Assembly: GCA_038049695.1 (NCBI GenBank)
Contig: CP142461.1
Coordinates: 31,441,001-31,505,000 of the forward strand
Source: Cinnamomum chago
Taxonomy: Eukaryota; Streptophyta; Magnoliopsida; Laurales; Lauraceae
Direction: 5' to 3'
DNA length: 64,000 nucleotides
Notes under the pieces: model-generated
The model's database searches: none
What the model was told of the DNA's origin: nothing
Seen by the model: the letters and a program-made list of their open reading frames with translations, nothing else
Part shown: positions 1-64,000 of the stretch, in pieces
How the letters are laid out: the number at the start of each line of letters is the position of its first letter
How positions within the stretch are numbered: position 1 is the first letter of the stretch
Translations under genes and position numbers: made by a program

Positions 1-301
1 ACACAAGTTTCTAATTTCTGCATGTACAATCACAACTATAACGAATTCGGCCTTTATACTTCTACTGTCTACATGCTACCATAACCAGATTGTTGTGTCA
101 TTGGCATTGCCAACTGCTTCTATTGTAAATTTCCAGATCTTCACACATTCAATTACTACGTTTTGCAGTCTTTGCCTATTTCAATATGTTTTCAGATCTA
201 GGTGCAACAATTATTTTATTACTATCTTCAATTAGCAAAATGATTTTATGACTGAACTGTAGTAGTCGGTGACATGACTCATTCTCCTTTTTCATTTACA
301 G
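1..301 (+). other. Intron sequence upstream of the first visible TAF13 exon
   Basis: AT-rich non-coding sequence ending in a pyrimidine-rich stretch and the acceptor AG at 300-301. No other feature is visible. Confidence 0.7.
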
Positions 302-3300
302 CCTCTCCCAGAAACTGTCGCACTTGTTGAAGACATTGTTGTTGAGTACGTCACAGATATGGTGAGTCTGATTATTCTTTACTTTTTTTAATCTTTAGTG
401 TATGCTTTATGACCGATTATGGATTTATGGAGTATAAGTGAAGTGGACACTGATACATGCATAGAATTCTTGTTCAGGAACTAGATACTGATTTCTTTAT
501 CATTTAGAAGTTTCTTTGATGAAAAAGATTGCACAAAGATGGAAGTTTGAAGAGATCTATTAGTACAATCATTCATCATATTACAACACATTTTTCCAGG
601 GATGAATATTTATGAAAAACAATTAGATATAGCTCCATAAGATTCTGATGTGATGTTTTCAGTTTGACATTATAAAAAATGTTTTTACCAATGTGTTACT
701 TATATGGTTGATCATAAATAAGTGATAGTGCCTCAACCCTTTATGCTACAGTCGCATGATTTTGTTCATTTATGACATTTACTTGTCATTGGCATATCAA
801 TAGGTGCATAAAGCCCAAGATATTGCTTCGAGAAGGGGAAAGCTTTTAACAGAGGACTTCTTATTTCTAATTCGCAAGGTAATTTATTTCAGAGCACCGC
901 TTACTTGCGTGATGATTGAATTCTCTTTTTATGTGATATTGTAACTTTGCTTGGATAAGATGTCTTTGATTCACTATTTTGGTAGGAATATACATGGGCG
1001 TTTGGGTTTCTTTGTGCTGTACTTGTATCATTAACATTTTCTGGAACCATTTCGATTAAGTTGGTGATTTCTTTGTGCTGTACATTTTATTCTTTGTTTC
1101 ACATTTCAAAAGGCATTCAATTTTTATTTCATACACAAGTCTTGACTTCTTAATCCACTGCTTTGAAAATTTATCATCTTAGGGGTTTTCTGATATTGCA
1201 CAGTTATTTATTTTAAAAAATGAATTCTTAAAAAAATGATTTTTCTAAAATTGGGGTTTATCAGAACATGTTTGGCATAATCATGTATAAAAACTAGTTT
1301 TAGGCTTTTAGCTGACAACTTGTTTTCTTTTGCTTATTTAGGATTGGAACAGATTGTGTTCCACTCACAAAACAAATATCCATGCTTCTCGAGAATTATT
1401 CTGCTTGGGCAGTTGGGATCAATTACAAAAGCAAAAGCTTAAGGCTTAAGCATTGATGTAGTCGCCCCACCTCAGTTTACCAGTACGCTGGTTACGTATA
1501 ACTTTGATTAGACAATTTAATCATTTGTAACAATTAAACAAGATGGCCCTTATTGATTACGGCCACAGAGTTAACCTTTTTTCACTGCTAACATGACTTG
1601 AACTGACAACCTCATGCTTGCGACAATGAATGCTTTCCGAAAGTTTGCCGAAGTAATTTAGACCAGCAGTTGCAGACTCCACCTTAGAGTACTGACGCTG
1701 CTTCAAAATAACTTTGAACAGATAATTCTAATCATTAGATAAATGGTTAGCAAAATAGGTTGTCCAATCAATTTAGTTCAACAATTAAATCCACCTTGAA
1801 TTACCCATGCCGCTCAACAATAACTTCTGCCAAATGATTTCCACAATCCGATAATTGTCAACCAAAATGAGTATCAATTAGAATAGCGAAAGCCTTGTCG
1901 TCAATTTAGAGCATCCATCATGTGGTCCTCATGGCGGTTTCCCTTGCTGCTCAAGAATAACTTTGATCAGATTCGTACCCTTCTGATGGGGGCAATTTTA
2001 TTTTAAATGCTTCCATCACTTTCTATTCCGTAAGTTAAAATAATACTTTCAATAAAGAAGGCTAAATGATTGACACTATTTGCGTAGTCTGAGAAACATT
2101 TCAAACCCGAAAGGATATATACACAGTCAGCCAACACACCATACTTGTGGCTTTTCAGCTTTTCCCAGTGTGACCTGTGAAATCATGACTACTAGGTTAA
2201 AATGTGGGTTCATCTTGTTCTCTGAATCTAACTTACATGAATATGCGCACGTGTATCAGTATCTCTAGTTTTCTGATTCAGATACTGGTTCATACTTTAT
2301 AGATGTACAACTGGCTCACTTTTTTAATTTCAATAATGTCTTAGCCACCACTGCTGCTATTGCTGTTGATATTATTGTTGTGTTTACCTGTTACTGTTAT
2401 TTTTTCCCCATGTTCCTTTGCACTGCTACCTTGACATATAATACATGGAGACTTCTATAGGGCTGGACTACTCACATATGGTCCATGGAGGACGTAGTAC
2501 TGATATGGATATGATATAAAAATGCCGTGCATAGGGCTGTAGTCTTATCCTACATTTTTCACAAATATTTTATTTTAGGGCTGTAGGAATATTGATTTGC
2601 TGTTTTTTTTTGCAACCAATGAATACACTATGAAATAGTACCTCATTTAAACCAATAAAAAAGACAATCAATACTTATTGAATATACTAGAATATCTTTA
2701 ATCCATTGCACACGTCATTGCCATCAAACCCTTATTACATAAATATATATATATATATATTAAATGATACATATATGATGCCTAGATACTTCATAATAGA
2801 CAATTTATTGTGTTATATCGTATCTAATACTTCACTATTTATGAGTAAAATCTGTGTCCCTCTCATATCGATAGTGTATCCCTGCCATGCTGTACCTCGG
2901 CACCATAGGTTATCCCATTATGATTTTTATTGAAATGGCCCATATGTATTCATACCATTAGATTGATCATGGCAAATTTATATTTTAAACATTTTTGTAT
3001 CAGTAACTGAAAATTATATTAAAGAAAGAATGGAACAGAACAATGAAGACCAAGACCAAACCCAACAAAGAATATGATCATTACTCTTATTTGTATGTGT
3101 TGTATTGCAAAAATACTGCAAAAAATATGGTGTTTTTTTTTTCCAAGCAACAATTTTAGTTTGATGGAATTGATCTTGTTTTGACACTTTTAGCTATTTT
3201 ATGTTGTTCATTGTTGTATTTATCTCTACAGTAGTATCAATAGTACTAGAATTCCCTTGTGTTGGAACTTGGAACACACAATGCCATTATCTATGCCATT

Positions 3301-6174
3301 GTTTTCTTCACTATTTCACACCTGAATTTATGCCACCGATATCCATATTTATAACACGGCACCATATGTTAACTGATAGTTGACCATTAAATAATAATAA
3401 TAATAATAATGACGACGTCGACAACCAAGACTATAATAATAGTTATCAGAATCCCAAATCCCGATTCGTCTCCGGAATTTTAAGCAAAATGATTCGTATC
3501 TATGCAACGAATCTTATTTACAAATGAATCTTAGAATTCAGGTATAAATATTACGATTTGATACTCATTTCATCGAATCTTACGATTCAAGCGATTCAGC
3601 TAAACGAGAATCTCTACAACCAGTAAGTTGATAATAATAATAATAATCTTTTACCTTTTTTTCTTTCTTTCTTTTAGCACTTTTTTATTTTTAATGGTTA
3701 TTTAGTAGTTAACGAAACCTCCTAAGATCTTTTTGCGGCTTTGATAAGGTTTTAAAGATGAATAAAGAACATGTATTTAACTAAAGCATTTGACTGTAAG
3801 TATGGTGCTTGTGTAAATTTTATTCTTTTTTTAATTTATTTTGGTTTTTTTCTTCATGAACACTTTCTTTAATTCAAGAGATATCCTACCATGTAAGATT
3901 GATGGTTTGATTTTTATATTTTGATTTAAAGATAATAAATATATATATTGATACTTTAAACTTATTTAACTATTGACACATCATGTATTTCATATATATA
4001 TGTGTGTGTGTGTGTGTCATGATATTCTTGATATGATTGTATGATAGACTTGTTATTACATTTATACTACTATTAATGGGAAAAATAGATGGTTATGAAT
4101 ATTTTTTTCTTTTTCTTTTAATTTTTAATTATTTTTTATATTTATTAGAAAAATAAAAAATCCTACGATTCTCGATTCAATTCATGGGTATGAACGATTT
4201 GCGATACGATTCCGATTTTGAAGACTATGGTACTAACTCCTATTAGAGTAAAATTTAAGTAAACCACTTAAGGGAAGAGCTTTTATTCTGAGTAGCATGA
4301 ATCTTTCTACGTTTTTCACCATTTTATAATATTAGGTAGCGTTTGGTTCGCGGTAATGAGGGTCGGAATGGAATGGTCATTCCAATGGAATGATCATTAC
4401 AACGTTTGGTTCGCAAAAAGTGGCGGAATGACCTATACTTCCGGAATCACCATTCCTTTATGTAGAGGAATGGCCATTCCACTGGCCATTCCATTCCTTT
4501 ATAAAATTTTCTTGAGACCAAAATGCCCTCCACCCTCCACCTTCCTCCTCCTAGTCGCCAGTTGGGAATGAGATGAAGGCCCTAGCCGTCACCGCCCCCC
4601 CACCCCAAAAAAAAAAAATATCATTTTTCTCTTTTCTTCTTTTTCTTCCTCCTCCCCTCTCTATTCTCTCTCTCCCCCCCTCTGTTGATTTCACTACTAA
4701 TTTAAGTGAATGGGTGAATCTCAGTTCATAAAATCATTCATGCCAACCAATTTATGGACAATCCAGAACAGAGAAGGTAACCCTTCCATGGAGGTGTTCA
4801 AGGAGACATGTAGCCACCGTAAAACATGGGGTCGCATGGCTAAACAGCACATCTCAATCATGCTCCATGGCCGCAGCACTTATCGCTTCAGTGGCTTACG
4901 TCTCGGCCACCACTATTCCAGGTGGGGACAATCAAAACATCGGCTTGCATTCGACACCTTTGCCATCGCTTCACTCGTTGCCCTGTGCTTCTCTGTCACT
5001 TCCCTAACCATGTTCTTATCCATCTTCACCACTAACTACACAGTCCAGGACTTTCCATAATCTACCAACGAAGCTCTTCATCTCAATTGGTGAATGGGTC
5101 TGGAGAGGGTTGAGATGGATCTGCGCAGAGAGAATGGGTCTGGAGATGGGTCTGGAGAGGGGGGAGGAGGAGGAGGGTATTTTGGTCCGTCTTATGTAAA
5201 TTTTATTCCATTCCGGGCATCATTCCAGCTTACCAAATGCAAGAACAGGAATAAGAATTCCATTACTGGATTGATTCTTCAGTCTAACCAAATGTTGGAA
5301 TGAAAATGACCATTCCTGCCTAAAATGACCATTCCAGACTCATTCCACTCTCCATTCCATTCCCACCTAAAACCATTCCAGCGAACCAAACGCTACCTTA
5401 GTGAGTGGTCTATCAATGACGTTCTCTTCAATCATCTATTCTACAACAAGCATCATGGCCCATCAAAATATTACAAGTCATTAATTTATACATTTTCAGC
5501 CATCCATGTCTGTTACTGGCTCTTGGCCCATTAAACAATTACAAGAAATGAATCAATTCATAAATTAACAAGTAATTAATCCCGCATAGGCCTTGCTTTG
5601 ATTAGAGTGAGATACAACTCTGTATCCAAAAAAAAAAGGTGTAAATGATTATTTTGAGCGGTTTAGATTCATTACAGTGAGCTCTACTATTTTTGTATTT
5701 TAATTATTCTCAAAGTTCTAATAAATTATCTTTAAATTTAATTGGTATTTTCAAATCTAAGATTTTTTATTTGGATATTATTAAGAAACTCTGAAATAAA
5801 TAAATATGTCTTAAATGATAAGTAAAAGAAATCAAGAAATATGAAAATACTATTGATGCCTCTAAAAGAATTCTAGCTTTGCTGCTGCTAGTTGATTATC
5901 GCTTGCCTCTCTAGAAGAAAATCTCGGCTCCGTCACTACATGCCTGTATCCACATGTGGGCACCATTGGTGTAATGCCATGATGTAAACCTTTTTACAGT
6001 TCTCATCATGTCTTCTGATTCATGAACATCCCTAATTTTTTAACTTCTCATTCACTGGACCAGGACTTGCCCAAACTCCATCGATGTACAGAACTGCTAT
6101 CAATGAATGAAGAGCTTAAACAAGCGAGGAAGGCCTTTGAAGTTGATGAAGAGAAGCTTGCAACTAATGATTGA
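302..6174 (+). CDS. TAF13: TAF13, TFIID subunit 13 (3' part, three coding exons)
   Basis: Partial gene; its 5' exons lie left of the window. Coding exons are 302-361, 804-878 and 6064-6174, each bounded by AG and GT and all in phase 0. They encode 81 residues: PLPETVALVEDIVVEYVTDM, then VHKAQDIASRRGKLL followed by TEDFLFLIRK, then DLPKLHRCTELLSMNEELKQ and ARKAFEVDEEKLATND, with stop TGA at 6172-6174. This matches the C-terminal half of the TFIID-18 kDa histone-fold domain of plant TAF13, including the LLTEDFLFLIRKD helix. TAF13 pairs with TAF11 through histone folds within the general transcription factor TFIID in the nucleus. The odd feature is the last intron (879-6063, about 5.2 kb), which is swollen by a Harbinger-type element and a GATTCG-rich repeat. 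The exon joins are seen in the sequence; the identity rests on recall of the family. Confidence 0.93.
879..4334 (+). other. TAF13 last intron, 5' part
   Basis: Non-coding. It begins with GTAATT after AAG and contains no ORF that I recognise. Between 1480 and 1970 there are four loosely similar phrases resembling GCTGCTCAA-AATAACTTTGA-CAG (near 1481, 1700, 1810 and 1950), perhaps an old tandem repeat. There is a TA run at 2748-2760 and an (AAT)n run near 3390-3410. The stretch from about 3430 to 4235 is a separate dispersed repeat. Confidence 0.6.
3430..4235. repeat. Dispersed GATTCG/GAATCTTACGATTC-rich repeat, copy 1
   Basis: This stretch is rich in GATTCGTATCTA, GAATCTTACGATTC and similar palindrome-like words, followed by a TTTTTCTTTCTTTCTTTT tract and a TAGTTAACGAAACCTCCTAA phrase. 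The same order of words recurs in the IDH intron at about 62605-62940 (GATTCGTATCTACACAATGA, then the T/C tract, then GATTAGCGAAACATCCTAA). Two copies in unrelated introns show it is a dispersed repeat. No TIR, LTR or coding sequence allows it to be classed. Confidence 0.6.
4335..5397. mobile_element. PIF/Harbinger-type non-autonomous element carrying a captured gene fragment
   Basis: The left end GGTAGCGTTTGGTTCGC (4335-4351) is the exact inverted complement of the right end (5381-5397). The element is flanked by TTA on both sides (4332-4334 and 5398-5400), the TWA target duplication typical of PIF/Harbinger. The ends are also packed with GGAATG/CATTCC words that pair with one another. There is no transposase ORF, so the element is non-autonomous. 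The middle (about 4710-5095) holds a broken ankyrin/PGG-type coding fragment that is unrelated to transposition. It sits inside the last intron of TAF13. Confidence 0.88.
4710..5095 (+). pseudogene. Captured, frame-broken PGG-domain fragment of a plant ankyrin-repeat membrane protein
   Basis: Read across changing frames, this stretch gives the order of features in plant ankyrin/PGG proteins. First is a linker, WTIQNREGNPSMEVFKET. After a frame change comes a first membrane helix with the family motif (WLNSTSQSCSMAAALIASVA, then TTIPGGDNQNIG). After another change comes a second helix region (FDTFAIASLVALCFSVTSL, then FLSIFTTNYTVQDF), and after a third change HNLPTKLFISIGEW. At least three frameshifts make it non-functional as written. 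The longest open stretch runs 4710-5060. The PGG family is known from membrane ankyrin proteins of the ACD6 type; a functional role for this copy is not supported. Confidence 0.8.
5398..6063 (+). other. TAF13 last intron, 3' part
   Basis: Non-coding AT-rich sequence ending in TTCACTGGACCAG at the acceptor of the last TAF13 exon. No further element is recognised. Confidence 0.6.
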
Positions 6175-6910
6175 AATGGCAGAAGTTTTTTTTTTTTTTT
6201 TTTGTATCTTTTTTTGTTTTTTTCAAACTTTATTGACATAAAGGTCTGTGTTATCCTTAGGAATTGTCATCTAACGAATGAGTGATTATAGATTCAAAAT
6301 GTGGTGGTTATTGTAATCATGGTTTGGGCAACTATACCCTTTTAACTGTCTGGATTGCATTGTGTGTTGTACCTGCTAATTCAGTTTGTACTGCATTGTG
6401 GAGCCTAAGAACCACGCAGGATTAGCCGTTGAATTGGGGGGCTCCTGTGCTACAAGCAATATATACATACACCTATCTCATCGACCAGTCGATGTTGTTG
6501 AAGGATAGCAAAAATAGCTCATGAGTTATGTACATCTCTCAAGCAAGGTGTAAAAAATTTTATTTAAAAATGAGTTCATTTACACACCATTTCTACGTGA
6601 TCTATAAGAACTTTCCAACCAATGAATAGGTGCCTTCAACTTCAAGGGGTCCGGGCTAATGCCCATAGGAGGAAGAGTAGAAAGTTTTAAAAAAAAAAAA
6701 AAAAATCATTGGAATTCTCTAATGCAAGGGAGCCAAGGAGGAAGGTCAACGGATTCAAAACTGAATTTCCGCATTTTTAGAATTAATTGCAGCTTTGGTT
6801 GGTTGACACATTGAAGGGCTAATCAGCCATATTAAACAACCCAACTGTCAACCTCAGAATCTTCCTCTTTTTAAGTGCAACCACAATGCTATTTTTTCAT
6901 ATTCCACCCC
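6175..6910. other. TAF13 3' UTR and intergenic spacer
   Basis: Begins with the TAF13 3' UTR, including a 20-base T run near 6186. The rest is AT-rich, with a 16-base A run near 6690. No coding sequence is recognised up to the TATA box at 6911. Confidence 0.55.
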
Positions 6911-6917
6911 TATAAAT
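6911..6917 (+). promoter_or_regulatory. TATA box of the DUF761 gene
   Basis: TATAAAT inside CCCCTATAAATTATC lies 89 bases before the ATG at 7000. A start site about 30 bases downstream would give a 5' UTR of roughly 55-60 bases beginning in CTTCTGTTTTTCAAGC. Confidence 0.6.
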
Positions 6918-6999
6918 TATCTAGCAATCTTCTGTTTTTCAAGCTCCTCTCATCAAACACCCTGCAAAGGCAAGGCACATAAAGTCCTTGGCTCCTTCC

Positions 7000-7539
7000 A
7001 TGGACAAGGATGCCATTGCTCCTCCCAAGGTTAAGGTAGCCAAGGGCAAGGCCAATGCCTCCAAAAAGGGCGGCCCGCTTCGCTTGATGCGGGCCGCTCT
7101 CTTTCTGATCAAGGGCCGATCGCCTTGTAAATCGGCATCAACCGATGTCATCAAATCGGCCGACAAGGATGGCCTTTGGAGGAACTTAGTGGGTGCGGTG
7201 CGGCCGCTTCATGAGCTGCCCCACTGTACACTATCACCACCACCATCACCACCTGCATTTTCAGTAGAGCCCATTGACTCGCGGATGGACTTTTTCCATG
7301 AAGTGCCCCAACCCCCTCCGTCACCGCCTTTGGGCTGTGATGAGGTTAATGGAATGAGCCGGTATGCCTCTGCCGAGGACCTCACAGAGCTCGACCTGCC
7401 GGAGGTGTGCTGTGATGGCAATGTGGACGGTGGAGATGATGCGATCGATGTTAAGGCTGATGAATTCATTGCGAAATTCTACAAACAGCTGCGCTTGGAT
7501 TCCATCGGCCATCACAAAAACATGATTGAGAGTGCTTAA
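7000..7539 (+). CDS. DUF761-family protein (single exon, 179 aa)
   Basis: An open frame of 179 codons with a GC content clearly above its surroundings. The start is the ATG at 7000 (MDKDAIAPPK) in a good plant context (TTCCATGGA). The frame is open a few codons upstream, but with no earlier ATG after the TATA box. The N-terminus is Lys/Ala-rich and basic and is followed by GGPLRLMRAALFLIKGRS. The middle is proline-rich, with two PPPSPP segments. The C-terminus, ADEFIAKFYKQLRLD (residues 153-167), matches the end motif of the plant DUF761 (cotton-fibre-expressed) family. No signal peptide or membrane span is evident. The molecular role of the family is poorly known and I assign none. AATAAA-like polyadenylation signals follow at 7540 and 7631. 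Confidence 0.85.
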   Translation: MDKDAIAPPKVKVAKGKANASKKGGPLRLMRAALFLIKGRSPCKSASTDVIKSADKDGLWRNLVGAVRPLHELPHCTLSPPPSPPAFSVEPIDSRMDFFHEVPQPPPSPPLGCDEVNGMSRYASAEDLTELDLPEVCCDGNVDGGDDAIDVKADEFIAKFYKQLRLDSIGHHKNMIESA

Positions 7540-7882
7540 AATAAATCTAGTTTTCCTTGTTTTTCTTTTTTTTTCTTTTTGTTCTTGTTCTTTTCGGTAA
7601 TTAGAGATGTTGTTGTCTAATGAAAGCATGTAATAAAGGACATCCAATGGGGTGCATTCAGATTGTGCTTTTTAGCCTTTGTTTCTAATCCTTTATAAAG
7701 GTCACTTTTGATTTTGCCCATGTTTGGATTGATGTTTTTAGGAAGATTTGAGAGTTAAAGGTGATGGCTTTTGTGATGTTTCACAGGATAGGTCTGTGTT
7801 GGCTTAGACCTAAATGTCATGACAAAGTTTGGCAGATAATAGACTTTGATTTTAAAAAAGCAGTGGACAAGGCATACCACCA
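7540..7882 (+). other. 3' UTR and spacer after the DUF761 gene
   Basis: T-rich sequence with GTAATAAAGG near 7630 as a likely polyadenylation signal. No gene is seen up to the hAT-type element. Confidence 0.55.
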
Positions 7883-7890
7883 CTTAAGAT

Positions 7891-8577
7891 TAGCGCTGCA
7901 CATGGGCAGTTCGGACTGGTTTAACACTAAAACCAACAATCAAACCAAACCTGTCAGTTTTTTAATTAACTAATTCGATCCGACCGATGGAGAGGGCTTA
8001 AACCAAACCGAACAAAACCGAACGGACCGATGGAGAGGGCTTAAACTGTTGTTTTTTATTTTATTTTTTTGAAAACAAACATTGAAAATTTCAAAATGAT
8101 TATACACCGTCTTTTGCATTTATTCAAATGTTTAGTGCAAACATAAGAATCTAACATTCTAGACTTGACTAAACGCATATAAAAAATAATTCTACTACAA
8201 AAAGAGAGTTTGGACTAAACATAAGCGCACAAAAAACAAAAATTAACCAGCTTGCAGTTGAACATTCATTCCACATGATACCCTCGGAGGCAGTGTTAAT
8301 TGTTGAGTTCATGTGAGAATGAAGTTGTCGAATGTAACTATGAAAGTAGTCAAAAACGAAATACTAAGGCTAAAATAGTAAAAAAGTAATATTTAAGTTA
8401 CTACATACGGTCGGTTCGGTTTAAGCGGTTAACCATTGGCTCAAACCGATAATCGACCGATGTAAGCGGTTTTTATAATTTTCAAACCGTTAATCGAACC
8501 GATCTACTATAAACCGATTCGAACCACCCGATTCAGTCTAGTTTTGCGGTGATACCGGATTTTTTTGTGAAGCCCTA
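7891..8577. mobile_element. hAT-type non-autonomous element, copy 1 (687 bp)
   Basis: It begins TAGCGCTGCACATGGGC and ends TGAAGCCCTA, an imperfect terminal inverted repeat of the TAGGGCTGCACA type seen in plant hAT elements. The flanking 8 bp CTTAAGAT is repeated exactly (7883-7890 and 8578-8585), the size expected for hAT. The interior is full of CGGTTCGGTT/AACCGAACC words and has no transposase frame. It shares both ends and most of its interior with the element at 9431-10379. Confidence 0.88.
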
Positions 8578-8699
8578 CTTAAGATGTATTTTTAAAGACG
8601 CAATTTTTTATCTTTTATTTTGCATACAATTACACATGAAAGAATAACCATTCACAAGTTATATCAATAAATTTAAGTATTTTTTTTTTCTATCAAAGT

Positions 8700-8792
8700 T
8701 TCCAATCTTTTAGGCTGGACTAATCCCTCCGGCCCAAAAGGAAGTCGGGTAAACTCCCGTATAACCCCAATTAATAGTGCGGTTATTTATAA
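8700..8792 (-). repeat. SINE-like fragment, reverse orientation
   Basis: On the minus strand this reads ...CGCACTATTAATTGGGGTT, then TATACGGGAGTTTACCCGAC, then TTCCTTTTGGGCCGGAGGG. This matches, base for base over long stretches, the body of the better preserved SINE at 28190-28305 (GGGAGTTTACCCGACTTCC). The promoter half is missing or decayed. Confidence 0.55.
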
Positions 8793-9421
8793 ATCTAAGT
8801 AAATATTATTTATATGAAAGAATGTGTGGTCCCATTCTAGGCCAATTGCGACACGCACAATTCAATGCATTGTCGTTGCGCCCTTGCACATACAATAAAA
8901 AAAAGTTCACGTCATAATAAAACTAAGAAGGGTTGAGTACTTTTCCACTTTCTAGGTGCTGTGAAGTGAAACCTCAATTATGTATCAATTTTTGCAAGAT
9001 TAAAAGGGAGAAATCTTTCCCACCCTAAATTCTCACAAAAAGAATGAAGCCCCAATTTTATACTCATCGAAACACCACTCACCATTGAATTGAAACTCAA
9101 AAAAGCATATAGTTAAAATGCCATTGCAATTTAAGGCTATTAAACCAACGGCTAGGATAATCTAATAAGGCTAATTTTTTAGTTGACCATTATCTATCTT
9201 TTATAAAGAGACATTTCCATCTGCCTTCTTATAATTCACGGACGAATATCTAAGTAGGCTCCATAAGCTCGACCGCATGGAATAGCACTTGATTGATTGT
9301 AGGTGAACGTTTTTGAAACTTTTGAGACTTCTACTTAGATCAGGAATAGAGGAGTGGGTCGCCTCTCGAACCAAATTTTCACCAAGTCAAACTAATACAC
9401 TATTTTGGAGTGATACTTGAG
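8793..9421. other. Spacer between the two hAT-type elements
   Basis: AT-rich non-coding sequence. No gene, RNA or terminal repeat is recognised. Confidence 0.5.
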
Positions 9422-9430
9422 CCCAAAATT

Positions 9431-10379
9431 TAGGATTGCACATGGGCGGTTCGTATCGGTTTAATACTGAAACCAACAATCAAACCGAACTTGTCGGTTT
9501 TTTAATTAACCGATCCGATCCGGCCGATGGAGAGGGCTTAAACCGAACCGAACAAAACCAAACGGTTCGGTTCGGTTTGATCGGTTTAACCATTGTTTTT
9601 CATTTTATTTTTTTGAAAATCAGACATTGAAATTATCAAAATGATGATACATCGTCCTTTGCATTTATTCTAATGTTTAATGCAAACATAAAAATCCAAC
9701 ATTCCAGACTGGACTAAACGCAAGCGCGAAAAAAAAAATAACCAACTTGCAGTGAAACATTCATTCCACATGATACCATTTGGAATTACAATAGAATAAT
9801 AGTTCATGTCAAAAAAAAGTCACACACAAACAAAATCTGTATCAGCACCCACTTTATTTTTCAAAAATGAAGGTTTATTAACACATTGGTTAGGTGAGAC
9901 CAAAACCAACCATCAAAAGGCTAGTCTCTACTAGCTTTTCTAACATTCTCAAGAGTGCAGCATTCTGATAAAAACTTCATTGAAATGAGGTAGGAATTAT
10001 GATGGAAGGAAAACACCATGTACAGTAACCCCTCCATCTGCAATGAAGTATCAAAAAGCATTTGAGAGATTAAAAGAGATGTACTAAGGCAGTGTTGACG
10101 GTTGAGTTCATGTGAGAATGGAGTTGTGGAATGTAACGTTGAAAGTAGTAAAAAACGAAACCCTAAGACTAAAATAGTAAAAAAGCAACAATTAAGTTAC
10201 TACATACAGTTGGTTCAGTTTAAGCGGTTAACCGTGGGCTCAAACCAATAACCGACCGATGTAAGCGGTTTTTATGATTTTCAAAACGTTAACCAAACTG
10301 ATCTACTAAAAACCAATCCGAACCGTCCGGTTCGGTCGGTTCGGTTTTGCGGTGATACCAGATTTTTTGTACAGCCCTA
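9431..10379. mobile_element. hAT-type non-autonomous element, copy 2 (949 bp)
   Basis: Starts TAGGATTGCACATGGGCGG and ends GTACAGCCCTA. It is flanked by CCCAAAATT on both sides (9422-9430 and 10380-10388). It is in the same orientation as copy 1 and aligns with it at both ends (CGGTTTAATACTGAAACCAA at the left, GCGGTGATACCAGATTTTTT at the right). It is about 260 bp longer: a block at about 9780-10085 between the words CACATGATACC and AGGCAGTGTTGA is absent from copy 1. It has no coding capacity. Confidence 0.88.
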
Positions 10380-10593
10380 CCCAAAATTGTCTGATTAAAG
10401 AGGGAATGCCCTATTCCAATGGGCGTACATGTACTAGTCGCGTTTGTTAGGCCCTTCTCTTCTAACTATGGATTATGCATTACGTCTGCAGAAAGCACAA
10501 GATGAAAGAAGGTTTCGTTTACTACTTGGGAGTGTGAAAACAAGTGTTAACTTTCTGCAATTCTACGAGAAAGTGTGTGCACTTCGCCCTTAA

Positions 10594-10896
10594 GGACCTG
10601 TTTGGTGGCTTTACTTGTAGAGCTAAGTGGAGTAAAGGTTATTTTGAAGAAATAATAAAATATTAGTGGGTTATAATGGTATTTTATTTTTAGTTGTTTG
10701 TGATGAAATCTTTTTTATTTTTTTATTGAAAAGTGGAGTTTTTTTGTCTTTTAGTGGAGAAATGATGTTATTTTTTTACTTTTTTTTAGAAATATGGTGG
10801 AAAATTTGAATTAAAGTGCTTTTGGTGAGTTTTTTTTTTTTTTTTGAGAAATGAGACTTTACCTTGACTCTATAAGTAGAATTGCCAAACAAGCCC
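10594..10896. mobile_element. Small Harbinger-type MITE (303 bp)
   Basis: Left end GGACCTGTTTGGTGGC. The right end reads GGGCTTGTTTGGCAATTC on the opposite strand, so GG-C-TGTTTGG is shared. TAA flanks both ends (10591-10593 and 10897-10899), consistent with a TWA target duplication. The interior is T-rich and non-coding. The short, imperfect TIR keeps the class tentative. Confidence 0.6.
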
Positions 10897-10899
10897 TAA

Positions 10900-11600
10900 A
10901 GGTTTAGACTGAAAAGAAGTGCGCATGGCCATCTTACTAGAGTCCATGTAAGAAAAATCTATAAAGGGTTTTTCATTACTAATGTAGGAGAATATTAGTA
11001 ATTTGCTTTTGTAAATATTTTTTTAACGGTGCCCTTTAAATCTCAGACCACTAAAAAAACGACGTCAAATTTCACTCCTAGTTTGATTGGTCACACCATC
11101 AAATTGATGGTAAGTAAATGTGTGTAAAAGTGTAAGAAAGGGAAAACAAGGACCTGTTTAACATGAATCCATTGGACAATTGGACCAACTCTAATTTGAG
11201 TGAGATTTGGGCCAATAACATGGGGAGATATAATCTATTAACATTGGGACTCTTTAACAAGTAAGTTGTTTGAACTTTGTAAGCATGTGGGGCTGAATTT
11301 TGGGCTCAACCTTTTTCACAAGGAGACATTTCCATCTGCCATCCTCTTATTCACAAACATTCATTTAAGTGGGCCCCACGAGCACATAGGACATATTATG
11401 CGTACCACTTGGACTGGGCCAAGCCCAAATTCCTATGCCTCATGTCCCATGAAGCCATTCAGGCTTGGGCTCAGGCTTGAGAAATTCAATCAAGCCTGGA
11501 TTCAGGCATTGCGTACCAGATTGAGCTCGAGTGTCCACATCATGTGGCTCGTATCCACGTTCGATGCATTCATGGGCCTGACCCATTTTCAATGAGCCTA
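10900..11600. other. Upstream region of the sterol decarboxylase gene
   Basis: Non-coding. The open stretch at 11266-11595 shows no recognisable protein. The GC content and the number of GGCCCA words rise from about 11370 onward, towards the promoter. Confidence 0.5.
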
Positions 11601-11710
11601 CTACGTGGGCCCAGATCTAGCCCATAGGCCTGCATGTCAGGTCCGGCCCATCAAACAGGCCCAGATAGAGCCCATAGCCCTTCATGTGGGGCCCAGGCCT
11701 GAGCTCAGCA
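11601..11710 (+). promoter_or_regulatory. GGCCCA/TGGGCC (site II-like) cluster with 51 bp internal duplication
   Basis: About ten GGCCCA, AGCCCA or GGGCCC words lie in 110 bases. Two units, GGCCCAGATCTAGCCCATAG (from 11608) and GGCCCAGATAGAGCCCATAG (from 11659), are a 51 bp tandem duplication. TGGGCC/site II motifs are known binding sites for TCP-type factors in promoters of broadly expressed plant genes. The cluster lies about 330-430 bases before the ATG at 12035, and no TATA box is evident in between. Confidence 0.55.
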
Positions 11711-11861
11711 GGACTGCTTTTGTACACATAAAAAGATGACTGAAACAAAAACACATAAAGACTTGCAGTGGACTGGTGAAGCAGAAAAAACAACAAAAAG
11801 ACGAGTGAGGAAAACGGTAGAAAGAAAGCAATACACCATCAACGAAGAAAATCGAAGAGGT

Positions 11862-11907
11862 TTGTTCTTCTTCTTCTTCTTCTTCTTCTCTCTCTCACTC
11901 TCACTCT
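11862..11907 (+). promoter_or_regulatory. Pyrimidine-rich (CTT)n/(CT)n tract in the 5' UTR
   Basis: TTCTTCTTCTTCTTCTTC followed by CTCTCTCTCACTCTCACTCTC lies about 130-170 bases before the sterol decarboxylase ATG. Such tracts are common around transcription starts and in the leaders of plant genes. Confidence 0.45.
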
Positions 11908-11993
11908 CTATTCGACATTCTTTCATCTTCTCGATCACACCCAGATCGTATTTTCATTCGTTTCCACCATCTCCACATCGATTTCTCACTGCT

Positions 11994-12008
11994 ATGCCAT
12001 GTAGTTAG
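11994..12008 (+). other. Minimal upstream ORF (MPCS-stop) before the sterol decarboxylase start
   Basis: ATG CCA TGT AGT TAG ends 26 bases before the main ATG at 12035. Its context (GCTATGC) is weak. Whether it lies in the mRNA depends on the unmapped transcription start. Confidence 0.35.
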
Positions 12009-12034
12009 CAGGTCCAGGAGGAAGGAAGGAAGGA

Positions 12035-15000
12035 ATGGCAGAGGGAGAAGAGAGATGGTGTGTTGTGACTGGAGGAAGGGGTTTTGCAGCGAGGCATTTG
12101 GTAGAAATGCTCATCCGATCGGGGAAATGGTCGGTTCGGATTGCCGATCTGGCCCCAGACATCAAGCTCGATCCCTATGAGGAGGAAGGACTACTCGGCG
12201 ATGCTCTCCAATCAGGACGAGCTATTTACGTCTCCGCCGATCTGCGCAACAAGGCCCAAGTCGTCACAGGTATCTCTAATCACCCCAGAATCAGATTTTC
12301 GTTGTTAGTTGAGATTGTTGCAATTTGGGGATACTCCAAATGAAGAGATGATACTGACATTGGTACTAATACTGGGTGCTTCCTAATTTATTCATTTGCT
12401 TAGCACTCTGTCTGTATTGATATGATGGTAACTAATCTAACTGTATATTCATGCTGTTCAAGTATTGATAGCTAAAGTATTTGTTCATGCTTTGTATGAG
12501 GTGCCTATACTGATAAAGAATAGTACTCCAGATCTTTGTATATGCTCACTGGGTGGGTTACCTGAATGCTTTAAATGCTTTGCGCAATAATATTGATGAT
12601 ACCCATCTATGCTTGCTTTACACAGATTTACTTTGCTGATCTCAGTACCAAGTCCAGGTTTATTATTAATGTGCCAATTCTGCTACCTTATGCACACTGC
12701 TTGCTTATGATTTTCTGTGTGTTAGTGTTAACACCACATTGTATTTTTCAAACAGTAAACACTTTATGGGTAGTTGCAACTTGCAGGAGATAAGTCTTGC
12801 AATGTCCTGTTGTGTTTTGCTTTGTAATTTTTGAAATCCCTACAGTTTTTTCATGAGATTCTACATTCTGTAGGATATATGGTTAACCATATTCAATTGT
12901 ATTTTTTGTTAATATTTTTCTTCTGAAAAACTTGGGTTTGAAGAGGACTACACATACATGTACGAAGGATTGTGAGTTTTGAAATTCCAATGCCATGTGT
13001 CAGGAGATAGGAAGAGAAACTGTTGGAAGTATATTATCCCCCTTTGTTTGTCCTGAAAAACTTGATGTTAGAATCAAATTATTTTTCAAAACACCCGAAA
13101 AGCTACATCCTTGCTTTTCACGAGTTGTCTTAAGAAAAAGATTGGTTGTTGTAGATCTACCTCCTTGGATGCCCAATACAACATGATATGTCCCATAGAT
13201 GCCATGGATATGGCAGTGACATAGACTTATACATAGAAATGAAGCATTGGACATGCTTTGATATGATCTGTTGCCCATTTTGGAGTATCCAGGTATCAGC
13301 AAAATTTTGTCCTATGGGAGTCTGCACAAGGGGCCCGCAAAAGCAGACCCCCTTGAATTTAAGACACCCACCAAAAACCCCACACGGCTTCTGTGTGGGA
13401 TTCCTGGAATCCTGTAGGAGAAAATCCCCCCGCAGGTATCATGCTACCCAACATAACTCTAGGCTAGTCATCAGCAATAATATATTCTTACCTTAGATAG
13501 CTCCATTACTCTCTCCCAAAATTTTGCTCTGTGACATAGATCTAGTCCCAACTTCAAGGACTAAGAACATTGAAATAAATTCTCTCAGTACCATATGTTG
13601 ATATATGTCATGAAAATTTCTCGAGGAGATGGAATATGTTTATTCCACAGTTTACATCATTGCTTCCCTGTCTTAGACACTTGCATTCTATTGCAGCATG
13701 TCAGGGGGCAGAAGCAGTTTTCCACATGGCAGCTCCTGATTCATCAATCAACAATTACCAGCTTCACTATTCTGTCAATGTTGCAGGTAGAAGTGTTATC
13801 TATGAATGCAGCAAAAATCACATACTGATGTCTCCAAGAGGAATAAGTTTCCAGAGCCTCACAAAGATTTCACTGTGTATGTGAGAGAGGGGCTCAACAT
13901 TGGATGGTGTTTGCCCCTGAAACTTTCAGATCGGAAGATCTTAGCCATCTGTTTTTTATGGTCTGGGTTTTGTTTTATTTTCCTTTTTCAATCATATTTC
14001 AGCAAGCAGTGGGTTAGGATCTTCCAATCCTAAGGACTTTAGTAAACCAGTCCCAGACCCCATCCACTATAGGGAATGTCATATTGACAGTATTTTATCG
14101 AACCATGGCCTCATGTACGGCATTGGCCTTATCAAGCTACACATGTGCTCAGGCCCATGGCAGTATGAGTACAATCTTTGTCCCTAAACCAAAATATCCG
14201 ATGCTTGTTTTATGCTATTGTGGTTTACAGGAACCAAGAATGTTATTGATGCTTGTATTGAGTGCAAAGTAAAGAGACTCATCTATACTAGTTCTCCTAG
14301 TGTGGTGTTTGACGGCGTCCATGGAATATATAATGGGGATGAGTCAATGCCGTATCCAGATAAGGTCTCAATTCTTTTATTTATTTATTAATTTATTTAT
14401 TTTTATCATACTTTCCTTTTTTATATATATAAAAAATCTGATGATTTTGCCATCCCTACTTTTTATGCTGCTTTAAAAGCATATTTTTTTGGGTAAATTC
14501 TCGTTCTGACTTAAATTAATTCAATCATCATGCCAAACTGTTTTTGGTAGAGTGCATTGGAGGGCATACAAAATATAAGTTAAACCTCGGTTTCTTCTTG
14601 TGTTTTGATTTTTCGTGATCTCAACTGTTTTTCAGCATAATGATTCCTATTCAGCAACTAAAGCTGAAGCAGAAGCATTGGTCATAAAATCTAATGGTAA
14701 AGGAGGGCTTCTGACATGCTGTATGCGTCCGAGTAGTATCTTCGGTCCTGGTGATAAGCTGTTGGTGCCATCTTTAGTTGCTGCAGCGAGGGCTGGGAAG
14801 TCTAAGGTATTAATGTCTTTCTACTGCTTTGAATTTTGTATTTACCATTTATTCAAGATCTTTAAACAAAGAATATATTGGGGTGTTCCCAATCCACCAT
14901 GGCCCCATCAGGTCATGCAGTCTGGGTCGCTGAATCATGTCCAACTTTTACTAGATGGGTGCATCAAGAGCCTTTGGTTCCTCAGTTGTCAAAGAATTTA

Positions 15001-18000
15001 GTTGATATCTTTTCTAGTCCAAGAAGTCCTAACTATAGCTTAAGCTGATCCCAGACGATAGCATAAATTTAGTTAATAATTTGATGATAATGATAATGGG
15101 TTTTGCTGTAGCTATCTAGACGTTTATTGGAACTATGAAAACATGATCAGGTCAATTCATCTCTTCATTTGGCCTCAACTTTCTATTTCCCTTTTTTTTT
15201 TTTAATTACAGTGTCACAGTTGGTGTTCTTTCGTGCTGTAGTTGATCATGCTTCTTTTCATATAAATGCTTGATGGTCCTCTTTTTTTTTTTTTTTTTTT
15301 CCTTTTTCTCCTCCACAAGTTCATCATTGGTGATGGCAATAACATGTATGATTTCACCTACGTCGAAAATGTGGCACATGCCCATATTTGCGCTGAGCAG
15401 ACTCTAGCTTCAGAAGGTTCCAGTGCAGAGGAAGCAGCAGGGAAGGTATACACTTCATTTGCTCTCATGTTATATTTGTGTTCAAAACTTAAAAATCTCT
15501 ACCTTGGTTTGGCTCCAGAATCCTGATAACTAATGTTGGCCTTTTTAATAACAAAGAATCATGCTAGAAAGAGATTCTATAACATAATAGATAGTATTTA
15601 TATATAAATTTTTTTGTTCTTTTTAATTATATTTCTCAATTTTCTAAAGGTTTTCTTGTTGCAATATCTCATAAAAAACTTCAAAATATATATGGGAAAT
15701 ATTCATATGCATACAACCCTCACCGTATTACGGTAAAGGCAACATAGTGGGGCCGACGAAACTCAAAGGGATATACATGATGGGAAATTTTTTCCAACCG
15801 AATTCTTTCTAAATACTCTATTTCAACAAATTGGCCCTTACTAGAATTATGCATATTACAATGAGGAGCAACCAACCCCTATTTTATTTTTTTTTATTTG
15901 TTTCCCATTTCATCCCTACCGTTTGCGTTTGTGACCAATGGAACGCCGGCCAAATGATTGTATAAGGAAGACGGCAGGTTATAAAATGATCCATCTGAAC
16001 CATCTACACACACCGGTCCCCCTAAATTACACGGATGTGTCGAGTTTTCACCAATCCGAATGGACTAGACCGTTGGATTAGGGGTCAAGTTTTCTTAAAT
16101 TTGGATTAGGGGTCAAGTTTTCTTAAATATAAAGTCATGAAACTTGTGTGCCGCGGATGAAGGGGTTAGAGGCATTGGATTGACCCCAAACTTGATATTT
16201 GGGCTTATCCAGGATGTCTCTTTCCATCACCAATCCAAACCATGCACCAAATAGGGACCCTGTTGATAGTCACTAATCCCGGGTTTTGGCACCCATCTGA
16301 ATGGACTGGACCGTTGGATGGAGGGTCTTTTTTTTTTCTTTTGAATATGAAGCTGTTAAACTTGTGAGCCACAAATGAAGGGGTTAGGGGCATGGGATTG
16401 GGGTTAAACTTGATACCGGGGTGGTCCCACATGGATCTTTCCTTCCCCCTAGTCCCATCCCCAAACGGGACCCACAATGGGCCCCACAGCTGGTTTGAAT
16501 AGGAAGTTCACACACGAACTTCCCGTAGATATTTGTTGATGTCATGTATTAGGATAAATTAGAAAAACTAGTAAGATCATTTTAAATTAAATTTGGTTTT
16601 GCATTTAAAGTTGTTATAGTTAAAAAGCTCATAATATATAAATAAAATTCGAGGGCCATTAATTAGATCGCTGGAATTATGAAGCAGGAACATATTGGTA
16701 ATGGCCCATCCCAGGGCCCACAAGATGCATAATTTTATTGTTGGAAGGTTTTCCCATATACCTTTGTTGGGAAAATGTTTATTAGGTCAACTCAAGTTCT
16801 CAAACATGGTTGTATCATTAATGCATTCTCATATGATGCTAATGCAGGCATATTTTGTAACCAATATGGAACCAATAAAATTTTGGGAGTTTATGTCATT
16901 GATTCTGGAAGGTCTTGGCTATGAAAGGTACTCCTCAAATTCTTTCTTTTGCTTTTTTCCCCTTTCTTTTTTTCACAAGGCATACAGTAATTGAGGTAGG
17001 GACAAAGTACAATGTGCACCTTCTAACTGTCCATTTTGTAGGTATTTTTGATGAAGCAAAGCCTGGAAATCATACTGACTGGTTTGCAGTTCAGATACAG
17101 GAAATCAAACGCGGGATACTTAGGAACCAGGATCTTCCAGTCAGCATGATTTTGTGGGCATACTAAATCCAGAATGGTCCACTCAAATTGTACATTCTAG
17201 CTCAAGCTGCACATATGCCTTGTCAGTGGTGGATGAGTTACAATAAAGTTGCAACTTGTAGACTACAATGCCTTGATATGGATATGGACACTAACACTAG
17301 TTTGGGGAGTTGGGATGCGTCTGGATTTTGCGAAATCCAAGACATTATCCTATCGGCACCATTAGTTTCCTGAAGGATTGCATATAACACCATATTAAAA
17401 TAAACATAATCTGATGTTCATACTGGTTCTAGATAATTGTAGTGTAGGAGTTCTGTAGATTTGCTGCAGTAGGTTTTTATTCTCTTAATTTCTATTATCA
17501 ATGGGAGAAGACTAAGATGATGACGAAAGTTCTATTACTTAACTAACTTATTTTACCTTCCTTTCACGAAGGCCAATTGCTTTATAAAATGATTCCATCC
17601 TTATTCTCTCTGATTCTTGCAAGGTTTTTATAATGATTTTTCCCCTCAAGTGCTCAATATTAAGCTGATGGGGCTGAAGCCTGATGCTTCCCATTGTTCC
17701 TTCCTTCTCTGAAGTTAAAGTTTGAAAAGTGGCGTTCATCCCTTTGCTAACTACCCCCTTTGTGAGAACTGCCATTTCGTGGACATTATTTCATCATTGA
17801 GTATTGTCCAGATAAGCACACATTAATATTTTACAAGGAACAAATCCTTTATTTCAAAATAAGGAACTCTCGAGCATGCATGGATTCATGCCAATCATGG
17901 GTAGGGAGCGGATGGCTAGGGCTACATGGGGATTAGAGGTAGACCACATTGTCCCTATTAAATCATTCTAGCCTTTAATTTAGGGCCCTCAAAGTCTAGC

Positions 18001-19258
18001 CTTAGATAAAGTGATTCTTTGTTTTTTTAGATCCAATGGCTCATATTAGTCCGATTAGTGTCAGATTGGGTGAGTGACAAGGGTAAGAGTAAGCATGAAA
18101 TGGGTTGGCATGTGGTAACCACTGGCCCCTTCACTAGACCCCTGTAATTTAGCACTGGCCTAATTTTGACAGTCATGCAAGTTTTGTTGGCCCTTGGATC
18201 TATCATGCTTTTTTGGCACTCCATCCAACTTCATCCTAATAGCTAGGATTTGACAACTTTGGGGCCCTCAAAACAGTACTTCCCATGATCAAATGTTTCT
18301 CATTTTTTGCATGTAGGTAGGTCATGGGTTGACCTTTCAAACTCCCTACTTCCCATGATTGCCATGCTATACCAGGTGGGCGCCTATTTTTTATTTACAA
18401 TAAGCCAAAGTGGCAGGGGTTCAATAAATTAAAGATCCATTTGTCTAGTTAGGTCTATCGACAGTGGGGCCACGAATCAATGATCTGCACTTTAGATCAC
18501 TAAGCCATGGTCTCATTCCATAATGCTCGATGATACTTTGTTTATCTTAAGTCAATATGTTCCTAAACCTGATGTGGTTTTGTCATGCTGAATACCCATT
18601 ATAATCATCTCTGTTTACTTGATTTGCAGACCAAGATTTAAAATCCCTGCTTCTGTTATGATGCCGATTGCTTACATGGTGGAGTGGGCATATAAAATGC
18701 TAGCACCATACGGGATGAGTGTGCCTCAGTTGACGCCTTCAAGAATCAGACTACTTTCTTGCAACAGAACTTTCAATTGTACAAAAACCAAAGATCAACT
18801 TGGTTATACACCCATTGTATCACTTAAGGTTTGTTTCCGGGAGTACTCTGCAACAAAGTAGGCAATTTTGATAGTAGTATACTATGGTTAGTTAGGTAAC
18901 CATGGAACCTAGTTTCTCTTTTTACAATTGGATGCCCTCTCTGTACAGTAGACACACATGATCCAATGAGCATCTTATTGTGTGAGCAGCTGTGACTGTG
19001 TGCACCTACATATCATTAAACCAACTCTTTGCCCCATGACTGACTTATGCGTTACCTTCAGTCCATTTGATGATATTCATCCAAGTTTTACTTGGCCTTA
19101 TATTGATCATGCAAAAAAACACTAAAGCAGCCTAAAAGTTGTCCTGCTATAAGGCCCTTAAGTCAATGGTTGAACTGATCAGACAATCCCCATAAATTTC
19201 ACCCTCACCCACACAATGATTGGCGCTATCCATGTGCTTCCCACAGACCAAGCCTTGA

Positions 19259-19329
<71 letters not shown>

Positions 19330-22300
19330 GTCCACACGCAGATTTGACCTCCTAGGAGAGTGACACCTCTATGGAGCCCACTTTTGGGTACTTTGTGACC
19401 CCCCACCTGAAAGAACCCCCCTGTACAGCCACTATACCCAATTTGACCCCTACCCAAACTGGCCCCACTGTTAGATCTGAGATCAAGTTATTTCCAACCA
19501 TTGATTGTATGGCCCATGACAATATCTCAATTATGACATTGACATCACTTCCTCTATTTAAACCTGCATTGACCCATTGGTACTGATCCTGGCCCCCCAT
19601 GGAAGCCCATGATATCTGTTGGCAACATTGTTTAAGAGATCAGGGTTGTGACTTCTGTTTTGTGATTTAAATTGTTTTGCGCTAATTATCGCAGGAGGGT
19701 CTAAAGAGGACTGTTGAGTCCTATCCATTTCTGAGAGCCGAACAGCGCGCTAAAAGAAGTGCAGGAACTGATCGACCATCCAAAGCTTCTACCTGTCTTG
19801 GAAATGGAAAGGGTATGAATGTAACATATCGTATTTTTGTTTTCATTTATGTATAATAATTGAAGCATTGCTGCTGCTGTTTTTGTAGTTGCCGACACGC
19901 TTCTTTGGAAAGATAAAAAGCGCACGCTGACCACTTTGATTGTTTTGGGTTTTGTTTACTATTACTTCATTTCTCCTGGGTATACTATGATCACTGCCAT
20001 TTCGAAGATTCTCTTGGTCATGATTATGCTCTTGTTCGTCCACAGCATTCTACCTGCAAAAATGTACACTATCCCAACTTATATTCTCTGTAGATACATT
20101 AAGTTAAAACCAATGTTTCAAGAGTGTGTTTGGATGTACCTACTTTGCGAACGAACGGTTTGAATATTCTGGCGGACAGAAGTTTATACATCATGCTGTT
20201 TTTGGGGCATCAGAGAAATTAAATAGAAGGGTTTCCATTGTGCCTTTTGTGCTCCAAATCAACAACATTGATTGCTGATATTATTTTGGAGCCGAAGAGT
20301 TGAGACACTGAATCCACCTATTCTGATTTCCAATTTCCTGTGCTGCATCATGTGAAGAACAAACAGCCACCCGCTGTGCCAGAATATTCCAAAGATTTAT
20401 GATTAGGTACATCTATCACACCTCAAAACTTGAAATTGACTTAAAACTCAGTTTCTGCTTCTGAGTATGACTCGGGACTGGTCTCTGAAACTCATGGAGC
20501 TGGCTGAGTCAATGAACAGTTGGTAAAAGCGACAATACCTTGGTCAAACTTTAATATAAAATCTTTAAATTGGTTTGTTACAGTTTTATACAATCACCAA
20601 TTCTTGTCCTTGTGTGATCCACCTGATAGCTATAATTGTTTTTTGCAGAATGGGATATAAATTTGAGAAAATCCCCTCTTCATGTTTCAATTTCTCAGAG
20701 GAGAAGACTCGTCTCATTGCTCTGTCGATGGGATCTACCTGGAATACTACAGTAGGTATTCTAAAATCTCTTTGCAGGGGAAATGATTGGACATTATTTT
20801 TCAAGGTAGACACTACCCATTACTCGCCTTCTTGTCCTATTTTGCTTTATATCCCTTTGTTTTTCATTATTTTTAGTGAGATCACTGGATGCATATCAAG
20901 TTTGGAATTTTCAACCTGAGGATTTGTGCTGCGGGGTGAGTTATCAGGCGTGCTCCTGGCGCCCACTGTTGGCCCATTCAAATGGACCAAAAACTGTGAC
21001 CCTCCCTAAATTGCACGCACGCCCAGCGTGCGTCGCGCACCTGATAAGCCTTCTATGCTGCGGGGTTTCATGTATATTGGATTCCCCTATTAGAGTCCTC
21101 TCCTATTTTGCAGTTTTTTTTTTTTTTTTCTCATTATCATTAGTGAATTTTCTATTGACCTCCTATTCTACAATCTAACAAGTTCAAGGAACTAGAAGAG
21201 GAAAACCAATAAAGACCTGAAACAAAGTGAGGAGGACATGTTAGATTGTGTAGTTACAAGAGAATACGGATTTAAATGGGGCTGAGGGCTAAACTCACAA
21301 TGTCTTCCCAAGGAGATGGGATAAGGATTTGATGATGACGATGATGATCCTACTTATATAGTTATATTTTTATGCGTACCAGGCTTGCTCTAATGTGCAT
21401 CTTCATTGTGGCTGCTTATCCATACATCTGGCACACATGCATTCTAAGGCTGACCTTCCAGATAGTGTCCATATGGATGATATATGGCACAAAAAAAAAA
21501 AAAAGTGCAATGGTTCATTCTATCAGTCCAATGGTTAGAAACGTATAGCTAGGAAGAGAATGGTCAGCATTCCATATTGATCAGGCAAATTAGAAGGCCA
21601 AGATTTTCCTACAAATATGATTTGTTGGCTGCTTGGCTGTGCTCCATCCATGATGATGGGGCCAATAATATGGAATGTCGTTGTTGGTGTGGATATGCTG
21701 CATGTGTGTTTGGTGCGTTGCTGCCGCAAAGTTTGGATTGTGGAAGAGGCACATTTGGGTCAAGCATTTTTTTATGTAGTACTATTATCTAGGTACACTT
21801 CTCTGTCTTTATGCTATTGCAAATTGGTGACTGCAAAAGTAATTGAAGGAATGATCACATACAGCTAGTTTTACCATACAACTAAGTCTTGCATATGGTT
21901 TGTTTCCTTTTCGTGTCCAAAAACTAGTAGTCAAGAAACTAGCCATCGAATTCATTGGAACTTGGATGCCTTACTTCATGATTCAACTAGCTAGATTTCC
22001 AGGTTAAATTCTTGGTTATCTGTATGAGTTTCTTCTTGTTCTTTCTTTTTTGATATTTGGTTGGGATGTTTCTTTTATTTGAAAAATCATCTTGAATTTA
22101 ACAGGTTGTTTGCTCCTTGTTGATTCTGAGCTTCCTTGGTGGCATATCACCGCACAGCATCTTTGTTATAGGTAATAGGTTTTATCCTGGATCTTGTTTT
22201 TTTTTTTTTTTTTTTCGTCTTTCGGTCACAGTTTTTTTTTTTTTTTTTCTATTGGGAGTTTGCAAAAAATATCTCTCATTGAGAAAGTTTGAGGGAAAAA

Positions 22301-23487
22301 AAACATGTAAACATAATATTCCAAAAATGATAGCAATGATGAATTAGTATTGCTCTCCATTCCCAACAGCTTTCAATGATGGGTTCAGATTCCAGTAGAC
22401 TAGAGAAGAGTTGCAAATTGCATGATTTTAACATAGTTACTTGTCAGTACATCATTATGGTTAAAAAAATCATTCTCTTGAATGTCATAATATGGGGTGG
22501 ATATTCAAATGAAGTCTTAATCTTTGCCCCATTAGTCGTTTAGAGCTCAAATCCTTCTACTCCTTTAACAAAAATGCAAAGGTTGATGGAACCTTTGGGT
22601 ATATAATTAGTGTTGAGAGTACCGTTAAGCACCTCTATTTATAGCCACATGAAACTTCTTAAGAATTAGATTAGTTCTAATTTAATTCAGATTTTTAATT
22701 TAAATTTAAAGACTTAAGATCTGATCACAACTTAAACGTGGTTCATAATGTGCTACTTATAAGTGCCAAACTTGAGAGGATCTGGTTTCTAGACTCATAA
22801 ATGGTGAAAATAATAATAAATAAAGGAAGGAAGAGGGAGTAGTGCTGTAGGATGCATGCTTGAATTTGCCTGCAATGAAGAGAGGAAACTTGGATTTGTA
22901 GTTGCAGACAAGAGAGAAAATAAATTGGTAACTAAGAAATGTACTTGGGGAGGCCTTCCATGAAATGTACGTGGAAGCTTTTTGTAAAGGATACAAAAGG
23001 TTATGTGATGAGTTGCCTTTTGGATAAAAGTAAAAGATAAAAATTGCCCTTCTGTGTTTTGAAAGTTCTATTCTTTAGTGAGAGGAAAAAAAGATGATGA
23101 GGGGCAAACAATAAAAAAAAAAAGAAGTTGAGAAGGGGAAAAGACCATAAAACCAAAATGCTCATGAGAAAGTTTAGATTTCCTTATCCTATTTTAAAGG
23201 AAACAAAAAGGTCGGGGACCCTACTTGGCTTGCCACTGACTAATAGAGTGCTTCTCACATTCTCCTCTTCTGCCTGTATTTCTCATTTCATCTTCTCTGC
23301 TCTCTGAACTTATATGTTCAATGCTTTTAATGCAGGAGTCCCTTTTGTTTTTATAGCATTCTATGTATATGAGAGAAAAGAGGAAGAAATTGATGGTCTA
23401 TTCCAGCAAGCTCTCTCCTTTGCATTAAAGCTAAAATCCAATGCCTTCGGGAAGTTTCTGACTCCTAAGCATTCAGTGAAGCATTAG
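12035..23487 (+). CDS. 3BETAHSD/D: Sterol 4-carboxylate 3-dehydrogenase (3beta-HSD/decarboxylase) with C-terminal reticulon domain
   Basis: Complete gene with 12 coding exons: 12035-12269, 13697-13786, 14231-14364, 14636-14806, 15320-15445, 16848-16927, 18630-18828, 19695-19812, 19889-20063, 20649-20805, 22105-22171 and 23336-23487. All borders are GT-AG. They sum to 1,704 bases, 567 residues plus TAG. Residues 1-380 are a short-chain dehydrogenase of the 3beta-HSD type: a nucleotide loop [12 protein letters not shown] (10-21, third Gly replaced by Ala as is usual in the plant family), Asp38 for NAD+, [14 protein letters not shown], and the catalytic pair Tyr158-Lys162 (YSATK). Residues 385-550 are a reticulon homology domain ([11 protein letters not shown], two long hydrophobic hairpins at about 398-440 and 496-529, and [10 protein letters not shown]). 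The family oxidises and decarboxylates 4-carboxysterols during C4 demethylation at the ER; the reticulon part anchors and curves ER membrane. The order and the fusion match Arabidopsis 3BETAHSD/D and RTNLB19/20 proteins; which paralogue is not resolved. Confidence 0.94.
12270..13696 (+). other. Intron 1 of the sterol decarboxylase gene
   Basis: Non-coding, bounded by GTATCT and TTGCAG. The open stretches at 12575-12793 and 13188-13496 show no protein-family signature. No transposon ends are recognised. Confidence 0.6.
16052..16445. repeat. Diverged tandem duplication in intron 5 of the sterol decarboxylase gene
   Basis: Two units of about 150-170 bases share, in order, CCGAATGGACTAGACCGTTG / CTGAATGGACTGGACCGTTG, then GAAACTTGTG-GCC-C, ATGAAGGGGTTAG-GGCAT and AACTTGATA...TCTTTCC. 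Unit A starts about 16052 and unit B about 16292. Unit A also has an inner duplication of TTGGATTAGGGGTCAAGTTT (about 16075 and 16103). Confidence 0.6.
16928..18629 (+). other. Intron 6 of the sterol decarboxylase gene
   Basis: A 1.7 kb non-coding intron from GTACTC to TTTGCAG. GGGCCCTCAAA words near 17980 and 18260 are not clearly paired repeats. No gene is seen inside. Confidence 0.55.
19263..19328. repeat. (CT)26(GT)7 compound microsatellite
   Basis: An uninterrupted CT run from 19263 to 19314 is followed by GT to 19328, in intron 7 of the sterol decarboxylase gene. Polypeptides of alternating Glu/Arg predicted here on the minus strand are artefacts of the repeat. Confidence 0.9.
20806..22104 (+). 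other. Intron 10 of the sterol decarboxylase gene
   Basis: A non-coding 1.3 kb intron bounded by GTAGAC and AACAG. It contains T runs near 21118 and an ATGATGATG stretch near 21330. No element ends are recognised. Confidence 0.55.
22172..23335 (+). other. Intron 11 of the sterol decarboxylase gene
   Basis: Non-coding, bounded by GTAATA and ATGCAG. It contains two T runs at about 22198-22250. No gene or terminal repeat is visible. Confidence 0.55.
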
Positions 23488-25514
23488 TCTGAATTCAGTG
23501 TAACATTTCTTTTCATCTGTGGCATCTAGTCCTTTCATGCAAGCACATCTCTCCTGATCATTCTTGACATCTTTTTCGTTTTTCTTTTTGTGTGTGTGAT
23601 GCTGGGTATTGGATATGTTTTCACTTAAATACCCAATTGGGTGCATAATGGCCTTATCAGTTTGCACATATCAAATATCAGTCCAGTACATCTTGCTGGT
23701 CCCATGCACTACACAGAATTATTCTTTTGTATTTTAATTTTTTTAATCAATATACACTGCTTTGAAATTCACAGATGTTTGTTTTGCATTTGGTAACCCC
23801 AGATCCCTCCATTATGGTGGTTATGCGTTTTATTAGCTTAGTTGACATTCAGCCAATATGGGAATTTTCTCATATGGATGTCCTGATGAGTGTCTTTAAA
23901 TCAGGGATCCAGATTTTTTGACAGACCCTTGCATCTTTGACAGTAGGATGTGCTTACTATTGTGATCTTAAGCTGTGGATTAAGTGATGTTACCAATAGA
24001 AAAAACCATTCAACCAACATTCTTTACAGGCTACATTCATGGGTACCTAAGCCAATTATAACCAGACCTCTACGGACCCCGTTTTATAACTGGAATTGCC
24101 TATTCCTTTACAGGCTTTACTAGGGCTGGCTGGTCGAGCTTGGGGTTACAATTAAACCCCATTGAAGAACCCAACAAATGGGCCTGTGCACCATTCTTGG
24201 GCATCAATTAGACGGGATATAGGGTTTAAATATATCCCCAAAACCGTCGAAATTTAAATATTTTGAGTAGATTACAATTTTAAATGGGATTTAGGGTTAT
24301 TTAAGATCGAAACGCGTGCTTTGGGTAGTTTGAACGGTTATTTTAATACAAAATTACGTTCTGTTCGGCTCTAAGAAAATGTTGTCTCTAAACTATCTTT
24401 CACGAGATTCACGGTTGAAAGACACGTAGAAAATTCTTGAATGTCATTTTACTTTAAAATGTGTTTCGTGCAAATCCGAGCCTAATAACTAATCTGGTGG
24501 GGTTCTGATCCATTTCAAAGTGAAACTCGTAGTTCGTGCAATCGATATGTTTGGATGATAAAGCGGGCTGGATGATTCCACGGCATTTTAGGTTTTAATG
24601 GTCTAAAATTATACTTTGAAATGTGCTTCAAACGATTATTGCTTAAATGTAAGTTTTACGATACCCTGAGATACATTTTGCTCTAAAATATGTTTCACAC
24701 TCTCCTAGGATTAGGAACGCATTGTAGGGGATTAAGGTTTGTATAAAAATGAATCATCTATGATTTAATCCATTGTCAGAATAACCATTTGATCAATGTC
24801 AAATTGAGATGAGTGTGAATTCGTGAGCGTAAATGTGTGGGGGAGCATGGATTGATCATAGCTGTGGCTCCATTTGTACGCAAGACCAATGGTCTTTTTG
24901 TGTGGTTTTTTTATTATTATTATTTAGGCTTATGGTACAAGGAGATTGGCCACTAAAATGAATGGCCCAGGTGATTAACTGCAGCAAGACAACCGGATAC
25001 TGTGGACTGATGTACAGATTGACACATTAGGCTTGCCTTGGGCAAGGCTGATTTCCATGAAAATGTACTCTCCCTCTTTTTTTCTTGGTAATAGAAACAT
25101 GCAGGGTATCTTAGGGTGCTCATTCAAGGGCACATTACATATTTGGTGCCTCCTCCTTGCCTCTTATTTCAATTCAAAAGCAAAGAAGTGGGGAAATGGT
25201 GATAGGAATGGGCTTTTTCTAATTTTATTTTAGGGTAATGAAAACAATAGATTTCCATGGAAAGCCAACCATCTAAACAGAGCCTACATGGACCTTAGCA
25301 CTATTAGGCATCAGCACTCCTTCAGCCTTGGAGACTGACCAAATTGAACCTAGATGCTTACTAGGTTTACTTTTGATAAAGCTAGAAATATGGGACTGGA
25401 CTAAAAGCTCATGTTTGAGATCATTACTAACTAAAGCCCTTTTTGGCACATGGTGAATCATGTCCTCATAAATTTATTTCATTGTGTCTCATTCCAAGTT
25501 CTTACTATGAAGTG
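23488..25514. other. 3' UTR of the sterol decarboxylase gene and gene-free spacer
   Basis: The first 250-300 bases are probably 3' UTR (T-rich, with AATCAATATACAC near 23745). Around 24320-24720 three similar phrases occur (CTTTAAAATGTGTTTCGTGC, CTTTGAAATGTGCTTCAAAC, CTCTAAAATATGTTTCACAC), possibly part of a decayed retroelement. No coding sequence is recognised. Confidence 0.5.
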
Positions 25515-25626
25515 TCAGTGGTCCCATGATATTGCTGGCCCAGGGTCAGTGTCAATGGCCTCTCTAAGGCTCAGTGGTCCCATGATATTGTTGGCCCAGG
25601 GTCAGTGTCAATGGCCTCTCTAAGGC
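25515..25626. repeat. 56 bp tandem duplication
   Basis: Two adjacent 56 bp units beginning TCAGTGGTCCCATGATATTG (25515-25570 and 25571-25626) differ by one base that I can see (GCTGGCCC against GTTGGCCC). The near-identity points to a recent duplication. Confidence 0.92.
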
Positions 25627-27254
25627 ATGAACAAATTTTAATTCCAATAGCCCAGCTTTAAATTTTTAACACAGGCCGCACTTACCTGTTATTATTCCAC
25701 TTGCCCCATGCCCCCAAATGGGCCAAAAGAAGGAATACCAGCCTTATTATTTATGGGTGTTTTTGGATGTGTGTTGTTGTGCCCATGGAATTTCAAAAGA
25801 TCACCAGAAGGAAAGTTTTCAAGAAGTCAAATGTAGGAATGTCTTCACTATCATGAATTTAAGATTCCTAATTTTATTTTTTTTAAGAATAGCATTATTA
25901 CAACATTGCAATCTTGTGGTTGCAATAATGAGCACTTTTCAGCTGTGCTGTTTTCTCATGAGCTTTGGAATTTCATGTGTCCATGAAACCCTAAATCCTT
26001 GTTTGGAACCACAGAAATTAATCTAAACGGGCCCTGTGTTTTATCTATTGCACATGGGCTCATTGGTCTATGTGAAACATGGTCGGCCAGGCATGGAAAA
26101 AATGTAGTTAAAGCTCTTAATGTACTATCTAATACATGTTAGTTCCTAAACAACCCAAATTGGTACATATGTTGATGGACCTGCACCATCAGACGATAAT
26201 TAACCTCTTGAGACCCAATTAATGATCATCAGCCGATCGGTCATCTACTTTTGAACAGTTGGATGAGTCTTAATTTGGGCCTATTTCTTTAGAAGAATTC
26301 TCGTGTTGGGGATTTCCGACACTAATATGATGGTTGTCCATTTGGCTTTTTAAATGCCATATTCTTTTGCTGGAATTCTGCTTCCAACCTACCTCAAAAA
26401 TCACAAATAACTTTTGAAATTTTCGGAATTTCATCATTTCAAGCACTAGATGGAAGATGAGGATTTGTAATTCTCTGTAGCAGCATTTGGAGAATTTAAA
26501 ATTCTCCATACATGAAGTCTAAAAATTTTGCTAAAGAAATAGGCTCTAAAGGAAGTTTCGAGTTTTGATCTTCACCATGTGGGTCCTACAACCCCTTAAA
26601 TCTTTTGATTGTCCATTTCAACTGCTCATATAGGACCCATAGGTTTCACATACTCTCATATTCTACAAACATGAAAGAGTTTTTTATGATCAAGATCGAA
26701 TTAAGGGGAAAATAGTCCTTCCAAACATTTTTTTTTTTTGTCCTCTTCACTAATCACTTGTCTGACATACAGGAGGTGTATTCAGAATTATTTTTTATTT
26801 TAGGGACTCTTAAAAATATTGTTTCTTGTAGACTTTTTTTAATTTAAATAAAAGACAATTAGGAGATTTTCTTCTTTTTATTTGAGAAATTCCTTTTTGG
26901 TCCTGGGCTTCAAGATGGAGACTTTTTGTTTTTTTAGTTGCCCAAATTAAAAATGTTAGGAGATGGAAGACCTCAGAAAAGATTTCAAATGTGTTTTACA
27001 TGATAACCACCTACCAGTCTAATAATGTTCAAAGAACCAAAAGGTAGGTCCCTAATAAGTAACTTCAAATTAAGTGATTTGCAAGTAAAGCTCTAGTTTA
27101 ATCAACCATGCTCTTTGTGTTGAAGTAGAGACTTAAAATTGGATAAGGTAGGTTTGACTCAACTGCACTTCACCAACAATTGAGTATGCAATGTTTGTGT
27201 TCTCTTACTGATCTAAGACTTTTCTTCAAAATAGTCATATGATGCATTTATAGT

Positions 27255-27257
<3 letters not shown>
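25627..27257. other. Gene-free spacer
   Basis: AT-rich non-coding DNA. Short open stretches (for example 25718-26026) show no family resemblance. Confidence 0.5.

Positions 27258-27315
<58 letters not shown>
27258..27315. repeat. (TC)29 microsatellite
   Basis: An uninterrupted TC run of 58 bases. Confidence 0.93.
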
Positions 27316-27318
<3 letters not shown>

Positions 27319-27603
27319 GGTTTGGGTCGGGTTGAATCAGGTCCATAATGTATTCAGACCTGGTTATTTGGTGGAAGCAATCACCCTATTATTAATGACT
27401 TTGTACCATTATATAATACATGATGCATAAATTATATACTCTTAGGAGTACGCCACACACACATGTAGAAATACTTAGGTAAATTGTATATACGGATTTA
27501 GTACATACTAGATCTAGATATAGACCCGATTATTTACTAGTACCATAAAAAGATCCATACCCGTGTAAGATGCCATATGCCAACCAAAAAGCTCAAAAGC
27601 TTG

Positions 27604-27850
27604 ACCTTTTACATGGTATCAGAGTGAATTCCAATCCCGTCGTTCTTGTATAGCTCACGTGCCAGGCCCGTCCATAAAATCTACTAACTTGCACGTGAGG
27701 ATGAGTGAGCTTTTGAGTTGGTATATGGTTACTTATATGGTATCAGAGCGGATTCCAATCCCGTCGTTCTTGTGTAGCCCACGTGACAACCAGTCCATAA
27801 AATCCAATGGCCCGCAAGTGAGGAGGAGTGTTAAAAAAGACATATTACAA
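27604..27850 (+). mobile_element. TRIM/Copia-like retroelement remnant with duplicated primer-binding site
   Basis: TGGTATCAGAG(C) occurs at 27614 and 27738. It is the primer-binding sequence complementary to initiator-Met tRNA, used by plant Copia and TRIM elements. Each is followed by the same text (ATTCCAATCCCGTCGTTCTT, then GT-TAGC-CACGTG, then CCATAAAATC). The second copy runs into a purine tract (GAGGAGGAG) and TGTTAAAAAAGACAT, which looks like a polypurine tract and LTR start. A PBS and PPT separated by under 100 bases would fit a TRIM. I could not match an LTR left of 27604, so the class is tentative. Confidence 0.55.
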
Positions 27851-28189
27851 CCCGGTTTTCAATTCTTCTTTTTATCTCTCCAACACACACAAATCGTGGT
27901 TCAACTCCTATTGACAATGGAAGTTAGATGGCCAACCCCATCTGCAGTACATAGCACAAAGTGCATGAAAGAATTTCATGACCCTCAGCCAGTAGGGACC
28001 AGTATGAACTGGAAGTACTGGCAGTTCAAGCCGGTTTTAATGATTTTAATGTTAAAAATATATTATTTCGTTTTGTTTGTTTGATTATGTTATCCTGCTG
28101 GGAACTAATTAAACCACTGGTTTAACCAATTTAGCAGGTCAATGTTTGGTTGGGTTTATAAAAACAGTATGTTCAAATTAATTTCACGA

Positions 28190-28305
28190 ACCCCAAGGGG
28201 TAGCTCAATTGGCCTAAGACCACGGCTTGCACCCGGAGGTTGTAAGTTTGAAACTGCACTACCACACTGGGGCTACAGGGGAGTTTACCCGACTTCCAAC
28301 ATATG
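28190..28305 (+). repeat. tRNA-derived SINE
   Basis: GGGGTAGCTCAATTGGCCTA resembles a polymerase III A box, and GGTTGTAAGTTTGAAACTGC resembles a B box (GGTTCGAANCC type) about 35 bases on. Then comes a SINE body, CTGGGGCTACAGGGGAGTTT and ACCCGACTTCC, which recurs reversed at 8700-8792. No clear A tail or target duplication was found. Confidence 0.65.
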
Positions 28306-31300
28306 AGAATTCCTTATATGACCACCATCTATGAGCATCCTCTTTTCAGAACATGGTCCCTCACTCACTATCACATGAATTGGCTCAAGCACAAATTTGA
28401 CACTCATCCCACTGTTACTCACCGTTGGATTAAAATTACCTTTGAAACCCACAAATACCGGGTGTATACCTATATTAGCGTTTTTTCTTTATGTACTTAA
28501 TAGAATCATTTACCGCCTTCTCAAGTATGTAAATAATTCTCAGAAAATGATTTCATTTACACTCCATTTTTGTACATGTAAATAGGTGCAAACCAATGTT
28601 ATCATGCGTCAGTTCTACGTATATGCATCATTTACTAGTGTAAATTAGTGCAACCAAACAACCGCTAAGTTTATTTATTCTTTAATTTGAATTTCTTTTC
28701 CAGTTAAGCTGGTTGGATCCCTCCCTTGAGTTTCAATTAGCACAAACGTCAGTTTCAGAGTGCTTGCAACTTGTGGTTCTGTTTCCTTGAGTGTGCAAAA
28801 TCACATGGATTTCTTTTCTTGGAGTTTTTCTTGTTTGTATGTCTAAAACCACCTGGGTTTCTTTTCTTCTTCAACATTCCCATAAAGTGAAAATACTAAG
28901 ACCAACCACCCTCCCACAAAAAAAGAAATAAAAAATACTAATCAATACTTTATACTTCCTTGATCATATGGGTAATTTGGGTCTTTGAGGAAAGAGGGGA
29001 TACTTAAGTTTACATGTGCTTTCATGGAATACAAATAAAAAGAAGAGTGACCATATGCCTTGTGACAAGTGAAAATTCTCCATGCAAAAATGGCTTCACT
29101 TGTATTGTTCTTGGGTGCACTAGTGAAAGGGCATCAAGACCATTGCCTTTCGGCGACGATGGAGCGATGCGAAGAGAGCCAAGGAGATAGAGAGGCCCCC
29201 AAAACAAGGCAATCAAACATAGTCTTGGGAGTGACTGCAAATCCCAACTGTGGCAACATTGGTACTATTATTAGAGAAGAAAACCAGTCATGGAAAATAG
29301 CTGAGTGCTGCACTTGGCCATAAAGGCGATATTTGTTTCAGGTTTTCTTTCTCTCTGCATTTCTGTCTTCTTATTGCTCAGAATGTTAAAATTTTAGAAG
29401 TTTGTGTATTCGAAATGCACATAATGTTAAAACATTGTGCTTGTTGAGAAATCATCAAAGTGGTGATTAAGTTTAACCATTCAAACAAAATCGGGGCTAA
29501 ATGTAATGGAGTTTTGAACTGAAATGATCTTGTGCACCACAAGATCAGTACAAAGGGCCATGTGATGAAGACAACTTGAATCTAGCTATGAATGAATATG
29601 GTTGAATTAATGATGTTGAGGCAAATGCCAACTGAATGGATTCAATTCCAAATTATAGGCAATTAGGCATCAAAGATTCTTGATTGCCAAAATATTGAAC
29701 TCACTGTTGTAAGGGTGCCATCAAATTTCCTAAAACTTGTTCAATGTGCTCTCTATTTGTATAGGTGCAAAAGAAAATATACTCTAAGATTTAGCTAAAG
29801 CTCTAATAATTGGTGTGCCAACAAAATTAGCAGTCTTATCTAAGTTCTAACATGATGTTATGACTCCCATGATACTTTTCTCATTCAACATGAAGAAATC
29901 CAAAAAAACGAAGATAAAATGGCACGTTTTCATCCAGAATATGCAATTGACAAGAATTCTGTTCTCTCTGCTTTGGTTTCAAAATAAGCGCCAGCCCAAA
30001 TGTTCTTTAATGAACAGTCTTGTGAGATTGTTTTATTTTTTTGGTAGTTATTATGGAAGTTCGAACTGTAAAGAAGAAGAGTCCAACAAGAACCGGCCAA
30101 ATCAATGAGCAATGGTTACCAGCTACAAAGAGCAAAAGAGCCAACATGCCCAATTACAACTAAAAATCAAGCATTACAAAAGACAATCCATATTTTGGTA
30201 TAAATCATAGAAATAAATAAAGGTCACATTTGACAATCAAATGCTCGGGAGAGAGATTTTTGCTGTCCACAATGTCATGGAAAATCCATTTTGGGCAGTA
30301 AATCGCGAGGACATGGGCCATCTAAGATTTTCATTTTTGAGGATATGTACATCCAACCCTCATGGGATGTGAAAATCTTCAGCTGAAAGGGGATGAAGGG
30401 TATAAAATCCTCAGACATGGGGATTCCTCAACCATTACCAAACGTGGCCTAAATGGATGTTATTATGATGGGTGCATCATCTTCACAAGTTTATTGTTAA
30501 GATCCATACAGAAAATGGCAGATAGGGCTAATCTTCATAAATTGCAGCTATAGTGTAATTCTCCCTCCAAATGGAAGGGATTACAAGTTGCTTGCTACAC
30601 AGATGGAAGGTTTGTTGACTCTAGGAAACAACTATTATGGTTACCACTCTTGGACCATTTACCTGGCCCAAGGAAGACCACCACAAGAAAAACCACAGCA
30701 CCCAAATACCAATGATTTTGGAATCCCAACAATATACCTGCAAACTTTTTTTTTTATTATTATTAATTGGAAACATGACTCTATCCCGTAACTTCAAGAT
30801 TACAATAATGAGCACTTTCTACTGTGCCACGGGCTCTAATCCTTGTACCCATTACTTTTTGGGCAACACAGATTTACAGCCATTTAACCATCTGCGAACA
30901 CTAAGTGAAAACAGCGCGAAAGTCCTCTCAGAAACTGAAGATGGTCTGGTAATGAATCTCTACTAGTGTTAAAAGGCAGCTTCTTTTGCTGAAAAGCATG
31001 ATATTTGTTTGGGAAAATCATAGTGTTTTGATCATACTAAACTAAAGGAATCATCAACTATTATGGTATTTGTTGGAGACCAAAAAAAGTAGAACTACTC
31101 TGACTCGGTCTGTCAAAAAGTCCCTCAAACTCTCCCAAGTTACTAGACTAGGATGATTTTCCAGGTCTCTCTGGTTGTCTCAAGTTTTAGAAATATGATT
31201 GTACCCATGATTAGGAGAACTAAAGGGCAAATGCGACTGTGTGAATGATGGACACTCGCACTGCTACGAATGGAGAGACTGGATGGCTGGCTAGGATCTT

Positions 31301-31410
31301 CCATTCGTGGGAGCAGCCAGTCGCCAATGTTCCAAACTGCAGATGCATCACTTGGGGTCTGTTCATTCACATCAAATTGAGTTCTTAGGAATTCCAAGGA
31401 ATGCATTTCT
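28306..31410. other. Gene-free spacer
   Basis: Non-coding AT-rich DNA. The open stretch at 29069-29323 and its minus-strand partner (29022-29240) show no family I recognise. GTGCAACCAAACAACCGCTAA near 28655 looks like one end of a MITE, but the other end was not found. Confidence 0.45.
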
Positions 31411-31414
31411 AAAA

Positions 31415-31495
31415 GTCAAAGGCCGCTGCTCGGTTGGTTAGGGACACGAGAGTGAATTCAACTCCCCAATAAATATGACAATGTTGTGGAGAAAA
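31415..31495 (+). repeat. SINE-like fragment
   Basis: GCTGCTCGGTTGGTTAGGGA resembles an A box region, and GAGAGTGAATTCAACTCCCC a B box, at tRNA-like spacing. The body is short and decayed, so this is tentative. Confidence 0.4.
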
Positions 31496-34400
31496 ATGAA
31501 TTTCCGTAAATTCCCATCAAATAATGTCCTTTATAGCAAAAAAATGAAATAGAGGAGACGGAAAATGAATACCCAACCATCACATTAGTAAATCAAATCC
31601 TAGGAAAGTTGGATCCTATTCACATATCTACCACTGCTTCACACTTCACCTCTCTAATAATCCTTTGTTTGAACCCTTAATACGAACCTATTTTACCATG
31701 AATACCTAAGGATCGATTACATGCAGAGAAATGAGCCCTTAGTGGCAATAAACAAACAGCTATATCAGGCAAATCTTGCATTCGCATTCACGAGGCCATG
31801 ACTACCTAGCTCATGAAGTAATCCATCCATAAATTTTATGGCATTAATTTGACACAGGACATGGGGGTGCTCAGCTGCTTTGCAACTCAACCCTACCTTC
31901 CCACTTGTGCAGGCTCCTCTTCCCACGTGTGGGCACCCTCGATGTGGGCTGCTCCCTTGGACCCCAACCCCCTTGGCTGAGGTGCCAAAAAACTAAAATA
32001 ATAACAATAATAATAAGAATAAAACAATAAATCTGACAGATTCAAACAATAATCCCCATTGAATCTCATCACAAGGAAGTTGCGCCAATGTATACCCACT
32101 AAGTTTTTGAGACCAAAAACTCAATAGGATCATCTGATATCATCAGAGATGGTACATGCCTCTAATTCATTCTAAACTTGAAATCATCTCCATACCTTTC
32201 TAGGCTTTCATGAATCCCAGTGGATAACATTAGAGGTGGATGCTTTTCAGAGGACAAAAAAAAAACCCACCACCACAGCTCTATATAGAATGGGTCCTTT
32301 TTTCTTTCTCAACCAATTATGTAAATGGAGGACCATTACTGCAAGCCTAAGGACCCTCTTCTCCTCAATATGAGATTTTATTCACTCATGAATATCTAGA
32401 GCCACGGCTCCTGTGGTTTTGTTTTCTCAGTACTTCATTCCAAGCCATGTCCTTTGTAATAGGTTAACTTTCTGGGAACAAAATCAAAAACAACAATTAC
32501 TGATCAATGGCATGATACACACACGAAGTGTAATGACAAAGCTCACCTAGTGAATTGAAACCGTTCAATCAACAAGTAGCAAGACGAATTGACAGAGCCA
32601 GATCACATAATTCCAACAGCTGGATTATATGGATCACAAGTTGAAACAACGTAGCAAAGAAAATGGTGAATAGTAATCAAAATGGGAAAGATTTGTGTTT
32701 AAACTGCAGTAGTCCAACTAACCCTGAATATCAAGGTAGGAAATTTACCACCTAACAATAGCAAGGATGGCACTGCACTTTGAATTTGCAACAATGGGTG
32801 GGACAAATTATCATGGATCAAGAGTGTCCAAACCCAGCAAATGATCATCTCATGCACCTATAGATGAACCAATAGGTTTTACCGCTAGGCAAGTTGGGTA
32901 GTTCGGATATAGGAGTGTGCCCCAAGCAGCAACTAAAATGACAGGCATTAGAGGATTCTGATTCCTCCACTCTCTCTCCATGACCACCGGACCATGTGAA
33001 CTGCTCACCTGTTAATTCTCCTATAGGTCTTAACAGCAGAATTAAGAGGACCACCCACCATTAAGAATGCACCCCGGAAAGTGGACTGAAATCATTATCT
33101 TTTTCCCAGCCAAGGCCTCGTATGAGTCTAAAATAAAATGCATGCATACAGGTCCCCATAACAAATACATGTATGAAACTAGGATAGATGATCAGAATGC
33201 AAAAGATCAATATTGTAATACCAAAGCTAATAAAATCTCTGAAAGCAATCATTCGTATCTAAAATAAAAACCGAATAATTTTGATTAGAAATGATGATGA
33301 TAATAATAATGACAGGAGGACCTCCAAGTACAAAGAAAAATCAATAAGGCCCCTGTAAAAGATGGAATGAATGGTCTCCAGCTATGACAACATGAAAGCA
33401 CACGTCCACCATGAAATCAGCCAAAAAATTAAAAAACAGCAATAAATACCAAAGAATTTATAACATTCTAACAAGAAAAAGAAAGGCGGGCCAAGAAACT
33501 ATACAAATATCCCAATTTACATCCTGAGATATTGAACAAGAAAAAATGTTGACCCAAATGAGTAGCACCTTCTTGAGTCTAAGAACACTCGAGGACTCTC
33601 AAAAGTGCAATTTAGAGAAGTTTAGGGACAACCATAGCCAAAAGGCAGAGATTCAATGCCACAACAAGAGACCTTTCCAGAAGAGTAACAGTTATCCATC
33701 TTTCTCCAAGACACTCACGGATGATTCAATCTTTGAGACGACAAGAACAGATATGGAAGGGAACTATGTTTAACCAATTTAAGAACCATAGCAGCTCGAA
33801 CTCCATAAAATGGAAAAAAGAGAAGCAAGGCCTTACGACTGAATCATTCTATCACATTTGCAATCTTCTGCAACTACCCATCAAAGAACCATAACAGATG
33901 TTACAGCTACGAACCCGTACAAAAAAGCTTGCACAAATCTGCAGCATCTTTCCAAGGAATCGAAATCCCTCCCCCATCAAAGTGACAGTCCTAGACCATG
34001 GTATTCCTTGTGTTTTAATTCCAAATAGCCGTTGGTGCAGCCAAAAAGCTCTCACAATTTAAATATGGAAAAACCGGTTCTCAGCGGTTCAAGATTAGCA
34101 ATAAAGAAACTCAAACCATGCATCCACAAAAAGATCACTAAGGACAAAATTGTAGCCTGCCAAAACATTAACAGAATTAAAACCATTTCAACAGAAAAGC
34201 AAAGAAACTAGGGCACAAGACTGCAGTTAAAAGATCAAGGTTTACCGTAATGGTTATTAAAAACTCAAAGCAAATCATCTAGAATCCAGCAGCAATCATG
34301 GTATTCAAGATTAAAGGAAAAAACCCCAGGTTCATGTCAAGCGAGTTAAAGGCGGCAGCCCAACAATAACATCATAAGACCGGTCTGACACACCACAAAA

Positions 34401-34949
34401 CAGTCGAACCAAAAGTACTCCTGGGAAGCCCTCTAATGGCAAATGGAGGAGAATGCGACCAAAGTAGATCCACCAGCTACGAACAAGAGCAATTGTCCCA
34501 AAAACTCCAGTATCAAGGTTACGTCACTGGAATGGATCTTTGACTGCAAAAATAGGACAAGAACATAATTCCATTAGTTTGTCCCAAGAATTATAAAGAT
34601 AAGTGATCCTTGACCTGAGGATGAGCATAGAATGAATGGTTGGGGAATGGTTTGAAAATGTACAACATTGATTTGGCAGCCCCAGAGTGGGTAGACCATT
34701 CACCAAACAGATGCACAATGAATGACCAACACAACTTGCAAATGGATAGGAAAAAATATAGTGATGGTCAGCACTCAGCATTCAACATAAAGGATCTGAA
34801 CATTGGACTGTTTTGGGCATTGACAATCATGTTCAGTGGTCTCACCAGTGAACCCATGAGCTCAATCATTCGGCTCTCCAAACCATGTCTTCAAATGTTC
34901 AGAAACAAGTCAATGCCACAGGAAACTATGCATATCATCAGGTAAGGGA
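31496..34949. other. Gene-free spacer downstream of RZ-1A
   Basis: AT-rich DNA with no recognised coding sequence. The last few hundred bases (about 34700-35019) may be RZ-1A 3' UTR read on the minus strand. No clear polyadenylation site was fixed. Confidence 0.45.
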
Positions 34950-35019
34950 TCATATAAGGATCATATTTATAATCATATAGCATGCAACAGTAAACATTAT
35001 CACACAAACTACCATCTTA

Positions 35020-36462
35020 TCAAGAACGATATCCAGAACTAGGGCGTTCATATGGCCCAGATCGGTCACGATTGTATCTGTCACCTCCAGATCCTGAACG
35101 GCCACCTCCATCCCTACTGCGTCCACTATAACGGTCCCCACCACGATCAGGACCATAGCGACTATTTCCACCGCCACCGCCACTGCCGCTGTACCTATCA
35201 CTCTTGCCACCATACCGATCCCCTCTGGTTCCCTGAGCAGATGGACACTCTCTTGCAAAATGTCCATGCTTACCACACTTGAAGCACTCTCCACCACCAG
35301 AACCACGTCCCCCACCGTAGTCACGATCACGGCCACCGCGATCACGACCACGGTCATAGTCACGATCATCACGATCTCTACCAGAGGATTGAGGCTGAGC
35401 TTTATCAACAGTGATTGAACGTCCATCCAGATTCATACCATCCATAGCACGTATGGCTTCATCCATGGCTTTCTCATCGTCAAAAGTGACAAACCCAAAT
35501 CCACGAGAGCGCCCAGAAATCCGGTCCACAACTACCTGCACAAGCCAAATAAACAAATACAATAAAGCAGCCAAAGACCAAACAATAGAAAGTAGAGCAG
35601 CAACAGTGCCTAATGTATAAAGAACTGTTACCAATGAAAAGAGCAGATACAAATCACATTTACGATTCTCATTAAAGATAAGGCTTTCTTTACATTCACC
35701 AAGATCAGGATCTTGAAACATACTTGAATGTTCACTTGAATAGATCAATAAAAGTAAACCTCAACCTAGACCCAAAAAAAAAACCACCAATGGCTAATGG
35801 TTGCTTAATCCGCAGTGGTCTTAGATGGTGAAGTCGGCATTAGAAAACTCATTAGTTGGGGCACTATTTATCTGCTCAATTCAACTACCAACACCTGGCT
35901 CATTAGTTCAGGCACCATGTATCTGCCCAAGTCAACCACCATCGGCTGGTCCATTAGTTCAGGCACTATTCATCTGCCCAAGTCAACCATCATTACCATT
36001 CTGACATACTGATTTGGGGAAGAAAAATAGAAGCAACCGGTGAAGTGCAATTTCAAATTTTTGCACTGCACTGAAGGCAGAATAAATAAGCATCTATTCC
36101 ACCAGAAACTATATTTAAAAAAAAATCCAATTTGGGATAAATCCAGTTGCAATCTAAACTGCTTGTCACATATACATACACGAGTGCCTGTCAAAAACAC
36201 ACACACATGAGCCCACGCACAAATATAGGAGCACTACAGTACAATTATCTAGTTATTTAAACTACATGTCTATTGTAAAGAAGGAAGCATCAGTAAAACA
36301 TACTATACTATTAATGACTAACAAAACATGTAATGAACCTCAAATGATCACCTTTGCCTCCGTAAGATTGCCAAACTTTTCAAATGCATTTTTCAGCGCT
36401 CTGTCAGAAGTTGACCAAGAAAGGCCCCCGATAAAACAGCGGTACTCTACTGATTCCGACAT
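35020..36462 (-). CDS. RZ1A: RZ-1A-type glycine-rich RNA-binding protein with zinc knuckle
   Basis: Two coding exons on the minus strand: 36352-36462 (37 codons, [16 protein letters not shown] start) and 35020-35535 (171 codons plus TGA). A GT-AG intron of 816 bases separates them. The protein has 208 residues: an RRM at about 7-83 with RNP2 CFIGGL (9-14) and RNP1 RGFGFVTF (48-55), an Arg/Asp/Gly-rich linker, a CCHC zinc knuckle with Cys121, Cys124, His129 and Cys134, and a Gly/Arg/Asp/Ser/Tyr-rich tail. This order is that of plant RZ-1A proteins (Arabidopsis At3g26420 type), nuclear RNA chaperones linked to cold response and splicing. The intron within the RRM, after ...LTEAK, is at the position conserved in plant GRPs. 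The sequence GTTGCAG-ATCAG just before the ATG suggests a 5'-UTR intron. Confidence 0.95.
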
Positions 36463-36479
36463 TTACCAAAAATACTGAT

Positions 36480-36482
36480 CTG
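36480..36482 (-). other. RZ1A: Probable 3' splice site of a 5'-UTR intron of RZ-1A
   Basis: On the minus strand TTTAGTTGCAG precedes ATCAGTATTTTTGGTAAATG, so an acceptor AG would lie 17 bases before the start codon. A long pyrimidine (CT)n tract lies further upstream. The matching donor is unproven; a candidate is at 46600. Confidence 0.5.
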
Positions 36483-36549
36483 CAACTAAATAAAAAAGAT
36501 AGATGGGATAAGGCTTTAGTGATGATGATCTTAAAATAAAAGTGCGTGA

Positions 36550-36561
36550 GTGCGCGCGCGC

Positions 36562-36642
<81 letters not shown>
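36550..36642. repeat. (GC)n(GT)n(GA)31 compound microsatellite
   Basis: Consecutive runs of GC, then GT (to about 36581), then GA (about 36582-36642). On the RZ-1A strand it reads (TC)n(AC)n(GC)n, about 70-160 bases upstream of the suspected 5'-UTR acceptor. Confidence 0.92.
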
Positions 36643-36645
<3 letters not shown>

Positions 36646-36739
36646 ATTCAAATTTATCCTCTAGTGATAACTTAGGAACTACCCAAATTTGCCAATGCAA
36701 ATAATGGTTTAAGTAACACAACAGCAAGAACAATGAGAA

Positions 36740-36862
36740 AGTATGAGACCCCAGTGGCTAGGGTGTCTTATCTCACACAGCCACCCAAAGATTGATCCCT
36801 GGGTAGGTAGGTTGTCCCACAATTACAGTACTGCTCGCCCAATCAGTATAAATATACATATA
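36740..36862 (+). repeat. SINE-like element
   Basis: AGTGGCTAGGGTGTCTTATC (A box-like) is followed by AAAGATTGATCCCTGGGTAG (B box-like, compare GGTTCGATCCC), a body with GGTTGTCCCACAATTACAG, and a TA/A-rich end near 36850-36880. Confidence 0.5.
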
Positions 36863-36884
36863 AAAAATAAAAAAAGGGAACACT

Positions 36885-38880
36885 ATTATGCTGAAAGTGA
36901 TGATTAGTGGGTTTCCAAAAATCCCAATTTAATACAATAGTTCAGCAAGAAACAACAAAAACATTCTTTTCTGATACCATCAGAAATGATACGGTACAAG
37001 CCTCTTGAAGGTCTTAACTATGGTAAATCCAGCCTCCCCATACTCATCTAGACCATGTAAAAGCACCATCCCAAATTTGACTCTGAAACCCCAAATTTAC
37101 ACCATTGAATCTTTGGCACCCTTAAATCTATAGCTATCTTCATCCAACAAGAAAAGGTCTTTTTTACCAGTGCTGTTAGAAACTGGTACCTTTCCCAGTC
37201 CGGTTAGAAAAAACTGAGATACTGGTAATACACCAGCCAAAAGTGGTCAATCAAACCAAGTCAAAACAAGTCAAAATAGGTAAATACTGGCTGTCGACCC
37301 AGTTGGACCCACCCTTAACTATTTTAAGATATTTTATTTTATTTTTTATTATTCTTTAAGCCATTGTTGAGCCACGTTAAAGCAGACAGTCAGAACCTGG
37401 TTGGACTGAACTGTCCACTCCAATTTGCCCTCAGGACTGGTTTTTAAACCATTGGTCTTAATGAAATCTTTTCATAACATGGCTTGGGAATGCAACCTTG
37501 TGATTGCAACAGTGAGCACCTTCCAACCGTCCAATTTTATCCACCACGAGACCTTTCTACTCCTCAAAACGTAATGGGTAGATAATGCAGATTGACATGG
37601 CTTAGAGAATCAAGAATGACAACCCATCGCAAACCCAATGACCTCATGTGTCAAAATAACAAAACAAGGGGTGCTGTTTTTACACAAATTGCTGGTTGAG
37701 TTCTATTATTTTCTTCACTTCCTTGTTAAAGATCATCTTTGTTCGGAATTGGCTCCTATTAGCTAGGAGAGTTCTTAGATGTCATAGGAATGCCTATATT
37801 GAAGATCTTCAACACTTATTTCGGGTCGAATTCTCGTAATTAGTTGGTTTTTATGTTATTTCTCCACTTAGTCAAGTCAACGAAGCCTTATTGTGTTAAT
37901 ATTTAGAAAATGTGATGAGGCGTAGTAATCAAATAAAATCATAAATAAGATTTCCTTGTTCCTATCATGCAGTGACATCCAAAATGCTTATATATGTGTG
38001 TATTTTTTTACCAAATCAATGGAGAAGGAATGAAATTTTACAATATTTCTGTAAAATCTCTCTCCTTTGCATGGTGCAATTCCAGGCAGCCTTCTTGGCA
38101 TGGCTCTAGAGCTCCTAGGTGCTACTCCTATGCCAATCCATCAGCAATTGAAGTGCAAAGTGAGACTCCAAGGTTTGGAGCGCATCGATGTGGAAACAAG
38201 TGGGCCCCACAACAAGGCTCCCACCTTATTATGATCCAGGTGGCTTGTACTACATCAGCTCTTGGAGCTATTATCAAGCATCTTTCTAAAGAAAAATTTT
38301 GTAACTACAACTTAAAGCATCAAACATGAACTACAGCCAGATAAGAGTGGAGCAAAAGATATGCTATAGTTTATGCTAATGGGATGTTCAGAAGTGGAAA
38401 AAATGCATAGGACAAAAGCATTTACAAGAATAGAGGAGAGGTTGAGAAATGAAAAGGAATAAATCTTACTTGCCTTTTTGAGGTATGATTTGACAGAAGG
38501 AATCCAATGACTAGATAAGCGTGGTTAGAAGTACTGAAGAATGAAGATTATTAGAGGGATTGATGTGCACTTGGCCTTCCAAGTTAGCACTTCAGGCATA
38601 ACTGTGTATAGGATAAGAGGCGAAGAAGTCATGATAAGCAATGACTAAGACCATCACACTTGAGTCATCACCATAACCCAATTATCAAGAGAACCATTGA
38701 AGTCCCTATATTCCATAAGGTGTTGCATGTTACATCTCCTATAAAGTCTTTTGACACAAGGGAATTCACTCTTCTAAACTTGCTCAATTCTTCCCTATTG
38801 CATTAATTTCTATAAATAAAATTCAATGACTTCATTGACTACTACTCTTGGAAATAAAATAACAATTTCATGAAGATTAA
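36885..38880. other. Gene-free spacer, possibly RZ-1A 5'-UTR intron
   Basis: No coding sequence is recognised. The stretch at about 37165-37465 starts CAGTGCTGTTAGAAACTGG and ends CTGGTTTTTAAACCATTG, resembling a loosely palindromic MITE, but no target duplication is visible. The open stretch at 37994-38329 matches no known family. Confidence 0.45.
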
Positions 38881-39084
38881 TAGAGTGATGCAGAACGGAT
38901 GACTCAAGTGTGGGGCCTAGCAAAGTAGTTTAGGAATTATTTTTAAATCACTTGTTATTTACGAATTAAGATAGTTTCTAATGTAATCTCTTTCCCAGTT
39001 GATTAGGTTTCTTAGCCATCAAGTTTGTTTCCTATTTATATTACATTGTAGAGATGAAATTCTGAGAATTGATTATTGGAACAT

Positions 39085-39660
39085 AGATCTATTGAGTTAT
39101 TGACGGGAAGAATCATTTGTTTCAAAAGATTTTTCATCTCAACCCATGTCTCAACAGGATCTATGTTTAGGTTCCTTTTCCTTCTCTTCTTTTGCAACTC
39201 GGCCCACATATTGTTGCATAATTGCAAAATCGAGTTGCTACCGAAGGTGACTTTATGGCCCTCCATCATTGGGTTGTGCACAAAAATATTTTCCACGCAC
39301 ACTAGCCAATCCATAAATTCATCTGGTTTCAGTTTTCCATCATATTTTGGAATCACGAGTTTAATTTCTAAACCTCTAACAACATTGTTCGCTGGTGGAT
39401 CTCATTAATTCCAAATATTTACTGCATCATCTCGGTTAACATCCACACGCCGATTTCTTTCCATTTTTTTTTTATTCTGGTATCCATCTTTAAAAGAGTT
39501 TCTTAAGAGTTGAGCAATCATTGTGGGCAATTGAGCAACATTTTCCGTTAACTCCGCAACAGTTCCAGTCAAGTCCTCCATGGTCATGAATGAAGATTCC
39601 ACGTATACCTTCTTATCAGCCACAATTATTTTTTTGTATGCAATCAAAATTGACTGACCT
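39085..39660 (-). pseudogene. Broken retrotransposon gag fragment
   Basis: On the minus strand GLEIKLVIPKYDGKLKPDEF and MDWLVCVENIF are followed by W-EL-KKRRKRN and WVEMKNLLKQMILP. This is the core of plant Gypsy gag proteins (IP-FDGKLQPDEF-DWL ... W-EMK-LLK--FLP). The upstream frame 39405-39647 supplies the preceding residues after a frame change. The frame runs into LTR sequence at about 39082, and no CCHC knuckle or pol follows. Confidence 0.75.
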
Positions 39661-40690
39661 GATGTGTAGATCTGCTCTTCACGAACGCGCAGGCGAAAAC
39701 TAATTTGAAATCTATCACCCGATGTGCTTGATATCGCAAAATCAAATCTGGGCTATTGATCCATCAGTCTGTTGTTGTACTACACTGTCATGACCCACTG
39801 TAAAGGTCACTTGCTTCTAAATGCATTTGAAGAGTTGTCCGGAATCAAACACAGGCCAAGTTGTGCGCTTGTCTCGCACGTGTCGAAGATGGGACAGGTG
39901 AGGAGCTTTTGAGTTGCCTCGATCGCCGTGACGTGTGAAGAACAGAAGGTTAAAACCCCTTTTCGATTTCTTGTTGTTGTTACTGTCTTGGAAAGAATAG
40001 AGGCTACAGCAATGGGCACGACGGCAGTGATGCGTTATTTGTTGCTGGCAACTTGGCGCGTGGCTAACAGCAGCTACTGCAACCCTCCTTGGCATCGGAG
40101 AAACAGGCACGCTCCTCTCTCAGTTATCTTTTTTTTCTGGTATGGGTTTTGGAAGAGGCGAGTGGGTACTGGCTGGGGTCGAAGATGGATTGGATTGGGT
40201 TTGACGTTTGACGAAGAAGGGGTTGGGTTTAGGGTGTTTGATTTTTGGAAGAAGTTCGATGGATCCCTGTGATAAGCCGAGACAGTGGTGAGGATTTTTT
40301 TTTTTTGTCAGAATCTCAGATCACGAAATGATGGGGCTGCTTTCTGTGAGTGGGGATGAGGTTCGGCTCAAGGATTTTGGGTTATTGGGTTATGTATTTG
40401 GGTTTCCATTGATGCAGTAAAGTGGCTAGGTTTTCGGTCGTGGGATGGTGATGTGATTTGGGGATTTCAATGGGTTTCGTGTGATGGAGATGAGGAAGTG
40501 GGTTCGACATGGATCAAGGGTCTAGGTCTAGTGCTGAGAGAAGGGTGGGTTTGGATGGTTAGGGTTTCGGCCTGTTTGAACAATGGGTTTTGGCTTTCAG
40601 GATGCAAGAAATTTGGGGTTGGTAGGTGAAAGATGGAACAGATGGATAGGCTTCAATTGGCAATGAGATTGGGGATCAAAGCGATGTGGA
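39661..40690 (-). other. Leader region of the LTR retrotransposon
   Basis: Sequence between the primer-binding site (40695-40710, minus strand) and the gag frame. It is G/T-rich on the plus strand at 40200-40650. No protein is recognised. Confidence 0.45.
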
Positions 40691-41129
40691 ACGTGGCTCT
40701 AATACCAAATTGATGCAAGCCCTAGGGTTAGCGATTGCATGGAAGTGTCAAAGCACGATGGCGGTGCCACGGCACGTGTCCGTAGACACTTCAACACGTC
40801 TCCACAGAGACTTCAACAGTAGAACAGATGACCCAAGCGTAGGGCCCCGTAAAGTGTCTAGAAATTATTTTTAAATTGCTTGTTATTTAGGATAGTTTCT
40901 GGTTTAATCTCTTTCCTAATTGATTAGGTTTGCGAGTCATCAAGTTTGTTTCCTAATTATATTACATTGTAGAGATGAAAATATGAGAATTGATTATTAG
41001 AATAAAATTTATCTTGGGTTTCTTCCATTGGAAAGGTGCATCCTAGTGTTGAAGTGTCTGCAGACACGTGCTTCAGCGGCACCACAAATGGTCATTGGCA
41101 CTTCCATGCAAGCCCTAACCCTAAAGCCT

Positions 41130-41845
41130 ACATCATAGAGCTAGGACACACAAAGCACATCCACATCGGGTCCCGCGTGACAAATGGCACCAATGTATAG
41201 TGCGGAGGAGAAAATCTTTAAGTAAACAACTGTTACTCAACTTATGCACACACCGACCAAGAAAAGAGTAATAAACTAAATAAACGTGTGCACAATTCAC
41301 AAAAATTTTGCATTAAGCCTCTTGAGTCTTTCAAACCTTCAGATTTGCATCAAGCTTTCCATCTTGAAAACCTTGCCCTAGAGTTGCTAGGTTCGCATCA
41401 GTCAAAGGTCAGTAGTGTCTTCGCATGATAGAAAGTTCATTGTTCATACACCACTTATTGCGTGCGGAGATCTTCATAATACAAATTCCGTTTATAGACC
41501 AAACCTTGTCACAAGGCTCAATCAAATAGTCGAATCAACATCTCCAATCTAAACAAATAAATTACATCCAATATCCATTCTTGATCTCCACATGTCCAAC
41601 ACAGGCCAACAATGGTGACTGATGAAAAGCTTTTCTATGTAGTTTTATGGCCCACAAGGAGAAAGGATATGCCAAAGAGGACATGAAGACATGAATAGCA
41701 GTAAGGAATGATCTAAAGAAATGCAACCTACCCAAGGATTTGGGTCAGGATAGACCGGAATGGAGAAAGGAATTCATGTAGCCAACCCCAACATATTTTG
41801 GACAAGGCTTTGATAATGATATGATATAATGTCAAGATATAATGA
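41130..41845. other. Gene-free spacer
   Basis: Non-coding. A run of ATGATATGATATAATG words lies at 41815-41855. No gene or transposon end is recognised. Confidence 0.45.
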
Positions 41846-41849
41846 TATG

Positions 41850-42005
41850 ATATGATGGAGAGGTCTTGTGTTTGACACCTACCTCCGTTGGCCACCTCCC
41901 GTAGTTTTACCCGGTGCATGCCCCTAGGGATTAGTTCTCGGGCTCCGGGCCAAAGGATCCTGGGCTGGACAGGAGATACCCTGGGTTATCAAAAAAAAGA
42001 GAAAA
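41850..42005 (+). repeat. SINE, 5'-truncated
   Basis: GAGGTCTTGTGTTTGACACC resembles a B box. A GC-rich body follows (CCCGTAGTTTTACCCGGTGC, GGGCTCCGGGCCAAAGGATC), ending GGGTTATC plus an A8 tail at about 41992-41999. The A box end is missing or replaced by the ATGATAT run. Confidence 0.6.
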
Positions 42006-42779
42006 AATGATATGATGATCCATTCTTGACCTCCCAAGATTACACTAGTCAAATCTAGTTGATTGCTTAACTAATCTAAATTTGAAATCATCAGATGTAG
42101 AATCTTATAGTGTGGGTAATTCTATGTCTTGTTCATCTATGGGGCATTCATGCACTTGTGGTTCCATGACAAAACCTTTTTGTTAGTTCTTCTTTGGCAT
42201 GATCCATGATTGGAACCGTATGCAGTCATGTTGATGCAGCTAGATCTGTAGACAGAAGTTATGATTCTTCATCTTTGAACTATTTGTTCTTCTGCAATCC
42301 TTTTTCAACCAATTTTTCTCTCGCAAAAGTAGGAATCTCGCCACAATGGTGAAGCCTCATCATTAATCATATTTTCTCCTTTGGCCCTTTCTTTTGCCAA
42401 GTCCTCATTAAACACCTGTTCCTTCATCACCAAAACATCATCCTATGCCTTGTAGCATGCCTCGCAAGGTTGCATGGAAAGGATGTCATCAACTTTCCAT
42501 GTTTCTTCTCATACCATTGGATTGGCCAGTGGCCACAATTTAGTGTTCTTTCCTCCAAATTTGAATGAGCAAGAAGTAAGTCTCTTTGTTGTTCCATTAC
42601 CTTTGAGGCTTTGACTGAACAATCATTGTTGGTAAAGTGGGATGTTGGACATACGACGAAATAACATCACACCAAATCGCATATATGTTTACTCGAATCT
42701 TGAAGAGAGAACGCACCTCTCGTAACTAGTATGGTTGAACTGATTACCAAAAAAAAAAAAAAAAACCCAGTATGGTCGA

Positions 42780-43240
42780 GCCATTAACCCAGGCAACCCT
42801 TGCAGGGGAGCGGATGCTTCTCGACTGGAAATCGCAATTTCTTGGTTACTTCTTGAAAGACAACATTCACAGCACTGCAACCGTCAATGATCAACTTGCA
42901 ATCAGTCCTTGCACTTAACTCTCATGGAGAAGATGTTAGTGTGTCACCAAACATTGCTGCTGCTTCAATATTGGCGAAACACCTTTGAATGACCAATGCA
43001 AGTTTGCCTTCTTCACCTCATTCAGAGAACTCTTGCCCTTTTTGCACATCTTCATAGTTGTTTTCATATTATGAAGTCTTCCTTGCCCATGGAGTAATGG
43101 AAATTTTCTTGCAATTAAATATTCAGCAACATAATCCCTTTGCCTCAAACCAACCATAAGCTCAGAATTTGAATCTTCATAATCCAACAGCAGGAACTTC
43201 TTTCGAAGTTGGTCTTTCATCTCCTCCCACATTGACATAG
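42780..43240 (-). pseudogene. Ty3/Gypsy retrotransposon remnant: gag and aspartic protease pieces
   Basis: On the minus strand the frame 42936-43238 reads MSMWEEMKDQLRKKFLLLDY and VGLRQRDYVAEYLIARKF, a gag C-terminal part. Further along the same strand (about 42895 down to 42780) comes CKLIIDGCSAVNVVFQEV followed by KLRFPVEKHPLP, the protease active-site region (family consensus C-LIIDGGS--N). The family's second Gly of DGGS is replaced by Cys. The zinc-knuckle part between them is missing, so this is a decayed fragment. Confidence 0.7.
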
Positions 43241-43244
43241 GAGC

Positions 43245-45700
43245 TTTGATGCTAAGCCAACAGAGTCTAGCTCTAGACCCCCAAAGTCAACACTTCGGGC
43301 TTCAATTGCAAAAGATTGGTAGCCCAGTTGCCATCATCTAGGGAATCCACTAGAATGATAACCTATGGGACAATCTAAAAGTTGTCTCAGTGGCCAACTC
43401 TTAGACATCAACAACAACAACAACAAAAAACACAATTCTTAGAAAAAATTCAAACTTCATTATATTGCATAAGGTGTAGTATGTAGTACTTTAAAAGCTA
43501 CCAGAACTTCCAAGGAGCAAAATGGGGAAGTCTTAGTCACCTTCAACACCAATGTGTCAGAAGAGATCTTACAAGATAGAGAACTCGACAATAAGATGAA
43601 CTTTGAAGATAATCAAGCAGAGATAAAGAAGACTAGACCCTTCTAATTATTAGCACATCAGGATTTGATTTATGGAAAAAGGGACCAGGAATCATCACCT
43701 AGGGAATCCACAAAAACCATCACCAATGGAGCAATCTGGAGTCAACTATAAGGTTGTCTGGAGCCATCACAATAACCAAATTTCAGAGAGAAAACAGTTG
43801 AATTACAATCTATTCCATAAGGTCACTTGTCACGACTATGAAGTCTGAAAAGGCTTTTTGACTCAAGACAGGCTTCTCTCCACTATACTTGTTAGACTTC
43901 CTCCAAGTACATTTCTTCCTTAAAAGGAAAACAAGCAATGCCGTGGCTGTCCATTCTTCTTGAAAACAAATTGACTTAACAAAGACCTAGCAAAACTCGG
44001 ATACAGAACTATCCAAAAGGACAATTTAGTAACAGATCAGACTCCTTGACTTACCTAAACACCACAAAGATGAAGGGAAAAAAGAAGCCGATCAAATATT
44101 TGACGTTCAGAATTCATAAAAAGCCCTTAGGAGTTGTGCAAAACATGTGGGGGCTGGGACCTAGGGGTTAAGAATGTGGGCCTCTTTGAGCCTTTTGGAG
44201 AGACAGATCAGCATCAAAAGATGCTCAGGTCGTTTAGCAATTGAGGTTGATTCAAAAATTGCAGTTAAGTGGGCAAAAAGAAAAGGTCAAGACTGCAGAG
44301 CCGTGTAGGTCATCCAACATTTTAAAGGAGAATCGAGAGTTGATCACAACAAAGTCAGTTATCTTTAACTATTTTTTGTAGAAGCACAAATAAAGAAGTT
44401 CATAAATTGGCTAAACAAGGAGTTGATGGATCAATGGTTATTACATAATGGAGAAGAAGATGATGAATACACATTATTCTATAATTAGAACGTAATATTT
44501 TAAATAATAAGTAGTACAAAATTGGGAATCACTTTTTACCTCACCTGAGAGACCTGAGGTACCTTGTTGGAACTTGGAATCTAGTACCAGCATGAGGTGT
44601 CCAATTCCAACAAATCCCAAAAATATAAGATTCATGACTCAATGTAATATTTACATAAATTTAAATAATTTTTTTAATTAAAAATGCACAAAACCTAACA
44701 CCAATAAAATTAATACACAAATCTCACTGTAAACAATCTATTAATAACATTTCAGTAACTTAATTTGATTTAAAAAGAAGAAAGTATAGTATTATTTTAT
44801 CAAATTACAAAACAATATCTAAATTTGTACGAAATTAATCCAAGGTAAGTCGAACACATTCATGTCCAACACTGATACGTTGCTCATTTCAAAGGATCCC
44901 TGGAACATAGCCATTGAGTCCCTGACCAGTCCCAATTTGACAAAGAACCCAAAAACTGGAAATACTCCAGCCACGGCACTAATATGCAGTAAAGAAAACA
45001 AAAATCCAGAATTAAAATAAGTGCAAGGAAAAAAAAAAGGCAATACAAAACAAAAAAAAAATCTGACCTTTGCCTTTCAACCATATAGTATCACACGACA
45101 CCAAAAGAGAGAGAGAAAGATAACACACTGCTGTGTTTATTCAATATATAAATATTCTAAAACTGTTATTGCAGCTTGAATAGTGACTGCCAACTACTGT
45201 TGTGCTTAAATAGCACTCAAAACACACCCAAAACCCTGGAACTCCTTTCTAAATTGATTCTTAATACAAATAGAAACTCTAATCATTGTTTGCATTAACT
45301 TTGAAGAGATATTTTGTGGAAAGTAAGCTGAGGCAATGGGATGTGAATCTTCACCATTCTGAGTTCACCTAGAACAGTTCGCACAACCGATCTACTCAAA
45401 GGAGTTCATTTGATATCGTTTATGGATCCAATCATCATCCTAACCACCTGATCAACGGCGGACAAGTTTTCACCATCCAAAACAAATTCACAATCAATCC
45501 AGCAGTCCAATCCATTCAGACGGGTGGCAAACCCAGGATCACTCACTGTCGGGGGAGGGGGGGTCCCTATTTTATGGTTCGCTCAGATGGATCATAAAGT
45601 GGGCCCTGATAGTGTTTAAGCATGTGGTGCTCACAATAACCTGAGAGGTGTCTCCTTACTTACTATGTACACCAACATTTCGACACAGGGTAAGAGGTCC
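43245..45700. other. Gene-free spacer
   Basis: AT-rich DNA with no recognised gene. Retroelement debris probably continues past 43240, but I see no domain in it. The open frames at 44819-45084 on the minus strand show only low-complexity hydrophobic sequence. Confidence 0.45.
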
Positions 45701-45705
45701 TCGTG

Positions 45706-45800
45706 CATATAAAGGGCCCATGGCATCATTTTTTTTTTTTCCTCCGTTGCTCTTCGCTCTCTGTCTTCCACATCGAAGAAGCCCCTTCTGAACTAACTCT
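45706..45800 (+). promoter_or_regulatory. Possible plus-strand core promoter, orphan
   Basis: GCATATAAAGGGCCCATGG contains a TATA-like box. It is followed by a T11 run and a leader-like pyrimidine-rich stretch, CCTCCGTTGCTCTTCGCTCT. No convincing coding exon follows before the tandem repeat at 45932, so it may be coincidental. Confidence 0.25.
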
Positions 45801-45931
45801 TTGTTCTTCTTTTGATCATGCCAATTAAACCACTTTTTCACAGGAAAAAAAGAAAAAAAAAAGCAGCAGAAAAAGAAGAAATCCCCATACCATACTCTGC
45901 CACACCTATTCAAAACCCAGATATCTCGCAC

Positions 45932-46412
45932 ACCACTAGAATACTAATCATAGAACATACAAACCCATGTGAGATTTTACAAGATTCCAACACCATACGC
46001 CTAAAAAGAAATTTTTGTATGTATCATCAACACAAACCCATGTCTAGAAACCTAGATGTATACAATCAAAAGCAATATCTCCCACCACTAGAAAACCAAT
46101 CATAGAACTTACAAACCCATGTAAGATTTTCCAAGATTCCAACACCAAACCCCTAAAAGTAATTTTTTTTAAGTATCATCAACACAAACCCATGTCTGGA
46201 AACCTAGATGTATACAATCAAAAGCGACACCCATTAGAATACCAATCATGAAACTTACAAACCCATATGATATTTTCCAGTATTCCAACACCAAACCCCT
46301 AAAAAAAAAAAAGAAACTTTAAGTATCATCAACACATACCCATGTCCGTTTACCAAAAAAACACATACCTATAACTGGAAACCTAGATTTATACAACCAA
46401 AAGCAAGAACAT
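45932..46412. repeat. Three-copy tandem repeat, period about 150 bp
   Basis: Units start at 45932, 46084 and 46231. Each runs CCA(C/T)TAGAA-A-CCAATCAT, then ACTTACAAACCCATGT, GATTCCAACACCAAACCCCT, AAGTATCATCAACACA, ACCCATGTC, and GGAAACCTAGATGTATACAA. The third unit carries a short extra insertion near 46350. Confidence 0.88.
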
Positions 46413-46600
46413 CATAGAAAAACAAACCCCATGAAAGAAAAAAAAAAAAAAACTGCAAACAAAACCACTTTTTTTCCGTTTTCTTATCGGTAAACAAAAT
46501 CTCGTTGCATAAATGCAGAGATCGGAATACTTCCAAGCAGATGAAGGGGAAAAACCCAAATCAAAAGTATTAGAGACCAAACAACACAGGATATACGCAC

Positions 46601-46710
46601 CTTTCAGAGGTCTTCACGAAAAAGAAAAACTAGGGTTAGGACTCGAAGCAAGGAAGATGATATTAATGATGCTGTATACTACTACAAAGAGCCCGAGTCT
46701 CCGTGGGTGT
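46601..46710 (-). other. Candidate non-coding first exon (5' UTR) of a minus-strand gene, possibly RZ-1A
   Basis: On the minus strand CGAGTCCTAACCCTAGTTTT leads to GACCTCTGAAAG followed by GTGCGTATAT, a good splice donor at 46600. A TATA-like CTTTATATTCC lies about 40 bases upstream (46744-46754). The AACCCTAG (telo-box-like) word is typical of the leaders of highly expressed plant genes. The nearest downstream acceptor with a gene is that of RZ-1A at 36482, which would make a 10 kb 5'-UTR intron. Inference only. Confidence 0.3.
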
Positions 46711-46897
46711 TTCGGTCATTTCATACACGGATATTTTCATCGGAATATAAAGATCCTTTGCTTTGTGTTATCTCTGTACGATTTAAAAAGGGTTGGAAAC
46801 AGCTGTGACAATCCTATCAGTAAAAACATTAACATTTAATAACCATTTAATCAATAACTTTAACTTTTGTTTTGCTCTCCTGTCTTTTGTTCAAAAT

Positions 46898-47352
46898 TAG
46901 GGATGTATAAAGATTGGATTGGTGCGAATTGGACTAAATCCATTACCAATCCGTAGCTGTTAAAATTCAATCTGATCCAATCCATGGAGGACCGGATCGG
47001 ATCGGATCGGATCGGATCGGATTAATCCGTTCAATCTAATGTTAAAAGACAAATATCAAACATATTATAAAAAAATTACATTTTGACCCATAAAAAAAAA
47101 TCTTGTTTTATTTTTAGACATCTTAATTTATATTTAGACCCCTTATATTTTTTTTATATTTAATGTCAACGGATCGGATCGGATCGGTTGAATCCGCGGA
47201 TTGAGGGTGGAATCCGTCACCGATCCGTTGCTAATGGATTACAAAATTCTTAATCCGTCACCAATCCGTTTATCTTTGGATCAAATAAAAATCTGCGGAT
47301 CAAATCGGATTTGATCAGATTTACGAATCAACGGATTTTTTGTGCACTCTTA
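46898..47352. mobile_element. hAT-type MITE (455 bp) with GGATC repeats
   Basis: Starts TAGGGATGTATAAAG and ends TTTTTTGTGCACTCTTA. It is flanked by TTCAAAAT (46890-46897) and TTCAAAAC (47353-47360), 7 of 8 matching. The interior holds repeated GGATC/CGGAT words (for example (GGATC)n near 46993 and 47172), as in other plant hAT MITEs. No coding sequence. Confidence 0.78.
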
Positions 47353-47812
47353 TTCAAAACCAACCTCAAATTTGCTTTATTTGTGGTCTTGTTGGGTCTT
47401 GCTTGCGCGCACCCAAGGAAAAAAGACAAATAGTCTTATCAGGTCAGAAACTATATCTGCTCACTAATATGAACATTTGTTTCCAACATAGTTGGAACAA
47501 TGCTTTGATGATAATGAAGAAGATTATGGTCCACTTTTAGTATATATTTTGATTTTTTTTGTTAATTTTGACTTCGATTGGGGTAAATCAATTTTTTAAA
47601 ATTTTAAATTACCACCCCTTTAAATATTTATAATCATTTAAAATTTAAATAATTTTCCATGCCTTTTGAAATTAAATAACTTTAATCTTTTACAGTATTT
47701 CTTTTCTTAATTTTATCCCTTTTTGTTGCCACATAGTTTGTTTTTCTACTTAAAGTAAAAACCAAATCATTGTTACATCTCAGCAGGGAGAGAGGGAGGG
47801 GATCCGTTGGGG
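47353..47812. other. Spacer between two hAT-type elements
   Basis: AT-rich. The open stretch at 47340-47540 shows no known family. Confidence 0.45.
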
Positions 47813-48133
47813 TAGGAGTGCTCAGGGTCGGGTCAGCTTGAGCCTAATCCGAGCTTGGATATGTAATTAGGGCCCAATTAATCATTGGGTCGAGCTTGGA
47901 TTGAGTGTTGAAATCCCATAGTTCAGCCTGCCTTATGTAAAAAATGCATATAATTTAATTTAATTAGTGCTCTAATGCCCACAAAAGTGATGAAAAGTCC
48001 GGTTCAGCCCGGCCCGATTGGTTAAATGGGTAGGCTTTGGCTTAACTTTTATGGCCCATGTCGAGCCTGGACTAGTGTTTTTAAAGTCGGGCTGGGCATG
48101 AATAAGCCCTAGTCCTGCCCATGAACACCCCTA
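47813..48133. mobile_element. hAT-type MITE (321 bp)
   Basis: Begins TAGGAGTGCTCAGGGTCGG. The opposite end reads TAGGGGTGTTCATGGGCAGG on the other strand. The inside has many GGCCCGGC/GGGCTTGG words. A clear 8 bp target duplication was not found (GTTGGGG against GTAGGGG is the closest match), so the exact ends are less sure. Confidence 0.65.
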
Positions 48134-49080
48134 CAGTAGGGGCAATTGTCTCCACTTGAATTTTTGAAAACAATAGCCGAGGGTTGGCATTTACATTTTT
48201 TTATTGAGTAATGTTGTGTTTTTCCTATTTTTGCCCCTCCTCAATTTTTGAAATAACAAGGAATGGAAAGACAAAAGAGAGCAAAAGTGTCATTTTGAAA
48301 ATCTAGCCCTAACATTCAGTACCCCTCACTGCGCTCGGTGCTATTCAACTTCTCTCTCACTCTATTGTTTTTTTGGAAAGATTTTTCAAACCATTTCTCT
48401 GAGTACACTGTTGAATGTACCAACTCCCCTCCTCCACATGGATTTGGGTTGCAGTTCGCGATGCCATAAAATGTTAACACAACATTAGCCTAGCCTAACT
48501 GATCTCAACCCTATAATGCTTAAGGTAGAACCTAACTAACCCACAAATCCGGCCCAAACTTGAAACCAACACAACAAAATCGAGGCCATGTTATTATGGG
48601 CCTTAAGGCCAGCCTAATTAAGTGGCTATATTAGCCCTTTTAGGTTGGATTTGGGGCAACGGTTTCAATTTGAAAGGTAAATGGGTCAAGTTTAAGTTGG
48701 ACATAAACACATTACTATGTATATAAATAAAAGCAACAGTCTCTTCATCAGAGAGTGACATGCGGTAGCAAGGGACTTCTTGGGAGAGGGACACATGGCT
48801 CATTCTCAAACTTTTTATAATCCTACATTCCGGAATTACCCTTCTAATATAATATCGTCACCTAAAATATCTCAATGCAAATTTAAAATAGTATTAAAAT
48901 AAGATACTTATCACTTTCCTAAAACATAGCATACAATAATAACTTTTCTTTAGTTATGAAATCCAAGTCTTCTTTATTTCCAAACTCACAATTTACGGAA
49001 TCCACTCTTTTTTTATACCAACACACTAAGCTTTTTTTATACTAGAGTGCGGGCCACTTTCATAGGCTATTTTCTCCTAC
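48134..49080. other. Gene-free spacer
   Basis: Non-coding, with no recognised elements. Confidence 0.45.
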
Positions 49081-49085
49081 TTTTT

Positions 49086-49202
49086 TCTCCTTATTTTCCT
49101 TTAATATTTAGTAAGATTAATCTGTGGGGCCCATTATGAATATTTTTCTCCTTATTTTTCTTTAGATATTTGGTAGGATTAGTTAATCTGTAGGGCCCAT
49201 TG
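49086..49202. repeat. Diverged tandem duplication, period about 62 bp
   Basis: CTCCTTATTTTCCTTTAATA...TCTGTGGGGCCCATTATGAA is followed by CTCCTTATTTTTCTTTAGAT...TCTGTAGGGCCCATTGTGGA. Confidence 0.7.
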
Positions 49203-52200
49203 TGGAAGCCAATTAATTCCAGAATCCACATTTAAATCTAAAATCGCACTCAATTTATGGCTAAGCACAAATATAATCAAATTAATATCCTAAAGTTTTT
49301 ACTATTTGCTTGATCTTTCCCTAAATATTTCCATCGACCTAAAGTTTCTCTAATGAGTTTTCATCTTTATTATAAATTGTATAGTAATATTCATTTATAA
49401 TTTATTTAAATATTTAGATACATTTTTAATAATTTCTTAATTATGGCATATGCCCAAAGCAAACGGGGAGGAGGGCTGTGAGGGGTGCCACATCAACACC
49501 CACATGAGTTCTCATTTTAGAAAAATACTTATAAAAACACACAGAGCTTTGGATTTATTGTGGGCTACTCTAAATCTTTCCCTCTAATACTTCCCTAAAA
49601 TCTATCACTCTAATACTTCCTGAAATCTCTCATACTCTAAATAGGATTGAATAACTGCTTACTAGGGCCTATATCTCAATAGTTGTGAAACATTATCACT
49701 CCATATGTATTTTCCTAATTTTTATCTTAATCATCTATATCCCTAAAATCTCTGTGATTTGAGTAATCATCTTGTAGCTATGATTGAATAACTGATTTTA
49801 CTTTTTTATATATATAAAAAAAAACAAAAACAACTACTCCGTGGCTTGTTCAAAAATTTCAACCATTAGTCCCAACATGTATCAAGAACCGTTGGATTGA
49901 TCTCGAGAATTTTATGGCCCAATGATGGACAGACGTTCGTTATGTTGATGCAAGCTGTGAGATCATGATTTTGTGTTGTCTCAAGTCTGCTCTTACAAGA
50001 AGGAATGGAACTATCAAAACAAGAAGCTTAAATTGGATATCAAGCCGAGGAGCCCACCAAGCAATGTCGCCAAATCAATAACCTTCCACACTCTCAAAGG
50101 TGCAATTCTGGTTAATATTTATGTGCAATCCAAACCGTCTAAGTTATGTACCCCACTCTTAATCGAGAATGGCTTGAAAAGGGAGGAGAATGGATGGACC
50201 GGTGGGGGCCGAATTATATCTAAGGCTAAGCCCGATTAATTTAGTTCGTGGGGGCCTAATATTCATCATAGGACAGTTCACAGGCATGAAACTAAGGCTC
50301 TGGTCTAGCCCATTTACAAACTAGATACCCTCTTTTGTATTAAGATGTTTAATGTCGAGCAACTCCCACACCACCCACACCAATACACATGCAGAGCTAC
50401 ACTAATTAATGCAAAATAAAATAAATGTTTGCCACTACATATTCGAACAAATTTTCAATTTAAAAATAAAAACTAAGGATCAAAGAAGTCTAATCAAACA
50501 ATCGCAACTAATTATTATGTAAGAATCAAAATTCAATCCAAGGTGGGGGTACAAGACGACTGAGATTGTACGTAAGATCTCAGATAATATCTGTGGGTTT
50601 TTTTTTTTTTTTTGTTCTAAGACGTGAAAATCATATTATTATCCATTATATTGGGCATTTTCATTCTTTTGAATTTTGTTTTTCAAGAGATTATAATCAC
50701 ATTTTGTGAATTTCATTAGGGTTTTTTTAAACATTATTTTTTTTCCAATGAGAGCAGGATCTTATCTTTAGTAATTTGTTAGTTTTTTTTTTTTCCTAAA
50801 TCAACTAGCATATGGTTTTTCTTTATGTTTCTATGGATTTTCTTTTAAAAAATAAAGATATTATTTTAAGTGGATTTTATAATCCATCATAATATAATTT
50901 CTTTCATCTATTCTTTATAATATATTATTTTAGATTTACTTTTCATAAATTGCATTTAAAAACTCTTAAATTTTTATATATCTTCTAAGCTCGGGGCTTT
51001 ACATTGAATACCTGGAGATCCACCACGGACAAATATTGTTTTCAGCAACTTCATCCAGAGATGATAATGGTCAGTGAGCCCATATCCTCTAAGAGTCTCA
51101 CTCACTCATGAGAAACTCATGATGCTCTTGAGTGAGCCTACTTACATAAAGGGATTATGAATACTTGTATAAATTTTATTATAATATGACTTGGGACACA
51201 GTCGAATTAATCTCTAATGTGATTCAAGGGAGAGGGAGGTGATGTCCTTTCTAAAAATAGAATAAATATATTAAATATTAAAAAATTATCTAAACGAGAA
51301 TTTTCATAGAAATCAAATCAAAATAAAAGATGAAGCTAGTAAAAGTTGAGATATAAAAAGAAAAATTGACGGCCAATTTAATGTGTCAAATTATTCTACA
51401 CTGTAATTCATAAATCTTATTGTATCAAATTTGTATCTCACAGGTGACATGAAATAAAGAATAAGAAAATAAAATAACTTACAATTTTTTTACAAATAAA
51501 AAGATGTAACAAAAATCAAATGTAACCTAAACAAAAATCAAACAATTATGATTATTCCGAAAAAAACATTTGATCGATACTTATATGTGCAACATTTAAC
51601 CGCAAGACTACGGTGTCATCAAGTAGTAAATGACTAAAAAGTTCAAATTATCAATCCCACAAAGAGATGATAGAACAAGCAATGAATCTAATTAAATGAA
51701 AATTGGACTAAGATATAACTAATATAAACAATTAAAGTGAACAATTAAAACTACTAAACCATGTGAGAAAAAATGGAATTAAACTAATTGGAATGTGAAA
51801 CAAAACTAAAATAGCAACTAAACTACTCTTATTTAAAATTTAAAATATTAAATTAACAAGATCTAACAAACTACACTATAATAGTGGATGAACGATGATG
51901 GAAATGGAAGATTTAATGTGATGATGTACCGCGAAATATGTAGAATTTTAAAACAAGTTGTATGAAATGTGTATGATTTTAAAACAATGATTCAAATTAA
52001 CAATAATAAAAATAAGAAATCATGCAATCCAAAATCCACTAAGTTTGTAATTAATTCAAACAATGCATGTTCTAATCCAATTTCCAAATCTACAATCCAA
52101 TTAGCAATCTCTTGTCTAATTGGATTGAAGGATATAACAATGAAGATCAAAATAAATAAAATTATGGGCCAAAATTCTAGATCATCACCTAGCTACCCTA

Positions 52201-52537
52201 ACAATAAATCATAAAAATTAAGCTGCGAAAGATCAAAGAGAAGGGCTTTAGAGCATCCTAGGTGAGAGAACTCAATCAAACTACAAAACATCAATTGAGA
52301 TTATCCAAGCATTAAGTGTAGAAATGAAAGAGATTGGCACAACTATATAAAATCTATTAATCAATCAATGCACAAGTATGGAATTTTAACTAAAACATGC
52401 ATGTAATTGAACTAATCATTTTACTTAACTGCAAAAGAAGAGCCTAATCTAAGAGTTTTAACCACTAAACATCAAGAAAGAGTTCCAAATCTTCATTAAT
52501 GATCTTCAATTACACACTCTCTCTAGATTAGTTATAC
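49203..52537. other. Gene-free AT-rich spacer
   Basis: No coding sequence is recognised. The open stretches at 49973-50239 and 51969-52214 have no family resemblance and AT-driven composition. Several T runs are present (for example 50600 and 50786). Confidence 0.45.
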
Positions 52538-52540
52538 TTA

Positions 52541-52562
52541 GAGGTTGTTTGTCTACACCCAT

Positions 52563-52593
<31 letters not shown>

Positions 52594-53905
52594 TGGTGAA
52601 TATGTGTAATATTCACACATTAGTCATGTTTGTCTGCAATTATTTACTCATCTTGTGTGTAAATCAAATGTGTAAATAGTGTGAAAATGAGCTTATTTTC
52701 ACACCAAATTTTGAACACGATGGAAAATGGAACACATGCGCTTTCGAAGAATACCCATTGGAGGTGGATGGTTTGTTGTTGGGGCATTTTCGTGAAAGAG
52801 GTTCTGGTTTCGAAACCGCACTCCAACGCATTAGGAAAAAAAAAAGAGGTCTCAAAGTTGGGGCATTTCCATGAAAGAGGCTCTGGGTTCAAAACCTCCC
52901 TCCCAACTCATTAGAAAAAAACAATAATAAAAGAAAAAAAATATTAGAAAATGAAAGTGACTCCAATGATTTTAAGGAACAAAATCTATAGGACAAAAAA
53001 CATATTGATAGTATGAATTTTAAGGGACAATTTATAAGGTAAATATCTCAATGATTATTCTATATCAACTTTTAACTAGTTAATTACCTTATTATTTCAG
53101 TTTTCTTCTAATATCTCAATGATTTTTTCTAAAGTTATTTATTATTGCAATACTTTAAAAAAATTTAAACATGTATATATGAATGTAAGAGAGAATGAAT
53201 AATGTATTTTATACCGCATTATGGCATCATTCAAAAATCATGTATAAATGTGATTTTATCTAACAATAACAAATTTGTGACACTTTTAATATGATTGAAC
53301 TTAGCCACAAAATACTCATTTTAAGAACTTTCTATAATTGATTAATATTAGCATAAAGCTTGTGAGGTGTGTGGGTTAAGTTTTATGCAAATTGAATAAT
53401 GAATTAAGATTAATATTGAATTAAATATTAATTAATAAAAATATTAATAATAATGCTATTTGCTTAACCATCAGAATATAAATTCATATTTTCTTAACTA
53501 AACATGTTGGAATTCATTTTTGTAAAGGTGATCATTGATAGAAATGTATTTTTTTTAAAGTATATTTCATGTTGAAAGACATTTTCCTTTTGAAGTATCT
53601 AAAATGCAAATAAAAACTTTAATACAAAATGGACCTTTTTGTCTCCTTTTCAAATCATTATAGAATTTAATTTGATGAATAATAAGTGTCATTTACAAAA
53701 TCATCTAATACATTTACACATATCATTGAAACAAACATGGTAAAATAAATCACATATGTAAATGATGCCAAAATGGTGTTATTAGACAAACGTTGTAAAA
53801 AAAAAAAAAACACGTGTAAACGTTACATACTTAAAATTTGAATATTTGTCATTTACATGGGTAAATTGTATTTACATATCCCATGCGTAAAAGACAAGCG
53901 ACCTC
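52541..53905. mobile_element. Harbinger-type non-autonomous element (1,365 bp)
   Basis: Left end GAGGTTGTTTGTC and right end GAGGTCGCTTGTC (reverse strand) differ at two of 13 bases. TTA flanks both sides (52538-52540 and 53906-53908). The inside is AT-rich, with a (TA)n run near 52565-52590 and recurring GTAAAT/ATTTACA words that pair across the element. No transposase. Confidence 0.72.
52776..52925 (+). repeat. Duplicated SINE-like tail inside the Harbinger-type element
   Basis: Two units, GTTGGGGCATTTTCGTGAAA...GGTTTCGAAACC...ATTAGG plus A run (about 52776-52845) and GTTGGGGCATTTCCATGAAA...GGGTTCAAAACC...ATTAG plus A run (about 52857-52925). Each has a B box-like word and an A-rich end. 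Confidence 0.55.
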
Positions 53906-53908
53906 TTA

Positions 53909-55100
53909 AACTCCTAATTACAATATAAAAGTATAAAAAAGGTAAAATAAAATTGCTAAAAGACTAACTTGCCACAATATTTTTTTCCCTACAAATACAT
54001 TTCAATTTATAAAAACATTGAAGACATTTGATTGGCTCATTTTTTTTCACAATGATTGCTTCCATTTGATTGTTTGCAACTTGAAGGCTAGGCTTTTGAT
54101 TGGCTAATTTGCTTTCATATGGATTTTAGAATTAGTTGTGTTAGAAAATGAATTCTGTTATCCTTAAAGTTTTCTCATCTTATTTTGGAATTCTTCAACT
54201 CTTAGTAAGATTTCTTCATGCAGCTTATTTATTGAAATATCTTCTTGATGCCTTGGGATACTATCTGGAAGGTTGGGGTAGTCGCGGGGTCCACTTACAC
54301 AAGAAAAATTACATAAAAATGAGATATAAATAATCGGATTTATGCATGATAATCTGATAATCCGTTAATGTGATTGAAGGATAAAATCTCCGTGTAAAAC
54401 AAATGATATAGATATGAGATGCCGATAAAATTCGGACCAACGAGGGGTAAAATATGCAATATTTAACACTCATCAACATGTAACATATGTTCAGTAAAAT
54501 AAATAAATCAAATGGATTTTCTAACTCATTATATCATTTCCATGGTTTTAAAAAATGCCACTTCAATTTGGACTTTCTTTCCCTTCAACACTAAGGTCAC
54601 GTTTGGCAACCAAATCTTTAGGGAATTTTTTTTTATTTCCCTAAGTTATGGTCAATCCATGTTTGGTAATTGTAAATTCCCGAGGACTTGGACAGATGGA
54701 AATCTTCATTTGTTAGGATCTTCAGATCTGACCACCCCCATAAGATTTGAAAATCCTCACTTAAGTGGATTTGTATATTGAACCATATTTTTCTCAGGTG
54801 TATGCATCAATACACACCAATATTAATGTGAAATCCCCAACTATACAAATCCCCAATGAGGAATTTTTGTTCCAGCGGCAGTGAAGAATCATTAGATCTA
54901 TGGAGATTTATATACTGACTTTCATAAGTCCTTTTATCTATAAAAATATTTAATATATACGTATGTAAATAGAAAATACGTAAGTCCTTTCTTTTTTTCA
55001 GCTCTCAACTATAAAAAAATTACCTTTTTTTTTTTATTAACATATAGAAAGTAAATTGCTAGAAAGAACAAATAAGCCCATGTTTAACATCTTTATTTAT
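53909..55100. other. Gene-free AT-rich spacer
   Basis: No gene is recognised. ACGTTTGGCAACCAAAT near 54600 looks like a MITE end, but no partner could be fixed. Confidence 0.4.
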
Positions 55101-55102
55101 AG

Positions 55103-56040
55103 GCTCTATTTGTCAAAATGACTAAAGTGGGAGAGAGGTTTGGAAAATAAGAGTGTTTGGCAGTCATTTGTACCCTCTACCACTTTAAAAAATTAGAGGC
55201 AAGGCCTCTAAAAAACTCCTCCTCCTTTTGGATGAAAGTATAGTGAAAAAAAACAAAAGAGGCGGAAAAAACAAAAGAGGCGGATAAACGGTGGTCTCCA
55301 CTCAACCCCTAGTCCGATTTTTTAATATTTTCTAAATCACAGAGAATAAATCAAGCTCTAAATTGTTGAAAATGTTCACAAAATCTAACACGACCATGAG
55401 ACCAAATCTCAGGCATTTGACCATCACCAACCTCGAGATATGCAAAAAGAAAAGGAAGTTAGCCATTTGATATTATTTTATGGATTCTGTAGGTCCCAAT
55501 TATAATATCCAAACCGTTAGATTTCTTTGGAGGGCTAAATTCACGATTATGGGTTCAATTTTTAAGGCTATATATCTTAAGTATCTCAAGAAATTCTCAA
55601 ATAAATATCAATTGTTGATGCCGCATGCACAATTTTGGATTAGTGATAGTCTTTTTTTAATCATTTTTCGGGATAGTAAATTAGAATTCAAACCATTCAA
55701 AAGGTTCAGAATGTCAAATATTGAGAATAATTCAAGTTTTGGTCATTGGATCATCACCAATCTTGAGATATGTGAAAAAACATGAACTATTTTATAATAT
55801 TTTTTGAAATCTATGGGCTCCAAACACAAGAACTAAACCATTATATCTCTTTGGAAGGCTGGCGACTATGGGGTCAAATTTCAAAGCTTGATGCCTCGTG
55901 GATCTCGAGAAATTTTGTGAACAAACTTCCAACCATTGATTTAAAATAAATCATTGCATTACCAAATACATTTTTTCTTAATTTAGCCTATTTTTTTAAT
56001 TGGTATATAAGAAAAAGTGTAGAAATGTCAAACAAGCCCT
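55103..56040. repeat. Repeat with inner ~330 bp diverged tandem duplication
   Basis: CATCACCAACCTCGAGATATG (55422) and CATCACCAATCTTGAGATATG (55752) open two units. They then share, in order, a CTAT/CTGT-GG-TCC/CTCC stretch, AA-CC-TTA-AT-TCTTTGGA-GGCT and TCTCGAGAAATT/TCTCAAGAAATT. The flanks GGCTCTATTTGTCAAAATG (55103) and, reversed, GGGCTTGTTTGACATTTC (56034) hint at an old TIR. Confidence 0.45.
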
Positions 56041-56102
56041 AAGTGTTCGTAATAATAGACCAGAGCTTTGAAATGAGATATGATGTGGGAACTCTAAGCT
56101 AA

Positions 56103-57700
56103 CACCTACATAAAAAAACCAATAAACGACTACTAAACGTAGTCGTTTTCCCAAAAAATAGTTGTCTTAACAGTTGGATGGGCAGTCGGAAAAATCGTAG
56201 TCGTTTTTTTAGAAACAATTACCATCAGCAGTTAGAAAAATTGTTGAACAATGGCAGTCTAGGGCTGTCGTTTTTTACCGATGGACTTCGACAGTTGGAG
56301 AAATTTTGGGTTGTTTTAAAAAAATTATATAAAAAAGACTTACCATTCAATTAACTACTATTTGGAGCCGTCGTTTTATTTTGATAGTGATTTTATAAAA
56401 TATTATATATATATTTTTTTAAATCACAATCTTTTATATTAAAAACCTGTAATTTTGAAAATTGTAACATAGCATCAACAATGCAAACATTCATTATCCA
56501 TCAAATAAAGAACTCAAGTAAGCTAAAAAAATAATAATTCATCTATTTAAAATTTAAACCATCAAAATAGCTATTATAAACAATAGCAAATTTACAAAAA
56601 CCACGTTTGATGTTAGTATTACCAAGAACTATAAATAAAGTCATTTACATAAGGCATATGAGCTATGAAATTAGTCAAACAGAGTTCTATGCATGGACCA
56701 TGAGGAGATAACACTCAAAGACATCAAAAAGTCAAGTATTCACCCAACAACTGTACGTCAAACTTTAGGATCTCATCCATAATGATCATATAACATCCTT
56801 ACTTTTCAGTCAACAAACCCAACATAGGTCCGTGGGCAACGATAATCTCTTTTCACACATAGTACATATAGCCTACACGAATCTCAGCATGTATGTATGT
56901 TTGGTTGGTTTGTACACGCCTCCTGATTTTAGGAATCATCATGAACCTACAAACAATATTAGAAATGCATTGTGTTGGTATTTCATAAATTGAAATAATT
57001 AATTAATTTATTGAATCAATCATATATGAAAAATAAACGTTGTACATGAGATGAACTACCATGATAAGTGGAAGACAACACTTATCTCCCACCTTGGGTA
57101 AGAGCGTGCTTGAGCTCCTCCATTTCCCTCCATATGCCCATCTGATCCTCTTTCAACCTTATCATCTCAGTTTGAAGATATATATTGTATCCGTGCTCCT
57201 CCTCCAAAGCATTGTTATAAGGAACTGAATATTTTATGAAAGTCTTCGAAACACCAGTGCCTAAACCACTACACGTCCTTGGCTATCATGACAAAAAAAC
57301 TATGGAAAAATAAATAAAAAAGTAGAATACCATAAAATGCACGAAAAAAAGAAGATGACAAACATTAAAAGATATTATGATAAACAAGCAATAAAAAGAT
57401 ACCTTTACCACTGCATCATGATCTGAAACACATTGCGCCATGGACTTGTCAGATTCGTACATAATAAGAGCATCATCCTTGCAAAATAAATGATAAATAA
57501 GAAGCATAAACACGTTTTGAAAAACATTAATGAGTACTTCATAAAAAATGGCTCTTTGACAAAATTCTAATGAAAAAGATTTCTTGAAATTTCGGCATAG
57601 TCTCACCTATACGGGTGGCATCTAATTTTCTTCTTACAACCCGTTGGGTAACCGTACGTACATAATAAAAAAGCTTCATATAAACACCCTACTGCCCCTC
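56103..57700 (-). mobile_element. CACTA (En/Spm) transposon remnant, 3' part
   Basis: Near 56103 CACCTACATAAAAAAACCAA looks like a mutated CACTACAAAAAAA end. Inward of it lie subterminal words GTCGTTTT (56142, 56199, 56267, 56370), one forming the hairpin AAACGACTAC-TAAAC-GTAGTCGTTT at 56124-56148. Further in, on the minus strand, lies the C-terminal exon of a CACTA-type protein (57072-57290) and an upstream exon. The 5' half and transposase TNPD are not seen, so the element is truncated. Confidence 0.65.
57072..57660 (-). pseudogene. CACTA-type element protein, C-terminal exons
   Basis: On the minus strand, reading downwards: RTVTQRVVRRKLDATRIGET (about 57650-57590), then DDALIMYESDKSMAQCVSDH followed by DAVVK and a GTATCT donor (about 57480-57405). 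Then comes CSGLGTGVSKTFIKYSVPYN, followed by LQTEMIRLKEDQMGIW and MEELKHALTQGGR before a stop near 57085. The Gly-rich step followed by a coiled-coil tail is the usual end of the En/Spm transposase_23/24 family. The exon borders between 57300 and 57400 are uncertain. Confidence 0.55.
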
Positions 57701-58026
57701 CAAACTACAAAGTCATTGATCACTCAACCATATCACTTTAATAATTTACTTTACACATATACCACGAATATTAAACAAATCTGTTTTTACAAAGTCATTC
57801 ACCACTAGTGCTCCATTAAATTATAAAGTCATTCACCACTCAACTATAGTACCTCAATAATTTACTTCACACATACACAAATAATAATTTTGGCTATTGC
57901 TGGCTTATTTCAATCTATAACCATCTCCTATATTCCTATGAGTTTTAACTTAGTGGCTCATTCTTTGGTTAAGAATTCTTATAATATGGGTTTTTTTTTG
58001 TTTTGGCGGGGGGTTAGTAGAACAAA
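57701..58026. other. Gene-free spacer
   Basis: Non-coding. A short duplicated phrase, TCATTCACCACT...ACTCAACTATA, occurs near 57793 and 57829. Confidence 0.4.
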
Positions 58027-58299
58027 GGGCCTGTATCTTTATTGGAATTCTAGGAATTCCTGAATTCCCAGATAAGGTGGAATTCCTGAATGCTCCTTTG
58101 GGCTTGAGCGTCTAAGTAAATTACACAAAAATGCAAAGGGAGTAGAATTCCTAGACTCCCAAAGGTCAAAAGAGACTCATCATATGGCTGGAATCTAGAA
58201 ATGCTAGTAAAGAAACATAAAATTCATATATTCAAGGGAACAACTTGTCACATCATGTCCAGGAATTCCTGGTAGAAATTCCACTAAAGAAACAGGGCT
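58027..58299. mobile_element. MITE with about 40 bp imperfect TIR (273 bp)
   Basis: The left end GGGCCTGTATCTTTATTGGA continues ATTCTAGGAATTCCTG. The right end, reversed, is AGCCCTGTTTCTTTAGTGGA followed by ATTTCTACCAGGAATTCCTG. The interior repeats GGAATTCC words. The target duplication is not clear, so the superfamily is open. Confidence 0.6.
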
Positions 58300-60117
58300 A
58301 GGGTCTGATTGTGGTTTTTTTTTTTTTTTTTGCCGTCTTTTGTTTGTTTCTTGTGTCTTTCTATTTTTTCCCTATTATTTAATGAAGGTTTGCCATTTTA
58401 ACCCCAAAAAAATAAATAATAAAAAGCATAAGGACCACAACCATAAAATGGACGCTATTAATTTCTCTTAGGAAAAAAAAATATTTTTACAATTTATTTT
58501 ATTATCTTATATTGGATGGTTAGAAATAACTAGTGATTAGAAACCCAAAAAAAGAAAGTTATAATGCACTGTTATAAATTCTTTGGAAAATCACTAACAA
58601 TAAAGTAAGAATCATTAAAATCTAAGACCCAGTCATTTCAGACATTTCAGAGATTGGAAGAACAAACCAATGAAAAAGAAATTTCTAGTATCAGAGATAA
58701 ATAAGAAAATGATGCATCATACTAAAACACTTAGCTGATGGTTACTAAGAATCACTACTTTTATCCATGATAGAATCTTCTCTCAGTCCACAAAATTAGC
58801 ATATAAAATACGAAACATTCACCAATCCAGACCATATATAGTGCATGACTTCACCCAAAAATATAAAATGAAACGTCAAAGTGTTGGAACTAAGAAGACC
58901 ACAAATCAAATGAAACATAGAAGATGTATACTTAACAAATCAATGAAAAGTGTTGGGCTTTCCCTCCCTCTCTATTTTTTTTTTTTTTTAACTCACTGTA
59001 AGATACAAATCAACTCTATGATCTTATTTGAGCTTTTTCAACGTGTCAAAGATCCCCAACTTAACCACCAATTATATTAACAACATAAGGATTGCAAAAC
59101 CATGGACAATCAAGAAAGAGCCACCAATTACTTTATTTGAGACTGTAAAGGATGTCAAGTTTATTTTGTTTGGTTCTTCTATTATGTTAAGCCTTTTGGC
59201 TTTACAGATCAACAGATGATGCAATTTAAAAGTAGGAAAAAATGTTTCACTTGGGTTTTTTTAATTTCCTTTTGCCTCTCGGTCACTTAGCTTTTGGGGG
59301 TGATGAGTGGAGCAATGCTCATCAAGGACGATATGAATCTAGATGACACAATGGTAGAAGTCCTAATGGGAATTCTCAGCTTCTACTACTTAATTAGATC
59401 AATGGCTGCTGGCTTATGAATTGATTGGTAGGCAATACACAATTGTTATTGGCGTTGTGATCTGTGATCTATGATCTATGGAGGGGAAGCAAATTGAGTA
59501 TCATCATTTTTTCACCAAAAATAGGGAATGATGATGAATTCTGTTCATGTATAAGCGTACACAGTAGGGCGATAAGAACCTTTAATGTTATAAAATAAAG
59601 GTCGAAAGAGGCATTAGTAGAAATTGCTAAAAAAAACACGTTTTCTGATAAAATAACTGATCTAGTACAAGGTCCGTCAAAATCTTCTTTTCGGTCCACT
59701 GGTCACTTTTTATTTTGGTAAAATCCCCTTCTTTTAATGAAGTCATCTCCATAATTTTTTTTTTGAGAAATGACAAAAATACCCTTATTTCATTTTCATA
59801 TTTTCCGTTATCAAATCCAATCCAAATGACTTAGTGGGGCCACTTAAACTACCTATGCGTATGGATGAATGAGGATTCCAAATGACTAAATAATTAGCTG
59901 AATTAAATTATCTTCAAAATCAAAACGATCATTTTTAAGAAGGAAAGATTATGAAAAGACAAATCCCTATGATAAGGGAATGATATTTTCTTTTCATTTC
60001 TCAAAAAAATTTAACAGAGAACTTGATTAAAAAAATTGTAAAAAACTTTTATACATTTTGAAATACCCAAATCTAATTAAATTTTTTTTTTAAAAGCCAC
60101 AAGTTTTATCAAAAAGT
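58300..60117. other. Gene-free spacer
   Basis: AT-rich with several T runs (58315, 58975, 59755). The open stretch at 58841-59080 shows no family signature. Confidence 0.45.
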
Positions 60118-60244
60118 CTACTTGGACAAACTTTTTGGCCAGAATTTTGGCCAACCCCCATGGTTTGCATTGAATATCACTATGATATTCAATGCAAACC
60201 ATGGGGTTTGGCCAAAATTCTGGCCAAAAAATTTGTCCATGTAG
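60118..60244. repeat. Fold-back element (127 bp near-perfect hairpin)
   Basis: Arms of about 61 bases, starting CTACTTGGACAAACTTTTTG and ending CAAAAAATTTGTCCATGTAG, pair around a centre ATATCA-CTA-TGATAT at about 60178. I count about half a dozen mismatches or single-base shifts. A TA sits at each outer edge, possibly the target duplication. It lies about 430 bases before the IDH start codon and could be a mini MITE or an RNA hairpin precursor. Confidence 0.85.
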
Positions 60245-60603
60245 CATTACTCAAGTTTTATACCTTCTTATAAATTTCCCTTCCAATAAAAATACCTTTC
60301 CATGTCGGTCGTGGCATGGCGATGGTCGTCGCTATGGTCAGTGGGAAGGGAGAGGGGAGCAGTGTACCGCCTGAACGTCCCAAAAGTTCAGAGCCTAGTC
60401 TTTCATCTAGTCACCTGTCTGAACGGTCCAGATCCATCGTTTACCATCAATCCAATGGTCCAAGTCCTTTCCACCATTCAAACTTAATCCGGTGTCAGTC
60501 AAGACCATTTAAAAAAAAGTGCCCCACCTCCATCGGCCAAAAAGAGCCGTCTTTCTTCTTCTCCATCAATCCCCCCTAAAAAACTCTGCATCTGAAAACC
60601 TTA

Positions 60604-60671
60604 AAACCCTAAACAAAACCAGAAGACAAAGACGAAAGAGAATCAGAAGACATATTTAGGGTTAGGGTTTT
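60604..60671 (+). promoter_or_regulatory. Telo-box-like motifs in the IDH leader
   Basis: AAACCCTAAAC near 60604 and TTTAGGGTTAGGGTTTTG at 60655-60672, the latter ending 3 bases before the ATG. AAACCCTA telo-boxes are known elements of promoters and leaders of actively expressed plant genes. Confidence 0.55.
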
Positions 60672-60675
60672 GAAA

Positions 60676-61206
60676 ATGGCAAGGCGAAGCCTCCCAATAC
60701 TCAAACACCTTCTGCGCAATCCCACCTCCTCCTCCTCTTCCTCTCTAGGGCTATGGTCGGGTTCCCGGTCGGTGACGTACATGCCCCGGCCCGGAGACGG
60801 CGCCCCGCGCGCCGTAACCCTGATCCCGGGCGACGGGATCGGGCCTCTGGTGACAGGCAGCGTCCGGCAGGTGATGGAGGCGATGCACGCGCCGGTCTAC
60901 TTCGAGTCGTACGACGTGCACGGCGACATGACGAAGGTGCCGGAGGAGGTGATCGAGTCGATCCGGAAGAACAAGGTGTGCCTGAAGGGCGGCCTCGCCA
61001 CGCCCCTCGGCGGTGGTGTCAGCTCCCTCAACGTGCAGCTCCGCAAGGAGCTCGACCTGTATGCCTCCCTCGTCCACTGCTTCAACCTCGACGGCCTCCC
61101 CACCCGCCACGAATGCGTTGACATTGTTGTTATCAGGGAGAACACGGAGGGCGAGTACTCCGGCCTCGAGCATGAGGTCGTACCCGGCGTGGTCGAGAGC
61201 CTCAAG
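60676..61206 (+). CDS. IDH1: NAD-dependent isocitrate dehydrogenase regulatory subunit, exon 1 (partial gene)
   Basis: The first 177 codons, from ATG 60676 (MARRSLPILK) to ...VVPGVVESLK, followed by donor GTAGTT. The rest lies beyond the right edge; the expected next residues were not found up to 64000. Residues 1-34 are a Ser/Arg-rich mitochondrial presequence. VTYMPRPGDGAPRAVTLIPG (33-52) and DGIGPLV begin the Rossmann-like core, with SSLNVQLRKELDLYASLV (116-133) and RENTEGEYSGLEHE (154-167). The ASLV-CFN form is that of plant regulatory subunits; catalytic subunits have ANVRPC. The enzyme oxidises isocitrate in the mitochondrial TCA cycle. The exon is very GC-rich compared with its AT-rich surroundings. 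IDH1, 2 or 3 cannot be told apart here. Confidence 0.93.
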
Positions 61207-61359
61207 GTAGTTTTGGTTTCCTAGGAAATTAGAATTTGTTCAGCCTAATTGTAGATAGATTACTATTAGATGCATATTTGGTGTTATTCGAACTTTCTTT
61301 CTGCATTTTGTGAATCATGAGATTTGATAGTAAAGTGGGTTTGTTGATGTAGTATCAAA

Positions 61360-62010
61360 GAGGTGAGGGGTGAAGGATCTAACGCGGAGATGTAGATACT
61401 AGGGACGCTGCCATAGGAGTTGATTTATTAGGATGGTGAGTGGGAAATCATTTCCTATTAGGAGGGGAGAATATTTGATTGCATCTTGTGAATCCTCACC
61501 TTTGGAGTTTTAGTCTCAACACCTTTGATAGGGAGGCATTGACATGAAGTTGTAGGGATTCAACTCCAATTAAACAAATGACTGCTTAGTGTCCGTTTGC
61601 TTGCTTTGTTTTGAATTCCTAGGGTTTTACTGCAAGGTTTTCTTCCCGGACTTGCATTGAAGTGGTGAGGAGTGGAGGGTGTCCTAAGGGGGACATGTAG
61701 GTAGGTGGGTGATCATTTCTTATCGAAGTCGGTTTGATGGCCTGTGAATCAAAGGGGGTTTCCTGGTCCCTTGTGGATCTCTACCTTTAATCTTTTACTT
61801 TTAATCTCTTTGATAGAAAGGCATTGCTTAATACTCCTACGAGTTCAATACCCAATTACACGAATGGGTCCTCAAGTCACATCCTTTTCGTAAGTGGGAT
61901 CACAGTAAAGATTGACTTTCGTTGAAGTGGTGAAGGGTGGAGATGTACAATCAATCATTGATTTTTCCTCATATGCTTGATTTCATTTTCATAGTGTGGA
62001 GGGTGGAGAA
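61360..62010. repeat. Three diverged tandem units, period about 290 bp, in IDH intron 1
   Basis: Units begin GTGAGGGGTGAAGGATC (about 61360), GTGAGGAGTGGAGGGTGTCC (about 61664) and GTGAAGGGTGGAGATGTAC (about 61931). The first two share ATCATTTC-TAT, ATC-TCACCTTT/CTACCTTT, CTTTGATAG--AGGCATTG and TCAA-ACCCAATTA-AC/CTCCAATTAAAC. Confidence 0.6.
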
Positions 62011-62128
62011 CTATTTTCCTTGTAAAACCGACCATCCACTTGCATAGGCTAGTCAAGTATGACTTTATTTCTCTCCTGTCCTAGGAAATCACTAGGAAAA
62101 TATCAAGCATGCCCTTAGCAATGTGATG

Positions 62129-62193
62129 CCTTCTAACAGACTCCCTGAGGGTCACATTTTCCTTCTAACAGACTCCCCTGTGGGTCACATTTT
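62129..62193. repeat. 32-33 bp tandem duplication
   Basis: CCTTCTAACAGACTCCCTGA-GGGTCACATTTT is followed directly by CCTTCTAACAGACTCCCCTG-TGGGTCACATTTT. Confidence 0.9.
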
Positions 62194-62604
62194 GAGCAAT
62201 AACATCTTTTGCCTGAGTTTGGTATCGGGACAAGCAAGTGTATTGTATTTAAGCTACCCACCGATTTTTTTGGTTTGCACTATTTGGTTAGTGGTTTCTT
62301 CATTGATAATGGTAAGTTTCATTAAAAAACAAACATAGAAGCAAGTAAATAACGCACAGATATAGTTGCATGGAGACAGAGAGGCTACAGATGGACAATG
62401 AAAAATAAGAATATACATCAAAGGGTCCAAAGTATGTATAATCTCCATGCGCCCCATGTTTAACTGCCAGATCCATGATATACTTAGTCCCTCAAGCATG
62501 ACGGAATCCCACTTCTCTAGATTTAAAAAAAGTTCCTTACAAAAAAAAAAAAGGAAAAAAAAGAAAACTGTATTTTCATGAGCCATCTTGATTACTCTAC
62601 ACTC

Positions 62605-62940
62605 GAGATCATTGTCAAAACCCTATGATTCATATCTTGAATCTTACGATTTGTGTTGAACCTTAAGGAAAAAGATTCGTATCTACACAATGAATCCTGT
62701 TTACGTGTGAATCATAAGATTCACACTAGAATCCTATGATTCTATGCTTGTTCTTACGAATCCTATGATTCAGGCAATTCGTCTGAATGGGAATAACCAC
62801 ACGCAAGAGATTACTATTAGTATTTTTTCCTTTTTTTTTTTTTTTTTTTTTTTTTTCTTTCTTTTTTTGTTACTTTCTATTTTAGAAAGCTACCTATTGA
62901 TTAGCGAAACATCCTAATTTTTTTTTGCAATTTAGTATAT
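62605..62940. repeat. Dispersed GATTCG/GAATCTTACGATT-rich repeat, copy 2
   Basis: Same word order as at 3430-4235: TTGAATCTTACGATTTG, AGATTCGTATCTACACAATG, GAATCCTATGATTCAGGCAA, then a long T/C tract (62827-62867) and AGCGAAACATCCTAATTTTT. Shorter than copy 1. Confidence 0.6.
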
Positions 62941-62959
62941 CTATTTTGTTTTTTTCCAA

Positions 62960-63400
62960 GAATTTGTACACCAAGGACCATGGGAAAGGCTCTCACTCAA
63001 CAGGTTAGAATTTGATGTGCTCAAAGAGGAGGAAAGGATTAGGTTGGAGCTCCCATTTTTGTAGGAGGACGTGTAGGGGCAGCCAGTCTTTGGCATGGAA
63101 ATCGATAAATATCCAGTGCCCGATGGTTTTTGTATGTGTTCCGCCAAGATTGTTGGACGACTGGCAAAGTGGAGCTTTTGGAGGTTTTCTCATAGGCTTT
63201 TTTTTTTTGCGACAGAAAGGACCCATAAAAGAATTCCAGTTTCATTACTTTGATTCCTAAAGAGGGCCACTCACTTTATCATCTCTAAGCTGCTAGCAAA
63301 CATGTTGAAGCTGTCATGGCCTCTATCACCAGTTCTTCCAAGGGGCTTCCTTGTAGAGTAGGCAAATTGTATATGGATTTGGTTGAAGATTTGGAAGGAA
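62960..63400 (+). pseudogene. L1-type LINE reverse transcriptase fragment
   Basis: In shifting plus-strand frames it reads RLEFDVLKEEERIRLELPFL, then EIDKYPVPDGFCM (compare L1 GDKAPGPDGFSM), SFITLIPKE-like TLIPKEG, and LSKLLANMLKL (compare L1 KLLANRLK). This is the upstream part of the L1 reverse transcriptase. Frameshifts and stops make it dead, and the catalytic YADD part is not present. Confidence 0.65.
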
Positions 63401-63451
63401 CTTTTAAGAGGCATGTGTGGGTGTTGGCTGTGTTTTCTCTTTCTTTCTTTC

Positions 63452-64000
63452 TGTCACACCCCCGAACCAGGGCCCTGTAGCGGCCCGACCTCGGGGAGCA
63501 GGAATGGGGATTAAGTCAGAATTATATTTCTCCCAGGATCCACGTGTGTGAGGATGACAAATTCCAACACACTCTGAATATTTTGCGGAAGCTTTCGTGG
63601 CGTTGCGACCCGGAGTCCGTGGCCATCGAATTCCGTGACGCACTCAACCGCTAGCATATAACTATCATATCAAGAACCATATCAGACTGGAACAAACCAT
63701 CACAATAAAAATACAGAGCTGACAGTAATAGGATAATCATTCCCACATATGTTCAAGTTACAAATATCAATGTGTATCAATTAAGATCCCGAGAAAAAGG
63801 CTAATAAAAGCAATACAAATAACAAGCTAAATAAACACTACCCCACATGTGACGTAGCTCCGATGTCAAGTTTACTGTCTACATGACATAGCCGACACTA
63901 AAACCTGCAACTCATGGCTCTACAGCTGTGGTACACTCAGATCGGAGCGAAGAAGTCTGAACCTGAGTACCAAAATAGTAGGTTAGACACGGTGTTCTGG
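63452..64000. mobile_element. LTR of a Gypsy-type retrotransposon (start only)
   Basis: TGTCACACCCCCGAACCAGG begins abruptly after a pyrimidine tract. TGTCACACCCC is the usual 5' terminus of LTRs of Tekay/Del-like Gypsy elements. The following GC-rich text (CGGCCCGACCTCGGGGAGCA) differs in composition from the flanking DNA. The other end and any internal domain are beyond the window. Confidence 0.5.

Follow-up and report, generated by a model that had tools for sequence, protein, structure and literature searches.

The window analyzed here, a stretch of 64,000 nucleotides (64 kb) from the genome of Cinnamomum chago, contains the gene for TAF13, of which three exon pieces were recognized on the forward strand, at positions 302 to 361 (part of an exon), 804 to 878, and 6064 to 6174 (the last exon, with its stop). 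Joined, the three pieces matched TFIID subunit 13 at an E value of 8.9e-19 and PF02269 at 1.4e-21; taken singly, the second and third matched PF02269 below the cut-off (E 0.0099 and 0.0026, respectively). A mobile element of 1063 bp occupies positions 4335 to 5397, in what is predicted to be a TAF13 intron (879 to 6063), and it holds a piece of a PGG-domain gene that lies on the same (+) strand as TAF13. Other open reading frames (ORFs) in the window, judged by eye, resemble an isocitrate dehydrogenase subunit (60613 to 61224), a glycine-rich RRM/zinc-knuckle protein (35020 to 35760), and a piece of a retroelement gag (39036 to 39401).

The element is bounded by exact 17-bp terminal inverted repeats, at 4335 to 4351 (+) and 5381 to 5397 (-), which match at 17/17 positions and abut copies of a TTA target-site duplication at 4332 to 4334 and 5398 to 5400. 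With up to three mismatches allowed, the terminal 17-mer occurs at only two sites in the 64 kb, both of them ends of the element, where 0.04 would be expected by chance. Inverted pairs of 12 bases that lie 100 to 5000 bp apart and are flanked by matching TTA or TAA numbered two in the window, this element included; the other pair, 4.9 kb wide, is probably due to chance. The ends of the element itself are not a chance pairing, since sister copies share the same ends. The GC content of the element is 0.46, against 0.26 and 0.32 in its flanks. BLAST matches to sister copies define a left arm at 4335 to 4683 (+) and a right arm at 5151 to 5397 (-). Between them lie the PGG cargo, at 4680 to 5092, and a filler delimited by sister comparison, at 5093 to 5150; positions 5092 to 5137 are 98% identical to part of one sister, L016.

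The cargo, which is on the + strand and sense to TAF13, was delimited by its DNA match to a PGG locus, L009. It comprises about 24 bp of a donor intron edge, ending at a putative splice site, followed by the greater part of a decayed PGG exon, in which four coding pieces can be followed on the + strand. The first (4752 to 4817) lies upstream of the Pfam domain match and was recognized by its DNA match to the donor exon, with no Pfam match for 4731 to 4823 alone. The second (4825 to 4950) contains the motif IPGGDNQN, and the unbroken frame from 4822 to 4980 scored 33.8 bits (E 3.2e-8) with PF13962, for which the cut-off is 24.1. The third (4944 to 5054) carries a second hydrophobic stretch, for which 4938 to 5060 gave PF13962 at E 0.0029, below the curated cut-off alone, and the fourth (5056 to 5091), past the third frame change, was again placed by DNA match to the donor exon, with no Pfam match for 5026 to 5091. 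The reading joined over all three frame changes matched PF13962 at E 1.9e-13, covering profile positions 3 to 91 of 116. Control peptides, one reversed and five shuffled, matched nothing in Pfam up to E 0.05, and a genome-wide PF13962 search recovered the cargo itself at 30.5 bits. Compared with its nearest relative, the cargo has its frame broken by deletions of 2, 22, and 2 bp, and a deletion of about 21 bp is frame-neutral. Changes private to the cargo, at 13/120, 10/122, and 17/111 for codon positions 1, 2, and 3, fit weak or no constraint, in a count that also includes the donors' own stem changes.

The genome holds at least 152 PGG matches, many of them clustered at C2:10.4-11.4 Mb; other large clusters occur at C11:1.0-1.6 Mb, C5:7.3-8.1 Mb, and C7:11.4-12.4 Mb. 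Among 31 PGG loci drawn from these matches and compared with the cargo, the best relatives were L009 (340/422 identical positions), L067 (335/425), and L064 (328/425), corresponding to 77 to 81% identity. The L009 alignment spans 4680 to 5075, with a further 20/20 at 5073 to 5092. In a tree of 12 rows, the cargo and the 11 best PGG loci, the cargo grouped at 100/100 with these three exons, all of which are on contig C2; the cargo branch measured 0.13, and the order within the group was unsettled. The three exons are open frames of 198 (L009), 199 (L067), and 196 (L064) amino acids, and the L009 frame matched PGG at E 5.2e-27. Judged by these comparisons of sequence, the cargo derives from the L009, L067, and L064 group, and a donor closer still may exist beyond the 31 loci compared. 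Because the cargo begins about 24 bp ahead of the predicted splice acceptor, it was genomic DNA that would have been captured. The donor had been described in the original prediction as an ankyrin, ACD6-like gene, which is still conjecture: Pfam found no ankyrin repeats in the 4.5 kb adjoining the nearest donor exon (one + frame) or in L047, a 9.5-kb stretch upstream of that exon (three + frames), and a motif scan near L009 on the + strand showed none. An ankyrin exon farther away is possible.

Sister copies were sought in the plant's own genome (1.06 Gb), where 40 scored candidates of 409 gave 74 matches, consisting of arm pieces at 72 to 91% identity and a single cargo-spanning match at 81%. 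A subset of the matched sites, 37 in all, was fetched; both ends were found by BLAST in 27 of them, and the remaining 10 were left out of later counts. The two-ended sisters carry the same 17-mer ends with few changes. A perfect 3-bp duplication flanks 21 of the 27 and none was seen in 6, and TTA or TAA was the duplicated sequence in 18. In an all-against-all BLAST of 28 elements, the arms were common to nearly all, in a set chosen by similarity to the 4335-5397 element and so biased toward shared arms, and most middles were common to none, one, or two others. Median best-piece identity to the TAF13 element was 80% for left arms and 88% for right arms. After two of the 27 sisters were dropped for too short a middle, 26 middles fell into 17 clusters; four multi-member clusters hold 13 middles, and the largest is linked in part by about 100 bp of filler. 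The PGG cargo was the sole member of its cluster among the copies examined. The own-genome search for sisters did not report L067 and L064, both relatives of the donor, and a second element with PGG cargo may likewise lie beyond the scored part of the candidates. Left-arm matches ended at 4528 to 4573 in 19/27 sisters, at 4677 to 4683 in 6/27, and earlier in 2/27, and colinear right-arm matches began at 5142 to 5176 in all 27, a clustering that may be due in part to BLAST halting at simple sequence. The tracts at these arm ends are pyrimidine and purine rich. The left junction has a run of 13 bases that is also present in L012, L032, and L040, within sequence common to those three; its reading as arm or microhomology was dropped.

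Some sisters share a middle at 84 to 93% identity, namely L023, L029, and L036; L011 and L021; and L024 and L045. Shared middles of this kind indicate that elements multiplied together with their middles. The common middle of the last pair has long open frames (L024:657-1463, 269 amino acids; L045:620-1408, 263 amino acids), proline/serine-rich by eye and of no confident family. These comparisons bear out much of the original prediction, which had placed a Harbinger-type element inside TAF13 and had read its interior as a captured, recognizable PGG domain with at least three frameshifts. The joined exons, the exact inverted ends and TTA duplication, the single-frame PF13962 match above cut-off, and the three frame-breaking deletions all agree with it; three intact C2 exons formed the closest group among the 31 PGG loci compared, and the compared sisters have the same arms with other middles. 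Neither outcome that the prediction had named as refuting it, a lack of any PGG-family match or sisters with an element-derived interior, was borne out.

Host-derived sequence was also recognized in other members of the family. We scanned 148 of 319 sister ORFs of at least 40 amino acids, i.e., those of at least 64, which came from 24 of the 27 sisters, with none from L033, L038, or L039. The best Pfam matches were dUTPase (E 2.5e-19) and IRX15 (E 2.6e-10), along with weaker ones. The IRX15 fragment is the cargo of L027 (C3:88.04 Mb) and is 82% identical to C6:79854793-79855356, which lies inside an open frame of 284 amino acids with a full IRX15 profile match (E 1.3e-78), an open, donor-like gene at L079:1485-2336. 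The same IRX15 cargo occurs at the same places in an element on C9 (L082, C9:45.56 Mb), first matched at 84%. There a 6-kb stretch was read and both arms were found in order, flanked by TTA at either end; positions 1 to 409 of L027 match it at 83% and positions 436 to 1247 at 84%, the two matches being separated by an insert of about 1.4 kb. Two elements with one cargo at the same junctions indicate that a loaded element multiplied. In L016 (positions 751 to 1131; C6:67.46 Mb), dUTPase residues 85 to 157 are followed by residues 25 to 45, in shuffled order, the second piece matching weakly at 8.1 bits. Two cargoes were traced to donors, PGG and the IRX15 of L027. A putative RRM cargo in L043 was dropped (Pfam E 0.003, below the cut-off; PDB E 0.014). 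Weak matches to Podoplanin, Atrophin-1, CCD48, PRP38_assoc, and Lys-AminoMut_A were not counted, nor was a DCD match that sits on the dUTPase ORF.

Assignment to PIF/Harbinger rests on the target duplication and the structure of the ends, since neither a transposase nor an autonomous partner came to light: Pfam found no transposase in 158 ORFs, comprising 10 in the element (at least 37 amino acids) and the 148 in sisters, a result to be expected of any non-autonomous copy. The 10 in the element, taken from either strand and apart from the PGG frames, matched nothing in Pfam up to E 1. The TTA/TTA duplication here, the TTA or TAA of most two-ended sisters, and the short terminal inverted repeats common to the family are PIF/Harbinger traits. 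Host gene DNA between terminal repeats (PGG here, IRX15-like in L027), the lack of an own transposase in the ORFs scanned, and conserved ends around a less conserved middle are traits of Pack-TYPE elements. Relatives were also sought in prokaryote genomes, where none of 398 pattern stretches was confirmed. MULEs make a 9-bp target duplication; the present element, with its 3-bp TTA duplication, differs from Pack-MULEs and belongs to another superfamily. It is like them in being a non-autonomous carrier of gene fragments (PMC8903248). Pack-PIFs are known from rice and maize, with PIF duplications that are mostly TTA or TAA (PMC8903248). As described there, they are likewise non-autonomous, have PIF-type ends (15 nucleotides are marked in Zm-Pack-PIF cluster #18), mostly show TTA/TAA duplications, and hold host gene fragments between common ends, with middles that differ and some cargoes that multiplied. 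Unlike in those elements, the family arms here are long, 200 to 350 bp, and the cargoes are PGG, IRX15-like, and dUTPase; the cluster #18 fragments measure 163 and 58 bp at 97 to 98% identity, against about 0.4 to 0.5 kb at 77 to 82% here. Grapevine PIF elements with captured exons and introns are described in PMC2528002, and Pifvine-3 shares the superfamily, the mostly TTA/TAA duplications, and captures common to several copies, but it is described with transposase and ORF1 regions, neither of which was found here in the ORFs scanned. Gene capture had been called less well described for Harbinger MITEs; the capture stands, but it has already been reported for PIF/Harbinger in rice, maize, and grapevine (PMC8903248, PMC2528002). 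We consider it very probable that 4335 to 5397 is a non-autonomous PIF/Harbinger Pack-TYPE (Pack-PIF) element carrying about 0.4 kb of captured PGG-gene DNA, with repair copying the favored route, that has since decayed in the TAF13 intron. Pack-PIF is an already described kind of element, to which this case adds a member.

The arms would be the mobile part, recognized and moved by a transposase made elsewhere. An ancestor presumably acquired about 0.4 kb of genomic DNA between them, comprising an intron edge and the greater part of a PGG exon, from a source gene close to the three PGG genes that contig C2 carries today. Insertion of the element at a TTA of the TAF13 intron would have followed, and there the cargo degenerated into a piece of pseudogene. 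We favor uptake by copying of foreign DNA during repair (template switching) because of the intron content, the reordered pieces, and the different middles at similar junctions. A less than even but appreciable chance is given to fusion, in which two neighboring short elements came to transpose as a single unit with the cargo enclosed between them, a model put forward for Pack-CACTA and Pack-TYPE elements (PMC8903248). Each arm, at about 200 to 350 bp, is MITE-sized, and both arms show weak TIR-like cores at their inner ends (4514 and 5178), in the orientation expected under fusion. These cores, however, match at 9/13 and 8/13, which is chance level (0.755 cores of at least 9 expected per orientation), and the internal TIR copies that stand out most, 12/13 at 4402 and 10/13 at 5228, are oriented like the outer ends and not inwards. 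The shuffled dUTPase pieces in L016 also fit template switching better. Independent insertion of a PGG pseudogene, processed or solo, into an older element would suit a PGG cargo that is single among the copies examined, but we regard it as extremely unlikely: the cargo contains a donor intron edge, no poly(A) tract or target duplication of its own was seen by eye at the junctions, and sisters hold other cargoes at the same place.

A further reading is that the cargo acts. RNA from the element might silence PGG genes, given that the arms can pair and a read-through transcript could, on modeling, fold back into a hairpin and enter small-RNA pathways. Pairing of 4335-4534 with 5169-5397 was predicted at -140.6 kcal/mol, against -72.4 +/- 6.2 kcal/mol for 100 shuffles, and the fold of the whole element at -354.1 against -282.5 +/- 7.5 for 30 shuffles; PGG matches in the genome number at least 152. 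Yet in the predicted fold the arms pair with 32 of the 413 cargo bases, 180 are paired to other bases of the cargo, and the identity of the cargo to its nearest relatives is low for small-RNA targeting. Strand bears on the matter as well. Transcription through TAF13 had been suggested to yield antisense RNA against ankyrin/PGG genes, but TAF13 and the PGG piece share the + strand, so read-through would give sense PGG RNA, and antisense regulation was rejected on strand. Silencing by element RNA is accordingly judged very improbable. The element is most likely an inert, decaying passenger: a cargo that is broken, single among the copies examined, sense in direction, and within an intron would have no present function. 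On its own, the finding leaves the biology of TAF13 and of immunity unchanged.

At the level of the family, we put forward tentatively, and as a rather unlikely reading, that these elements are specialized for capture, with arms ending at fixed purine/pyrimidine tracts (left, 4528 to 4573 or 4677 to 4683; right, 5142 to 5176) into which foreign DNA was repeatedly copied, so that most members came to hold different, sometimes reordered host sequence. If this were true, template switching would recur at the tracts, and gene shuffling in the genome would be fed steadily by the family. Among PIF/Harbinger elements that have captured genes, the present one is clear-cut and its donor group has been traced; since its family holds many middles, comparing junctions inside a single genome could be used to study how such elements take up host DNA.
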